The translations under genes were made by a program, and so were the position numbers. The notes under the pieces are model-generated. The model worked only from the letters and a program-made list of their open reading frames with translations. It had not been told where the DNA came from and searched no databases. A DNA stretch of 40,950 nucleotides from Bacteroides sp. (GTDB lineage: Bacteria; Bacteroidota; Bacteroidia; Bacteroidales; SM23-62), in assembly GCA_011053095.1 (NCBI GenBank), contig DRHS01000150.1, positions 1 through 40,950 of the forward strand, given 5' to 3'. Below are positions 1 to 40,950 of the stretch, one piece after another; positions within the stretch are counted from its first letter, which is position 1, and every line of letters starts with the position of its first letter.

Positions 1-187
1 ATGAGGAGAATGCTGATGTAAATGCAGCGAGAAATATTTTAACCGTCGGACGGACGGGGCTAGTCTGTCAAGCGAACCGCAGGAGCGGTCGGCAGCAGAA
101 ATCTGCAGGAAACCGCGAGGGAGTACTGTCCAGGGCTTCCTAGAATCCAATGGAATCCCTTTCTGTTTACGGAAGGGAGGACGTCAA
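1..187 (+). mobile_element. Right end of an IS200/IS605-family (TnpB-carrying) element, truncated by the window edge
   Basis: The stretch holds the last codons of a tnpB gene followed by GC-rich, hairpin-dense DNA that ends with a 7-bp stem (157-163 with 171-177) and the tail AGGACGTCAA (178-187). Subterminal hairpins without terminal inverted repeats are typical of IS200/IS605 right ends. The exact boundary is inferred from resemblance to such ends, since the left end and any empty site are outside the window. The element points toward the 3' end of ispE, whose stop codon begins about ten bases further on. Whether a tnpA transposase accompanies it cannot be seen. Confidence 0.75.
3..143 (+). 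CDS. tnpB: TnpB RNA-guided nuclease, C-terminal end (partial)
   Basis: This reading frame is open from the window edge and stops with TAG at 141-143. Its first residues, ENADVNAARNIL, match the RuvC-III motif that closes the catalytic domain of TnpB/IS1341-type proteins, with the catalytic Asp encoded at 15-17. The rest (GLVCQAN, SGRQQKS) resembles the basic, poorly conserved tail that in this family is also read as part of the guide RNA scaffold. TnpB is known in other IS200/IS605 elements to be an RNA-guided DNA endonuclease that cuts the empty donor site and so favours retention of the element. Only about 46 residues are visible, so intactness of the nuclease cannot be judged. The only reason it is partial is the window boundary. 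Confidence 0.75.
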   Translation, partial: EENADVNAARNILTVGRTGLVCQANRRSGRQQKSAGNREGVLSRAS

Positions 188-197
188 TTTCGGGAGT

Positions 198-1022
198 TTA
201 CTTTAGAGCTTCCGTATGGATATTGTAGTTTTTAAGTTCTTCTGATAGAGGGGGACTTCCACTGAATATCCCGTATACTGCAGAACCGCTTCCGGACATT
301 GAAGCATATACTGCCCCGGATCTGTACAACAGTTCCTTTATCTGTCCTATCTCCGGATACCTTGCAAACACAACCTCCTCAAACCGGTTTACTACCAATT
401 CTTTCCATTGTTCAGGTTTGAGTTGGAGGATCTCCCTGAGAGGGAGGCCATCTTCAGAAGGACTGATCATTTTATATGCCTCGGGGGTTGGGACCGAGGC
501 CTCAGGAAATACAATCAGGAGGTAATATCCCTTAAGGCTGAGATCGAGGGGTTCCATGATATCACCTTTTCCGCCTACAAGGCAGGGCCTGTTATATATG
601 AAAAACGGACAATCAGAACCGATCTCTGATGCATACTGATGCAATACTTCCTTTTTTAGTCCGTAGCTAAACATCTCATTCAGGGCCAACAGTGTGAAAA
701 CAGCATCCGACGAGCCACCACCAAGTCCCGATTCCACTGGTATGTTTTTGTGCAGGTATATGTCTACCTCAGGTGTGTCCAGCCTGTCGCGCAAAAGCCG
801 GGTTGCCTTTAAACAAAGGTTTTCTGAAGTTGCAGGAGCCGCTATTCCACTGACCGAGATCTTAGCTCTTTTGTCATTAAGATTTGAATGAGAGGGAAGG
901 ATCTCAAGCATATCGGTGAGTCCCACAGGATAGAAAACGGATTCAATGTCATGGTATCCGTCACCACGTTTGCGAAGGATCCTTAATCCGATATTGATCT
1001 TTGCGTTCGGGAAAATGATCAT
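198..1022 (-). CDS. ispE: 4-diphosphocytidyl-2-C-methyl-D-erythritol kinase
   Basis: IspE phosphorylates CDP-methylerythritol at the 2-OH, an ATP-dependent step of the non-mevalonate isoprenoid pathway in the cytoplasm. The 274-residue protein is of normal length. It shows the GHMP-kinase fold markers: N-terminal PNAKINIGL with Lys8, the ATP-binding glycine-rich loop PVESGLGGGSSDA at residues 95-107, a probable catalytic Asp137 in GSDCPFF, and a C-terminal SMSGSGSAVYGIF motif. It is transcribed divergently from dnaB. Its 3' end is approached by the right end of a TnpB-type insertion element, with only about ten bases between the element tail and the stop codon, but the coding sequence looks intact. 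The start is the ATG preceding IIFPNAK, as expected for the family. Confidence 0.96.
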   Translation of the reverse strand: MIIFPNAKINIGLRILRKRGDGYHDIESVFYPVGLTDMLEILPSHSNLNDKRAKISVSGIAAPATSENLCLKATRLLRDRLDTPEVDIYLHKNIPVESGLGGGSSDAVFTLLALNEMFSYGLKKEVLHQYASEIGSDCPFFIYNRPCLVGGKGDIMEPLDLSLKGYYLLIVFPEASVPTPEAYKMISPSEDGLPLREILQLKPEQWKELVVNRFEEVVFARYPEIGQIKELLYRSGAVYASMSGSGSAVYGIFSGSPPLSEELKNYNIHTEALK

Positions 1023-1160
1023 TGCAGGTTATTAACAATTTGGCCATTTTTGGAAGCTTGATATCTCCTGAAAATGTGATGTGTAAAGGTAAACATAAAT
1101 TGTTAACAGGTCGAGTTGATAAATGAAGGATGATGTGGAAAACTGAGGGCATTGGAAGTA

Positions 1161-1189
1161 TTGGTATGCAAGCCCATTTCCTAACTTTG
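1161..1189 (+). promoter_or_regulatory. Putative dnaB promoter (TTG ... TAACTTTG)
   Basis: TAACTTTG at 1182-1189 matches the Bacteroidota -7 consensus TAnnTTTG, and a TTG sits 18 bases upstream at 1161-1163. The predicted start of transcription leaves a leader of roughly 15 bases before the dnaB ATG. Confidence 0.5.
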
Positions 1190-1211
1190 AATTCCTAATT
1201 CCTTATAAAAT

Positions 1212-2690
1212 ATGGCCCTTAAGAACAATCCACAATCCCCGGCAAAATTCGGAAACCTGAACGTTGAATATGGAAAGCTGCCTCCACAGGCGGTAGACCT
1301 TGAAGAAGCCGTCCTTGGGGCCATCATGCTGGAGAAGGATGCAGTTCTCTCGGTTCTGGATGTTCTGAAGCCGGCCAGTTTTTATAAAGATACACACCAG
1401 AAAATATACAAGGCCATTCTCGATCTTTCTATGAGTGAGAAGGCCATCGATATTCTGACAGTTACCGAAGAACTGAAAAAACAGAATGCCCTTGAAGAGG
1501 TAGGTGGTCCACTTTATATTGCACAGCTTACAAGCAAGGTAGCATCTGCAGCCCACCTTGAATTCCATGCAAGGATTATCCAGCAGAAATACATTCAGCG
1601 TGAATTGATCAGGGTTTCTTCAGATATACAGAGGAAAGCCTTCGATGAGACCATGGATGTAGATGATCTCCTCGACCAGGCCGAAGCCGATCTTTTTGAA
1701 ATAGCCGAAGGGAATATTAAAAAGGAAACAGCCAAGATCAATGTGCTGGTTAAGGAAGCTATCAACCAGATCGAGGAGGCAGCAAAGAGGGAAGATCACC
1801 TGAGTGGAGTTCCGTCCGGATTTACCAAGCTTGACAGGCTGACATCCGGTTGGCAGCGTTCAGACCTGATAATTATTGCGGCTCGTCCATCTATGGGAAA
1901 GACTGCATTTGCACTAACCATGGCCAGGAATATCGCTGTTGAGCATAAACGGCCAATTGCATTTTTCTCTTTGGAAATGTCCTCAATCCAGCTGGTAAAC
2001 CGACTTATCGTATCGGAAACGGAACTTCCCTCTGACAGGATCCGGAATGGACGATTGGAAGAGTATGAGTGGAAGCAGCTGGATTATAAGATAAAAGGCC
2101 TGGTTGAAGCCCCAATTTTTATCGATGATACACCGGCGATTACCATTTTTGAATTACGGGCCAAATGCAGGCGGTTAAAAGTACAGCACAATATCGAAGC
2201 GGTGTTTGTGGATTATCTGCAGCTTATGTCAGGTTCTGGCGACAACAGGGGGAGCCGGGAGCAGGAAGTGAGCAGCATTTCCCGTTCGCTGAAATCAATT
2301 GCCAAGGAGCTTAACATTCCGGTCGTTGCTCTTTCACAGTTAAACCGCTCGGTTGAACTCAGATCAGGGAACAAGCGTCCCCAGCTATCTGACCTGCGGG
2401 AGTCCGGCGCTATCGAACAGGACGCCGACCTTGTACTGTTTATTCACAGGCCTGAGAAATACGATATTTATGAAGATGAACAGGGGAATTCCCTTGTTGG
2501 TCTTGCAGAAATAATCGTTGCCAAGCACAGGAACGGTCCCATCGGAGATGTACAGCTGAAGTTCAAGGAAGAATCAGCCAAGTTTATGGAGCTTGATGCC
2601 CTGCTACCAATCAGCGATGAAAAGGATGATGGCGGTGCTTTTACCGTAGGTTCCAGAATGAATCAGGAGGACGAGGACGTTCCCTATTAA
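1212..2690 (+). CDS. dnaB: Replicative DNA helicase DnaB
   Basis: DnaB is the hexameric helicase that unwinds DNA at the replication fork and recruits primase. The 492-residue protein has the N-terminal helical domain (about 25-125, beginning with PPQAVDLEEAVLGAIM), a linker, and a RecA-like motor domain. That domain carries the P-loop ARPSMGKT at residues 224-231, a Walker B region VFVDYLQLM near 333, LSQLNRSVE, and the arginine-finger region LRESGAIEQDADLV near 395. Length is normal, there is no intein at the P-loop, and the acidic C-terminal tail is typical. The gene stands alone, divergent from ispE and convergent with the HAD gene, and has its own promoter-like sequence just upstream. 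The ATG start gives the conserved N-terminus. Confidence 0.97.
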   Translation: MALKNNPQSPAKFGNLNVEYGKLPPQAVDLEEAVLGAIMLEKDAVLSVLDVLKPASFYKDTHQKIYKAILDLSMSEKAIDILTVTEELKKQNALEEVGGPLYIAQLTSKVASAAHLEFHARIIQQKYIQRELIRVSSDIQRKAFDETMDVDDLLDQAEADLFEIAEGNIKKETAKINVLVKEAINQIEEAAKREDHLSGVPSGFTKLDRLTSGWQRSDLIIIAARPSMGKTAFALTMARNIAVEHKRPIAFFSLEMSSIQLVNRLIVSETELPSDRIRNGRLEEYEWKQLDYKIKGLVEAPIFIDDTPAITIFELRAKCRRLKVQHNIEAVFVDYLQLMSGSGDNRGSREQEVSSISRSLKSIAKELNIPVVALSQLNRSVELRSGNKRPQLSDLRESGAIEQDADLVLFIHRPEKYDIYEDEQGNSLVGLAEIIVAKHRNGPIGDVQLKFKEESAKFMELDALLPISDEKDDGGAFTVGSRMNQEDEDVPY

Positions 2691-2772
2691 CTTTCAAGGC
2701 ATCTCCCGGCGATATTTTCATTTAGCTGTGCTCAGACCGTAATCTCCCGGTGGGTTTCCCCTCAGCTGCATA

Positions 2773-3465
2773 TTATAAAATTTCCTTCAGTTCGATTAGA
2801 GATTTTATCTCGTGGGTTATATTCTCAGTGTGTACCAATTGGTCCCTGTTCAGGAAAACCTGGTCAATACCGTACTTCTTTGCGCCAAGTATATCCACTT
2901 CCAGGTCATCTCCAATCATGATGCTCTCATCCTTGGTAGCCTGAACGAAACTCAGGGCCTTATGGAATATTTCAGGACGGGGTTTATTATGGCCCACCAC
3001 TTCGGAGGTGGTGAGGCTTTTGAAGTATTTATCCAGACTACAATTTTTCATTTTAATCTGCTGGGTTGCCAGGAATCCATTGGTAATGATGTGCAGTGTA
3101 TAATGAGGTGCCAGATAGTCCAGGATTTCTTTTGTATGGGGTATCAGTATTGTTTTTTTTGGACTAATTTCAAGGTATTCATCTCCAAAATCAGCTGCCA
3201 GGGAATCATCATTGATACCAAATTGCTCAAAACTAATCTGGAATCGTTTGACACGGAGTACATCTTTGGTCATCTCACCCCTGCGGTAAAGATCCCAGAG
3301 CTCCAGATTGACCTCATGGAATATGCTTATGAACTCCTCGTGATTTTTAATGGAGGTGTCGAGATTATGCCGGAAGAATAATTCTGTGAGGGTTTCAGTT
3401 GAGTTCCTGTCGAAATCCCAGAGGGTTCGATCAAGGTCGAAAAATATTTGGGAATATTTTGTCAA
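2773..3465 (-). CDS. YjjG-family HAD phosphatase (noncanonical pyrimidine nucleotidase)
   Basis: This 230-residue protein belongs to the haloacid dehalogenase superfamily. Motif I is FFDLDRTLWDFD at residues 8-19, with the nucleophile Asp10 and acid/base Asp12. Motif II is ITNGF, and motif IV is GDDLEVDILGAKKYGID, with the Asp pair for Mg2+. The extended motif DRTLWDFDRNS and the helical cap match the YjjG subfamily, which dephosphorylates nucleoside monophosphates including damaged pyrimidines (family knowledge). The substrate here is not determined. Thirty-nine bases separate its start from the stop of the upstream small secreted protein, so the two may share a transcript although no functional link is obvious. 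Confidence 0.88.
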   Translation of the reverse strand: MTKYSQIFFDLDRTLWDFDRNSTETLTELFFRHNLDTSIKNHEEFISIFHEVNLELWDLYRRGEMTKDVLRVKRFQISFEQFGINDDSLAADFGDEYLEISPKKTILIPHTKEILDYLAPHYTLHIITNGFLATQQIKMKNCSLDKYFKSLTTSEVVGHNKPRPEIFHKALSFVQATKDESIMIGDDLEVDILGAKKYGIDQVFLNRDQLVHTENITHEIKSLIELKEIL

Positions 3466-3504
3466 TATGGTTCTCTATGGAACCACTAAAGATAGCTTTT
3501 TTGC

Positions 3505-3903
3505 CTACAAGAGCACAATTTTCCAGTCTGTACAGCAGTACATCCATTTCTCCAGTTTCAGTGGTGATTCACTTTCCTCTTTCACCAGCTCGTTGAGGTT
3601 GACATCTGACACCCTGAATGGTTTTACCATCCAATCTTCTAAAGATAGTTCAGTTTCATTCTCAGCGATCCTCCACTGTTCAGCATTCATCATCCAGTGC
3701 TCCAACCGGATTTTTTCCTCTGCGTAAATAAGGGTACTGCCTGAGGTATATTCCTCAGTCAGCTCCACATCAAATTTAGTGTCTGAGACAAAAGCCATTA
3801 GAGGCAGGACATCCTTAAAAAGATAAGATTTTTGTCCCACAAGCGTCAAACTACTAATACACAGAATGATAGAAATGGTCAGGAGTTTAGCAATTATTTT
3901 CAT
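3505..3903 (-). CDS. Small secreted protein with three LExWM repeats, unknown function
   Basis: I do not recognise a characterised family. The 132-residue product starts with a clear signal peptide (basic MKII, then a hydrophobic stretch to about residue 22, cleavage around LVGQ), so it is probably exported. The mature part contains three imperfect repeats centred on LEHWM (67-71), LEDWM (88-92) and LEKWM (117-121). Each is followed by a short basic or aromatic stretch such as QWRI, KPFRV or DWKIV. Two cysteines lie next to the last repeat (YCCTDW). Translation starts at an ATG preceded, 7 nt away, by a full AAGGAGG Shine-Dalgarno sequence, which most genes here lack. It probably lies upstream of the HAD gene in the same transcript. 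Similar WM repeats occur in uncharacterised Bacteroidota proteins as far as I recall, with no assigned role. Confidence 0.75.
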   Translation of the reverse strand: MKIIAKLLTISIILCISSLTLVGQKSYLFKDVLPLMAFVSDTKFDVELTEEYTSGSTLIYAEEKIRLEHWMMNAEQWRIAENETELSLEDWMVKPFRVSDVNLNELVKEESESPLKLEKWMYCCTDWKIVLL

Positions 3904-3910
3904 CTTTTAT

Positions 3911-3917
3911 CCTCCTT
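3911..3917 (-). promoter_or_regulatory. Strong Shine-Dalgarno site of the LExWM-repeat gene
   Basis: On the minus strand the sequence reads AAGGAGG, seven bases before the ATG at 3903. Most other leaders in this window are A/T-rich without such a site, as is usual in Bacteroidota, so this one is unusual and fixes the start. Confidence 0.7.
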
Positions 3918-4062
3918 TTAAGTTACTCTGACATAATGAAATCATCTATTATGCCAAATATTGTAAATTACTGGAGATAAAGATATTACCCAAAAATTAG
4001 TTTTAACGAAATGATAAAAAGTGAACGGTTTTGAGGCAGGGGGGTGTACGGAAGCGAACAGA

Positions 4063-4734
4063 TCAGGACCTGCCTCCAACTATGAGTATACATTCACCCT
4101 TAATTTCCCTGTCGCTGATTGATTTCCGGATTTCTTCCAGGGTTCCTCTTATAAACTCCTCATGGATTTTGGTAAGTTCACGGGCAAGACAGGCGAGACG
4201 GTCACTCCCGAAAATCACTGAGAACTGTTCCAGGCTTTTCTTCACCCTGTATGGAGATTCGTAGAAGATCATAGTACGGGTTTCTTCCCGGAGTTCCTCC
4301 AGTTTCTTCTGACGCCCTTTTTTCTGGGGCAGGAATCCCTCAAAGCAGAACCTGTCACAGGGCAGACCTGAGGCAACAAGTGCCGGAACGAAGGCTGTTG
4401 GCCCGGGAAGAACTTCGACCTCAATATCGTTGCGGATACATTCTCTTATCAAAAGGTAACCTGGATCTGATATTCCAGGGGTTCCTGCATCGGAAACTAG
4501 TGCTACCGCTTCCCCCTGTCTGATTCTTGAAATCAGAGAGACCAGGAATTTATGCTCGTTGAATGTATGATGTGAAAGAGTTTTTTTTGACAAATTATAA
4601 TGCTTCAGAAGAATTCTTGTCTTTCGAGTATCTTCAGCCAGCACCAGATCCGCCTCCTCCAATATCCTGATGGCCCTGTAGGTAATGTCTTCCAGGTTCC
4701 CGACAGGAGTTGGGACGACGAAAAGTTTACTCAT
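4063..4734 (-). CDS. rsmI: 16S rRNA (cytidine(1402)-2'-O)-methyltransferase RsmI
   Basis: RsmI methylates the 2'-O of C1402 in the decoding centre of 16S rRNA, using S-adenosylmethionine. The 223-residue sequence opens with LFVVPTPVGNLEDITYRA and carries the tetrapyrrole-methylase-like motif SDAGTPGISDPGYL at residues 81-94, both diagnostic of the family. It then has GPTAFVPALVASGLP and FEGFLPQKKGRQ. It lacks the C-terminal extension of the E. coli enzyme, which to my knowledge is common in Bacteroidota. Its ATG overlaps the stop of the upstream hypothetical gene by 8 nt (4727-4734), suggesting translational coupling. An 8-bp inverted repeat (4033-4040/4069-4076) spans the gene's 3' end, but no T-run follows it. 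Confidence 0.95.
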   Translation of the reverse strand: MSKLFVVPTPVGNLEDITYRAIRILEEADLVLAEDTRKTRILLKHYNLSKKTLSHHTFNEHKFLVSLISRIRQGEAVALVSDAGTPGISDPGYLLIRECIRNDIEVEVLPGPTAFVPALVASGLPCDRFCFEGFLPQKKGRQKKLEELREETRTMIFYESPYRVKKSLEQFSVIFGSDRLACLARELTKIHEEFIRGTLEEIRKSISDREIKGECILIVGGRS

Positions 4735-5428
4735 TCTGATTTACTATAAATTTTCGCCGTACCAGTTCAAGCAGAAGCTGCACGGAATCTTCTTCCATAT
4801 CCCAGTCAAAAGAAGTTGTGATATAGTTGAATGCTTCATTGAAATTAGAAGCTCCGTCAAGTACACCGATGGTATTCTGAAAGCTATCCTTATCTCCCTT
4901 AAAGAGGTCATTGATAAGTTTGAACCTGTCATTTATACCAAGTGCGGAGCCAATATTATTAATAGGAGTTGATTGTATTTTACTTCCGACATCCTGTTTG
5001 TTCCCGGCAAGGCTCTCGTTAATAAATTTTTTATCACTCTTGAATTTATCACCCAGGGTGGCAGGTTCGGCAGGTTTTACTGCAGGTTCAGTTTTTTCAG
5101 GTTCTGCGGTTACAGTGGGTTTCTCTTCAACCGTGCTTTGTTCTTTTGCCAGGATTTCTTCTTCAGGGACTGTAATTTCTGGTTCCGGGACAGGGGATTC
5201 AGAAACAGTTTCCATTTCCCCGGGTACCGACTCCGGCTGTGATGGCTTTACATCCGGTATGACAACAGGAGCAATCTCAAGATTTTTTACAGCCTCATAA
5301 AGTAGCCTGATATCCCTGAGGATTATATCTTTTTCAATGGATGGGAGAGCTTCTTCTGAGAGTATATTGCTGAGTTTTTCACCAATATCCCCGACCTGCC
5401 TGATAATCGTTTTGATCTTCTGTTCCAT
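4727..5428 (-). CDS. Conserved hypothetical protein with proline/glutamate-rich linker
   Basis: No characterised function is recognised. The 233-residue protein has three visible parts. The first is an N-terminal helical region (residues 1-50) with no signal peptide. The second is a low-complexity linker rich in Pro, Glu and Val (about 55-130). The third is a C-terminal domain (about 138-230) with GSALGINDRFKLINDLFKGD and VLDGASNFNEAFNYITTSFD, reminiscent of uncharacterised Bacteroidota proteins with this conserved tail. It is probably cytoplasmic. It lies directly upstream of rsmI with an 8-nt overlap, so the two are almost certainly co-translated. That pairing hints at a ribosome or cell-division related role, but this is only context. 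The ATG start is supported by the divergent spacing from tdk. Confidence 0.8.
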   Translation of the reverse strand: MEQKIKTIIRQVGDIGEKLSNILSEEALPSIEKDIILRDIRLLYEAVKNLEIAPVVIPDVKPSQPESVPGEMETVSESPVPEPEITVPEEEILAKEQSTVEEKPTVTAEPEKTEPAVKPAEPATLGDKFKSDKKFINESLAGNKQDVGSKIQSTPINNIGSALGINDRFKLINDLFKGDKDSFQNTIGVLDGASNFNEAFNYITTSFDWDMEEDSVQLLLELVRRKFIVNQNE

Positions 5429-5459
5429 AAATACAAGTTTAGAACAGCTTACTGTTCAC

Positions 5460-5495
5460 TTTTGCGTATTTTACTCTTTAAAAAGATTAAATTTG
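5460..5495 (+). promoter_or_regulatory. Putative tdk promoter (TTTTG ... TAAATTTG)
   Basis: TAAATTTG at 5488-5495 fits the Bacteroidota -7 consensus TAnnTTTG, and TTTTG at 5460-5464 lies 23 bases upstream as a possible -33 element. This would give a leader of about 33 bases before the tdk ATG. Confidence 0.55.
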
Positions 5496-5534
5496 CTGCT
5501 AAAGTAACGATAAAAATGCGATTTTTCTTATCTC

Positions 5535-6119
5535 ATGTTTATTGAGAGCCCTGCAAATAAGACAGAGAAAAGGGGATGGATCGAGGTTATCACCGGGTCA
5601 ATGTTTTCTGGCAAAACAGAAGAGTTGATACGGCGACTTAAGCGGGCCAAGATTGCCATGCAACAGGTTGAGATTTTCAAACCCCAGATCGATACAAGGT
5701 ATTCTGAAGAGGAGGTAATATCTCACGATGAGAATGCCATCATGTCTACCCCGGTGACTACGGCTGGAAATATTCTTTTGCTGTCCAGCGACGTAGAGGT
5801 TGTAGGTGTTGATGAGGCCCAGTTTTTTGATATGGGAATAATAGAAGTTTGTAATCAGTTGGCCAATGGAGGGACCAGGGTAATTGTGGCTGGTCTGGAT
5901 ATGGACTATCTCGGCAGGCCTTTCGGTCCTATCCCGGGTTTAATTGCCACCGCTGAATTTGTCACCAAGGTTCATGCCATATGCGTGAAATGCGGTAATA
6001 TTGCACATCATACCCACCGAAAGATGGATGATGAAAAGCTGGTCCTCCTGGGTGAAAAAGACCTCTATGAACCCCTGTGCAGGAAATGCTACTTTGACTC
6101 CCGGACAACAAATGTTTAA
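5535..6119 (+). CDS. tdk: Thymidine kinase
   Basis: Type II thymidine kinase phosphorylates thymidine to dTMP in the pyrimidine salvage pathway. The 194-residue protein shows the P-loop GSMFSGKT at residues 21-28, the Walker B/lid motif DEAQFF at 93-98, and the substrate-loop region. Four zinc-binding cysteines occur as two CxxC pairs (C150/C153 and C182/C185). All expected residues are present and the length is typical. The gene follows a good promoter-like sequence. Only eleven bases separate its stop from murF-alr, and both are on the same strand, so they are likely cotranscribed. Confidence 0.96.
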
Positions 6120-6130
6120 GCAGATCTTTA

Positions 6131-8584
6131 ATGAAATACAGCCTTCAGGAAATAGCTGAAATTACCGGAGGAGACCTTAGAGGATCTTCATCTGAGATAA
6201 TAAGCAGGATAAGTATTGACAGCCGGACAATAATCCAGCCGGAGGGAATACTTTTTCTTGCAATCCGGGGGGAGAGACACGACGGACATAAGTATATTCC
6301 CGAATTATCAGACCGGGGGGTAAAGGCATTTTTAGTGCAGGAGCTTCCATCAAAGAAAGATCTAATCATTCCGGGAACCGGTTTTATACTTGTCGGAGAT
6401 CCGCTCAAAGCCTTGCATGTTTTAGCTGCACATCACAGGGAAACACATAAGTCCAACGTAATTGGAATTACCGGCAGTAATGGAAAAACCATAGTTAAGG
6501 AATGGGTACACCAGGCATTATCTCCTGACATGCAGGTGGTCAGAAGTCCGAAAAGTTATAATTCCCAGGTGGGTGTCCCACTTTCAGTCCTCCTGATGGA
6601 AGAAAAAACTGAAATGGCCGTTTTTGAAGCAGGCATCTCCCAACCCGGAGAAATGGACAAACTCGAGAAAATCATCCGTCCTGAGACAGGTATTTTTACA
6701 AATATCGGAGAAGCTCACCAGGAGGGATTCAACGACAGGGAGCAGAAGATCATGGAGAAGATCATCCTGTTTCAGGAATGCCGGACAATTATTTATTGCC
6801 GGGATCATGAAGCTATCCACAGGCTGATGCTCAGGCAGTTCCCGGAAGAAAGGCTGTTTTCATGGACATTTGAAGAGGGTGGTGATGTTCATGCAGAAAG
6901 GCTACAGGACCAGTCAACAGATGCCCGCTTGCATGTTCGATATGCAGAGGACGAAATGGATATTACGCTTCCATTCCGGGACAGGGCTTCGGTGGAGAAT
7001 GCGATGCACGTGATTACACTAATGCTGTTTATGAAGATCCCTCCACTGGTTATCCAGTCCCGCATTGCCGACCTTACTCCAATAGCCATGAGAATGGAAA
7101 TGGTAAAGGGCATCAATGCTTGCACCCTAATTAATGACACCTACAATTCAGACCTGGTTTCTCTTTCCATTGCCCTGGACTATCTTAACCAGCAGAACCA
7201 GCACGAGCATAAGACCCTGATTCTTTCAGATATTATGCAGACGGGCAGGGATGAGGAAGAACTTTACAGCGATGTGTCCGGGATGCTGAAGAAGAAAAAT
7301 ATTGACAGACTCATTGGTATTGGACCGGATCTTTACAGACAGCGCCTGCGATTTCCTGAGGGCGCCAGGTTCTTTTCCTCCACCTCTGAGTTTCTCACCA
7401 TACTCAACTCTCTTGAATTCAGAGATGAAGCCATACTTATTAAAGGATCAAGAGTTTTTGCCTTTGAGAAGATCACTCAACGGCTTCAGGAAAAGAATCA
7501 TCGCACAATACTCGAAATAGACCTTAATGCCATGGTTCACAATCTGAATGTATATCGATCCAGGACCAATGCCAGAATAATGGTTATGGTTAAGGCATTT
7601 TCCTATGGCAGCGGATCAATGGAAATAGCCAATGCCCTGCAATACCAGAAGGTGGATTATTTATGCGTTGCTTATGTGGATGAAGGAATCACACTCCGCG
7701 AGGCAGGAATCCATCTTCCCATCCTTGTAATGAACCCGGAAGTTTCAGGATTCGATCTGATGATAGATTATAACCTTGAGCCTGAGATTTATAATTTCAG
7801 GAGCCTGTTTACTTTTATCCGGGCCATAGGGAAAAGAAACCTTGAATCATATCCTGTTCACCTGAAGCTGGAAACGGGCATGAACCGGCTCGGTTTCAGT
7901 GAAGATGAACTGGACCAGTTATTTGAGGTATTGCATAAGCATCCGGGAATTTCTATCCGTTCCGTATTTTCTCATCTCGCAGCCTCAGAGGAAGCAGAGC
8001 ATGACATATTTACGAGGCAGCAAATCGGGATATTTGAAAGAATGAGTGAAAGAATACTGGAACATTTTCCAGGGAATTCTTTCAGGCATATCCTTAATTC
8101 AGCGGGAATAGAGAGATTTCCTGAAGCTGGTTTTGATATGGTCAGGCTTGGAATCGGTTTATATGGGATAAGCACGGATCCTGATAACAAGCTTCAGGTT
8201 GTAAGTTCTCTGAAGAGTATTATTTCGCAGATAAAATCCGTTAAAAAAGGAGAGTCTGTGGGTTATGGTAGAAATTACCTGGCGACCAGAGACACGACAA
8301 TGGGAGTGGTGCCGGTGGGATATGCAGATGGACTGAGAAGGGATCTAGGAAAGAGGGGCATATCATTTATGGTGAACGGATCAGAAGCACCGGTAATGGG
8401 CAATATCTGTATGGATATGTGCATGATAGACCTGAGTGGTATTAAGGCGGAGGAGGGGGATGAAGTTCTGATTTTTGGTAAAGAAAAACCAGTTGCCGAG
8501 CTGGCAGAGAAACTGGATACAATACCCTATGAAGTACTTGCCGGACTTTCAGAAAGAGTCAAAAGAGTGTATTTCCAGGAATAG
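6131..8584 (+). CDS. Bifunctional MurF ligase / alanine racemase fusion
   Basis: The 817-residue protein joins two peptidoglycan enzymes. Residues 1 to about 445 are UDP-N-acetylmuramoyl-tripeptide--D-alanyl-D-alanine ligase (MurF), with the P-loop GITGSNGKT near 111-119 and a Mur-ligase C-terminal region containing NDTYNSDLVS. From about 458 onward it is a PLP-dependent alanine racemase (Alr). That part has EIDLNAMVHNLN, the PLP-binding lysine Lys488 in MVMVKAFSYGSG, and the GYGRNY and GNICMDMCMIDL motifs. Alr makes D-Ala and MurF adds the D-Ala-D-Ala dipeptide, so the fusion links supply and use. This fusion is known from Bacteroidota and supports the taxonomic call. The linker is not separated by a stop or frameshift. 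The same transcript may continue into the glycosyltransferase downstream (42-base gap). Confidence 0.95.
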   Translation: MKYSLQEIAEITGGDLRGSSSEIISRISIDSRTIIQPEGILFLAIRGERHDGHKYIPELSDRGVKAFLVQELPSKKDLIIPGTGFILVGDPLKALHVLAAHHRETHKSNVIGITGSNGKTIVKEWVHQALSPDMQVVRSPKSYNSQVGVPLSVLLMEEKTEMAVFEAGISQPGEMDKLEKIIRPETGIFTNIGEAHQEGFNDREQKIMEKIILFQECRTIIYCRDHEAIHRLMLRQFPEERLFSWTFEEGGDVHAERLQDQSTDARLHVRYAEDEMDITLPFRDRASVENAMHVITLMLFMKIPPLVIQSRIADLTPIAMRMEMVKGINACTLINDTYNSDLVSLSIALDYLNQQNQHEHKTLILSDIMQTGRDEEELYSDVSGMLKKKNIDRLIGIGPDLYRQRLRFPEGARFFSSTSEFLTILNSLEFRDEAILIKGSRVFAFEKITQRLQEKNHRTILEIDLNAMVHNLNVYRSRTNARIMVMVKAFSYGSGSMEIANALQYQKVDYLCVAYVDEGITLREAGIHLPILVMNPEVSGFDLMIDYNLEPEIYNFRSLFTFIRAIGKRNLESYPVHLKLETGMNRLGFSEDELDQLFEVLHKHPGISIRSVFSHLAASEEAEHDIFTRQQIGIFERMSERILEHFPGNSFRHILNSAGIERFPEAGFDMVRLGIGLYGISTDPDNKLQVVSSLKSIISQIKSVKKGESVGYGRNYLATRDTTMGVVPVGYADGLRRDLGKRGISFMVNGSEAPVMGNICMDMCMIDLSGIKAEEGDEVLIFGKEKPVAELAEKLDTIPYEVLAGLSERVKRVYFQE

Positions 8585-8626
8585 ATAATAATTAGTAATT
8601 TCAGACTCCAAAATTGGCATGAAAGT

Positions 8627-10495
8627 ATGACAAAGCTTACCGTCGTAATAATAACCCTGAACGAGGAAAAGAACATCGGAAGATGCCTCAAATCTGTCAA
8701 GGATATTGCCGATGAAATTGTCGTGGTTGATTCCTTTTCAACCGATAATACTGAAAAGATATGCAAGCAATATGGTGTCCGGTTTCTACAGCATTCCTTT
8801 GTCGGACACATTGAACAGAAGAACTGGGCCATCACCCAGGCAAACTATCCGCATATTCTTTCCCTTGATGCCGATGAATTATTGAGTGACAGGCTTAAAA
8901 GGTCAATTCGGGAAGTCAAGGAGAACTGGAAGTTTGACGGATATTATTTCAACCGCCTTACCAACTATTGTGGCAAGTGGATTCGGCATTCAAGCTGGTA
9001 CCCTTCCCGCAAGCTCAGGTTATGGGACAGCAGAAAGGGAGAGTGGGGAGGAATGAATCCCCATGATCATTTCATCCTGAAGAAAGGAGCGAGCAGGCAA
9101 ATGCTAAGGGGTGATTTGCTTCATTACTCATATTACAACATAGGCCAGCATATTGAACAGATTAATAAGTTCTCAGATATTGCTGCGAGGTCCTACTTTG
9201 AAATTGGCAAGCAGGCCTCCATGTTTAACATAATATTCCACCCGTTCTGGAGGATGTTCCGTGATTATATAATTAAGTTCGGGTTCATGGATGGCTTCTT
9301 CGGCCTTGTGATAAGCATTAATTCTTCTCATGAAACATTTCTGAAATATTCAAAGTTAAGGAAACTGAACAGGGATGCTGAGAAAGAGGCAATGACACAA
9401 ATTTGTTTCTTTAACAGCCTCAGAACATGGGGTGGTGGTGAGAAATGGCATTATGACCTTATTTCTGGATTGTCTGAGATGGATTATAAGGTATTTGGAT
9501 TTGTCCATCCTCATAGCGAGCTTATAAAAAAGCTCAGGGCTGCATCTCTTAAAAACAGGTCCGTTAAGGTAAGTAATCTGAGCTTTCTAAATCCATTCAA
9601 GGTCTTTAGACTGGTTAAGATCTTTAAAAAGGAAAAGGTCAAGACTCTGGTAATGAATCTTTCTTCAGATTTAAAGGTTGCCGGGATTGCCGCGAAACTT
9701 GCAGGTGTCGACAACATAATCTATAAAAGGGCCAATGCCATACCAATACGGAATACTGTTCTGAACAGGTACCTTTTTAGCAAGATAGTAACCAGAATGA
9801 TTGCCAATTCGGAGGAAACAAAACGCTCTGTTCTTGCCAACAACCCCAATCTGATTGATCCATCAAGGATTCAGGTGATATACCCGGGCATCGATCTAAA
9901 TTATGACCGGGATTCTTTTCAGGACCCAATTTATACCAGGGAGGATGGGGAAATAATTTTAGGGAACGCAGGCCGTCTGTCAGAGGAAAAGGGGCAGATC
10001 TACCTTATTCACCTGGCGGAGATTTTGAAAAAAAGGGGAATAAAGTTCAGAATCCTTATCGCCGGTTCAGGAAAATTGAAGACCTGGTTGAAGAAACAGG
10101 CTAAACAGAGGGATGTACAGGACGAAGTAGTTTTTCTCGGATTTATACAAAATGTGGAGCAATTTTATTCTGAGATTGATATATTTCTATTGACATCTCT
10201 TTGGGAAGGATTCGGTTATGTGATGGTTGAAGCCATGGCCGAAAAAAAACCTGTAGTAGCTTTCGATATAAGAAGTTCGGCTGAAGTGGTAGATGATGGT
10301 AACAGTGGCTTCCTGGTATCCCCTGGAGATATTCAGGCCATGGCAGAGAAGGTCATTGAACTATCTAATAATACAAAACTACGTGAGGAATTCGGTCTGC
10401 AGGGATATCGTAGGGTTGAGAACCTGTTTACCATTGAAAATACAATCAAGGAGGTAGAAGAATTCCTGACCATCCGGAATGGTGTACCCGTATAA
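8627..10495 (+). CDS. GT2-GT4 glycosyltransferase fusion (WaaE-like plus group 1)
   Basis: The 622-residue protein carries two glycosyltransferase domains in one frame. Residues 1 to about 250 are a GT2 enzyme of the WaaE/KdtX type, with VVIITLNEEKNIGRCL, the DSFSTDNTE nucleotide-sugar loop, and LSLDADE as the metal-binding DxD. Residues about 256-622 are a GT4/GT-B enzyme, with LRTWGGGEKWH, GNAGRLSEEKG, VVFLGF and the donor-binding LWEGFGYVMVEAMAE with its two glutamates. Lipopolysaccharide core or surface-glycan assembly is the likely role, at the inner face of the inner membrane. The two domains are more often separate adjacent genes. An in-frame ATG at 9392 falls exactly at the domain border, but the GAGG before it is only two bases away, so internal initiation is possible yet not strongly supported. 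Confidence 0.9.
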   Translation: MTKLTVVIITLNEEKNIGRCLKSVKDIADEIVVVDSFSTDNTEKICKQYGVRFLQHSFVGHIEQKNWAITQANYPHILSLDADELLSDRLKRSIREVKENWKFDGYYFNRLTNYCGKWIRHSSWYPSRKLRLWDSRKGEWGGMNPHDHFILKKGASRQMLRGDLLHYSYYNIGQHIEQINKFSDIAARSYFEIGKQASMFNIIFHPFWRMFRDYIIKFGFMDGFFGLVISINSSHETFLKYSKLRKLNRDAEKEAMTQICFFNSLRTWGGGEKWHYDLISGLSEMDYKVFGFVHPHSELIKKLRAASLKNRSVKVSNLSFLNPFKVFRLVKIFKKEKVKTLVMNLSSDLKVAGIAAKLAGVDNIIYKRANAIPIRNTVLNRYLFSKIVTRMIANSEETKRSVLANNPNLIDPSRIQVIYPGIDLNYDRDSFQDPIYTREDGEIILGNAGRLSEEKGQIYLIHLAEILKKRGIKFRILIAGSGKLKTWLKKQAKQRDVQDEVVFLGFIQNVEQFYSEIDIFLLTSLWEGFGYVMVEAMAEKKPVVAFDIRSSAEVVDDGNSGFLVSPGDIQAMAEKVIELSNNTKLREEFGLQGYRRVENLFTIENTIKEVEEFLTIRNGVPV

Positions 10496-10534
10496 CCGGT
10501 CAACTTATAAAATAGCAGGTTTTTTATCTGATAG

Positions 10535-11221
10535 CTAGCCCAATTCGCTGATACGCTCCAGTTTCTGAAGATCAAGTATCTTGATCTTTCTCCCGTCGAT
10601 ACCTATTACTACCTCACTTGCGAAGGTTGAAAGTGTACGGATTGCATTGGAGGTTGTCATATTAGAAAGGTTGGCAATATCTTCCCTTGAAAGGTAAATT
10701 TTAATGGTCGTGTGATCATCTTCAAAACCATAGGTATCCTTGAGAAAAATTAATGACTCGGCCAGCCTTCCCCGAATATGTTTCTGGGTAAGTGTAACGG
10801 TTCGGTTGTTTGAGAACCCGAGTTCAGTTGCAAATGCCTTAATGATGCTAAGACAGAGATCAGAATTAGATTTGAGTAATTTATAAATAGTATCCCGGTC
10901 AATGGTACAAATGGTTGAATCTTCGATAGCGACCCCTGTACAATGGTGATGTTCTTCGGCAAATAAAGCCCTGTATCCAATAAATCCAACCGGCTTAGCC
11001 ATACGTATAATCTGCTCTCTTCCACCCACACCTTCCTTGAAAATCTTTACTTTTCCCTCAGATAACCATACCAGTCCTGTGGGTTTATCGCCCTCTTTGA
11101 AGATTATATCCCCCTTTTTAAAACTCTGGCTGGTATTGTTTTTCTTAAGGGATTCCTTTTGCTCAAAAGAAAGAACACTGAACACAGACATTTTGTTATC
11201 AATACATTCCTCGCAGGTCAT
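10535..11221 (-). CDS. Crp/Fnr-family transcriptional regulator
   Basis: The 228-residue protein has a cyclic-nucleotide-binding-like sensory domain (about 15-130: FKKGDIIFKEGDKPTGLVWLSEG, the expected beta-roll). A dimerisation helix follows, then a winged helix-turn-helix domain (about 150-225) with LSREDIANLSNMTTSNAIRTL as the recognition region. Cysteines at 3, 6, 94, 105 and 123 include an N-terminal CxxC. FNR needs three N-terminal cysteines plus a central one, so an oxygen-sensing cluster is possible but not demonstrated. Targets are unknown. The gene is monocistronic, convergent with the glycosyltransferase, and a -7-like element lies 39 bases upstream of its start. Confidence 0.92.
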   Translation of the reverse strand: MTCEECIDNKMSVFSVLSFEQKESLKKNNTSQSFKKGDIIFKEGDKPTGLVWLSEGKVKIFKEGVGGREQIIRMAKPVGFIGYRALFAEEHHHCTGVAIEDSTICTIDRDTIYKLLKSNSDLCLSIIKAFATELGFSNNRTVTLTQKHIRGRLAESLIFLKDTYGFEDDHTTIKIYLSREDIANLSNMTTSNAIRTLSTFASEVVIGIDGRKIKILDLQKLERISELG

Positions 11222-11259
11222 GGTTTCGTTCCGGTTTTAGCATTGTGTTGTAGAACATG

Positions 11260-11267
11260 CAAATGTA
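11260..11267 (-). promoter_or_regulatory. Putative -7 element of the Crp/Fnr gene (TACATTTG)
   Basis: The minus strand reads TACATTTG, an exact match to TAnnTTTG, about 39 bases before the ATG. No well-spaced -33 element was found. Confidence 0.45.
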
Positions 11268-11288
11268 AATAAAATTAATCAAATGTCT

Positions 11289-12944
11289 CTAATATTTTGC
11301 GACCAGGGGCATCCGCCTGCCTACGCCGAATGCCTTGGATGATATTCGCAGGATCGGCGGGGTCTGGTAACGCTTGAATTCGTTCTGGTTCACCATTAGG
11401 ATTATTTTTTTGGCAATCTCCTCATCGGCCCCATCACCTATGATCTCAGTTATAGATTTCTGTTGCTCTATGTAAGCAAACAGTATCCGGTCCAGAAGAT
11501 CATATTCGGGCAGGCTGTCGGAATCTTTCTGCTCGGGTTTGAGTTCGGCAGAAGGAGGTTTACTAATAATATTGGCAGGGATAATTTCTTCGTTCATGTT
11601 GATATATCCTGCAAGCTTGTATACGTCTTTTTTGTAAACATCACCCAGTACGGATAAGCCTCCGGCCATATCGCCATACAGGGTTCCGTAGCCCACGGCT
11701 GCTTCACTTTTATTGCTTGTGTTGAGCAGGATATGTCCGAATTTATTGGAATAGGCCATGAGCATATTTCCCCGTATGCGTGACTGGATATTTTCTTCTG
11801 TAATATCTTCAGGCAGACCTCTGAATACTCCCCGCATGGCTTTAAGATAGGCTTCAAATGATTCCTGTATGGGAATTATATCGTATCCAACACCAAGGTT
11901 TTCGGCCATCTGACGGGCATCTGTAATGGAATGATCGGAAGAATATTTTGAAGGCATCAGCAGGACATGCAGGTTTTCTGGTCCCAGAGCTTTTACAGCA
12001 ATGGCCAGGGTAACAGCTGAATCAATTCCACCAGAAAGTCCAAGTGTAGCTTTTGTAAATTCCATTTTACCAAAGTAATCCCGGATACCAAGGACAAGTG
12101 CGCGGTAAATCAATTCTGTCTGACCGGGCACCTCAAATGCAAGGCTTTTTAGTTTGTTGGAACAGAGTTCTTCGATGTCGACTATTAGCCGATCCTCTTC
12201 AAAGAGGTCAAGAGCAGCAACGATCTCTCCCTCACGGTTAATCACCAGGGAACCACCCTCAAAGATCAGCTCGGTCTGGGCTCCTGTCTGGTTAACATAC
12301 AGGATCGGTAACTTGAATTTTTTCGCATTCCCTGTAAATATTTCTGTTTTCACCTGCTGTCGGAGATATGAAAAGGGAGAAGCAGCAAGGTTAACAACCA
12401 GGTCGGGTTCAAGCCTGGCAAGTTCTTCAAGTGGATTTTTTGAATACAGACGGTTGGTGGAAAAGGCATTATACATCGGCTGGTCAAACCATAGATCCTC
12501 ACAAATAGTTACGGCAATTTTCTTTCCCCTGAATTCAAGAAGGTTGAAGTCTTTATTGGGCTCAAAATACCTGTATTCATCAAATATATCATAGGTTGGA
12601 AGAAGGGTTTTATGGAACACCTGCTGTATTTCTCCCTCTGAAAGGAAATATACAGAGTTGAAGAGTTTCTTTCCGCCGGGATTTGAATTGAGGGTCGGAG
12701 CCCCTATCAGTATACCGGTATTCATGCTTAAGGAAGCGACCGACTTTAGTGCCTGATCGCTTGCTTCGATGAAACTACTGTACTCAAGGAGGTCCTGCGG
12801 AGGATAACCGGTAAGGGCCAGTTCGGAGAATATTACCAGGTCTGCCCCCAGATTTTCGGCCTTCCTTACCTCATGTTCGATTCTTGCAACATTCTCTTTG
12901 AAGTTACCAATATGGTAGTTTAACTGAACAAGGACCGCCTTCAT
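11289..12944 (-). CDS. nadE: Glutamine-dependent NAD+ synthetase
   Basis: NadE amidates nicotinic acid adenine dinucleotide to NAD+, the last step of NAD biosynthesis, using ammonia released from glutamine. The 551-residue protein has an N-terminal nitrilase-type glutaminase domain with the catalytic triad Glu41 (FSELALTGYPP), Lys112 (HKTLLP) and Cys148 (TICEDLW). Its C-terminal synthetase domain carries the PP-loop LGLSGGIDSA near residue 304 and the HILLNTSNKSEAAVGYGTLYGDMAGG motif region. It is the second gene of an operon whose first gene, the PorT-like barrel, ends 6 nt upstream. The same neighbourhood with gldB is known from Flavobacterium, which supports both calls. Confidence 0.96.
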   Translation of the reverse strand: MKAVLVQLNYHIGNFKENVARIEHEVRKAENLGADLVIFSELALTGYPPQDLLEYSSFIEASDQALKSVASLSMNTGILIGAPTLNSNPGGKKLFNSVYFLSEGEIQQVFHKTLLPTYDIFDEYRYFEPNKDFNLLEFRGKKIAVTICEDLWFDQPMYNAFSTNRLYSKNPLEELARLEPDLVVNLAASPFSYLRQQVKTEIFTGNAKKFKLPILYVNQTGAQTELIFEGGSLVINREGEIVAALDLFEEDRLIVDIEELCSNKLKSLAFEVPGQTELIYRALVLGIRDYFGKMEFTKATLGLSGGIDSAVTLAIAVKALGPENLHVLLMPSKYSSDHSITDARQMAENLGVGYDIIPIQESFEAYLKAMRGVFRGLPEDITEENIQSRIRGNMLMAYSNKFGHILLNTSNKSEAAVGYGTLYGDMAGGLSVLGDVYKKDVYKLAGYINMNEEIIPANIISKPPSAELKPEQKDSDSLPEYDLLDRILFAYIEQQKSITEIIGDGADEEIAKKIILMVNQNEFKRYQTPPILRISSKAFGVGRRMPLVAKY

Positions 12945-12950
12945 TTTATC

Positions 12951-13604
12951 TTAGAATTTAATACCCAGCCGAAGGGCGATTGAGCTGATGTGAGCCCTGT
13001 ATAACTGGTTGGTGTTAACGTCCCAAATGCCACTATTCCAGTATAATCCCCCGATAAGAGCAGTATTTCCTCCAAGGGAATACTCCAGGCCGCCACCTAT
13101 ATAATATGATATCATAAAAAATCCTATATCATCACTGATATCTTCTCCATTGATACCACTTGATTCAACAGTTCCGGTTGCTTTCAGATTTATTTGATTA
13201 AGAATCCCAAGATCTGCAAAAAACCTGAAATACCCGATCTCATTTGATTTCAACTTTAGTCCAAAGGGAATAACCAGGTACTGGAGTTTATATTCTACGG
13301 TTGATCCGGCTGGCAGGGTTTCAATTATTCCTCCTGGTTTTATAGGTATGCTGTCAAGGAAGGTCAGGTTGCCTCCAGTACTGAGTATTTGCAGACCACT
13401 TGTGAATGCATAATTCTCCGCAAAATAAAGATCCATTACAAGTCCACCCCCAATTCCAAAGTTACTCCCCTCCCTTTCAACCTTTTTGGAATCAGAGTCC
13501 ATCCAAGTCATCTGTGGATCTAAAACCACACTAAAACTGAGTCCCTGTGCAAAGATCTGGGAGGAGGAAAGAAGAATGATAAGACTTAATATGTATTTTT
13601 GCAT
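12951..13604 (-). CDS. PorT-family outer-membrane beta-barrel protein
   Basis: The 217-residue protein has a signal peptide (MQKYILSLIILLSSSQIFAQ) followed by alternating hydrophobic and polar strands with frequent glycine and aromatic residues, for example FGIGGGLVMDLYF, FTSGLQILSTGG, YLVIPFGLKLK and ALIGGLYWNSG. It ends in the aromatic-terminated strand SIALRLGIKF, as expected of an outer-membrane barrel of eight or so strands. It resembles the PorT/outer-membrane-beta-barrel group. PorT itself is a T9SS component, but this gene could instead be a generic small porin-like protein, and the assignment to T9SS is not proven. It is cotranscribed with nadE and divergent from gldB. A -7-like TACTTTTG lies just upstream. 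Confidence 0.75.
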   Translation of the reverse strand: MQKYILSLIILLSSSQIFAQGLSFSVVLDPQMTWMDSDSKKVEREGSNFGIGGGLVMDLYFAENYAFTSGLQILSTGGNLTFLDSIPIKPGGIIETLPAGSTVEYKLQYLVIPFGLKLKSNEIGYFRFFADLGILNQINLKATGTVESSGINGEDISDDIGFFMISYYIGGGLEYSLGGNTALIGGLYWNSGIWDVNTNQLYRAHISSIALRLGIKF

Positions 13605-13636
13605 GTGTAATTATTTACGGTCAAACAACAAAAGTA
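13594..13636. promoter_or_regulatory. Divergent overlapping promoters between the PorT-like gene and gldB
   Basis: TATTTTTG at 13594-13601 on the plus strand could serve gldB (GTG at 13645). On the minus strand, TACTTTTG at 13629-13636 could serve the PorT-like gene (start 13604). Both match TAnnTTTG, and the two would transcribe across each other. Confidence 0.45.
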
Positions 13637-13644
13637 AAATATTA

Positions 13645-14682
13645 GTGCGAAATATTCTGAAATATTTACCAACCGGGCGATACCTGACAGCCTTACTTCT
13701 TTGGATTGTGCTTACCCTTAATCCATCCTGTAGAAAAGCTGACTATCAGACAAATATTGCGGACATCGAGCTTGAAATTGAGATCAAACGTTTTGAACAG
13801 GACCTTTTTATGGTGAATTTGGACAGCATTTCTCAGAGTGTACCCGGGTTTTACCAACGCTACGGAGAATTTTTTGACCTGTATAATTATCGTATTATCA
13901 ACATTGGCGGAGCCAGACAGGTAACCTACCCTGATTATCTCAGGACCTTTCTGACGGATTACCTCAACCACGAGGTATATTTAGAAACAATGCGTGTCTT
14001 CCCGGAACTGGATTACCTTGAGCAGATCCTGACGGATGCCTTCAAACGGTACATCCATCATTTCCCCGGGATGGAGGTTCCCCGGATATACAGCTTTATT
14101 TCAAGGTTTAACCGTTCAATTGTCAGCGCCGAAGGTATCCTGGGAATCGGACTTGATAATTACCTGGGTGCAGATTCTGATTATTATCCCCGCCTTGGAT
14201 TGAACCAGTACCAGATTCTCAATATGCACCCCGGGAAACTACCGGCTGATTGCCTGATGGGATGGGCTATGACTGAATTTGAGTACAACGATTCTGTTGA
14301 TAATGTACTTTCGAATATGATTTACCTTGGGAAGATGGCCTGTTTTACCAAATGGATGCTTCCTGAGGAGCCCGATAGTTTAATAATGGGATTTACCCGG
14401 GGACAGATGACATTTTGCAAGAATAATGAGGCAAAGATGTGGGAATACATTGTTGAAAACAAAATCCTTTTCGAGACAGGCCGGATCAGTATTCAAAAAT
14501 ATACAGGTGAGGGTCCGTTTACAAGTGATTTTACACCTGAATCACCCGCCCGCGCATCGGTCTGGCTTGGATGGCGAATTGTGGAGGAATATTTAAGACG
14601 GAATCCGGAGGTTAAACTCAAAGATCTGATGACGGATGATGACTACCAGAAGATCCTCACCCTGTCAAAGTATAATCCATAA
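13645..14682 (+). CDS. gldB: Gliding-motility lipoprotein GldB homologue
   Basis: The product from the GTG at 13645 is 345 residues. It has a basic N-terminus (RNILKYLPTGR), a hydrophobic segment and a cysteine in NPSC that would be a lipoprotein attachment site, though the lipobox is imperfect. The body, with ELEIEIKRFEQDLF, FYQRYGEFF, TDAFKRYIHHFPGMEVPRIYSF and IGLDNYLGADSDYY, matches GldB. GldB is needed for gliding and is linked to T9SS function in Flavobacterium. A longer frame opens at 13486 but lies inside the opposite-strand gene and encodes no signal, so the GTG was preferred. The nadE neighbourhood agrees with the known gldB context. Confidence 0.88.
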   Translation: MRNILKYLPTGRYLTALLLWIVLTLNPSCRKADYQTNIADIELEIEIKRFEQDLFMVNLDSISQSVPGFYQRYGEFFDLYNYRIINIGGARQVTYPDYLRTFLTDYLNHEVYLETMRVFPELDYLEQILTDAFKRYIHHFPGMEVPRIYSFISRFNRSIVSAEGILGIGLDNYLGADSDYYPRLGLNQYQILNMHPGKLPADCLMGWAMTEFEYNDSVDNVLSNMIYLGKMACFTKWMLPEEPDSLIMGFTRGQMTFCKNNEAKMWEYIVENKILFETGRISIQKYTGEGPFTSDFTPESPARASVWLGWRIVEEYLRRNPEVKLKDLMTDDDYQKILTLSKYNP

Positions 14683-14684
14683 AA

Positions 14685-14716
14685 AAAACTGATCCCTATG
14701 AGAGGGGACCAGTTTT
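14685..14716. terminator. Bidirectional terminator between gldB and ferredoxin
   Basis: AAAACTG (14685-14691) pairs with CAGTTTT (14710-14716), and TCCC (14693-14696) with GGGA (14705-14708) continues the stem past one mismatch. A-tract and T-tract flank it, so it can end both convergent transcripts. Confidence 0.75.
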
Positions 14717-14745
14717 CCTGAATTTTGTTTCCGGTGGCCTCTGGT

Positions 14746-14913
14746 CTACACTTCACTGATGGCTTCAACCGGGCAAACATCGACGCAGGAGGCGCAATCG
14801 GTACATTTATCTGCATCAATTACATAGATATCTCCTTCCGCGATTGCTTCTTCGGGACATTCATCAATACATGCGCCGCATGCTGTACATTCATCACTTA
14901 TTATGTGTGCCAT
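14746..14913 (-). CDS. Two-cluster [4Fe-4S] ferredoxin
   Basis: This small gene of 55 codons has two clean CxxCxxCxxxCP motifs, CTACGACIDECP and CTDCASCVDVCP, in a pseudo-twofold arrangement. The protein starts MAHIISDECTAC and ends VEAISEV. This is the bacterial 2[4Fe-4S] ferredoxin fold, a low-potential electron carrier of the cytoplasm that typically works with pyruvate:ferredoxin oxidoreductase or related enzymes. Its partner is not visible here. A TAAATTTG -7-like element (14948-14955) lies about 35 bases upstream and a bidirectional terminator follows. The gene is short and easy to miss, and the overlapping plus-strand frame is a shadow. Confidence 0.95.
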   Translation of the reverse strand: MAHIISDECTACGACIDECPEEAIAEGDIYVIDADKCTDCASCVDVCPVEAISEV

Positions 14914-14947
14914 TTTTAATTGAGTTTATGGTGAAAAAACTTGGGTA

Positions 14948-14955
14948 CAAATTTA
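14948..14955 (-). promoter_or_regulatory. Putative -7 element of the ferredoxin gene (TAAATTTG)
   Basis: The minus strand reads TAAATTTG, matching TAnnTTTG, which would give a leader of about 28 bases. The -33 side is A/T-rich with no clear element at standard spacing. Confidence 0.45.
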
Positions 14956-15002
14956 TATTTTATTCAAATAATATCTAGCTATTTATATAATTTGAATTGA
15001 TT

Positions 15003-16187
15003 TTAGATTAGGTGGGAAATGGCTATCCAGGCCATGGCTCCCATTCCTGTTTTCAGGGCTTCCTCGTCTATATTGAATGTGGGTGTGTGAAGCTCAAGGG
15101 GACTGAGCTTGTTTTTATCTCTAACACCCAGCCGGTACAATACTGAAGGGTATTTCTCTGCGAAAAAAGCAAAATCCTCAGCGGTCATCCTGATGTCAAG
15201 TTCCTCAACGGATTTATCACCGAGATAGGCAGATGCATATTCCATAGATTTGCGGGTTATTTCCGGATCATTAATGAGAGCAGGATAGCCTTCCACGATT
15301 TTTAATTCACAGGTAGCACCCATGCTTTCTGCGATTGACTGTGCCATATTAATCATCCGCTTATGAGCAGTCTTGCGCCATTTTTCATCCATGGTCCTGA
15401 AAGTTCCATCCATAGTAACTTCAGAGGGAATCACATTCATTGCTCCGTCAGCCACCACTTTGCCAAACGACAGTACAGTAGGCATTGAAGCTTCAGCATG
15501 CCGGCTGACAATCTGTTGCATGGCAACAAGGATATGTGCTGCAATAAGCACTGAATCGGTTGTATTATGGGGCATTGCTGCGTGTCCTCCCTTCCCTTTT
15601 ATTGTGATATATATCTCATCACTTGAAGCCATGTATTTACCTTCCCTAAATCCAAGATTTCCTGTGTACATCGGAGGATATACATGTTGTGCAATCATCA
15701 GTTCGGGCTCCTCACCGGCGAACAGATTTTCTTCCAACATCAGCTTTGCCCCACCCGGTGCTTTTTCTTCTCCCGGCTGGAAAACAAATTTTACTTTTCC
15801 TGAAAAATTGTCTTTGAGTTTATTGAGTATCAAGGCAGTGCCAATGAGTGATGCGGTATGGGCATCATGTCCGCAGGCATGCATTCTTCCATCATTGAGG
15901 GATCGGTAATTAAGATCGTTTTTTTCCTGTATGGGAAGGGCATCCATATCAGCTCTCAGTGCAATAATTCTACCCGGTTTGCTTCCTTCTACCTCCGCCA
16001 GGATCCCTGTACCGGCTATTCCCTTTTTATATAGGATTCCTGCCTTTTCCAGGGTACTTGCAATGAAATCTGCTGTTTCATGTTCATGGAATGACAATTC
16101 TGGGTTTCTGTGAATATGTCTTCGGATCTCAATGATCCCGGGGAAGAGTTCTTCGGATAATTCCTTTATAGTTTTTATCAGGCTCAT
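15003..16187 (-). CDS. M20-family metal-dependent amidohydrolase
   Basis: The 394-residue protein matches the M20D amidohydrolase/hippuricase group, which hydrolyses N-acyl amino acids. Zinc-binding motifs are visible in order: HRNPELSFHEHET near 26-38, MHACGHDAHTA near 103, and PGEEKAPGGAK near 137. A further His is in AQHVYPP and another near the C-terminus in ELHTPTFNID. The dimerisation domain lies about 180-290 with GKGGHAAMPHNTTD. No signal peptide is seen, so it is cytoplasmic. The true substrate cannot be told from sequence. It is the last gene of an apparent three-gene operon (large TolB-like protein, TSUP transporter, amidohydrolase), 16 bases after the transporter. Confidence 0.93.
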   Translation of the reverse strand: MSLIKTIKELSEELFPGIIEIRRHIHRNPELSFHEHETADFIASTLEKAGILYKKGIAGTGILAEVEGSKPGRIIALRADMDALPIQEKNDLNYRSLNDGRMHACGHDAHTASLIGTALILNKLKDNFSGKVKFVFQPGEEKAPGGAKLMLEENLFAGEEPELMIAQHVYPPMYTGNLGFREGKYMASSDEIYITIKGKGGHAAMPHNTTDSVLIAAHILVAMQQIVSRHAEASMPTVLSFGKVVADGAMNVIPSEVTMDGTFRTMDEKWRKTAHKRMINMAQSIAESMGATCELKIVEGYPALINDPEITRKSMEYASAYLGDKSVEELDIRMTAEDFAFFAEKYPSVLYRLGVRDKNKLSPLELHTPTFNIDEEALKTGMGAMAWIAISHLI

Positions 16188-16203
16188 TTGGATTTTTATT
16201 TTA

Positions 16204-16572
16204 TCAGGGCCAGAAGATCATTTTGGCACCGGCAACGAGCATTAGTCCCCCGAAAACCTTCTTAAGCGTTGCCGCAGGTAATTGAACTGCCAGCCGGGAC
16301 CCGAGGTAACTCCCTATAAAAAACACTGCAAGCAGCAGGAGAGAGTATTTAATATTTGTATATCCTTCCCTGTAATAATTAATAAAAGCCAGGAGTCCGA
16401 TGGGAGCCAGCATTATTCCCAGGCTTATGCCCTGTGCCTGGTGTTGGGTAAATCCGAGGAACAGGACCAGTGCCGGTACGATAATAATACCCCCTCCAAC
16501 ACCCAGGCTTCCACTGATGAAACCGGCAAGGAGTCCCACAATTGCAAGAATAATATATGTGTTTATACTCAT
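16204..16572 (-). CDS. TSUP-family (TauE/SafE) half-size membrane transporter
   Basis: The 122-residue protein consists of about four hydrophobic helices with the TSUP signature GLLAGFISGSLGVGGGIIIVPAL near the start. It continues through HQAQGISLGIMLAPIGLLAF and ends in VFGGLMLVAGAKM. Full-length TSUP transporters (sulfite, taurine or sulfoacetate exporters and relatives) have two such halves. This is one half, so it would have to dimerise to form a transporter. Half-length versions are common, so this need not be a truncation. It lies 10 bases downstream of the large TolB-like gene and 16 bases upstream of the amidohydrolase in the same orientation. The substrate is unknown. Confidence 0.88.
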   Translation of the reverse strand: MSINTYIILAIVGLLAGFISGSLGVGGGIIIVPALVLFLGFTQHQAQGISLGIMLAPIGLLAFINYYREGYTNIKYSLLLLAVFFIGSYLGSRLAVQLPAATLKKVFGGLMLVAGAKMIFWP

Positions 16573-16582
16573 AGGAATTAGT

Positions 16583-19500
16583 TTAGAAGTCCAGGTTCAT
16601 TGAGAAATAAAAAATCCTTGGAAGAACAATATAGTTTTCAATTCCCCAGGCCCAGTCCAGTCTTATCCAGTATCCCAGCAGCATTGAACGAACTCCGAAT
16701 CCATACCCGGCAACCAGGGGTTCGCGGTTTGAATCTATCGTTATGGTCAGTGGTCCATTTTCGATCACTTCGTTATCGTATGCATTCTCCCCAGACCATG
16801 GGTGGGCTCCGTTCCATGCAGTTCCAAGGTCAGTAAAACCCACTACCATGAAATTATTAAGGAAATTATTGCTCAGGGGATGGTTTGCAAAATAACGGAT
16901 CAGGGGCCAGCGTAATTCAGTATTTGCAACGGCAAACCGGTCTCCGTTTCGAATGTTCTGGGTAAATCCCCTCATATTTGTCGCCAGAGTCTGATAAACA
17001 TAATTTTTTGAGTAATCGATTGGGACGCTCTGGTCAAATTGCTGCACCTTGGATGAAAAATTAATCCAGTTATCCACTGAGCCCATGTAATAAATCAGGC
17101 GGCTGCGGCCAAAAGATGCTCCGGTTGCGAAACGGTTCGCCCAGATAAGGGTCCTGTGGATCTTGACATAATGCCTTGCATCCACTCCCACAGTATAAAG
17201 ATCCCACCTGTTCCCGTTAATTTGCTGGTGAGCTTCAACAAAAGTTTTCAGCCTGGTACCATGATAAAGATTTTGTCCCAGGTAACGCGTATTATCAAAA
17301 ATATAGGCCAGATTAACTCCTGCCCAGTATTTTGTGTAATTGGGTTCAGTCAATGCATTCAGATCGGTTGCCAGGGGTACAATGTTGTCCTGGCGTCCGT
17401 GAAGTGTACCCTCGAACGCTGAAACCTGGTTAAAGGGCCAGCGCAGCTTATACATAAGGTTATGGGAGAAAAATTTACTATAAAATTCCTTTTTCTCTTC
17501 ATTGGTATACAGACTCTTAAAAATCTGGCGATGGAAGATCATGGTTTTATTTAGCCTTCTTTTCAGGTTCTCAAAACTCAGGAGGTACTCGTTGCTGTCA
17601 AAATCTGCGGAGAGCCTGACCCCACCGGTCAGTTTATAATCCTCGAACAGGTCGTTGGTCCCGAGTTTGAACATTATGTTAAATCCCGGATTATAGTAAA
17701 CGGCACCTCCTGTAAATGTCTGGTAGGAAGCGCTGAGGAAACTGAAATCTATCTGGTTGGCGACATAATTTGTATAGAAAGCGGTCTCATAAATCCTGGG
17801 TGTTGGCCTTACAAAGGAGGCGGTGTCGAGGACAAGATTGAGATTATCACCGGCAAACTGCTCATTATAGTAGTTCAACTTTTCCCGCTCAAATACATAG
17901 TTATTAATATCAATTACCTGCCTCTCAAGGTTGATCGTATCTGAGGCATCTGTAATGATCTTGTTGTTCTCGATCTCCTGAATAGAAATTACTTCCTTTT
18001 TAATTCTTTTCAGGCTGTCAATTTCCACGAGTTTTTTAGTATAATCATTTCTGAAACTCGTATTGATGAATTCTCCCCCGAATAAATTCGGACCGGGATC
18101 AAGTTGATCCTGGTAAATATAATACCGATCATCGTGCATGACAATTTCAGCATATTGCCCGGTCTCCGGATTATAATCATGCTCAAGAATGTTGCGGCCG
18201 TAATTTGATATGGGGTAGGACTGGGAAAAATAGCGGTAATGCGTAGCAGTGTCAATAAAACTGATTGTACTGTCAAAATCAGCTACGAACCGGTTGATAA
18301 TTCCATTTTGGTCGCTCAGGTATGTGAACTTGTTCGGTCCAATGGCAAAAGGCTGAACATCATTTTCAAAATGATGTTCAGATACTTTACGGATCTCTTT
18401 CTTACGGCTAGCATAGTCTATGACATAGAGATTCTGTGACAAATACCTGCTGTTCAGAGGTTTTCCATTAACATGATAATCCGTGGTATCAAATGGCCGG
18501 TTGGATGAAAATATTATTTGTTTTGAGTTATTGATAAACCTGGGATTGAAATCATCATAAATATCATTTGTAAGTCTTTCGTTTGTACCGGCAGATATGG
18601 TATGAACATAGATATCCGCCTGTCCACGGTTAATCCCTGAAAGAACGATTTTAAATCCATCATTGGAGTAATCAAAATCCAGTATCTTCTCGAAGAAAAT
18701 AATATTTCTTTCTGTAAGTTCTTTCGTTTCGAGCATATAATAATACAGGGATAGTCCACCCTCTTCTTCCGTAATAAATGAAAGTATCCTTCCGGTGGGA
18801 TGCCAGGCCAGGATGGGATAGGTTAAATCCGGAATCTGGTCAATACGGTGTTCCCGTCGCAGTAACTTCTTGGTTTTTCCCGATTGGCTGTCATGCAGGT
18901 ATACCTTGTATTGTCCATTTTCGTTTGTAGCATAGGCAATCTTATTTCCATCCGGACTGATTTTTACCTGGTTAAAGACCTTTTTCCTGTCTGGTTTTTT
19001 GAGTATTCTCCCATCTTCAGGCATCTCCCTGTCTACAAGGCTTTCATCATACTGTTCTGTATAATAGGCCCTCCAGTCATTCGACAGGTCTTTTATTGAA
19101 AATCCAAGGACATAGAGGAATCCGCTGTTGGAATTCTTATTTATTTTGGTAAGATAGAGAATATTGGGTATTACGGAAGCGCCGTATGTCTCTGCTACAT
19201 ACTTCCAGAAAGAATGTCCTGCATACTTGGCATCATCTCCCGTAAGCCAGTTAAACCTCTCATATTCACCGCTCAGCATCCCATCTCTGACAAAATTCTC
19301 CACCTCAAAATCCCAGTCCCTCGACATAAAGGAAACCAATCCCTCCATGTACCAGTCAGGCAGATTGATCAGGGTGGAGTTAGTGAAATTCTCCTTGAAA
19401 TCATTTCCGTAGAGCATCTCATTAATGATTACCTCGGCGATTGCAGCAGATATTTGCTGCTCGAATTTTTTATGGTCACCGTCGAAGTAGATGAATACCT

Positions 19501-19885
19501 TGTTGCGGATAACTTTGGTAATACCCCCTGTATTGGAATCTTCCTTCCCGGATACCAGTCCGATATTACTTTGCCTGAAATCAGAAAGTTTATTGTAAAC
19601 GATGAATATCAGGCGCTTCTCAAAGGTGTAATCAAAAAAATCCTCAGCTCTGATAATCTCTTCAGAAAGAAAATCAGTCGTGTAGTTGGCCAGGCCTTTT
19701 CCCTGTTGATTGAAATAGGTGTCAAATTTTTCGAAACGGTAGAAATACCAGTAGAAATCATTATACTGCACCCGGTTTTTTCCAAAAGTCATCTGGGTGC
19801 CATAATGAAACTGGCCTGATAATTGGAGAGAGAAACCCAGGCAGAGAATTAGAAATACACTGTATTTTTTTAAGATGCGAATCAT
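16583..19885 (-). CDS. Large secreted TolB-like protein with C-terminal beta-barrel domain
   Basis: The 1100-residue protein begins with a signal peptide (hydrophobic stretch FLILCLGFSLQLSGQ). It continues with a basic-secretory/peptidase-MA-like domain (about 30-290: LPDWYMEGLVSFMSRDWD, but no clear HExxH zinc motif). A WD40-like/TolB beta-propeller follows (about 300-560: ISPDGNKIAYATNENGQYKV, FSNDGFKIVLSG, FSSNRPFDTTD). The C-terminal half is rich in beta-strands (about 700-1100) and ends in FYFSMNLDF, as an outer-membrane barrel strand would. It resembles the Bacteroidota proteins often annotated as translocation protein TolB. Function is unknown. It is the first gene of a probable operon with the TSUP transporter and M20 amidohydrolase, and a -7-like TAACTTTG lies upstream. 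Confidence 0.78.
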   Translation of the reverse strand: MIRILKKYSVFLILCLGFSLQLSGQFHYGTQMTFGKNRVQYNDFYWYFYRFEKFDTYFNQQGKGLANYTTDFLSEEIIRAEDFFDYTFEKRLIFIVYNKLSDFRQSNIGLVSGKEDSNTGGITKVIRNKVFIYFDGDHKKFEQQISAAIAEVIINEMLYGNDFKENFTNSTLINLPDWYMEGLVSFMSRDWDFEVENFVRDGMLSGEYERFNWLTGDDAKYAGHSFWKYVAETYGASVIPNILYLTKINKNSNSGFLYVLGFSIKDLSNDWRAYYTEQYDESLVDREMPEDGRILKKPDRKKVFNQVKISPDGNKIAYATNENGQYKVYLHDSQSGKTKKLLRREHRIDQIPDLTYPILAWHPTGRILSFITEEEGGLSLYYYMLETKELTERNIIFFEKILDFDYSNDGFKIVLSGINRGQADIYVHTISAGTNERLTNDIYDDFNPRFINNSKQIIFSSNRPFDTTDYHVNGKPLNSRYLSQNLYVIDYASRKKEIRKVSEHHFENDVQPFAIGPNKFTYLSDQNGIINRFVADFDSTISFIDTATHYRYFSQSYPISNYGRNILEHDYNPETGQYAEIVMHDDRYYIYQDQLDPGPNLFGGEFINTSFRNDYTKKLVEIDSLKRIKKEVISIQEIENNKIITDASDTINLERQVIDINNYVFEREKLNYYNEQFAGDNLNLVLDTASFVRPTPRIYETAFYTNYVANQIDFSFLSASYQTFTGGAVYYNPGFNIMFKLGTNDLFEDYKLTGGVRLSADFDSNEYLLSFENLKRRLNKTMIFHRQIFKSLYTNEEKKEFYSKFFSHNLMYKLRWPFNQVSAFEGTLHGRQDNIVPLATDLNALTEPNYTKYWAGVNLAYIFDNTRYLGQNLYHGTRLKTFVEAHQQINGNRWDLYTVGVDARHYVKIHRTLIWANRFATGASFGRSRLIYYMGSVDNWINFSSKVQQFDQSVPIDYSKNYVYQTLATNMRGFTQNIRNGDRFAVANTELRWPLIRYFANHPLSNNFLNNFMVVGFTDLGTAWNGAHPWSGENAYDNEVIENGPLTITIDSNREPLVAGYGFGVRSMLLGYWIRLDWAWGIENYIVLPRIFYFSMNLDF

Positions 19886-19917
19886 GTGCGGTGGACTTAT
19901 TCATCGCCATAGCGAAG

Positions 19918-19925
19918 CAAAGTTA
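19918..19925 (-). promoter_or_regulatory. Putative -7 element of the TolB-like operon (TAACTTTG)
   Basis: The minus strand reads TAACTTTG, an exact TAnnTTTG match about 33 bases before the ATG of the large gene. The -33 element is unclear. Confidence 0.45.
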
Positions 19926-20052
19926 ACTATTATTTAATCAAATTTGCACGCAACCATTGAATTTGAAGCCTAGTCATATGGTTGTATAAACCTTTTATAT
20001 TTAAACAGATATTTATTATTTTTGTTATATAGAAAGATAGCTTATTTAAGAG

Positions 20053-20060
20053 TACCTTTG
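20053..20060 (+). promoter_or_regulatory. Putative -7 element of the DUF1573 gene (TACCTTTG)
   Basis: TACCTTTG matches TAnnTTTG and ends 20 bases before the ATG, with TTTTTG further upstream at 20019-20024 (28-base spacing, longer than usual). Confidence 0.45.
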
Positions 20061-20080
20061 TCAACAAATAAAGTGAGAAA

Positions 20081-21181
20081 ATGAAAAAAGCATATTTAAT
20101 TCCGTTTTTATTGATTTTACCCCTGATAATAATCAATGCCCAGACCAAGCAGGCAAATATGTCCTTCGATTTTGAGTCTCATGATTTTGGCAAAATCGAT
20201 GAGGCCAAGGGACCTGTTACCGTGAACTTCGAATTTACCAATACCGGAAGCCAGCCCCTGTTAGTCAAACAGGTGCATGCAAGTTGCGGCTGCACTTCCC
20301 CAAACTGGTCAAAAGAGCCTGTCCTTCCGGGCAAAAAGGGATTTGTCAGTGCAACATATAATCCAAAGAACAGGCCCGGACCCTTCAGCAAAACCGTTAC
20401 GGTAACATCCAATGCCTCCACACCGAACAAGGTGCTGACCATTAAAGGAAATGTTGAACCAAAGCCTCAAACGCTGGAAGATGTATACCGGTATAATATG
20501 AGTAATAAGATCCGGCTCAAGACCAATCATATGAGTTTTGCCAGGGTTGTTAAGGACAAGGAAGGGACACAAACAGTTGAGATCGTGAATGTTTCGGAAA
20601 AACCTGTAAGCATTGGGTTCAACAAGGTACCCGCCCATCTGAAAATTTCAGCTAATCCTGAAACACTGAAGCCCGGAGAGAAGGGGGTGCTGACCGGAAC
20701 CTATGATTCCAAGCTAAAGAATGACTGGGGATTTGTTATTGACAGGGTGGATATTACACTTGACGGACAGTACAATGCTTCCAACAGGCTTACCGTAAGT
20801 GCAACCATTGAAGAGGACTTCGGCAGCCTGTCTGCAGAAGAAAAAGCCAATGCACCTGCTATTGCTTTTGACAACAACACTTTCGACTTTGCCAATATCA
20901 AACAGGGTGAAAAAGTTGAACATGTGTTCACGATCAGTAATAATGGGAACTCCGAACTTTTCATTCGTAAGGTGAAGGCCAGTTGCGGGTGTACAGCAGT
21001 CATCCCTGCCAAAGATATGGTGCCGGCAGGTGAGAGCACAACCATGAAGGTTATTTTCGACTCAAGAGGTAAGATTGGAAAGCAGAACAAGACCATTACC
21101 ATAATCTCCAACGATCCAAAACATCCAAGGAGTATAGTATGGGTAAAGGGCGTGGTAGCTGAGGCTGCTTCCTCTAACTAG
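20081..21181 (+). CDS. Exported protein with two DUF1573 domains
   Basis: The 366-residue protein has a signal peptide (MKKAYLIPFLLILPLIIINAQ) and two copies of the DUF1573 (ASH/MSP-like beta-sandwich) domain. The first copy is near 28-125, with FESHDFGKIDEAKGPVTVNF and HASCGCTSPNW. The second is near 265-360, with FDNNTFDFANIKQGEKVEHV and KASCGCTAVIPAK. Between them is a less similar immunoglobulin-like stretch (IRLKTNHMSFARV, about 145-250). The CGC motif in each copy is a hallmark of this domain and may form a disulfide. The domain is widespread in Bacteroidota, is thought to sit in the periplasm, and has no assigned function. The gene is monocistronic and convergent with the glycosyltransferases. 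Confidence 0.9.
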   Translation: MKKAYLIPFLLILPLIIINAQTKQANMSFDFESHDFGKIDEAKGPVTVNFEFTNTGSQPLLVKQVHASCGCTSPNWSKEPVLPGKKGFVSATYNPKNRPGPFSKTVTVTSNASTPNKVLTIKGNVEPKPQTLEDVYRYNMSNKIRLKTNHMSFARVVKDKEGTQTVEIVNVSEKPVSIGFNKVPAHLKISANPETLKPGEKGVLTGTYDSKLKNDWGFVIDRVDITLDGQYNASNRLTVSATIEEDFGSLSAEEKANAPAIAFDNNTFDFANIKQGEKVEHVFTISNNGNSELFIRKVKASCGCTAVIPAKDMVPAGESTTMKVIFDSRGKIGKQNKTITIISNDPKHPRSIVWVKGVVAEAASSN

Positions 21182-21199
21182 TAATCTTATCCCAAGTAA

Positions 21200-22018
21200 T
21201 TATTTCCGGATGCCGTAGGGCGTATAGGTTACTTCCTGCATATTGTTTTCTTCCATGATTCTGAGGTTGCTTTCCTCACGCGGAAGAATCGCATGATATA
21301 GATGATATTGAATGGCTATATGTTTCAGGGTCTGTACCTTCATGCCATTCCTTCGGAGTCGGAATTCAAGATCGGTATCCTCTCCGACAGCAGGGTGAAG
21401 GAACCTCTCGTCGAAACCATTAACTTCCATAATATCCTTTTTGTAGAGAGAGAAATGCGAACCCAATACCCCCTTGTCCTTCCTGTTAATTCTGGAGCGC
21501 AGAAAGGGACTCCTTAGGTAGATGGCATTCTCAGAATGTATGTTCTTGTTCCGGAGACTGTCCCATGCCATTCTTAACATATAGGATCCCCAAAGCCTGC
21601 CTTTCGTGATTTTACTGGGGGTAATCTCATCAGAAAGTCTTGGGGAAAGGTTCACCCTTCGTCCGGCGATAATCCACTTTTCCATCCGGTGGGAATAATG
21701 TTCTTCCAGACACCTCTGATGCAAAATGCAGTCGCCGTCAATAAATACAAGGTAATCGCTCCGGGAGGCTACAATGGCCTTGTTGAGGATTATATTTTTT
21801 CTCCATCCATCGTCCTCATGCCAGACATGTCTGATGTTTATTTTATTGGACTGAATTATATCTTCCAACTCCGCTGTGACCTTCCCGGATGACCCATCGT
21901 CTGCAATGATAACCTCAAAATCAGAGAAACTCTGTAGCTCAAGGCTTGCGAGAATCAGTCTCAGGTTGTCAAGTTTGTTGTAGAAGGATATTATAAGTGA
22001 AAGTCCCGGTGCATCCAT
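21200..22018 (-). CDS. Family 2 glycosyltransferase
   Basis: The 272-residue protein is a GT-A fold GT2 glycosyltransferase. It has LIISFYNKLDNLRLILASLELQ at the start, the nucleotide-binding DDGSS at about 41-45, the metal site IDGDCIL (DxD) at about 93-99, and a C-terminal galactosyltransferase-like segment NGFDERFLHPAVGEDTDLEFR. The acceptor and sugar are not evident. Such enzymes build LPS core or surface polysaccharide in the cytoplasm. It lies 3 bases downstream of a second glycosyltransferase on the same strand, so the two form an operon and likely act in the same glycan pathway. Confidence 0.92.
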   Translation of the reverse strand: MDAPGLSLIISFYNKLDNLRLILASLELQSFSDFEVIIADDGSSGKVTAELEDIIQSNKINIRHVWHEDDGWRKNIILNKAIVASRSDYLVFIDGDCILHQRCLEEHYSHRMEKWIIAGRRVNLSPRLSDEITPSKITKGRLWGSYMLRMAWDSLRNKNIHSENAIYLRSPFLRSRINRKDKGVLGSHFSLYKKDIMEVNGFDERFLHPAVGEDTDLEFRLRRNGMKVQTLKHIAIQYHLYHAILPREESNLRIMEENNMQEVTYTPYGIRK

Positions 22019-22021
22019 ATC

Positions 22022-23002
22022 TTAATTATCTGTTTTTGTAAGGATTTTCATGATATACCTTGCCCTGGCCTCATCGCTGTGATATTCTCTTGCATATGCG
22101 GCACCTCTTGCAGTAATATTTTCCCTTTTTTCAGAATTATTCAGGTAATAAGTACAGAGATCAATTAAATCAGATGCATCTTCCTTGCAAAATACTATTT
22201 CCTCACCTGAACGGAAATCATCAGGTATAACAATATTCAAGGGCTGGCTTATCATAAAACTCCCAACTGCCGGTATTTCCCAGTAGCGAAGTGTATCCCA
22301 TCCACCCCCCCGGAAACTCAAGCCGATGGTACAGGCAGCAAGTTCCTGCAGATAAAATTTACCCTTTCTTTTATACTTTTTAAATTCCTGGTTTCTGTGC
22401 GTTCCATTTTCCCGGCAATCAAAACGGTCTTCAAGCATTTCAAGTACCCTTGTACGGATTGGATGCCCTTCCACAGCCCAGAATGCAACCTGGTATTTTT
22501 TTTGTACCCTTAAAGCCGGAATGCGGTCATAGTTTACCGAAAGGGGCAGGGGATAGACATTTTCAGGATAACTGGTATTTTTCAGAAATTCTCTTTTAAA
22601 TATTTTATCAAATGGACGCAAGGAAATTGACTGCTCATAGAGTCCGGGATGCCCCATTCTTTCCAGGTCACCGCCAAATTCTTCCCGGTCCCCTCCATCA
22701 ATAAAAACCACAGGTTTATCAGCCGGTATATCTGAAACGATTGACAGGTATGCCTGGAAACAATCCGGTTTGGCTGCTGCTACCAGGACCACATCATATT
22801 TTTTTTTATTGGTCAGGAGAGGATTAAATATGCCTTTCCGGCTTGTAGGGATATTTTTTGGATATGTTTTATAGGGGATATGGTATCTTGGATTCCACTT
22901 CAGCTCAATCATATTCTCTGGTCCAAGAACCTTGATCAGTCCACTGTAGGTCAGATCCGCCAGGTAATCATATTTACGGGAGCCGATAAAAAGAATCTTC
23001 AT
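22022..23002 (-). CDS. GT-B glycosyltransferase, CgeB-like
   Basis: The 326-residue protein has the features of a GT-B (group 1-like) glycosyltransferase. It opens with MKILFIGSRKYDYL, contains VVLVAAAKPDCFQAYL and VVFIDGGDREEFGG in the N-terminal Rossmann-like half, and has LQELAACTIGLSFRGGGWDTLRYWEIPAVGSFMISQ in the C-terminal half. The latter is typical of the CgeB/glyco_trans_1_2 C-terminal domain with an acidic donor-binding residue. The specific sugar is not predictable. It is the first gene of a two-gene operon with the GT2 enzyme. No signal peptide is present. I rate the fold as sure and the detailed subfamily as moderate. Confidence 0.82.
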   Translation of the reverse strand: MKILFIGSRKYDYLADLTYSGLIKVLGPENMIELKWNPRYHIPYKTYPKNIPTSRKGIFNPLLTNKKKYDVVLVAAAKPDCFQAYLSIVSDIPADKPVVFIDGGDREEFGGDLERMGHPGLYEQSISLRPFDKIFKREFLKNTSYPENVYPLPLSVNYDRIPALRVQKKYQVAFWAVEGHPIRTRVLEMLEDRFDCRENGTHRNQEFKKYKRKGKFYLQELAACTIGLSFRGGGWDTLRYWEIPAVGSFMISQPLNIVIPDDFRSGEEIVFCKEDASDLIDLCTYYLNNSEKRENITARGAAYAREYHSDEARARYIMKILTKTDN

Positions 23003-23049
23003 TTATAGAATTATTCGTAGATAAAAGTACAAGAATTCCCGATTTTTCA

Positions 23050-23057
23050 TATTTTTG
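23050..23057 (+). promoter_or_regulatory. Putative -7 element of the thioredoxin-like gene (TATTTTTG)
   Basis: TATTTTTG matches TAnnTTTG and would leave a leader of about 28 bases before the ATG at 23092. No good -33 element was found. Confidence 0.4.
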
Positions 23058-23091
23058 TATCGATAAATCTATATATATAAATGATTTCAGT

Positions 23092-23436
23092 ATGACACTT
23101 CACACAAATCTTAAACACATCGACAGTGAACCCGAATACAATGAGGCGCTGAGTGAAAATGAAAATGTAATGATCTGCTGCGGGCGAATGGGTCCCATGT
23201 GTATTCCCGTTTACCAGTCAATGATCGAAATGGAATCCACTTATCAGGAAGTTGCATTCATGGACTTTGCATTTGATTCACCGGCTGCTCATATTATCAG
23301 AAAGCTGCCTGAATGTAGTGGTTTTATGGGACTTCCCTTTACGGTATATTATAAGAATGGAAAAATAGTTGCTGCCACCTCAAGTATTCAGACCAAGGAA
23401 CAAATACAAGAGATACTTGACCGGGAATTTACCTGA
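23092..23436 (+). CDS. Thioredoxin-fold protein with a noncanonical CCGRMGPMC centre
   Basis: The 114-residue protein looks like a stand-alone thioredoxin fold, with FMDFAFDSPAAHIIRKLP as the central strand-helix part, a cis-proline-like MGLPFTVYYKNG near residue 85, and a C-terminal helix IQEILDREF. Where thioredoxin has WCGPC, this protein has two adjacent cysteines (C29, C30) followed seven residues later by C37, in CCGRMGPMC. A disulfide between C29/C30 and C37 would span more residues than in thioredoxins. No signal peptide, so cytoplasmic. I recall similar Bacteroidota proteins annotated simply as thioredoxin family. Function is unknown. Confidence 0.82.
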   Translation: MTLHTNLKHIDSEPEYNEALSENENVMICCGRMGPMCIPVYQSMIEMESTYQEVAFMDFAFDSPAAHIIRKLPECSGFMGLPFTVYYKNGKIVAATSSIQTKEQIQEILDREFT

Positions 23437-23527
23437 TCCTGTCGGCTGTTCTTAATCAGGGACAGTCCCGGGAAACAAATCCTTTTCTTTTTATTAATTT
23501 CGTTTCGTCGAAACACGGAGCTGATTA

Positions 23528-24628
23528 ATGGTCCAAAAGAAGAAGGAAAAGAAAACCATGAACGTCAAGAAAGGCGTCGAACCACCGGGAGCCATCCATC
23601 CGGATGCACTTCAAAAATTCAAAAAGCATCGGAAGCGGATTTTGGAGGCGGAGGATTATATTAAGGGAATATCGTCGGGAGACCGTACTTTACTAAGCCA
23701 GGCAATCACAATTATTGAATCCTCCAATCCTGCACACCAGGAGCTGGCCAGGGATATTATACGGGGTTGTCTCCCGTATTCCGGCAAGTCAATAAGAATT
23801 GGAATCACCGGGGTGCCGGGGGTAGGCAAGAGCAGCTTTATTGAAGCACTCGGAACCCGCATCACTTCTGCCGGGAAGCGTCTTGCTGTACTTGCAATAG
23901 ATCCTTCCAGTGAGCGTTCCGGGGGCAGCATCCTTGGTGATAAAACACGAATGGAAGATCTTTCATCTGATCCGGATGCCTTTATACGTCCTTCCCCTTC
24001 CAGTGGGACACTAGGAGGTGTGGCAAGGAAAACAAGGGAATCTGTTATTCTATGCGAGGCCTGTGGATTTGAAGTCCTTTTCATCGAAACTGTAGGAGTC
24101 GGCCAATCAGAAACAGCAGTCCATTCAATGGTAGATTTCTTTCTTCTCCTCATGCTTGCAGGGGCGGGAGATGAACTGCAGGGGATCAAGCGGGGGATAA
24201 TGGAGATGGCTGATGTAATAGCTATCACAAAATCCGATGGAAACAACCGTCAAAAGGCTGAACGAGCTGTCAGGGAGTATAAAAATGCCCTGCATCTTTT
24301 CCCTCCCTCAGAGTCCGGGTGGACCCCGGATGTGCTGACATGCTCTGCCCTGAAAGGCGAAGGGTTGGATGAGATCTGGGATACAATAGAGAAATACCTT
24401 TTGTTTACCAGGGATAATGGCTTTTTCGACGGCAATCGGAGCCGGCAGGCGAGGTATTGGATGTATGAATTCATTAATGATTCACTGCGCTCTGACTTCT
24501 ATACACAAACAGGAATTAAAAAGCAATTGCAAATTCTTGAAGCTGAAGTTCTTTCCGGCGATAAAAGCTCCTTCCATGCTGCTATGGAAATCCTTGAAAT
24601 GTACAGGAGGGGGAATGCCTCTATTTAG
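23528..24628 (+). CDS. meaB: Methylmalonyl-CoA mutase-associated GTPase MeaB
   Basis: MeaB is a GTPase of the G3E family that loads and protects the cobalamin-dependent methylmalonyl-CoA mutase. The 366-residue protein has the P-loop GVPGVGKS at residues 95-102, the switch regions with DPSSERSGGSILGDKTRMEDL, the Walker B region IETVGVGQSE, the guanine-specificity motif ITKSDG, and a C-terminal dimerisation arm. The alternative name ArgK reflects an older misassignment. The mutase genes are not in the window. The start at 23528 gives a Lys-rich N-terminus (MVQKKKEKK). A second ATG eleven codons in (23558) would also be possible. The gene is followed by the TlpA-like gene, which has its own promoter-like sequence. 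Confidence 0.95.
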   Translation: MVQKKKEKKTMNVKKGVEPPGAIHPDALQKFKKHRKRILEAEDYIKGISSGDRTLLSQAITIIESSNPAHQELARDIIRGCLPYSGKSIRIGITGVPGVGKSSFIEALGTRITSAGKRLAVLAIDPSSERSGGSILGDKTRMEDLSSDPDAFIRPSPSSGTLGGVARKTRESVILCEACGFEVLFIETVGVGQSETAVHSMVDFFLLLMLAGAGDELQGIKRGIMEMADVIAITKSDGNNRQKAERAVREYKNALHLFPPSESGWTPDVLTCSALKGEGLDEIWDTIEKYLLFTRDNGFFDGNRSRQARYWMYEFINDSLRSDFYTQTGIKKQLQILEAEVLSGDKSSFHAAMEILEMYRRGNASI

Positions 24629-24656
24629 ACTCCGTCCACTTTGACAAAGCTCATCT

Positions 24657-24684
24657 TTTGTTCCGGTTTTTTGCATTATGTTTG
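24657..24684 (+). promoter_or_regulatory. Putative promoter of the TlpA-like gene (TTTG ... TATGTTTG)
   Basis: TATGTTTG (24677-24684) fits TAnnTTTG and TTTG (24657-24660) lies 16 bases upstream as a possible -33 element. The leader would be about 20 bases. Confidence 0.5.
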
Positions 24685-24711
24685 TGCCATTAAAAATAAA
24701 ACCGGTATAAA

Positions 24712-25806
24712 ATGAATAAAGTAATTGTCTTTCTGTCAGCATTATTCCTTCTTTCCGCATGTGGATCACAAAGTGGCTACAAACTGAAAGGAACAATCGA
24801 AGGGGCTGCCGATGTAACTGTTTACCTTCAGCAGAGGATAGATAAAGAATATGTTTCCATAGATTCCGTCATCACTGTGGACGGGACATTTGAATTTAGC
24901 GGCAAAGTAGAAATCCCCGATGTGTATTACATCAGCATCCCCGACAAAAGGGGCAATGCAATGTTTTTTCTTGAAAATTCCAGTATTTACCTGACAGCCC
25001 ATGCCGATACTCTCTGGACACCGGATATTAAAGGCTCAGCTGTTCATGATGAATACCTTGCATATGAGGAGTCTATAGATGCAATATATGATAAGCTAAA
25101 TGCCTTATGGGAAGAATTCAAGGCTGCAGAAATGGCCGGAGATACTGCTATCGCTTCGGAGCTTGAATCTACAATGGATGATATCTATGAGGGTATCGAA
25201 GAACGCCAGAAAACCTTTATTGATGAGAATTCTTCTTCGTTTGTAGCACCTTTTATAGTACAATCCCTGCATTACGGGAAAGAAGCCGATGAAATTCAGG
25301 AGATGCTGAATAAGCTTGATCCCGCTCTCGAAGCAACGACCCTTGTGTCTTCAATGAGAAAAAGGGTTGAAGTACTTAAAATGGTTGCAATCGGAGAAAT
25401 AGCTCCTGATTTTATTCAGGCAGACCCCGAAGGGAATCCTGTTCAGCTAATCTCACTTCGCGGCAATTACCTGCTGATTGATTTCTGGGCTGCATGGTGT
25501 GGACCCTGTCGCAGGGAAAATCCCAACATTGTAGCCGCATATCAGAAATATCATGAAAAAGGATTTGATGTCCTCGGTGTTTCCCTTGACAACTCAAAGG
25601 AAGACTGGTTAAAGGCGATTCAGGATGACAATCTGACCTGGAACCACGTTTCGGATGTAAAAGGGTGGTCAAATGAAGCTGCGCAGATGTACGGAATCAG
25701 TTCGATTCCCAGCAGCCTGCTTATCGATCCGGATGGTAAGATCATTGCCAAGAACCTGAGAGGTGAAGATCTTCATGCCGAACTCGAAAAACTCCTTGCA
25801 CCCTGA
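24712..25806 (+). CDS. TlpA-like thiol-disulfide lipoprotein with DUF4369 domain
   Basis: The 364-residue protein carries a lipoprotein signal with lipobox LLSAC (Cys17). Next is an N-terminal DUF4369-type beta domain (about 22-110: YKLKGTIEGAADVTVYLQQ), a helical linker (about 110-225), and a C-terminal AhpC/TSA-type thioredoxin domain from about 228. That domain has the active site WCGPC at residues 262-266 and the cis-Pro region ISSIPSSLLIDPDGK. It would reduce disulfides or isomerise cysteines in the periplasm while anchored to a membrane. Its partner is unknown. The family is common in Bacteroidota, where these proteins may supply reductant for cytochrome maturation or redox stress. The gene is followed by a good terminator. 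Confidence 0.93.
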   Translation: MNKVIVFLSALFLLSACGSQSGYKLKGTIEGAADVTVYLQQRIDKEYVSIDSVITVDGTFEFSGKVEIPDVYYISIPDKRGNAMFFLENSSIYLTAHADTLWTPDIKGSAVHDEYLAYEESIDAIYDKLNALWEEFKAAEMAGDTAIASELESTMDDIYEGIEERQKTFIDENSSSFVAPFIVQSLHYGKEADEIQEMLNKLDPALEATTLVSSMRKRVEVLKMVAIGEIAPDFIQADPEGNPVQLISLRGNYLLIDFWAAWCGPCRRENPNIVAAYQKYHEKGFDVLGVSLDNSKEDWLKAIQDDNLTWNHVSDVKGWSNEAAQMYGISSIPSSLLIDPDGKIIAKNLRGEDLHAELEKLLAP

Positions 25807-25834
25807 TCCTCCCATTATATTAAAAATATTTAAG

Positions 25835-25863
25835 TGCCTTCAGTTCCCCGGAGGCATTTTTTT
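25835..25863 (+). terminator. Rho-independent terminator after the TlpA-like gene
   Basis: TGCCTTC (25835-25841) pairs with GGAGGCA (25850-25856) with one G-U pair, around an 8-base loop. It is followed by a run of seven T. Confidence 0.8.
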
Positions 25864-25980
25864 ATATACAATGGTATTGAATACCGGTTCACTCCAGGGA
25901 ATTCACAGTTCATTACATTCTATTTTTAATATAGTGGGAGAGATCTAATATTTGCAGTGTCAATTATAAAAACGCAAGCA

Positions 25981-27675
25981 ATGAAAAAAACAGTCCTCAT
26001 TATAATCAGCATAAGCATGATCCTCACTCCAGTGGGATCATTTGCCTCAAGTACAACGCTTGATATCAGTTCCTGGCTTCCAGCGCACAGAGAAGATTCC
26101 GGTACGGATGTATACCAGGCCTATCGAGCAAACAGCAGCGAACACTATCGCTCTGCCAGTCCCTTTAATTCCATGGATGTTAAATATGACGGGGTTGTCC
26201 GTGTCAGTGATGACGACCGTTCAATAAAAAGCATTAGTCCGGGTGGATATGTGAAGATCAGTGTACGTACATTTGGGAACAGTCGTGAATTGCTCGTAAA
26301 CAGTAATTCCCAGGGGAAACTGAGCTATGAGTTTTACGAGGGACGTAAAGAGATCCCATATGAGCCGGAAGGACGCAGGTGGCTGGAAGATGTTTTACTC
26401 GATGTTGTAAGGTCAACGGGTCTTGATGCAGAAGGCCGTACAGCAAGAATCTACTCCAAAGGGGGACTCGACGATGTGCTGGATGAAATCACCCATGTTA
26501 GCAGTAACAGTGCCAAATCAAAATATTTCAGTACCCTGCTAGACAATCAGAAACTGTCAAATAAAGAATTAGCCGATGTAGTTTTTGCAATTGCAGGTAA
26601 AATGACGTCCAACACCGAGCGGGGCAGGATATTCCGTAAATACAACAGTTATTTCCTTCAGGAACCTGAAGTGGCAGCGGCTTACTTTTCCGCACTTTCT
26701 AAAATCACATCCGATACTGAAAAGGGAAGGATCTACCGGGATATTGACCAGTCCCTTGATTTTAACAATATTCAACTCGCAGAGGCATACTTTTCCGGTA
26801 TTAACCGTATAAACAGCAACACGGAAAAGAGTTCAGTCCTCCGCCACACCATCGAAAACCAGGATCTGCCGGTGCATGCTCAGGCAGCTTTACTACGATC
26901 CGTATCCAGAATAACCAGCAGTACCGAGGCCGGCAGGGTTTTGCGTTCATTGGGAGAACTCGATTTTACCCACCCCATGATCCAGGAGACCTATTTTATT
27001 GCAGTTGATAATATAAGCAGCGCTACTGAAACCGGTTCAGCTCTCCGTGATGTATTGACAAAAAATTCACTGGAGGGCCCGGCCATGATCGCTTATTTAA
27101 GCAGTACACGTAAAATAAGTTCGAGTACACAGATCAGCCATGTAATACGTTCGATTAAGATAATAGACCTGGATGATGCCGGGATAAGGGAGGCCTATTT
27201 CAACGTTATACGGCTTACTTCAAGTACGACGGAGGCCGGAAGAATGCTAAGGTATACCCTTGAAACACACTCACTTAAGCAACATTCCCTGATAAATTTG
27301 TGCGAAACTAACCGGAGGATAAGTTCAAATACAGAAGTCAGCTCTGTACTTCGTGCATCCATTCCATACCTGATCTATGAAGAGCCCGTGCTGGATGCAT
27401 TCTTCTCCTGCACCAATGTACTCTCAAGTTCCACCGAACATGGCAGGGTGCTCCGGGAGTTAGCGAAAGTTCAGGATCTTGATCGTCAGGCGGTCTCCGG
27501 GATAATGCATTCTGCAACTAAGATATCATCAAGCACCGAAAAGGGTTCTGTGTTGAGAGCTGTGGCCCCTATGATTGAGGATGGTGACCGGGAAATGAAA
27601 GATCTTTTTATGGAGACAGCCCGTACCCTCAGTTCCGACTCAGAATACAGGCGTGTAATGGATGCAATTATGTGA
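25981..27675 (+). CDS. Secreted alpha-solenoid protein with about eleven 34-residue repeats
   Basis: The 564-residue protein has a signal peptide (MKKTVLIIISISMILTPVGSFA). An N-terminal domain (about 65-170) contains VRVSDDDRSIKSISPGGYVKI, RRWLEDVLLDVVRSTGLDAEGR and GGLDDVLDEI. I recall a similar domain in uncharacterised proteins and near M56/BlaR-type regulators. From residue 171 to the end are eleven full and one partial repeats of 34-35 residues, consensus xxISSSTExGxVLR, then about 20 variable residues with AYF near the end. They look like paired helices of an alpha-solenoid, as in TPR-like repeats, which often bind peptides or proteins. The start chosen is the ATG at 25981. A GTG at 25957 gives a longer N-terminus that would weaken the signal peptide. 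It heads a probable operon with the two LytS-like genes and the LytTR regulator. Confidence 0.85.
   Translation: MKKTVLIIISISMILTPVGSFASSTTLDISSWLPAHREDSGTDVYQAYRANSSEHYRSASPFNSMDVKYDGVVRVSDDDRSIKSISPGGYVKISVRTFGNSRELLVNSNSQGKLSYEFYEGRKEIPYEPEGRRWLEDVLLDVVRSTGLDAEGRTARIYSKGGLDDVLDEITHVSSNSAKSKYFSTLLDNQKLSNKELADVVFAIAGKMTSNTERGRIFRKYNSYFLQEPEVAAAYFSALSKITSDTEKGRIYRDIDQSLDFNNIQLAEAYFSGINRINSNTEKSSVLRHTIENQDLPVHAQAALLRSVSRITSSTEAGRVLRSLGELDFTHPMIQETYFIAVDNISSATETGSALRDVLTKNSLEGPAMIAYLSSTRKISSSTQISHVIRSIKIIDLDDAGIREAYFNVIRLTSSTTEAGRMLRYTLETHSLKQHSLINLCETNRRISSNTEVSSVLRASIPYLIYEEPVLDAFFSCTNVLSSSTEHGRVLRELAKVQDLDRQAVSGIMHSATKISSSTEKGSVLRAVAPMIEDGDREMKDLFMETARTLSSDSEYRRVMDAIM
26491..27672 (+). repeat. 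Eleven-plus tandem 34-codon repeats in the solenoid gene
   Basis: The repeats are diverged at DNA level but share the core I/L-T/S-S-x-T/S-E-x-G-x-V-L-R. Period is 34-35 codons. The last unit is cut short at SSDSEYRRVMDAIM by the stop codon. Confidence 0.85.
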
Positions 27676-27703
27676 TACTCCCTTAAAACTGTATTTTTGA
27701 ACT

Positions 27704-28804
27704 ATGAAGAGCAGGGTTGCCATACAGATCTTGATAATAGGCTCCATGTATGCGGTTCTGTACTTCGCCTATACAGTTTTCAGCCTGCAGGGTTCCCTGC
27801 AGGGTATCTTTTTACGATGGACTTCTTTTGTTCTTATCCAGGTATCAGCAATTCTTTGTGGTTTCGCTCTCCACTTTTTAATCGGACGAGCACGAAATTA
27901 CCTCAGGGAGAGATCTGGCAGGTCCATTCCATTACTGATTACCGGATCGCTGACACTTCTCTGCATTTTAGTGTTTACAGTACTTGGTGCCGTTATCTAT
28001 AAATATCTTTTCTCCCCCAATATGCCTTTGGAGGAAATAAATGAATTGTATCCCGGTTTTACTGTACAGATCCTGATTATCAGTGTATTCACGGGGATTG
28101 TGCTGTCAGTTGTTGACCATAACCTTGATTCTTTCAGGCATCTGCAAGAAATACATCTCACTACAAAAAAACTTCAGACCCAGCAGGTAAACCTCAGGTT
28201 TGATTCACTCAGGAGCCAGATCTCTCCGCATTTCCTTTTCAATTCCCTGAATACGATCTCCTCATTGATATACAGGGATGTGCAAATTGCTGAACGATTT
28301 ATCAGAAACCTTGCAAGCGTTTATCAAAGCGTACTCCGGAATTTTGAGAATCCCCTGGTGTCATTGAGGACAGAACTTGAACTTGTTGAGAATTACAGTT
28401 TCCTGATGCAGGTGCGGTTCGAGGATGCACTCTCGGTTGAGATTGACCTGCCGGATGACCTTGATTCATTCCTTGTTCCACCGTTGAGCGTTCAAATGCT
28501 ATTGGAAAATGCCATTAAGCACAATCATATGTCTCAGGAAATCCCACTGAAGGTCAGTATTACCACAGAGGACAATTACCTGGTTGTCAGGAACAATTTT
28601 ATCGGTGATCCCGGACATGTAAAACTTGGAGAAGATCTTTATAAAACACCTGGAGACTCAGGATCACCGGGTATAGGCCTCGAGAATATAAAGAATCGCT
28701 ACCGGATTCTGATCAATAAACCTGTCCTAATCAACAAGGATGAAAACTTCACAGTATCCATTCCACTGATCCACGACGATGAAACAGAGATGGTATATAG
28801 ATAG
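27704..28804 (+). CDS. LytS-type membrane sensor histidine kinase
   Basis: The 366-residue protein has about four hydrophobic segments in residues 5-140. A signalling helix and the histidine kinase core of the LytS/HPK8 class follow. The phospho-accepting box is SQISPHFLFNSLNTISSLI with His176. The N box is LLENAIKHN and the G box is GIGLENIKNRY, so all elements for autophosphorylation are present. It should phosphorylate the LytTR regulator encoded two genes downstream. It starts 28 bases after the solenoid gene stop, and its own stop overlaps the start of the next gene by 26 bases, so the three-to-four gene run is likely one transcript with translational coupling. No ligand-binding extracytoplasmic domain is evident, so the input may come from a partner. 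Confidence 0.93.
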   Translation: MKSRVAIQILIIGSMYAVLYFAYTVFSLQGSLQGIFLRWTSFVLIQVSAILCGFALHFLIGRARNYLRERSGRSIPLLITGSLTLLCILVFTVLGAVIYKYLFSPNMPLEEINELYPGFTVQILIISVFTGIVLSVVDHNLDSFRHLQEIHLTTKKLQTQQVNLRFDSLRSQISPHFLFNSLNTISSLIYRDVQIAERFIRNLASVYQSVLRNFENPLVSLRTELELVENYSFLMQVRFEDALSVEIDLPDDLDSFLVPPLSVQMLLENAIKHNHMSQEIPLKVSITTEDNYLVVRNNFIGDPGHVKLGEDLYKTPGDSGSPGIGLENIKNRYRILINKPVLINKDENFTVSIPLIHDDETEMVYR

Positions 28805-29813
28805 AATCTCCTTCAGGATAGTCTTTCCTGCAATAGCGGGTATTGTGCTTTACCTTGCCATGCTGATGGTCTTCGGAAACCTGGAGAACCTTTCCGGGAC
28901 ATTCTTTAGCCAGGAGGCTCTTTTCCTTGTGATCCTTTCATACATTAACCATGAATGGGCCATCCTTATGCTTGGTCGCAAGAAGAGCCAGGAGGCCCTT
29001 GGAACAGGAATATTTCATCAAAGACTGATCTATTTTCTCATCTTGCTGATGGGCACAGCTCTGATCAGCACAGGGATCATACTTGTATATTTTATTTTTA
29101 TTCTTCGTTACTACCATTTTATAACGGAACTGATGACAATAACTATCCTTATGGTCATCTTCCAGCTTCTTGTCCATATCTACTATACAGGCATGATGAA
29201 TATACGCCGGTATCACAAGCTCTCCATTGAGAAAGAAGAGATCCAGGGCCGGCAGCTCGAGCTTGAACTCGAGAGTTTTAAATCTGAAATGAACCCGGAT
29301 TTGCTTATGGAGTGCCTGGAGAATCTTCTTACTTTGATTAATATAGATATCAGGGAATCTGATAATTACATACAGGCCCTTTCAAATCAATACAGGTATA
29401 TGCTGGATAGCCGTAAAAAAGATTTTGTTATGCTGGATGAGGAATTCGAAGCGGGCAGGGAACTTGTATATCTGCTGAATGATGCTGGGGAAACCAGGAT
29501 ACAACTTGAATATAACAGGGTTAACGGGGATGTTCCCCTCATTCCCGGCACCCTCAATAGCATCATATACAATGTTGAGAGTACCATGATTCTGAATTCA
29601 CTGAGTCCCCTGTCGCTTAAGCTTTCGCTGGATAAGGACGGGGATATCATTCTCAGCCATCCTGACCGGCCAAGGCTTGTTCCGGGGCAAACTATTAATA
29701 TGGGAAAGCTTAATCATTCTTATATGCACTTTACCAACCGGGGAATAGACCGCAGGGAGACAAAATCAGGAATTGAATGGGTAATTCCCAGACTCCCCAA
29801 AATAGTAGAATAA
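28779..29813 (+). CDS. Degenerate LytS-like membrane protein (pseudokinase)
   Basis: The 344-residue protein repeats the architecture of the preceding kinase: about four hydrophobic segments (to about residue 140), a connecting helix, and a core aligned with the LytS kinase core. The phospho-acceptor box reads FKSEMNPDLLMECLENLLTLI, so the His is replaced by Asp174 and PHFLFNSLN is lost. The N box is also not recognisable (IIYNVESTMILNSL), and no GxGLxNI G box is seen. It should therefore be catalytically dead and act as a partner or regulator of the active kinase, a role known for pseudokinases in general but unproven here. It overlaps the upstream kinase gene by 26 bases and ends 13 bases before the response regulator. 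Confidence 0.85.
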   Translation: MKQRWYIDRISFRIVFPAIAGIVLYLAMLMVFGNLENLSGTFFSQEALFLVILSYINHEWAILMLGRKKSQEALGTGIFHQRLIYFLILLMGTALISTGIILVYFIFILRYYHFITELMTITILMVIFQLLVHIYYTGMMNIRRYHKLSIEKEEIQGRQLELELESFKSEMNPDLLMECLENLLTLINIDIRESDNYIQALSNQYRYMLDSRKKDFVMLDEEFEAGRELVYLLNDAGETRIQLEYNRVNGDVPLIPGTLNSIIYNVESTMILNSLSPLSLKLSLDKDGDIILSHPDRPRLVPGQTINMGKLNHSYMHFTNRGIDRRETKSGIEWVIPRLPKIVE

Positions 29814-29826
29814 ATAAACCAATATT

Positions 29827-30600
29827 GTGAAAGTTGTAATTGTTGAAGATGAAAGACCGGCTGCTGAAAGGCTGGAGATGTTACTGAAAAGGGTACACCC
29901 TGATTCGCAGGTAATTAAGGTACTGGACTCTGTAAAGGGAAGTGTCGAATGGTTCAGGGAAAACCCGGGCTCAGCCGACCTGGTTTTTATGGATATCAAA
30001 CTAACAGATGGACTCAGTTTTGAGATTTTTAAAGAGGTTCGCATAAATCAGCCGATGATCTTTACCACCGCATACAATGAATATGCGCTCGAGGCCTTCA
30101 GAGTGAATTCGATAGACTACCTTCTGAAACCCGTTTCAGTGGAGGAACTTGACCGAAGTCTTAATAAATTATCCAGCCTCAGGGAGAATCTGATGGAAGG
30201 ACATCACAGGATTGAATTTGAGGAACTGGCCCGTGTCCTGGGAAAGCTTCAGAAATCTTATAAAAGCAGGTTCATGGTCAAGGTTGGCGATCATATTCGT
30301 TCCATTGCAGTCGAAAACATCCTTCTCTTTTTTGCCGACGGAAGGGTCGTATATGTATTGACCGATCAGGGCAGGGAGTACATTGTTGATTTTAAAATGG
30401 AGGAGCTTGATGAAGTTCTTGATCCGGAGATATTTTTCAGGTTCAGCCGGAGTTACTCAGTCAATATCAATGCTATACGGGATGTCATTATCCATTCCAA
30501 CAGTCGTCTGAAAATTTTACTGAACAGGGAGTTTGAAAGAGAAATGATTGTAAGCCGGGAGAAAGTGAACCCGTTTAAGATGTGGTTCGGGATGAGATAG
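29827..30600 (+). CDS. LytTR-family response regulator
   Basis: The 257-residue protein starts at a GTG (29827) with KVVIVEDERPAAERL. It has a receiver domain (1 to about 125) with acidic pocket ED, phospho-acceptor Asp56 in DLVFMDIKLTDG, the conserved Thr in TTAYNEYALEAF, and Lys in YLLKPVS. The C-terminal LytTR domain (about 155-257) contains FMVKVGDHIRSIAVENILLFFADGRVVYV and FFRFSRSYSVNINAI, a beta-sheet DNA-binding fold distinct from HTH. LytTR regulators usually bind short direct repeats upstream of target genes. It belongs to the solenoid-kinase-pseudokinase cluster. Its stop lies only 5 bases from the convergent TPR-SpoIIE gene. Targets are unknown, possibly surface or cell-envelope genes. 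Confidence 0.94.
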   Translation: MKVVIVEDERPAAERLEMLLKRVHPDSQVIKVLDSVKGSVEWFRENPGSADLVFMDIKLTDGLSFEIFKEVRINQPMIFTTAYNEYALEAFRVNSIDYLLKPVSVEELDRSLNKLSSLRENLMEGHHRIEFEELARVLGKLQKSYKSRFMVKVGDHIRSIAVENILLFFADGRVVYVLTDQGREYIVDFKMEELDEVLDPEIFFRFSRSYSVNINAIRDVIIHSNSRLKILLNREFEREMIVSREKVNPFKMWFGMR

Positions 30601-30605
30601 TAAAT

Positions 30606-33137
30606 TTAGATCCTTATTCCTATTACCAGTATATCATCGACCTGTTCTGTCTCCACCATCCAGTCAGACAGAGTATCCTGCATAACCTGCAACTGCTCAT
30701 CCATTGATTTCATATGGATATTCTGCAGCATCAATTTGAACTTTTTGATCATGAATTTTTTTTGCTTGGGTCCCCCGAACTGATCCGGGTACCCATCTGT
30801 AAATGTATAGACCATATCTCCCTTCTGCAGGTCCAGAGAATGCCTTGTGAAAGGCTCCTTATGCCTGGTGTGGATACCGATGGGCATTTTGTCAGCCTTT
30901 GCTTCGATCAACTCTCCGTTCCGGTAAATCAGCAATGAGTTATTGGCCCCTGAAAATTCTATTTTTTTATTTTCCCTGTCAAGGATGAAAAGGGCAACAT
31001 CCATTCCGTCCTGGCTTCCCCCTTCTTTTCCGGTCTGGTGAAGGGATTTAATTATATGGTTGCGAAGTTCCCCGAGGATCTGGTCAGAATGCAGTTCTGT
31101 GTGCTTGCTGATGATTTCATTTAAGAAGGCAATTCCAAGCATACTCATAAAGGCCCCAGGCACTCCATGACCAGTACAGTCAGCCGCCACACAAATGACT
31201 TTACCTTCTTTCTCGGTAATGTAATAGTAATCCCCGGAAACAATATCACGGGGCATGTAGAGGATAAATCGTTCCGGCATCAGGCTGTCCACATAATCTC
31301 CCGGGGGTAACATAGCATTCTGGATCCGGCTCGCGTACTGAATACTGTCGGTGATCTCCTTTTTTTGTTCTGTAATAAGGTCATTTTTCAGTGCAAGCTC
31401 GCGGTTCGCCTTTTTCTTGAGGTTGTTCTGCCTGATCAGCTGTAGCATCATGACAATAAACACCCCGATAGCAAGAATGGTAATAGCAAGTACCACCCTG
31501 ATTTGCTTTAGTTTTGCGGCGTCCAGTTCACCTTCTGCCTGAAGAAGGGCATTTTCTTTCTCGGTGGCCTCTGTCTCATATTTCACCTGCATATCGGCTA
31601 TACTTTTCAGTTTATCCTCGGTGTTGAATTTTTCAAAAGATGCGAAATAGAGTTTGAAGTATTTGAGGGACTGGATGTAATTATTCTGCTTCTCATGTAC
31701 CTCGGCAAGTTTTTGGTAGATGGTCTGTGTTATTTCCTTGGTATCCGATACAAGTGAGAGTTCAAGGGCAGAGTTAAGGTAATCGAGAGCTGTCGGATAG
31801 TTTCCGAAAGCCATGTAAACCTCTCCAAGCAACAGGTTTATTGTTCCCATTTGGTATTCCATCCGACCCGCACTTTCTATATTCAGTTGTCTGGCCCTCT
31901 CAAGCGGTTCCAGTGCCATGGCTGGCTTGCCGGAGTAAACATAAATTATACCGATATTGGTAAGAACGGTTATCATACCCTGTCCATCTCCCATTTCCTC
32001 TCTTACCTCGAAGGCTTCATTATAGTATCGTAGGGCTTCATCAAAGATCTCCAGGTACTTATCTGTAGTTTCAATTTTGACTGAATCCTGAAAATTATCC
32101 CCGAATAATGACTTTAAGGAATCTTCCGCTAGCTTATTGTATATGTTCCCGATATTATTAAGGGCACTGGCAATATCCGCTTTGTCATCCAGATCCCGGC
32201 TTTTTTCCAGATGCTCCAATCCGAATTCAAGGGCTTTATCCAGCAATTCCTGTCTGAAATAGATAACACCCATGGTGTTGGTTACGGCGGCTATTCCCTG
32301 AGCTGAATTTAATTCTTCAAAAATAGGCAGTGCCTTTTGAAGGTGACCCAGTGCGAGATCATAATCAGCCCGGTTCATACTGGCAGCTGCAAGTAGATAA
32401 TGCATCCTGGCGGACTCAAACTTTTTGCCAACCTGATTAAAGAGATCAGCGGCCTCTTCATAATGTTTTGTAGCCTCCGGAAAATTGCCTTTCTGGGACA
32501 TGGTCTGTCCAATACCTCCCACGATGTCTGCAAGAACACTTATGTCATTAATTTCTTCAGCGATGATTCTTGCCTGCTCAAAATAATTCAATGCATGGTC
32601 GTATTCTCCATTCCAACTGTAATTTCTTGCATAATAATACAGAACCTTTGCCTCGATTTCCCGGAATTTATTTTCCCTGGCAATTTCAATTGATTGATAG
32701 TAGTGGTTTCGGGCTTTTGTTGTGTCTTCGAGGTAATTGTATACATTTCCTATCCTCATCAGGGATGTCGCCATGCCATAAGGGTAGTTATTTTCCTCGC
32801 TGACCCTATAGGCCGTTTCGAAAGTCTCGATCGACTGATTGTTGTCATCGATATCGTACTGGAACAGGCCATGTTTCAGATATGCTTCCACAAGAAGTTC
32901 GGAATTGGACAAATCGGTAGCCATGGCAATGGCATCTTCTGAATACTCCTGTCGGTCATCCGTGGAGAGTAAGTTGTTTTCGGCGAGGGTAAAAAGAAGC
33001 TGAAGTCTTTCTTCTCCTTCTGTCGTTTCAAGAAGAGTGACAAGGCTGTCAATCTCAGGGTTATCCTGTGCGGCGAGAGGATTGCCGGCGAACAGGATTA
33101 TTCCTGCAAAAAAAGGTATGAGGATGTATAATTTCAT
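30606..33137 (-). CDS. TPR-SpoIIE membrane phosphatase
   Basis: The 843-residue protein begins with a signal peptide (to about residue 23). About ten tetratricopeptide repeats follow (about 30-500) with typical spacing, for example ALNYFEQARIIAEEI, ALGHLQKALPIFEEL and ALDYLNSALELSL. There is a single membrane segment (about 546-568: VVLAITILAIGVFIVMML), a coiled-coil, and then a SpoIIE/PP2C-type phosphatase domain (about 610-843). The latter has YMPRDIVSGDYYYI and the metal-binding CVAADCTGHGVPGAFMSMLG. The TPR part would be extracytoplasmic and the phosphatase cytoplasmic, fitting a sensor that controls an anti-sigma antagonist or partner by dephosphorylation. No partner is encoded nearby. 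It has a strong Shine-Dalgarno site and is convergent with the LytTR operon. Confidence 0.9.
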   Translation of the reverse strand: MKLYILIPFFAGIILFAGNPLAAQDNPEIDSLVTLLETTEGEERLQLLFTLAENNLLSTDDRQEYSEDAIAMATDLSNSELLVEAYLKHGLFQYDIDDNNQSIETFETAYRVSEENNYPYGMATSLMRIGNVYNYLEDTTKARNHYYQSIEIARENKFREIEAKVLYYYARNYSWNGEYDHALNYFEQARIIAEEINDISVLADIVGGIGQTMSQKGNFPEATKHYEEAADLFNQVGKKFESARMHYLLAAASMNRADYDLALGHLQKALPIFEELNSAQGIAAVTNTMGVIYFRQELLDKALEFGLEHLEKSRDLDDKADIASALNNIGNIYNKLAEDSLKSLFGDNFQDSVKIETTDKYLEIFDEALRYYNEAFEVREEMGDGQGMITVLTNIGIIYVYSGKPAMALEPLERARQLNIESAGRMEYQMGTINLLLGEVYMAFGNYPTALDYLNSALELSLVSDTKEITQTIYQKLAEVHEKQNNYIQSLKYFKLYFASFEKFNTEDKLKSIADMQVKYETEATEKENALLQAEGELDAAKLKQIRVVLAITILAIGVFIVMMLQLIRQNNLKKKANRELALKNDLITEQKKEITDSIQYASRIQNAMLPPGDYVDSLMPERFILYMPRDIVSGDYYYITEKEGKVICVAADCTGHGVPGAFMSMLGIAFLNEIISKHTELHSDQILGELRNHIIKSLHQTGKEGGSQDGMDVALFILDRENKKIEFSGANNSLLIYRNGELIEAKADKMPIGIHTRHKEPFTRHSLDLQKGDMVYTFTDGYPDQFGGPKQKKFMIKKFKLMLQNIHMKSMDEQLQVMQDTLSDWMVETEQVDDILVIGIRI

Positions 33138-33656
33138 TTAAAAAACCTCCTACATAATTACAAAATTATAAGCAGTTTTGGAAATATCAGATGAATTCAA
33201 ATTCTTAAAAACTAATATACTGTCAATCGAATTATGAAAATCATCCATTCGGATGCAGTATTTTCATACCATCAAAACAACTGTTCATCCCATACTATCA
33301 GTATATTATAACATTTAACATTTCTGGTGTGAAATGCGGGAATTCAGTGATAAACAGCAACATTATTTTGACGAACGGAATTATTGAAATATGAGGATTT
33401 GAGTTGTTTGATAAGCATGGATCATCTGATAACCTTAATAATCATAAAATCAGACTTTTAGATATACTTATGGAGATAGAACGAAAATATCGGAAAATCA
33501 CTGCTGGTAAGGCTTGCAGGCGTTCTATTTGATTAATAGTTTTACTTTGGGATTGGATTGTTGTAATTTTAACTTATCATTATAAAATGAGAGACGATCT
33601 ATCCGGAGATTCATATCTTCTAATCCCCTGAAAATAAAAAACCAATATAAACCATC
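33138..33656. other. 519-bp gene-free region between divergent genes
   Basis: No convincing ORF, RNA gene or mobile element was found. The stretch is A/T-rich and must hold the promoters of the TPR-SpoIIE gene (minus) and of the giant secreted protein (plus). Visible structure consists of a 10-bp inverted repeat TAATATACTG/CAGTATATTA (33213-33222/33299-33308) and, between its arms, a short hairpin CATCC-ATTC-GGATG (33242-33255). No promoter element here matches TAnnTTTG cleanly. Confidence 0.5.
33146..33151 (-). promoter_or_regulatory. Strong Shine-Dalgarno site of the TPR-SpoIIE gene
   Basis: The minus strand reads AGGAGG eight bases before the ATG at 33137, which is unusual among the leaders in this window and supports that start. 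Confidence 0.65.
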
Positions 33657-36600
33657 ATGAAAAACATCTACAAATTACTAAATGTATTTCCTGGTCTGGC
33701 AGCAATTATGCTCCTGGCCATAACCAGTCAGAATGTAGATGCCCAGTTTATCAACGGGCAGCCAAGGGATGTGACCATATTTGAAGGTCATTCATCTTCC
33801 GTATTTTTCTCAGTCGATGTAAACCCGGATGTGACAGTTACATTTCAGTGGTTCCTTAAAGATCCGGGAGCATCAACCGGAAATCCCATCAAGGGAGCAG
33901 AGACTGCGGTGTTGGAAGTCCCCTTTACAGACCTCTCTCGAGCCGATACGAAATCAAACGGATATGGATATTATTGTGTTGTTATTGATGCCCTCAAAGT
34001 TACGGAAGAAAGCCTCCATGCATATCTCTGGGTTCAACCTTTGCCCAAAGTCCAGGTCGTTACAGGTCATCCATTGGACGTTACCAGGGACGTTGGATTC
34101 AAGGGAGAAGTAAATTTCAATGTGGAGGTAACAGCCGGATTGAAAGCAGATTTCCTATGGTCCAGGAGGGATGCTGACCCAGGGGCTGTCTGGAAGGACG
34201 TCGTCGGTTCTGGTCCCCAGTATACAGAGTTACTTATAAGCCTCGATCCGAAACAGAACGGGACCGCTTACAGGTGCCAGGTTAAACATGCGGACGGTGG
34301 CGAATTCAGCCAGGTGGCATACCTCTGGGCCAGTGTACCAAAACTCCTGATTTTAACGGAACCTGTGGATGTAACAAAACCGGAGGGATTTGTCGGAACA
34401 ATAACCTTTGATATAACACCAAATCCTGAATATGAACCTACATTCCAGTGGGAATTCAAATTGCCCGGAGGGGACTGGGAACCTTATAAAGGTGGAGAGA
34501 AACCTTTGCTGGAGTTTCCAATCGAGGACCCCCTGAGTAGTAAGCTTGACGGGACTGCTTTTCGTTGTATTGCCAGGTTCAAGGAGATCACGGAGGTTAG
34601 TGAAACTGCATACCTGCGTATGGAGGAAGCAAACATTTACATTCTCCAGGATCCGGAAGATGTAATGAAGAAAGAGGGTTTTACCGGGGAATTAAATTTC
34701 GCAATTAAATACGATGATGCCTACCCGCTTGTATTCCAGTGGCAGGAAAAGAAACCTGGGGGTTCCTGGGTGGATATTTCCTTAGAACATACACCCAATA
34801 AACCGGAACTATATTATAAGATAGAGAAACTATCCCTCGGAATGAATGGTTGGGGTTTCCGCTGTGTTGCCATAAATAATGAAGCCAAGGAGGTGGAATA
34901 CAGTAAAGAGGCAAACCTTTATGTCACACCGGATATACCATATATCCTGGATATTTCAGGAAATGTTACTGTTTGCGAGGGCGTGGCAACAGATGCAAAA
35001 TTTGCAGTCAAAATAGAGCAAAGCGTTGCACTAAGCCTTCAATGGCAGATTTCACCTGCCGGAGATAAAAATTGGTATGACATCAAGGGAGCCACCAGCG
35101 AATTGTATGTCAAATCCTATACGGAAGTGCCACTCAGTCATAACAGCAATGCATTCCGGTGCCGTGCAACCGATGAGTATGGAGGATTTGAGATCAGCGA
35201 TATCGCTTTCCTCAATGTAAGAGCATTACCGACGATCACAACGCATCCTGTTAGTCAGGAAAAAATGGTTGGTGAGGCCGCCACTTTCAACGTGGCTGCC
35301 ACCGGCTACAAGCCATTCTATTACCAGTGGTATAAAGACGGCGGAGCTATTACAGGGAACACAACTTCTTCATTAAGTTTGTTCCCGCTTTCGGAGTCGG
35401 ATGGCGCTGATTATAGGGTTATTGTAAGAAATTATTGTGCAAACTCAAATGATACCAGTAACGCTGCTACCCTTGTGGTCAATGCTCCTTTATTTGATGA
35501 CGGCTGGTTTGAGCAGGAAATCGTAACCAGCAAGAAACTTACCGATATCAAATTTACCGGTACCAATTCAGGCTGGGTAACCGTGGCACCTTCCTTATTT
35601 ATATACAAGACTGTGGATGGCGGCAAGAACTGGAGCTCTGAAAGTGTAACAACCAGCAAGTCATGGGAGGCCGTCTTCACCACAGATGCCAACCATGTGT
35701 GGATTGCGGGTGAGGACTCCATTAAATACAGCACCCTGGGAGGGGGAACCTGGATTGGAGCAGCCATGAATGGGGTGCTCAGTGCTATTAATCTGTTTGA
35801 TCTATATTTTGTCGACAATTCGAATGGTTGGGCGGTTGGTGATAATGGGTTAATTCTTAATACCAGTGATGGCGGTGCTAACTGGTCCGAGCAGCACAGT
35901 GGTGATAATCCTAACATTGTCACCGATGTGAATCTTTCAGCAGTTCATTTCTTCGATGCAGATTCCGGATGGACTGTTGGAGCACTTGGTAAAATACTAT
36001 TTACAGATGACGGAGGTGCCAGTTGGGCACTCCAGACATCGGGTGTCAGTGATAAGAACTTCCTGGATGTGCATTTTATTTCCAGCAAGACCGGATGGGT
36101 GGTTGGAAGTGACAGTATCTTTCTTTCAACTGTTGATGGTGGTCAATCATGGGATCCCATCACTTCACTAAATACATCTGCTGACCTGACCGGTGTGCAT
36201 TTTGACGATGCAGACCATGGTTGGGTGATTACCAGTAATGGGATGATATTCAGGACCAATGACGGGGGAATTAGCTGGTTCAGCCAGGCTTCCGGAACAA
36301 GCCTGGCATTAAATGCCATTGATTTTGCAGATTATGATAATGGCTGGGTAGTTGGTGATAACGGGACCATTTTGCGGACTGCCTACAGTGGCTGTCTGAC
36401 GCCGACCGTAAGCCTGTTCGAGGACAAGGAGTTCTGTGCCAGTGTGAATTACCAGTTGGTAGCAGATACGTTTGCAAATAATGTTGATTGCAGTTACCTA
36501 TGGAGCCATGGAGGAACCACAACTGGTACATATAACGTTACTGAATCTGGCAAGTTCTGGGTCAGGGTTACATCTGTTTGCGGTGTAGTGGTTTCGGATA

Positions 36601-38267
36601 CTGTAAATGTGGTTCTCTACCCGCTGCCTGAACCATATGCGGGGACCGACCAGGAGATTTGTGATGGAGACAGCGTGCAGTTACTTGCAACCGGCGGGGT
36701 TGAATACAGCTGGGATAATGCCGGATTACTGGATGATGAGAGTATACAGAATCCAAAGGCTGGTCCACCGGTAGGAGCTACAGACTTTATTGTTACGGTA
36801 ACCGATGAGAACCTCTGTGAAAATACCGATGTAGTCAAGGTAACCGTATATTCCATACCGAACTCTACCTTTACCTCTCCCGATGAGATTTGCCTCGGAG
36901 ATTCCGCTGCCATCAACTATACAGGAACAGCAACATCCGGCGGCAATTTCTGGTGGGACTTCGATGAAAGATCTACGGTATCCTCAGGTGACAGCATTGG
37001 TCCTTATGGCGTAAGCTGGGATACAGCAATGGTATACTCTGTTGAACTTGTCGTTGAGGAGAACGGTTGTTCTTCCGATACCAGCAAGGCTAGTCTTACT
37101 GTACATCCAATCCCGGTATCCACATTCAGTTTGCCGGAAGCCGTATGTAACTCCGACCTGGTGACCGCCCTTTACGGTGGATCTGTCTCAGGGGATGCAA
37201 CATTTACGTGGGACTTCGACGGAGGAGTAGTTAGTGAAGGAGATGCAAATGGTCCCGGACCCATAAAAATTACATGGGCAACAGAGGGAACCAAAACAGT
37301 TAGCCTTGATGTAAGTGATCATGGTTGCGGATCAGCTGTAACGGAAGAAGATATCATCGTGTCATATCCTTTCAATGAGCAAAGCATTTGTCTGGTCACG
37401 GTGGATTTAGAGACCGGAAAAAATGCCATCATCTGGGAGAAGCAATCTGAGCCAGGAATTGATTTCTACAACATTTACAGAGAATCCAATGTCGGAGGAG
37501 TCTATGACCTGATTGCCACCTTCCCGGCAGATACACTGAGTTATTATGTTGATGTAAATTCAGAGCCTGAGTTAAAATCGCATAAGTACAGAGTTTCGGT
37601 AGTCGATACCTGTGGAAATGAGTCAGATGTAAGCTTGTATCATAAATCGATGCTGCTGACTACGGGACTGGGCAGTGACAGAATTAACGTGAGCTGGACA
37701 GAATATGAAGTTGAGGGTACCGGTTTTGGTTTTGTATCCTATATTATTTACAGGGGACCTGCAGCCAATATGCTTGAACCCATTGATACCATACCTGCAG
37801 ATAACACCTTGTATCCGGATATCAATCCGCCTGATGGAAATAACTTCTATCAGGTAGCTGGTGTGGCAGCAGATGCATGCAGTCCATCAGGGATATTTAA
37901 GGCTGGAACCGGTCCATACAGCCACTCACTCTCAAACCTTGATAATAACAAGCTGAAGGAGAGTGATACTACAAGTAATGTATCTGTCAGGGATGTATTA
38001 ACGGAGAACAATCAACTAAGGGTATATCCAAATCCATTCTACGATCAGATAAAGGTTGATTACCTCCTGCAAGAGAATGCCGATATTTCGATCGAGGTAT
38101 TTAATTTACTTGGGGTCAGAGTATTCGAAGTGAATTTCGCTGACCAGATACCGGGTCTTCACAGTTATGATATCAGGGCCACCGAACTTGACGGTAGTTC
38201 AATTTACTACCTGAGGTTTAAGATAGACGGCAGGACAGCTGTAAAGAAGCTTATTCCTGCGAGGTAA
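33657..38267 (+). CDS. Giant T9SS-secreted protein with Ig-like, YCF48-like and PKD-like domains
   Basis: The 1536-residue protein has a signal peptide (about 1-30). Six consecutive immunoglobulin-like units of about 95 residues follow (about 31-611), each with FQW or LQW and a YxC or FRC strand. A beta-propeller of YCF48/BNR-type repeats comes next (about 612-925; SGWTVGALGKILFTDDGG, NGWVVGDNGTILRT). After it are PKD-like domains (about 935-1230) and a fibronectin-like region (about 1230-1425). The end is a T9SS type A sorting domain (about 1455-1536; LRVYPNPFYDQIKVDY and SSIYYLRFKIDGRTAVKKLIPAR). It would be exported by Sec and T9SS and attached or released at the surface. Its role could be adhesion or polysaccharide binding, but no catalytic domain is seen. 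The YCF48 repeats are structural and imply no photosynthesis. Confidence 0.9.
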   Translation: MKNIYKLLNVFPGLAAIMLLAITSQNVDAQFINGQPRDVTIFEGHSSSVFFSVDVNPDVTVTFQWFLKDPGASTGNPIKGAETAVLEVPFTDLSRADTKSNGYGYYCVVIDALKVTEESLHAYLWVQPLPKVQVVTGHPLDVTRDVGFKGEVNFNVEVTAGLKADFLWSRRDADPGAVWKDVVGSGPQYTELLISLDPKQNGTAYRCQVKHADGGEFSQVAYLWASVPKLLILTEPVDVTKPEGFVGTITFDITPNPEYEPTFQWEFKLPGGDWEPYKGGEKPLLEFPIEDPLSSKLDGTAFRCIARFKEITEVSETAYLRMEEANIYILQDPEDVMKKEGFTGELNFAIKYDDAYPLVFQWQEKKPGGSWVDISLEHTPNKPELYYKIEKLSLGMNGWGFRCVAINNEAKEVEYSKEANLYVTPDIPYILDISGNVTVCEGVATDAKFAVKIEQSVALSLQWQISPAGDKNWYDIKGATSELYVKSYTEVPLSHNSNAFRCRATDEYGGFEISDIAFLNVRALPTITTHPVSQEKMVGEAATFNVAATGYKPFYYQWYKDGGAITGNTTSSLSLFPLSESDGADYRVIVRNYCANSNDTSNAATLVVNAPLFDDGWFEQEIVTSKKLTDIKFTGTNSGWVTVAPSLFIYKTVDGGKNWSSESVTTSKSWEAVFTTDANHVWIAGEDSIKYSTLGGGTWIGAAMNGVLSAINLFDLYFVDNSNGWAVGDNGLILNTSDGGANWSEQHSGDNPNIVTDVNLSAVHFFDADSGWTVGALGKILFTDDGGASWALQTSGVSDKNFLDVHFISSKTGWVVGSDSIFLSTVDGGQSWDPITSLNTSADLTGVHFDDADHGWVITSNGMIFRTNDGGISWFSQASGTSLALNAIDFADYDNGWVVGDNGTILRTAYSGCLTPTVSLFEDKEFCASVNYQLVADTFANNVDCSYLWSHGGTTTGTYNVTESGKFWVRVTSVCGVVVSDTVNVVLYPLPEPYAGTDQEICDGDSVQLLATGGVEYSWDNAGLLDDESIQNPKAGPPVGATDFIVTVTDENLCENTDVVKVTVYSIPNSTFTSPDEICLGDSAAINYTGTATSGGNFWWDFDERSTVSSGDSIGPYGVSWDTAMVYSVELVVEENGCSSDTSKASLTVHPIPVSTFSLPEAVCNSDLVTALYGGSVSGDATFTWDFDGGVVSEGDANGPGPIKITWATEGTKTVSLDVSDHGCGSAVTEEDIIVSYPFNEQSICLVTVDLETGKNAIIWEKQSEPGIDFYNIYRESNVGGVYDLIATFPADTLSYYVDVNSEPELKSHKYRVSVVDTCGNESDVSLYHKSMLLTTGLGSDRINVSWTEYEVEGTGFGFVSYIIYRGPAANMLEPIDTIPADNTLYPDINPPDGNNFYQVAGVAADACSPSGIFKAGTGPYSHSLSNLDNNKLKESDTTSNVSVRDVLTENNQLRVYPNPFYDQIKVDYLLQENADISIEVFNLLGVRVFEVNFADQIPGLHSYDIRATELDGSSIYYLRFKIDGRTAVKKLIPAR

Positions 38268-38281
38268 TATATGAGCTAAAG

Positions 38282-38345
38282 ATCCTGAACTGAATTCAGG
38301 ATGACAGAAAATGGGGTGACGGTCATGAGACCGTCACCTTTTTTT
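38282..38345 (+). terminator. Double hairpin with strong rho-independent terminator
   Basis: First hairpin: ATCCTGAA (38282-38289) pairs with TTCAGGAT (38295-38302). Second: GGTGACGGTC (38315-38324) pairs perfectly with GACCGTCACC (38329-38338) around an ATGA loop, followed by TTTTTTT. The second is a textbook intrinsic terminator of the giant secreted protein gene. Confidence 0.9.
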
Positions 38346-38411
38346 ATCTCCTGATTTTGCCTAATTTTACATTTTTTAATAAAAGACTTTTAACTCCGAA
38401 AAATGCAATAG

Positions 38412-39803
38412 ATGAAGTTTGATGTACTTATAATTGGAAGTGGCCCGGGTGGCTACGTGGCGGCAATACGAGCTGCCCAACTGGGATTTAAAACCGCTGT
38501 GGTTGAAAAGGAATCACTGGGCGGCATCTGCCTGAACTGGGGTTGCATACCTACCAAATCCCTGCTGAAATCAGCCCAGGTTTTAGATTATTTCAAGCAT
38601 GCTGAGGAGTATGGGATCACTCTTTCCGGAGAGGCAAAACCAGACTTTAAGGCGGTTATAAAAAGGAGCCGTGGCGTTGCCGATGGCATGAGCAAGGGAG
38701 TGCAGTTCCTGCTGAAGAAGAATAAGGTTGAGGTTCTCAGCGGATTTGGAAAGCTATTGAAAAAAAAACAGGTTGAAGTAAGTGCTGAAGACGGAAAGAA
38801 GACAAACGTGGAGGCAGAACATATAATCCTGGCGACAGGCGCACGGTCACGTGAGCTTCCTAACCTGAAACTCGACGGTAAAAAGGTAATAGGGTACAGG
38901 AAAGCCATGAGCCTGCCGCAATTACCCGGCAGCATGGTTGTCGTCGGATCCGGAGCCATCGGTAGTGAATTCGCACATTTTTACAACAGCATGGGTACAA
39001 AGGTTACCCTCGTTGAGTTCCTCCCGAATGTAGTACCCCTGGAAGACGAAGAGGTTTCAAAGCAGCTGGAGCGTTCTTTTAAAAAGGCCGGCATTAAGGT
39101 AATGACCAACTCCAGTGTTGAATCGGTTGATACAGGCGGCAGTAAGTGCCAGGTTAAAATTAAAACCAAAAAAGGCGAAGAGCAAATTGAAGCTGACATT
39201 GTACTGTCTGCAGTCGGCATCGCTCCAAACCTGGAAGACATAGGACTGGAAGAACTGGGTATTACACTTGAAGAAGGCAAGATAAAGGTAGATGAATACC
39301 TGAAGACCAATGTGGAAGGAATCTATGCTATCGGGGACATTGTCGGGGGACCGGCCCTGGCTCATAAGGCTTCTGCTGAGGCAATTCTCTGTGTAGAGAA
39401 TATTGCGGGACATAAAGTGGAGCCCATAGATTATGCAAATATTCCTGCCTGTACCTATACAACTCCCGAGGTTGCCTCTGTCGGTATGACAGAAAAAGCT
39501 GCAAAAGAAGCTGGTTATGAAATTAAGGTCGGGAAATTTCCCTTTACAGCATCCGGTAAGGCCAACGCAGCCGGTCATAAAGACGGATTTGTCAAGATGA
39601 TCTATGATGCCAAGTACGGGGAACTGCTCGGAGCACATATGATCGGGGCAAATGTAACCGAAATGATCGCCGAGATCGTCGTGGCAAGAAAGCTGGAAAC
39701 CACAGGATACGAAATGATCAAATCCGTGCATCCTCATCCAACCATGTCAGAAGCTATAATGGAGGCTTCAGCAGCTGCATATGATGAGGTAATCCATTTG
39801 TAA
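38412..39803 (+). CDS. lpdA: Dihydrolipoyl dehydrogenase (E3)
   Basis: The flavoenzyme reoxidises dihydrolipoamide in the pyruvate, 2-oxoglutarate or branched-chain 2-oxoacid dehydrogenase complexes, or in glycine cleavage, passing electrons to NAD+. The 463-residue protein has an N-terminal FAD-binding GSGPGGYVAAIRAAQLG, the redox-active disulfide in GGICLNWGCIPTKSLL, and the NAD-binding GSGAIGSEFAHFYNSMG. A second FAD motif is IYAIGDIVGGPALAHKA, and the C-terminal catalytic HPHPTMSEAIMEA has the His-Glu pair. All expected catalytic residues are present. The gene is monocistronic here, so the E1/E2 partners lie elsewhere. The large ORF on the opposite strand is a shadow of it. Confidence 0.97.
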   Translation: MKFDVLIIGSGPGGYVAAIRAAQLGFKTAVVEKESLGGICLNWGCIPTKSLLKSAQVLDYFKHAEEYGITLSGEAKPDFKAVIKRSRGVADGMSKGVQFLLKKNKVEVLSGFGKLLKKKQVEVSAEDGKKTNVEAEHIILATGARSRELPNLKLDGKKVIGYRKAMSLPQLPGSMVVVGSGAIGSEFAHFYNSMGTKVTLVEFLPNVVPLEDEEVSKQLERSFKKAGIKVMTNSSVESVDTGGSKCQVKIKTKKGEEQIEADIVLSAVGIAPNLEDIGLEELGITLEEGKIKVDEYLKTNVEGIYAIGDIVGGPALAHKASAEAILCVENIAGHKVEPIDYANIPACTYTTPEVASVGMTEKAAKEAGYEIKVGKFPFTASGKANAAGHKDGFVKMIYDAKYGELLGAHMIGANVTEMIAEIVVARKLETTGYEMIKSVHPHPTMSEAIMEASAAAYDEVIHL

Positions 39804-39892
39804 TTATTCTCTGTTTTTTTATAAAGACGCAACCAATTTCCTGCCTTTTTCATCTATTTGTTGAATCAGTTTATAAATGTGGCAAAATTTTT

Positions 39893-39946
39893 GTCCACCA
39901 ATAAATAGTAATTTAACCTGAATTTCTTACTGATTTGTTGGTGGAC
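39893..39946 (+). promoter_or_regulatory. Long stem-loop covering the sigma factor start codon
   Basis: GTCCACCAATAAAT (39893-39906) pairs with ATTTGTTGGTGGAC (39933-39946): 14 base pairs, of which nine outer ones are perfect and one inner is a T-G wobble, around a 26-base loop. The 3' arm contains both candidate start codons of the sigma factor gene (TTG 39935, GTG 39941). It could block translation initiation, or it could be a binding site on DNA. Which of the two is not known. Confidence 0.6.
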
Positions 39947-40489
39947 TCTCTTGACAATATAATTAAAGGCTGCCTGAAGGGTGACAGGAAGTGCCAGGAA
40001 CAATTGTACAAAATGTTCTCAACCAGAATGTTTGGACTGTGCCTTCAATATGCGAATAATTATGATGATGCCTGCGATATCCTGCAGGAAGGATTCATAA
40101 AGGTTTACAGGAAACTTGACCAGTTTAGCGGCAAAGGTTCATTTGAAGGATGGATCCGCCGGATAATGATCAATACTGCACTCGAGCGATATCGAAGCCA
40201 GTTGCACCTATACCCTCTCACGGATAATATAGTAACACGGGATGAGATGATGTATGAAGAGGTTTTTGAGAAATTGTCTGCCGATGACCTCATTAAACTG
40301 GTTAGGGAACTGCCGCCGAGATACCGCATGGTATTTAACATGTATGCCATTGAAGGGTACCATCATAAGGAGATCGCAGAAACTCTGGGGATCAAAGTCG
40401 GGACCTCTAAATCAAACCTCTCCAGAGCAAGGGATATATTACAAAAGAAAGTGAAGCAGTATTACGACAGTAGTGAGAATATAAGTTAA
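39941..40489 (+). CDS. ECF-type RNA polymerase sigma factor
   Basis: The product from the GTG at 39941 is 182 residues. It has a sigma-70 region 2 (about 5-85: IIKGCLKGDRKCQEQLYKMF, ACDILQEGFIKVYRKLDQF, FEGWIRRIMINTALERYRS) and a region 4 (about 120-175: LIKLVRELPPRYRMVFNMYAIEGYHHKEIAETLGIKVGTSKSNLSRARDIL). These are an extracytoplasmic-function sigma factor's two domains. The start is uncertain, as TTG at 39935 is also in frame. A GTG start gives a typical DSLDNIIKGCLKG beginning. The downstream gene, five bases later, resembles an anti-sigma factor, so sigma and regulator form the usual pair. Target promoters are unknown. Confidence 0.92.
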   Translation: MDSLDNIIKGCLKGDRKCQEQLYKMFSTRMFGLCLQYANNYDDACDILQEGFIKVYRKLDQFSGKGSFEGWIRRIMINTALERYRSQLHLYPLTDNIVTRDEMMYEEVFEKLSADDLIKLVRELPPRYRMVFNMYAIEGYHHKEIAETLGIKVGTSKSNLSRARDILQKKVKQYYDSSENIS

Positions 40490-40493
40490 GATA

Positions 40494-40950
40494 GTGAGCA
40501 GGAAGAAAAACATAACAGACCATGCGTTCCGGAAATCTCTGGGGCAATATAGCGAGGCTCCGCCGGAGGGTGTATGGTTGGGTATTAGAGAATCTCTTGC
40601 AAAAGACAGGAGAAAGAGCAGAATGGCATGGATTGGGAGGATTGCCGCCTCTGCAGCCCTGGTCATTTCTGCCGGCAGCATTTGGTTTATTACTCAGCGA
40701 ACCCCTGATGTAGAAATTGGCCGGCAGGAGGTCATGGAGCCGGTATCAGAACAGGAAGCCATAGAGACGGATACTGAAAAGGAAGCCATAGAGCCGGATA
40801 CCGAACAGAAAACCCCAGAGCCGGTTACACGACAGGAGGTCATGGAGTCAGCTACAGAGCAGGAAGCCCGGCAAGAACTATCGGAGGATCAGGAAGTTCT
40901 GGTTGGTGGCCGGGGACAGGAGTATGGGATTCAGGAATTTGCACCTGACA
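40494..40950 (+). CDS. Anti-sigma-like membrane protein, partial (3' end outside window)
   Basis: The frame begins at a GTG at 40494, four bases after the sigma factor stop, and stays open to the window edge, so at least 152 codons. The N-terminal cytoplasmic part (about 1-40) contains HAFRKSLGQYSEAPPEGVWLGI, like the short N-terminal segment of Bacteroidota proteins encoded next to ECF sigma factors. A single membrane segment follows (about 48-67: GRIAASAALVISAGSIWFI). After it is an acidic tail of short imperfect repeats such as TEQEAIEP and TEKEAIEP (from about 73). Zinc-anti-sigma motif HxxxCxxC is absent. An anti-sigma or membrane-tether role is inferred from position. The protein is truncated by the window end. 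Confidence 0.75.
   Translation, partial: MSRKKNITDHAFRKSLGQYSEAPPEGVWLGIRESLAKDRRKSRMAWIGRIAASAALVISAGSIWFITQRTPDVEIGRQEVMEPVSEQEAIETDTEKEAIEPDTEQKTPEPVTRQEVMESATEQEARQELSEDQEVLVGGRGQEYGIQEFAPD
40710..40880 (+). repeat. Short-period acidic repeats in the anti-sigma-like gene
   Basis: Units of about nine to ten codons recur with core T-E-x-E-A-x-E-P or R/Q-E-V-M-E. At DNA level GAGCCGG and CAGGAGGTCATGGAG recur. The tract is read as a low-complexity linker. Confidence 0.55.

Follow-up and report, generated by a model that had tools for sequence, protein, structure and literature searches.

As judged from their sequences and distribution, four co-directional genes of an uncultured Bacteroides sp. 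(Bacteroidales) are a conserved unit and not a chance cluster. They encode a secreted repeat protein (SOL), a membrane histidine kinase (HK), a pseudokinase related to it (PHK) and a LytTR response regulator (RR). The module appears to be previously undescribed: a literature search for a four-gene module of this make-up found no paper, in line with the initial annotation, which knew of no system of such composition. We consider it an even bet that the four genes form a single autoregulated signalling operon in which SOL regulates a membrane complex of HK and PHK. The features lie in the window, that is, the whole 40,950-nucleotide stretch of contig DRHS01000150.1 that was analysed, as follows.

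25832..25859, + strand, terminator-like hairpin and T-run with a 10-bp stem, after the upstream thioredoxin-like gene (consensus scan)
25884..25917, + strand, predicted LytTR operator, CCGGTTCACTCCA - 8 nt - ACAGTTCATTACA (copies at 25884-25896 and 25905-25917, period 21 bp)
25946..25954, + strand, possible Bacteroidota -7-like element, TAATATTTG, 28 nt past the operator (a weak prediction)
25981..27675, + strand, SOL, 564 aa (ORF from 25957, ATG at 25981), consisting of a Sec signal peptide, a beta domain (aa 61-126, ~26161-26358), a conserved linker (aa 127-163) and a solenoid (aa 164-564, ~26470-27672)
27704..28804, + strand, HK, membrane histidine kinase, 366 aa
28779..29813, + strand, PHK, pseudokinase, 344 aa
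29827..30600, + strand, RR, LytTR response regulator, 257 aa, GTG start

The list of open reading frames reproduces exactly the gene positions of the initial annotation, with 28 nt between SOL and HK, a 26-nt overlap of HK and PHK, and 13 nt between PHK and RR. Complete SOL-HK-PHK-RR modules in unchanged order were found in 19 genomes of at least 15 families; 12 of these genomes belong to the order and 7 to other orders of its class. Three further modules are truncated where a contig ends or have a relocated RR; the latter is the case in genome G103, whose RR gene now lies apart from the module. Among the 393 genomes of the order sample, PHK is present in all 14 that have SOL (14/14), with one extra PHK at a contig edge (Fisher p = 8e-25), and in the phylum sample PHK is confined to the six module genomes. 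The PHK profile separates its members (390-464 bits) from the next best kinase (188 bits), and two genomes outside the profile scored 409 and 415; kinases matching it at low score occur in 345 of the 393 order genomes. The initial annotation had proposed a search for co-occurrence of the four genes, to be counted against a unit if the solenoid were mostly found apart from the kinases. The co-occurrence proved to be strong, and the kinase pair accompanies the solenoid in every solenoid genome of the order sample. A related-locus search of genome contigs gave the congener only, and the rarity of the module that it would imply was rejected, as profile searches found many more.

Spacing within the modules is operon-like, with a median overlap of 4 nt for HK and PHK, whose genes overlap in 14 of 17 modules, and median gaps of 11 nt for PHK-RR and 107 nt for SOL-HK. 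The SOL-HK gaps are the longest of the operon and reach 659 nt in some genomes, so that a separate transcript of SOL is also possible. Divergence is correlated between HK and PHK (r = 0.91), PHK and SOL (0.72) and RR and SOL (0.74), each reached in 0 of 2000 permutations, with shared species history accounting for part of these mirror-tree values. The window and its congener remain syntenic beyond the module, and flanking genes vary between module genomes; for this reason no RR target was drawn from the flanks.

HK matches PF06580 (His_kinase, 1.1e-21 in Pfam) and has an intact H-box (SPHFLFN, His176), N-box (ENAIKHN) and G-box (GIGLENI). The corresponding family motifs, [ST/N]PH[FY]LFN, ENxxKHN and GLxNI, are present in all members covering that region. 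Four hydrophobic segments correspond to four TM helices, whose outer loops are about 20 residues long, and HK therefore has no extracytoplasmic domain, as had been noted initially. Conservation (JS) is lowest in these outer loops (0.37-0.42) and higher in the H-box (0.66) and ATPase region (0.58). The 5TMR-LYT sensor domain defines LytS-type (BtsS-like) kinases (PMC10653868), and it had no Pfam match in HK up to E = 10. With four TM helices and no 5TMR-LYT domain, HK is LytS-like only in its transmitter, so that its earlier description as a membrane LytS kinase stands for the transmitter and fails for the sensor part.

The initial annotation had called the third gene product a dead LytS paralogue, and this is what we find. 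PHK matches PF06580 at 5.5e-9 and has no HATPase match in Pfam. It reads EMNPDLL (Asp174) where HK reads QISPHFLF, a change of His to Asp, and its N- and G-boxes are gone. All three motifs are missing from 20 of 20 aligned PHKs, and two later-added PHKs also have no H-box His, so the phospho-acceptor is absent in 22/22 members. By its sequence PHK is thus a pseudo-histidine kinase, having neither a phospho-acceptor nor ATP-binding motifs. HK and PHK each form one group in the phylogeny (support 100/100), and because a single clade of 22 members has no His, catalysis in PHK was lost once, anciently. PHK has approximately four TM helices, and its TM region and outer loop are better conserved than those of HK, with JS values of 0.56-0.62 for the part comprising TM1, loop and TM2. 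Its ATPase-like region decays (0.47). Within the cytoplasmic portion conservation is highest in the DHp-like region (0.61), a retention that would be expected for pairing. A structure model of PHK from a two-row alignment (the window and L004 proteins) reached a pLDDT of 52 and was discarded as too poor.

RR was identified as a LytTR regulator, as first annotated, by Pfam matches to LytTR (PF04397, 3.1e-17) and Response_reg (2.8e-11). At a mean identity of 54% its conservation exceeds that of the other three proteins, and receiver residues Asp8, Asp56, Thr81 and Lys101 are invariant in 12 RRs. HK, with its His and N- and G-boxes, and RR, with its phospho-acceptor Asp and Thr/Lys, have the residues of a two-component pair.

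SOL is predicted to be exported to the periplasm, its signal peptide having been recognised by inspection. The secreted solenoid of 34-residue repeats described initially was confirmed: the two-helix repeats include ten copies of S-x-T-E at a spacing of 34/35 residues, and self-identity at lag 34 is 20.8%, versus 6.8 +/- 1.3% in shuffles. In the AlphaFold2 model residues 164-564 form a helical solenoid (pLDDT mostly >90), preceded at lower confidence by a beta-rich N-terminal domain (61-126), which is more conserved than the repeats. SOL matches no family in Pfam or NCBIfam, Sel1 or any other Pfam repeat included, and its PDB sequence matches are at chance level only. Profiles of TPR, HEAT and PPR repeats matched none of 14 SOL members, and Foldseek with the model returned generic alpha-solenoids only (TM-score up to ~0.3), with no informative neighbour.

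The DNA upstream of SOL has a predicted operator whose consensus is a tandem direct repeat, 2 x ACARTTCAYTACA, with a period of exactly 21 bp. It came to light on inspection of the aligned upstream DNA of the modules, all 20 of which have it in front of the operon, at this period and no other. In a leave-one-out analysis 0 of 100 shuffles reached its score. It is the sole site within 3 mismatches in this 5-Mb genome, and no matches are expected by chance in the window. Of 11 genomes searched whole, 9 have the operator before the operon, and in 8 it is the sole site. Published LytTR sites are direct repeats of 9-11 nt lying 11-13 nt apart (PMC4847170), a geometry that the predicted site has in all 20 modules, and LytTR autoregulation through such direct repeats is known (PMC6193735). 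This geometry makes autoregulation of the operon, whose first product is SOL, probable. A scan with the classical LytTR consensus was not significant (14 sites vs 8.9 +/- 3.0). Extra operators were seen in genome G220 only, at genes for a SIMPL-domain protein, an HlyD-like adaptor and a small secreted protein, too few to name a regulon. In seven modules (window, L004, L005, L026, L033, L085 and L088) TA-N2/3-TTTG, TTTTTG or TATTTTG stands 28-31 nt past the operator; sigma-70 promoter matches were at chance level and were set aside, since Bacteroidota use other promoters. The terminator-like hairpin would separate the thioredoxin-like gene from the module.

SOL also occurs with other outputs. 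In two genomes of another class (L089 and L090) SOL repeats make up the extracytoplasmic C-terminal part of an M56/BlaR1 protein that has BlaI as its neighbour. Two genomes have SOL downstream of an ECF sigma factor gene and what is probably an anti-sigma gene; the operator was not found upstream of SOL in either context. A tblastn search of plasmids with BlaR1-associated SOL gave no match. This recurrence with BlaR1/BlaI and ECF sigma factors supports a periplasmic signalling role of SOL. Tentatively, and with rather less than even confidence, we suggest that SOL, beta domain and 34-residue-repeat solenoid together, is an undescribed portable extracytoplasmic signalling domain serving at least three unrelated outputs (kinase/pseudokinase/LytTR, BlaR1/BlaI proteolysis and ECF sigma/anti-sigma), and that the dead kinase of the LytTR version is a dedicated transmembrane receptor in an obligate heterodimer.

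In the circuit that we propose, SOL would be the periplasmic regulatory partner of the HK-PHK membrane complex. The latter is probably a heterodimer, to which PHK would contribute the signal-receiving TM part and dimerisation helices, and HK all catalysis. A signal, either an envelope condition or a ligand, would alter the hold of SOL on the complex, the contact and the sign of its effect being presumptive; HK would then phosphorylate RR, which would bind the 21-bp-period repeat and activate the operon. SOL is the first product of the operon and would therefore most likely feed back on the circuit as well, in the manner of ExoR or CpxP acting on their kinases. The initial annotation had suggested that a ligand or cell-wall fragment bound by the solenoid may be the source of the input signal. 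An input role with a putative ligand is plausible in view of the BlaR1/M56 fusions and sigma/anti-sigma neighbours, but a feedback inhibitor of the ExoR/CpxP type or an output protein would suit the operator equally well or better.

In another reading SOL would be an output of the circuit instead of its input. HK and PHK might sense by their own TM helices, as does LytS-type BtsS, which binds pyruvate inside its TM helices without a periplasmic domain (PMC10653868), and RR would chiefly raise SOL as a periplasmic chaperone, binding protein or quality-control factor. The strong conservation of the PHK TM part and the long SOL-HK gaps, which permit separate SOL levels, agree with this; so does the sole strict operator of this genome, which stands upstream of SOL and makes it the first, perhaps only, direct RR target. 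However, the SOL repeats fused to BlaR1/M56 occupy the C-terminus, where classical BlaR1 has its sensor (PMC7593790), SOL adjoins sigma/anti-sigma genes elsewhere, and a pure output protein is not expected to co-occur only with the HK-PHK pair in the order. We regard an output role as a serious but distinctly less probable reading. PHK could also be an independent membrane scaffold or decoy that does not pair with HK (titrating SOL or RR, for example), SOL acting on PHK only. Its own TM and outer-loop conservation and the loss of every catalytic motif would fit, but the frequent gene overlap with HK (14/17), the co-divergence of the two (r = 0.91) and the retained dimerisation-helix region make this improbable.

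Could some regulator other than RR bind the repeat? Many operator copies read ACAATTCAC and thereby deviate from the GTT core that is classical for LytTR sites. Against another regulator stand the LytTR architecture of the repeat, its presence before 20/20 modules and absence before SOL in BlaR1 or sigma contexts, and the conservation of RR, which is higher than that of the other three proteins. We hold the binding of another regulator to be quite improbable. That an ordinary two-component pair merely adjoins two unrelated genes, with no functional unit, might be argued from the commonness of LytS/LytTR-like pairs in the order (low-score kinases in 345/393 genomes) and from the extended synteny of window and congener. 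It is already contradicted by the identical four-gene order in 15 families with differing flanks, by the restriction of PHK without SOL to a contig edge and by the operator common to the modules, and we give it almost no credence.

Among described LytS/LytTR systems, BtsS/BtsR, YpdA/YpdB and LytSR share with the module a PF06580 transmitter, a LytTR regulator and a direct-repeat operator (PMC4847170, PMC10653868); the module differs in its four TM helices without 5TMR-LYT, obligate pseudokinase, secreted solenoid and operator before its own operon. The LytTR Regulatory Systems HdrRM and BrsRM likewise encode the LytTR regulator together with a membrane partner in a single operon and have upstream direct repeats for autoregulation (PMC6193735). 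Such systems are minimally a LytTR regulator and a membrane inhibitor, apart from kinase systems and without kinase phosphorelay, whereas the module has a receiver domain and an intact kinase. In Flavobacterium johnsoniae, all lines coevolved with an antibiotic producer were mutated in FJOH_RS09515 (LytTR) or FJOH_RS09520 (kinase) (PMC10197871), which we note as a lead only and do not use as evidence for the module.

In the RSI switch of Sinorhizobium (ExoR-ExoS-ChvI), the inhibitor of the kinase ExoS is ExoR, a periplasmic protein with Sel1 repeats; as in the module, a periplasmic repeat protein goes with a histidine kinase, the components co-occur, and exoR is autoregulated (PMC4550343, PMC10659215). 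Unlike the module, this switch has Sel1 repeats in ExoR, a one-piece ExoS with a periplasmic domain, a ChvI that is not LytTR, and no pseudokinase. CpxP is a periplasmic inhibitor of the kinase CpxA and is made by its own regulon (in part PMC10659215); it is small with no long solenoid, CpxA has a periplasmic domain, and there is no pseudokinase. A second kinase-like protein also modulates an active kinase in GacS/RetS, where RetS blocks GacS via a heterodimer (PMC4866733), but RetS belongs to another family and is a hybrid kinase, whereas PHK is operon-linked and LytS-like with all catalytic motifs gone. In classical BlaR1 a domain resembling class-D beta-lactamases serves as the sensor (PMC7593790), and in the M56/BlaR1 proteins next to BlaI in the other-class genomes the C-terminal part consists of SOL repeats. 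Neither an M56 nor a BlaI gene belongs to the module of the window.

If the proposed circuit is true, it would be a two-component system with sensing and catalysis split between two paralogues, one of them permanently dead, and with a separate secreted repeat partner. The module is old and widespread in Bacteroidia and has gone without annotation, SOL belonging to no family. Since the predicted operator comes with it, the circuit is directly testable, with one promoter, one regulator and three upstream proteins. The SOL domain is found with BlaR1-like and sigma-factor systems too, which suggests that it is a sensor domain not recognised so far; it may be used to find further uncharacterised envelope-sensing systems.

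The four genes that the initial annotation had proposed as a signalling module were present exactly as it set out. The first (ATG at 25981) encodes SOL, a secreted solenoid protein of 564 residues in which a Sec-type signal peptide was recognised by inspection. Its repeat of 34 residues is far above chance (lag-34 identity of 20.8% versus 6.8 ± 1.3% for shuffles), with ten motif copies at a spacing of 34/35. Residues 164–564 were predicted by AlphaFold2 to form a helical solenoid (pLDDT mostly >90), preceded by a beta-rich domain predicted at lower confidence. The histidine kinase, HK, is encoded by the second gene and has four TM segments and intact H, N and G boxes. The name LytS fits its transmitter only, because the 5TMR-LYT domain, described as a mark of the LytS family (PMC10653868), was not found in HK. 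The third product, PHK, is indeed a dead paralogue of the kinase, with the His replaced by Asp and the ATP-binding boxes absent, and the fourth, RR, is a response regulator with a receiver and a LytTR domain.

Is the module a unit? The same four genes are found in a congener (L004; 50–74% identity, flanks shared with the window) and in a genome of another family (L005), where the flanks differ. A profile search with SOL of 393 genomes of the order, with inspection of the neighbourhoods in all SOL genomes, identified SOL in 14, and in 12 of these the whole module is contiguous, with gene order and strand unchanged. A contig end adjoins SOL in G072, where HK-PHK-RR opens another contig; G103 keeps SOL-HK-PHK intact, with a close RR (406 bits) at another place in the genome. 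A PHK profile separated the same 393 genomes into two score classes, 15 genomes at 390–464 bits and ordinary kinases at ≤188 bits. This gap is not a training effect, since the two of the 15 that did not contribute to the profile still reach 409 and 415. The 15 comprise the 14 SOL genomes and G119, in which a contig begins inside HK. Conserved co-occurrence was thus borne out (SOL/PHK association, Fisher p = 8e-25, 393 order genomes).

Adjoining the module in the window is a convergent gene for an 843-aa TPR and SpoIIE-phosphatase protein (30606–33137, minus strand), kept beside the module in L004 and absent beside the other modules. A 1536-aa Ig-like/YCF48-like protein with a type IX secretion tail (Por_Secre_tail) is encoded at 33657–38267.

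SOL-like proteins were found in 11 of the 395 genomes of a phylum sample, and five genomes from other orders of the class have the full module. The PHK profile matched those five and the window's genome, and no other genome of this sample. Two further complete modules (G835 and G1054) came from a class sample, for a total of 19 in 15 families; the order, phylum and class samples overlap, and these counts are of genomes seen rather than prevalence. The module is uncommon, occurring in a few per cent of genomes.

Across 20 aligned PHKs, His never occupies the H-box position, which holds D, G, K, E, N, F or S, and the N- and G-boxes are gone, while the HKs retain all three boxes; the two PHKs found later also lack the His. 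In a tree of 22 PHKs, 20 HKs and 15 ordinary LytS-like kinases, the PHKs form one group and the HKs another, each with 100/100 support. As the PHKs are one group, all without the His, catalysis was most simply lost once, with the protein retained ever since. HK and PHK of one genome, G220, both cluster with other orders, and its module looks as though it had been transferred in one piece. Conservation in PHK is high in the N-terminus, TM1, outer loop 1, TM2 and the DHp-like helices and not in the ATPase-like part; in HK the pattern is reversed, with the catalytic parts kept and the outer loops variable. Such a split would be expected if the receptor surface lies on PHK and the chemistry is done by HK.

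Comparison of the DNA of all modules revealed a tandem repeat, 2 x ACARTTCAYTACA, upstream of SOL (window 25884–25917), a predicted LytTR operator. When a position matrix was fitted with periods from 19 to 24 allowed, the period came out at exactly 21 in 19 of the 20 modules, and no other period gave a signal of comparable size. Each of these 19 sites exceeded 100/100 shuffles in leave-one-out scoring, which also omitted the nearest relative in two close pairs. In the twentieth module, that of G072, the repeat precedes an extra gene, so that all 20 modules have it:

L024 1898–2578, CAAX-protease-like (Rce1-like) gene, between operator and SOL

A third, in-register copy occurs in four modules, and the repeat ends 61–72 nt before the SOL start codon in most. 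It is the sole site within three mismatches in the window's 5-Mb genome. Among 11 module genomes searched whole, it stands in front of the operon in nine and is the sole site in eight; a reversed control pattern gave 0–1 matches per genome. Published LytTR sites consist of two 9–11 nt repeats with 11–13 nt between (PMC4847170), and a LytTR system can switch on its own operon by way of repeats of this kind upstream of the −35 (PMC6193735). The simplest reading of the sequences is that RR directly autoregulates the module through the predicted operator.

Around the window's operator, a 20-nt inverted repeat (25809–25828 and 25921–25940; 95% complementary, 92 nt apart) encloses the operator and a terminator-like hairpin. 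G220 has extra operators, possibly marking an envelope regulon:

L033 and L131–L133, operators in front of a SIMPL-domain gene next to SOL, close to a gene for an HlyD-like adaptor, and ahead of a small secreted protein

SOL and its domains also occur in other settings:

L089 4708–8690 and L090 4083–7488 (two genomes of another class), BlaI, then M56/BlaR1 protein ending in SOL-type repeats (IPSSGDKxRVL), then free SOL
L091 4009–6662 and L092 3810–6400 (two genomes), ECF-type sigma, probable anti-sigma, small membrane/exported gene, then SOL
L093 5669–6034 and L121 3990–4370, SOL beta domain alone, 121–126 aa, lipobox-like Cys

The C-terminal place taken by the repeats in these M56/BlaR1 proteins is where classical BlaR1 carries its sensor (PMC7593790). 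The tandem repeat was not found at the SOL genes in the BlaR1 or sigma contexts. Similar beta-domain matches were seen, at search level, in G607 and G652. SOL is best conserved in its beta domain and linker, and its repeats vary in number and sequence. Together, these contexts, the beta-domain-only proteins and the conservation pattern suggest that SOL is not an enzyme but a signalling partner in the periplasm. Among working systems the closest parallel is ExoR, which is periplasmic, has Sel1 repeats and inhibits the kinase ExoS (PMC4550343, PMC10659215). SOL comes first after the operator, which makes a feedback role for it likely, although it may instead be an output of the circuit.

A LytTR regulator and a kinase of Flavobacterium johnsoniae whose locus tags are neighbours, FJOH_RS09515 and FJOH_RS09520, are candidate relatives only; one or the other was mutated in 5/5 lines coevolved with an antibiotic producer (PMC10197871).

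In summary, the proposed signalling module is confirmed, and more strongly than could be read from the sequence alone. It is a conserved signalling operon of four genes, one of which encodes a kinase long since dead, and is probably self-controlled; its mechanism, apart from the gene content and operator-like repeat, is what we infer. The module varies two-component signalling and adds no new principle to it.
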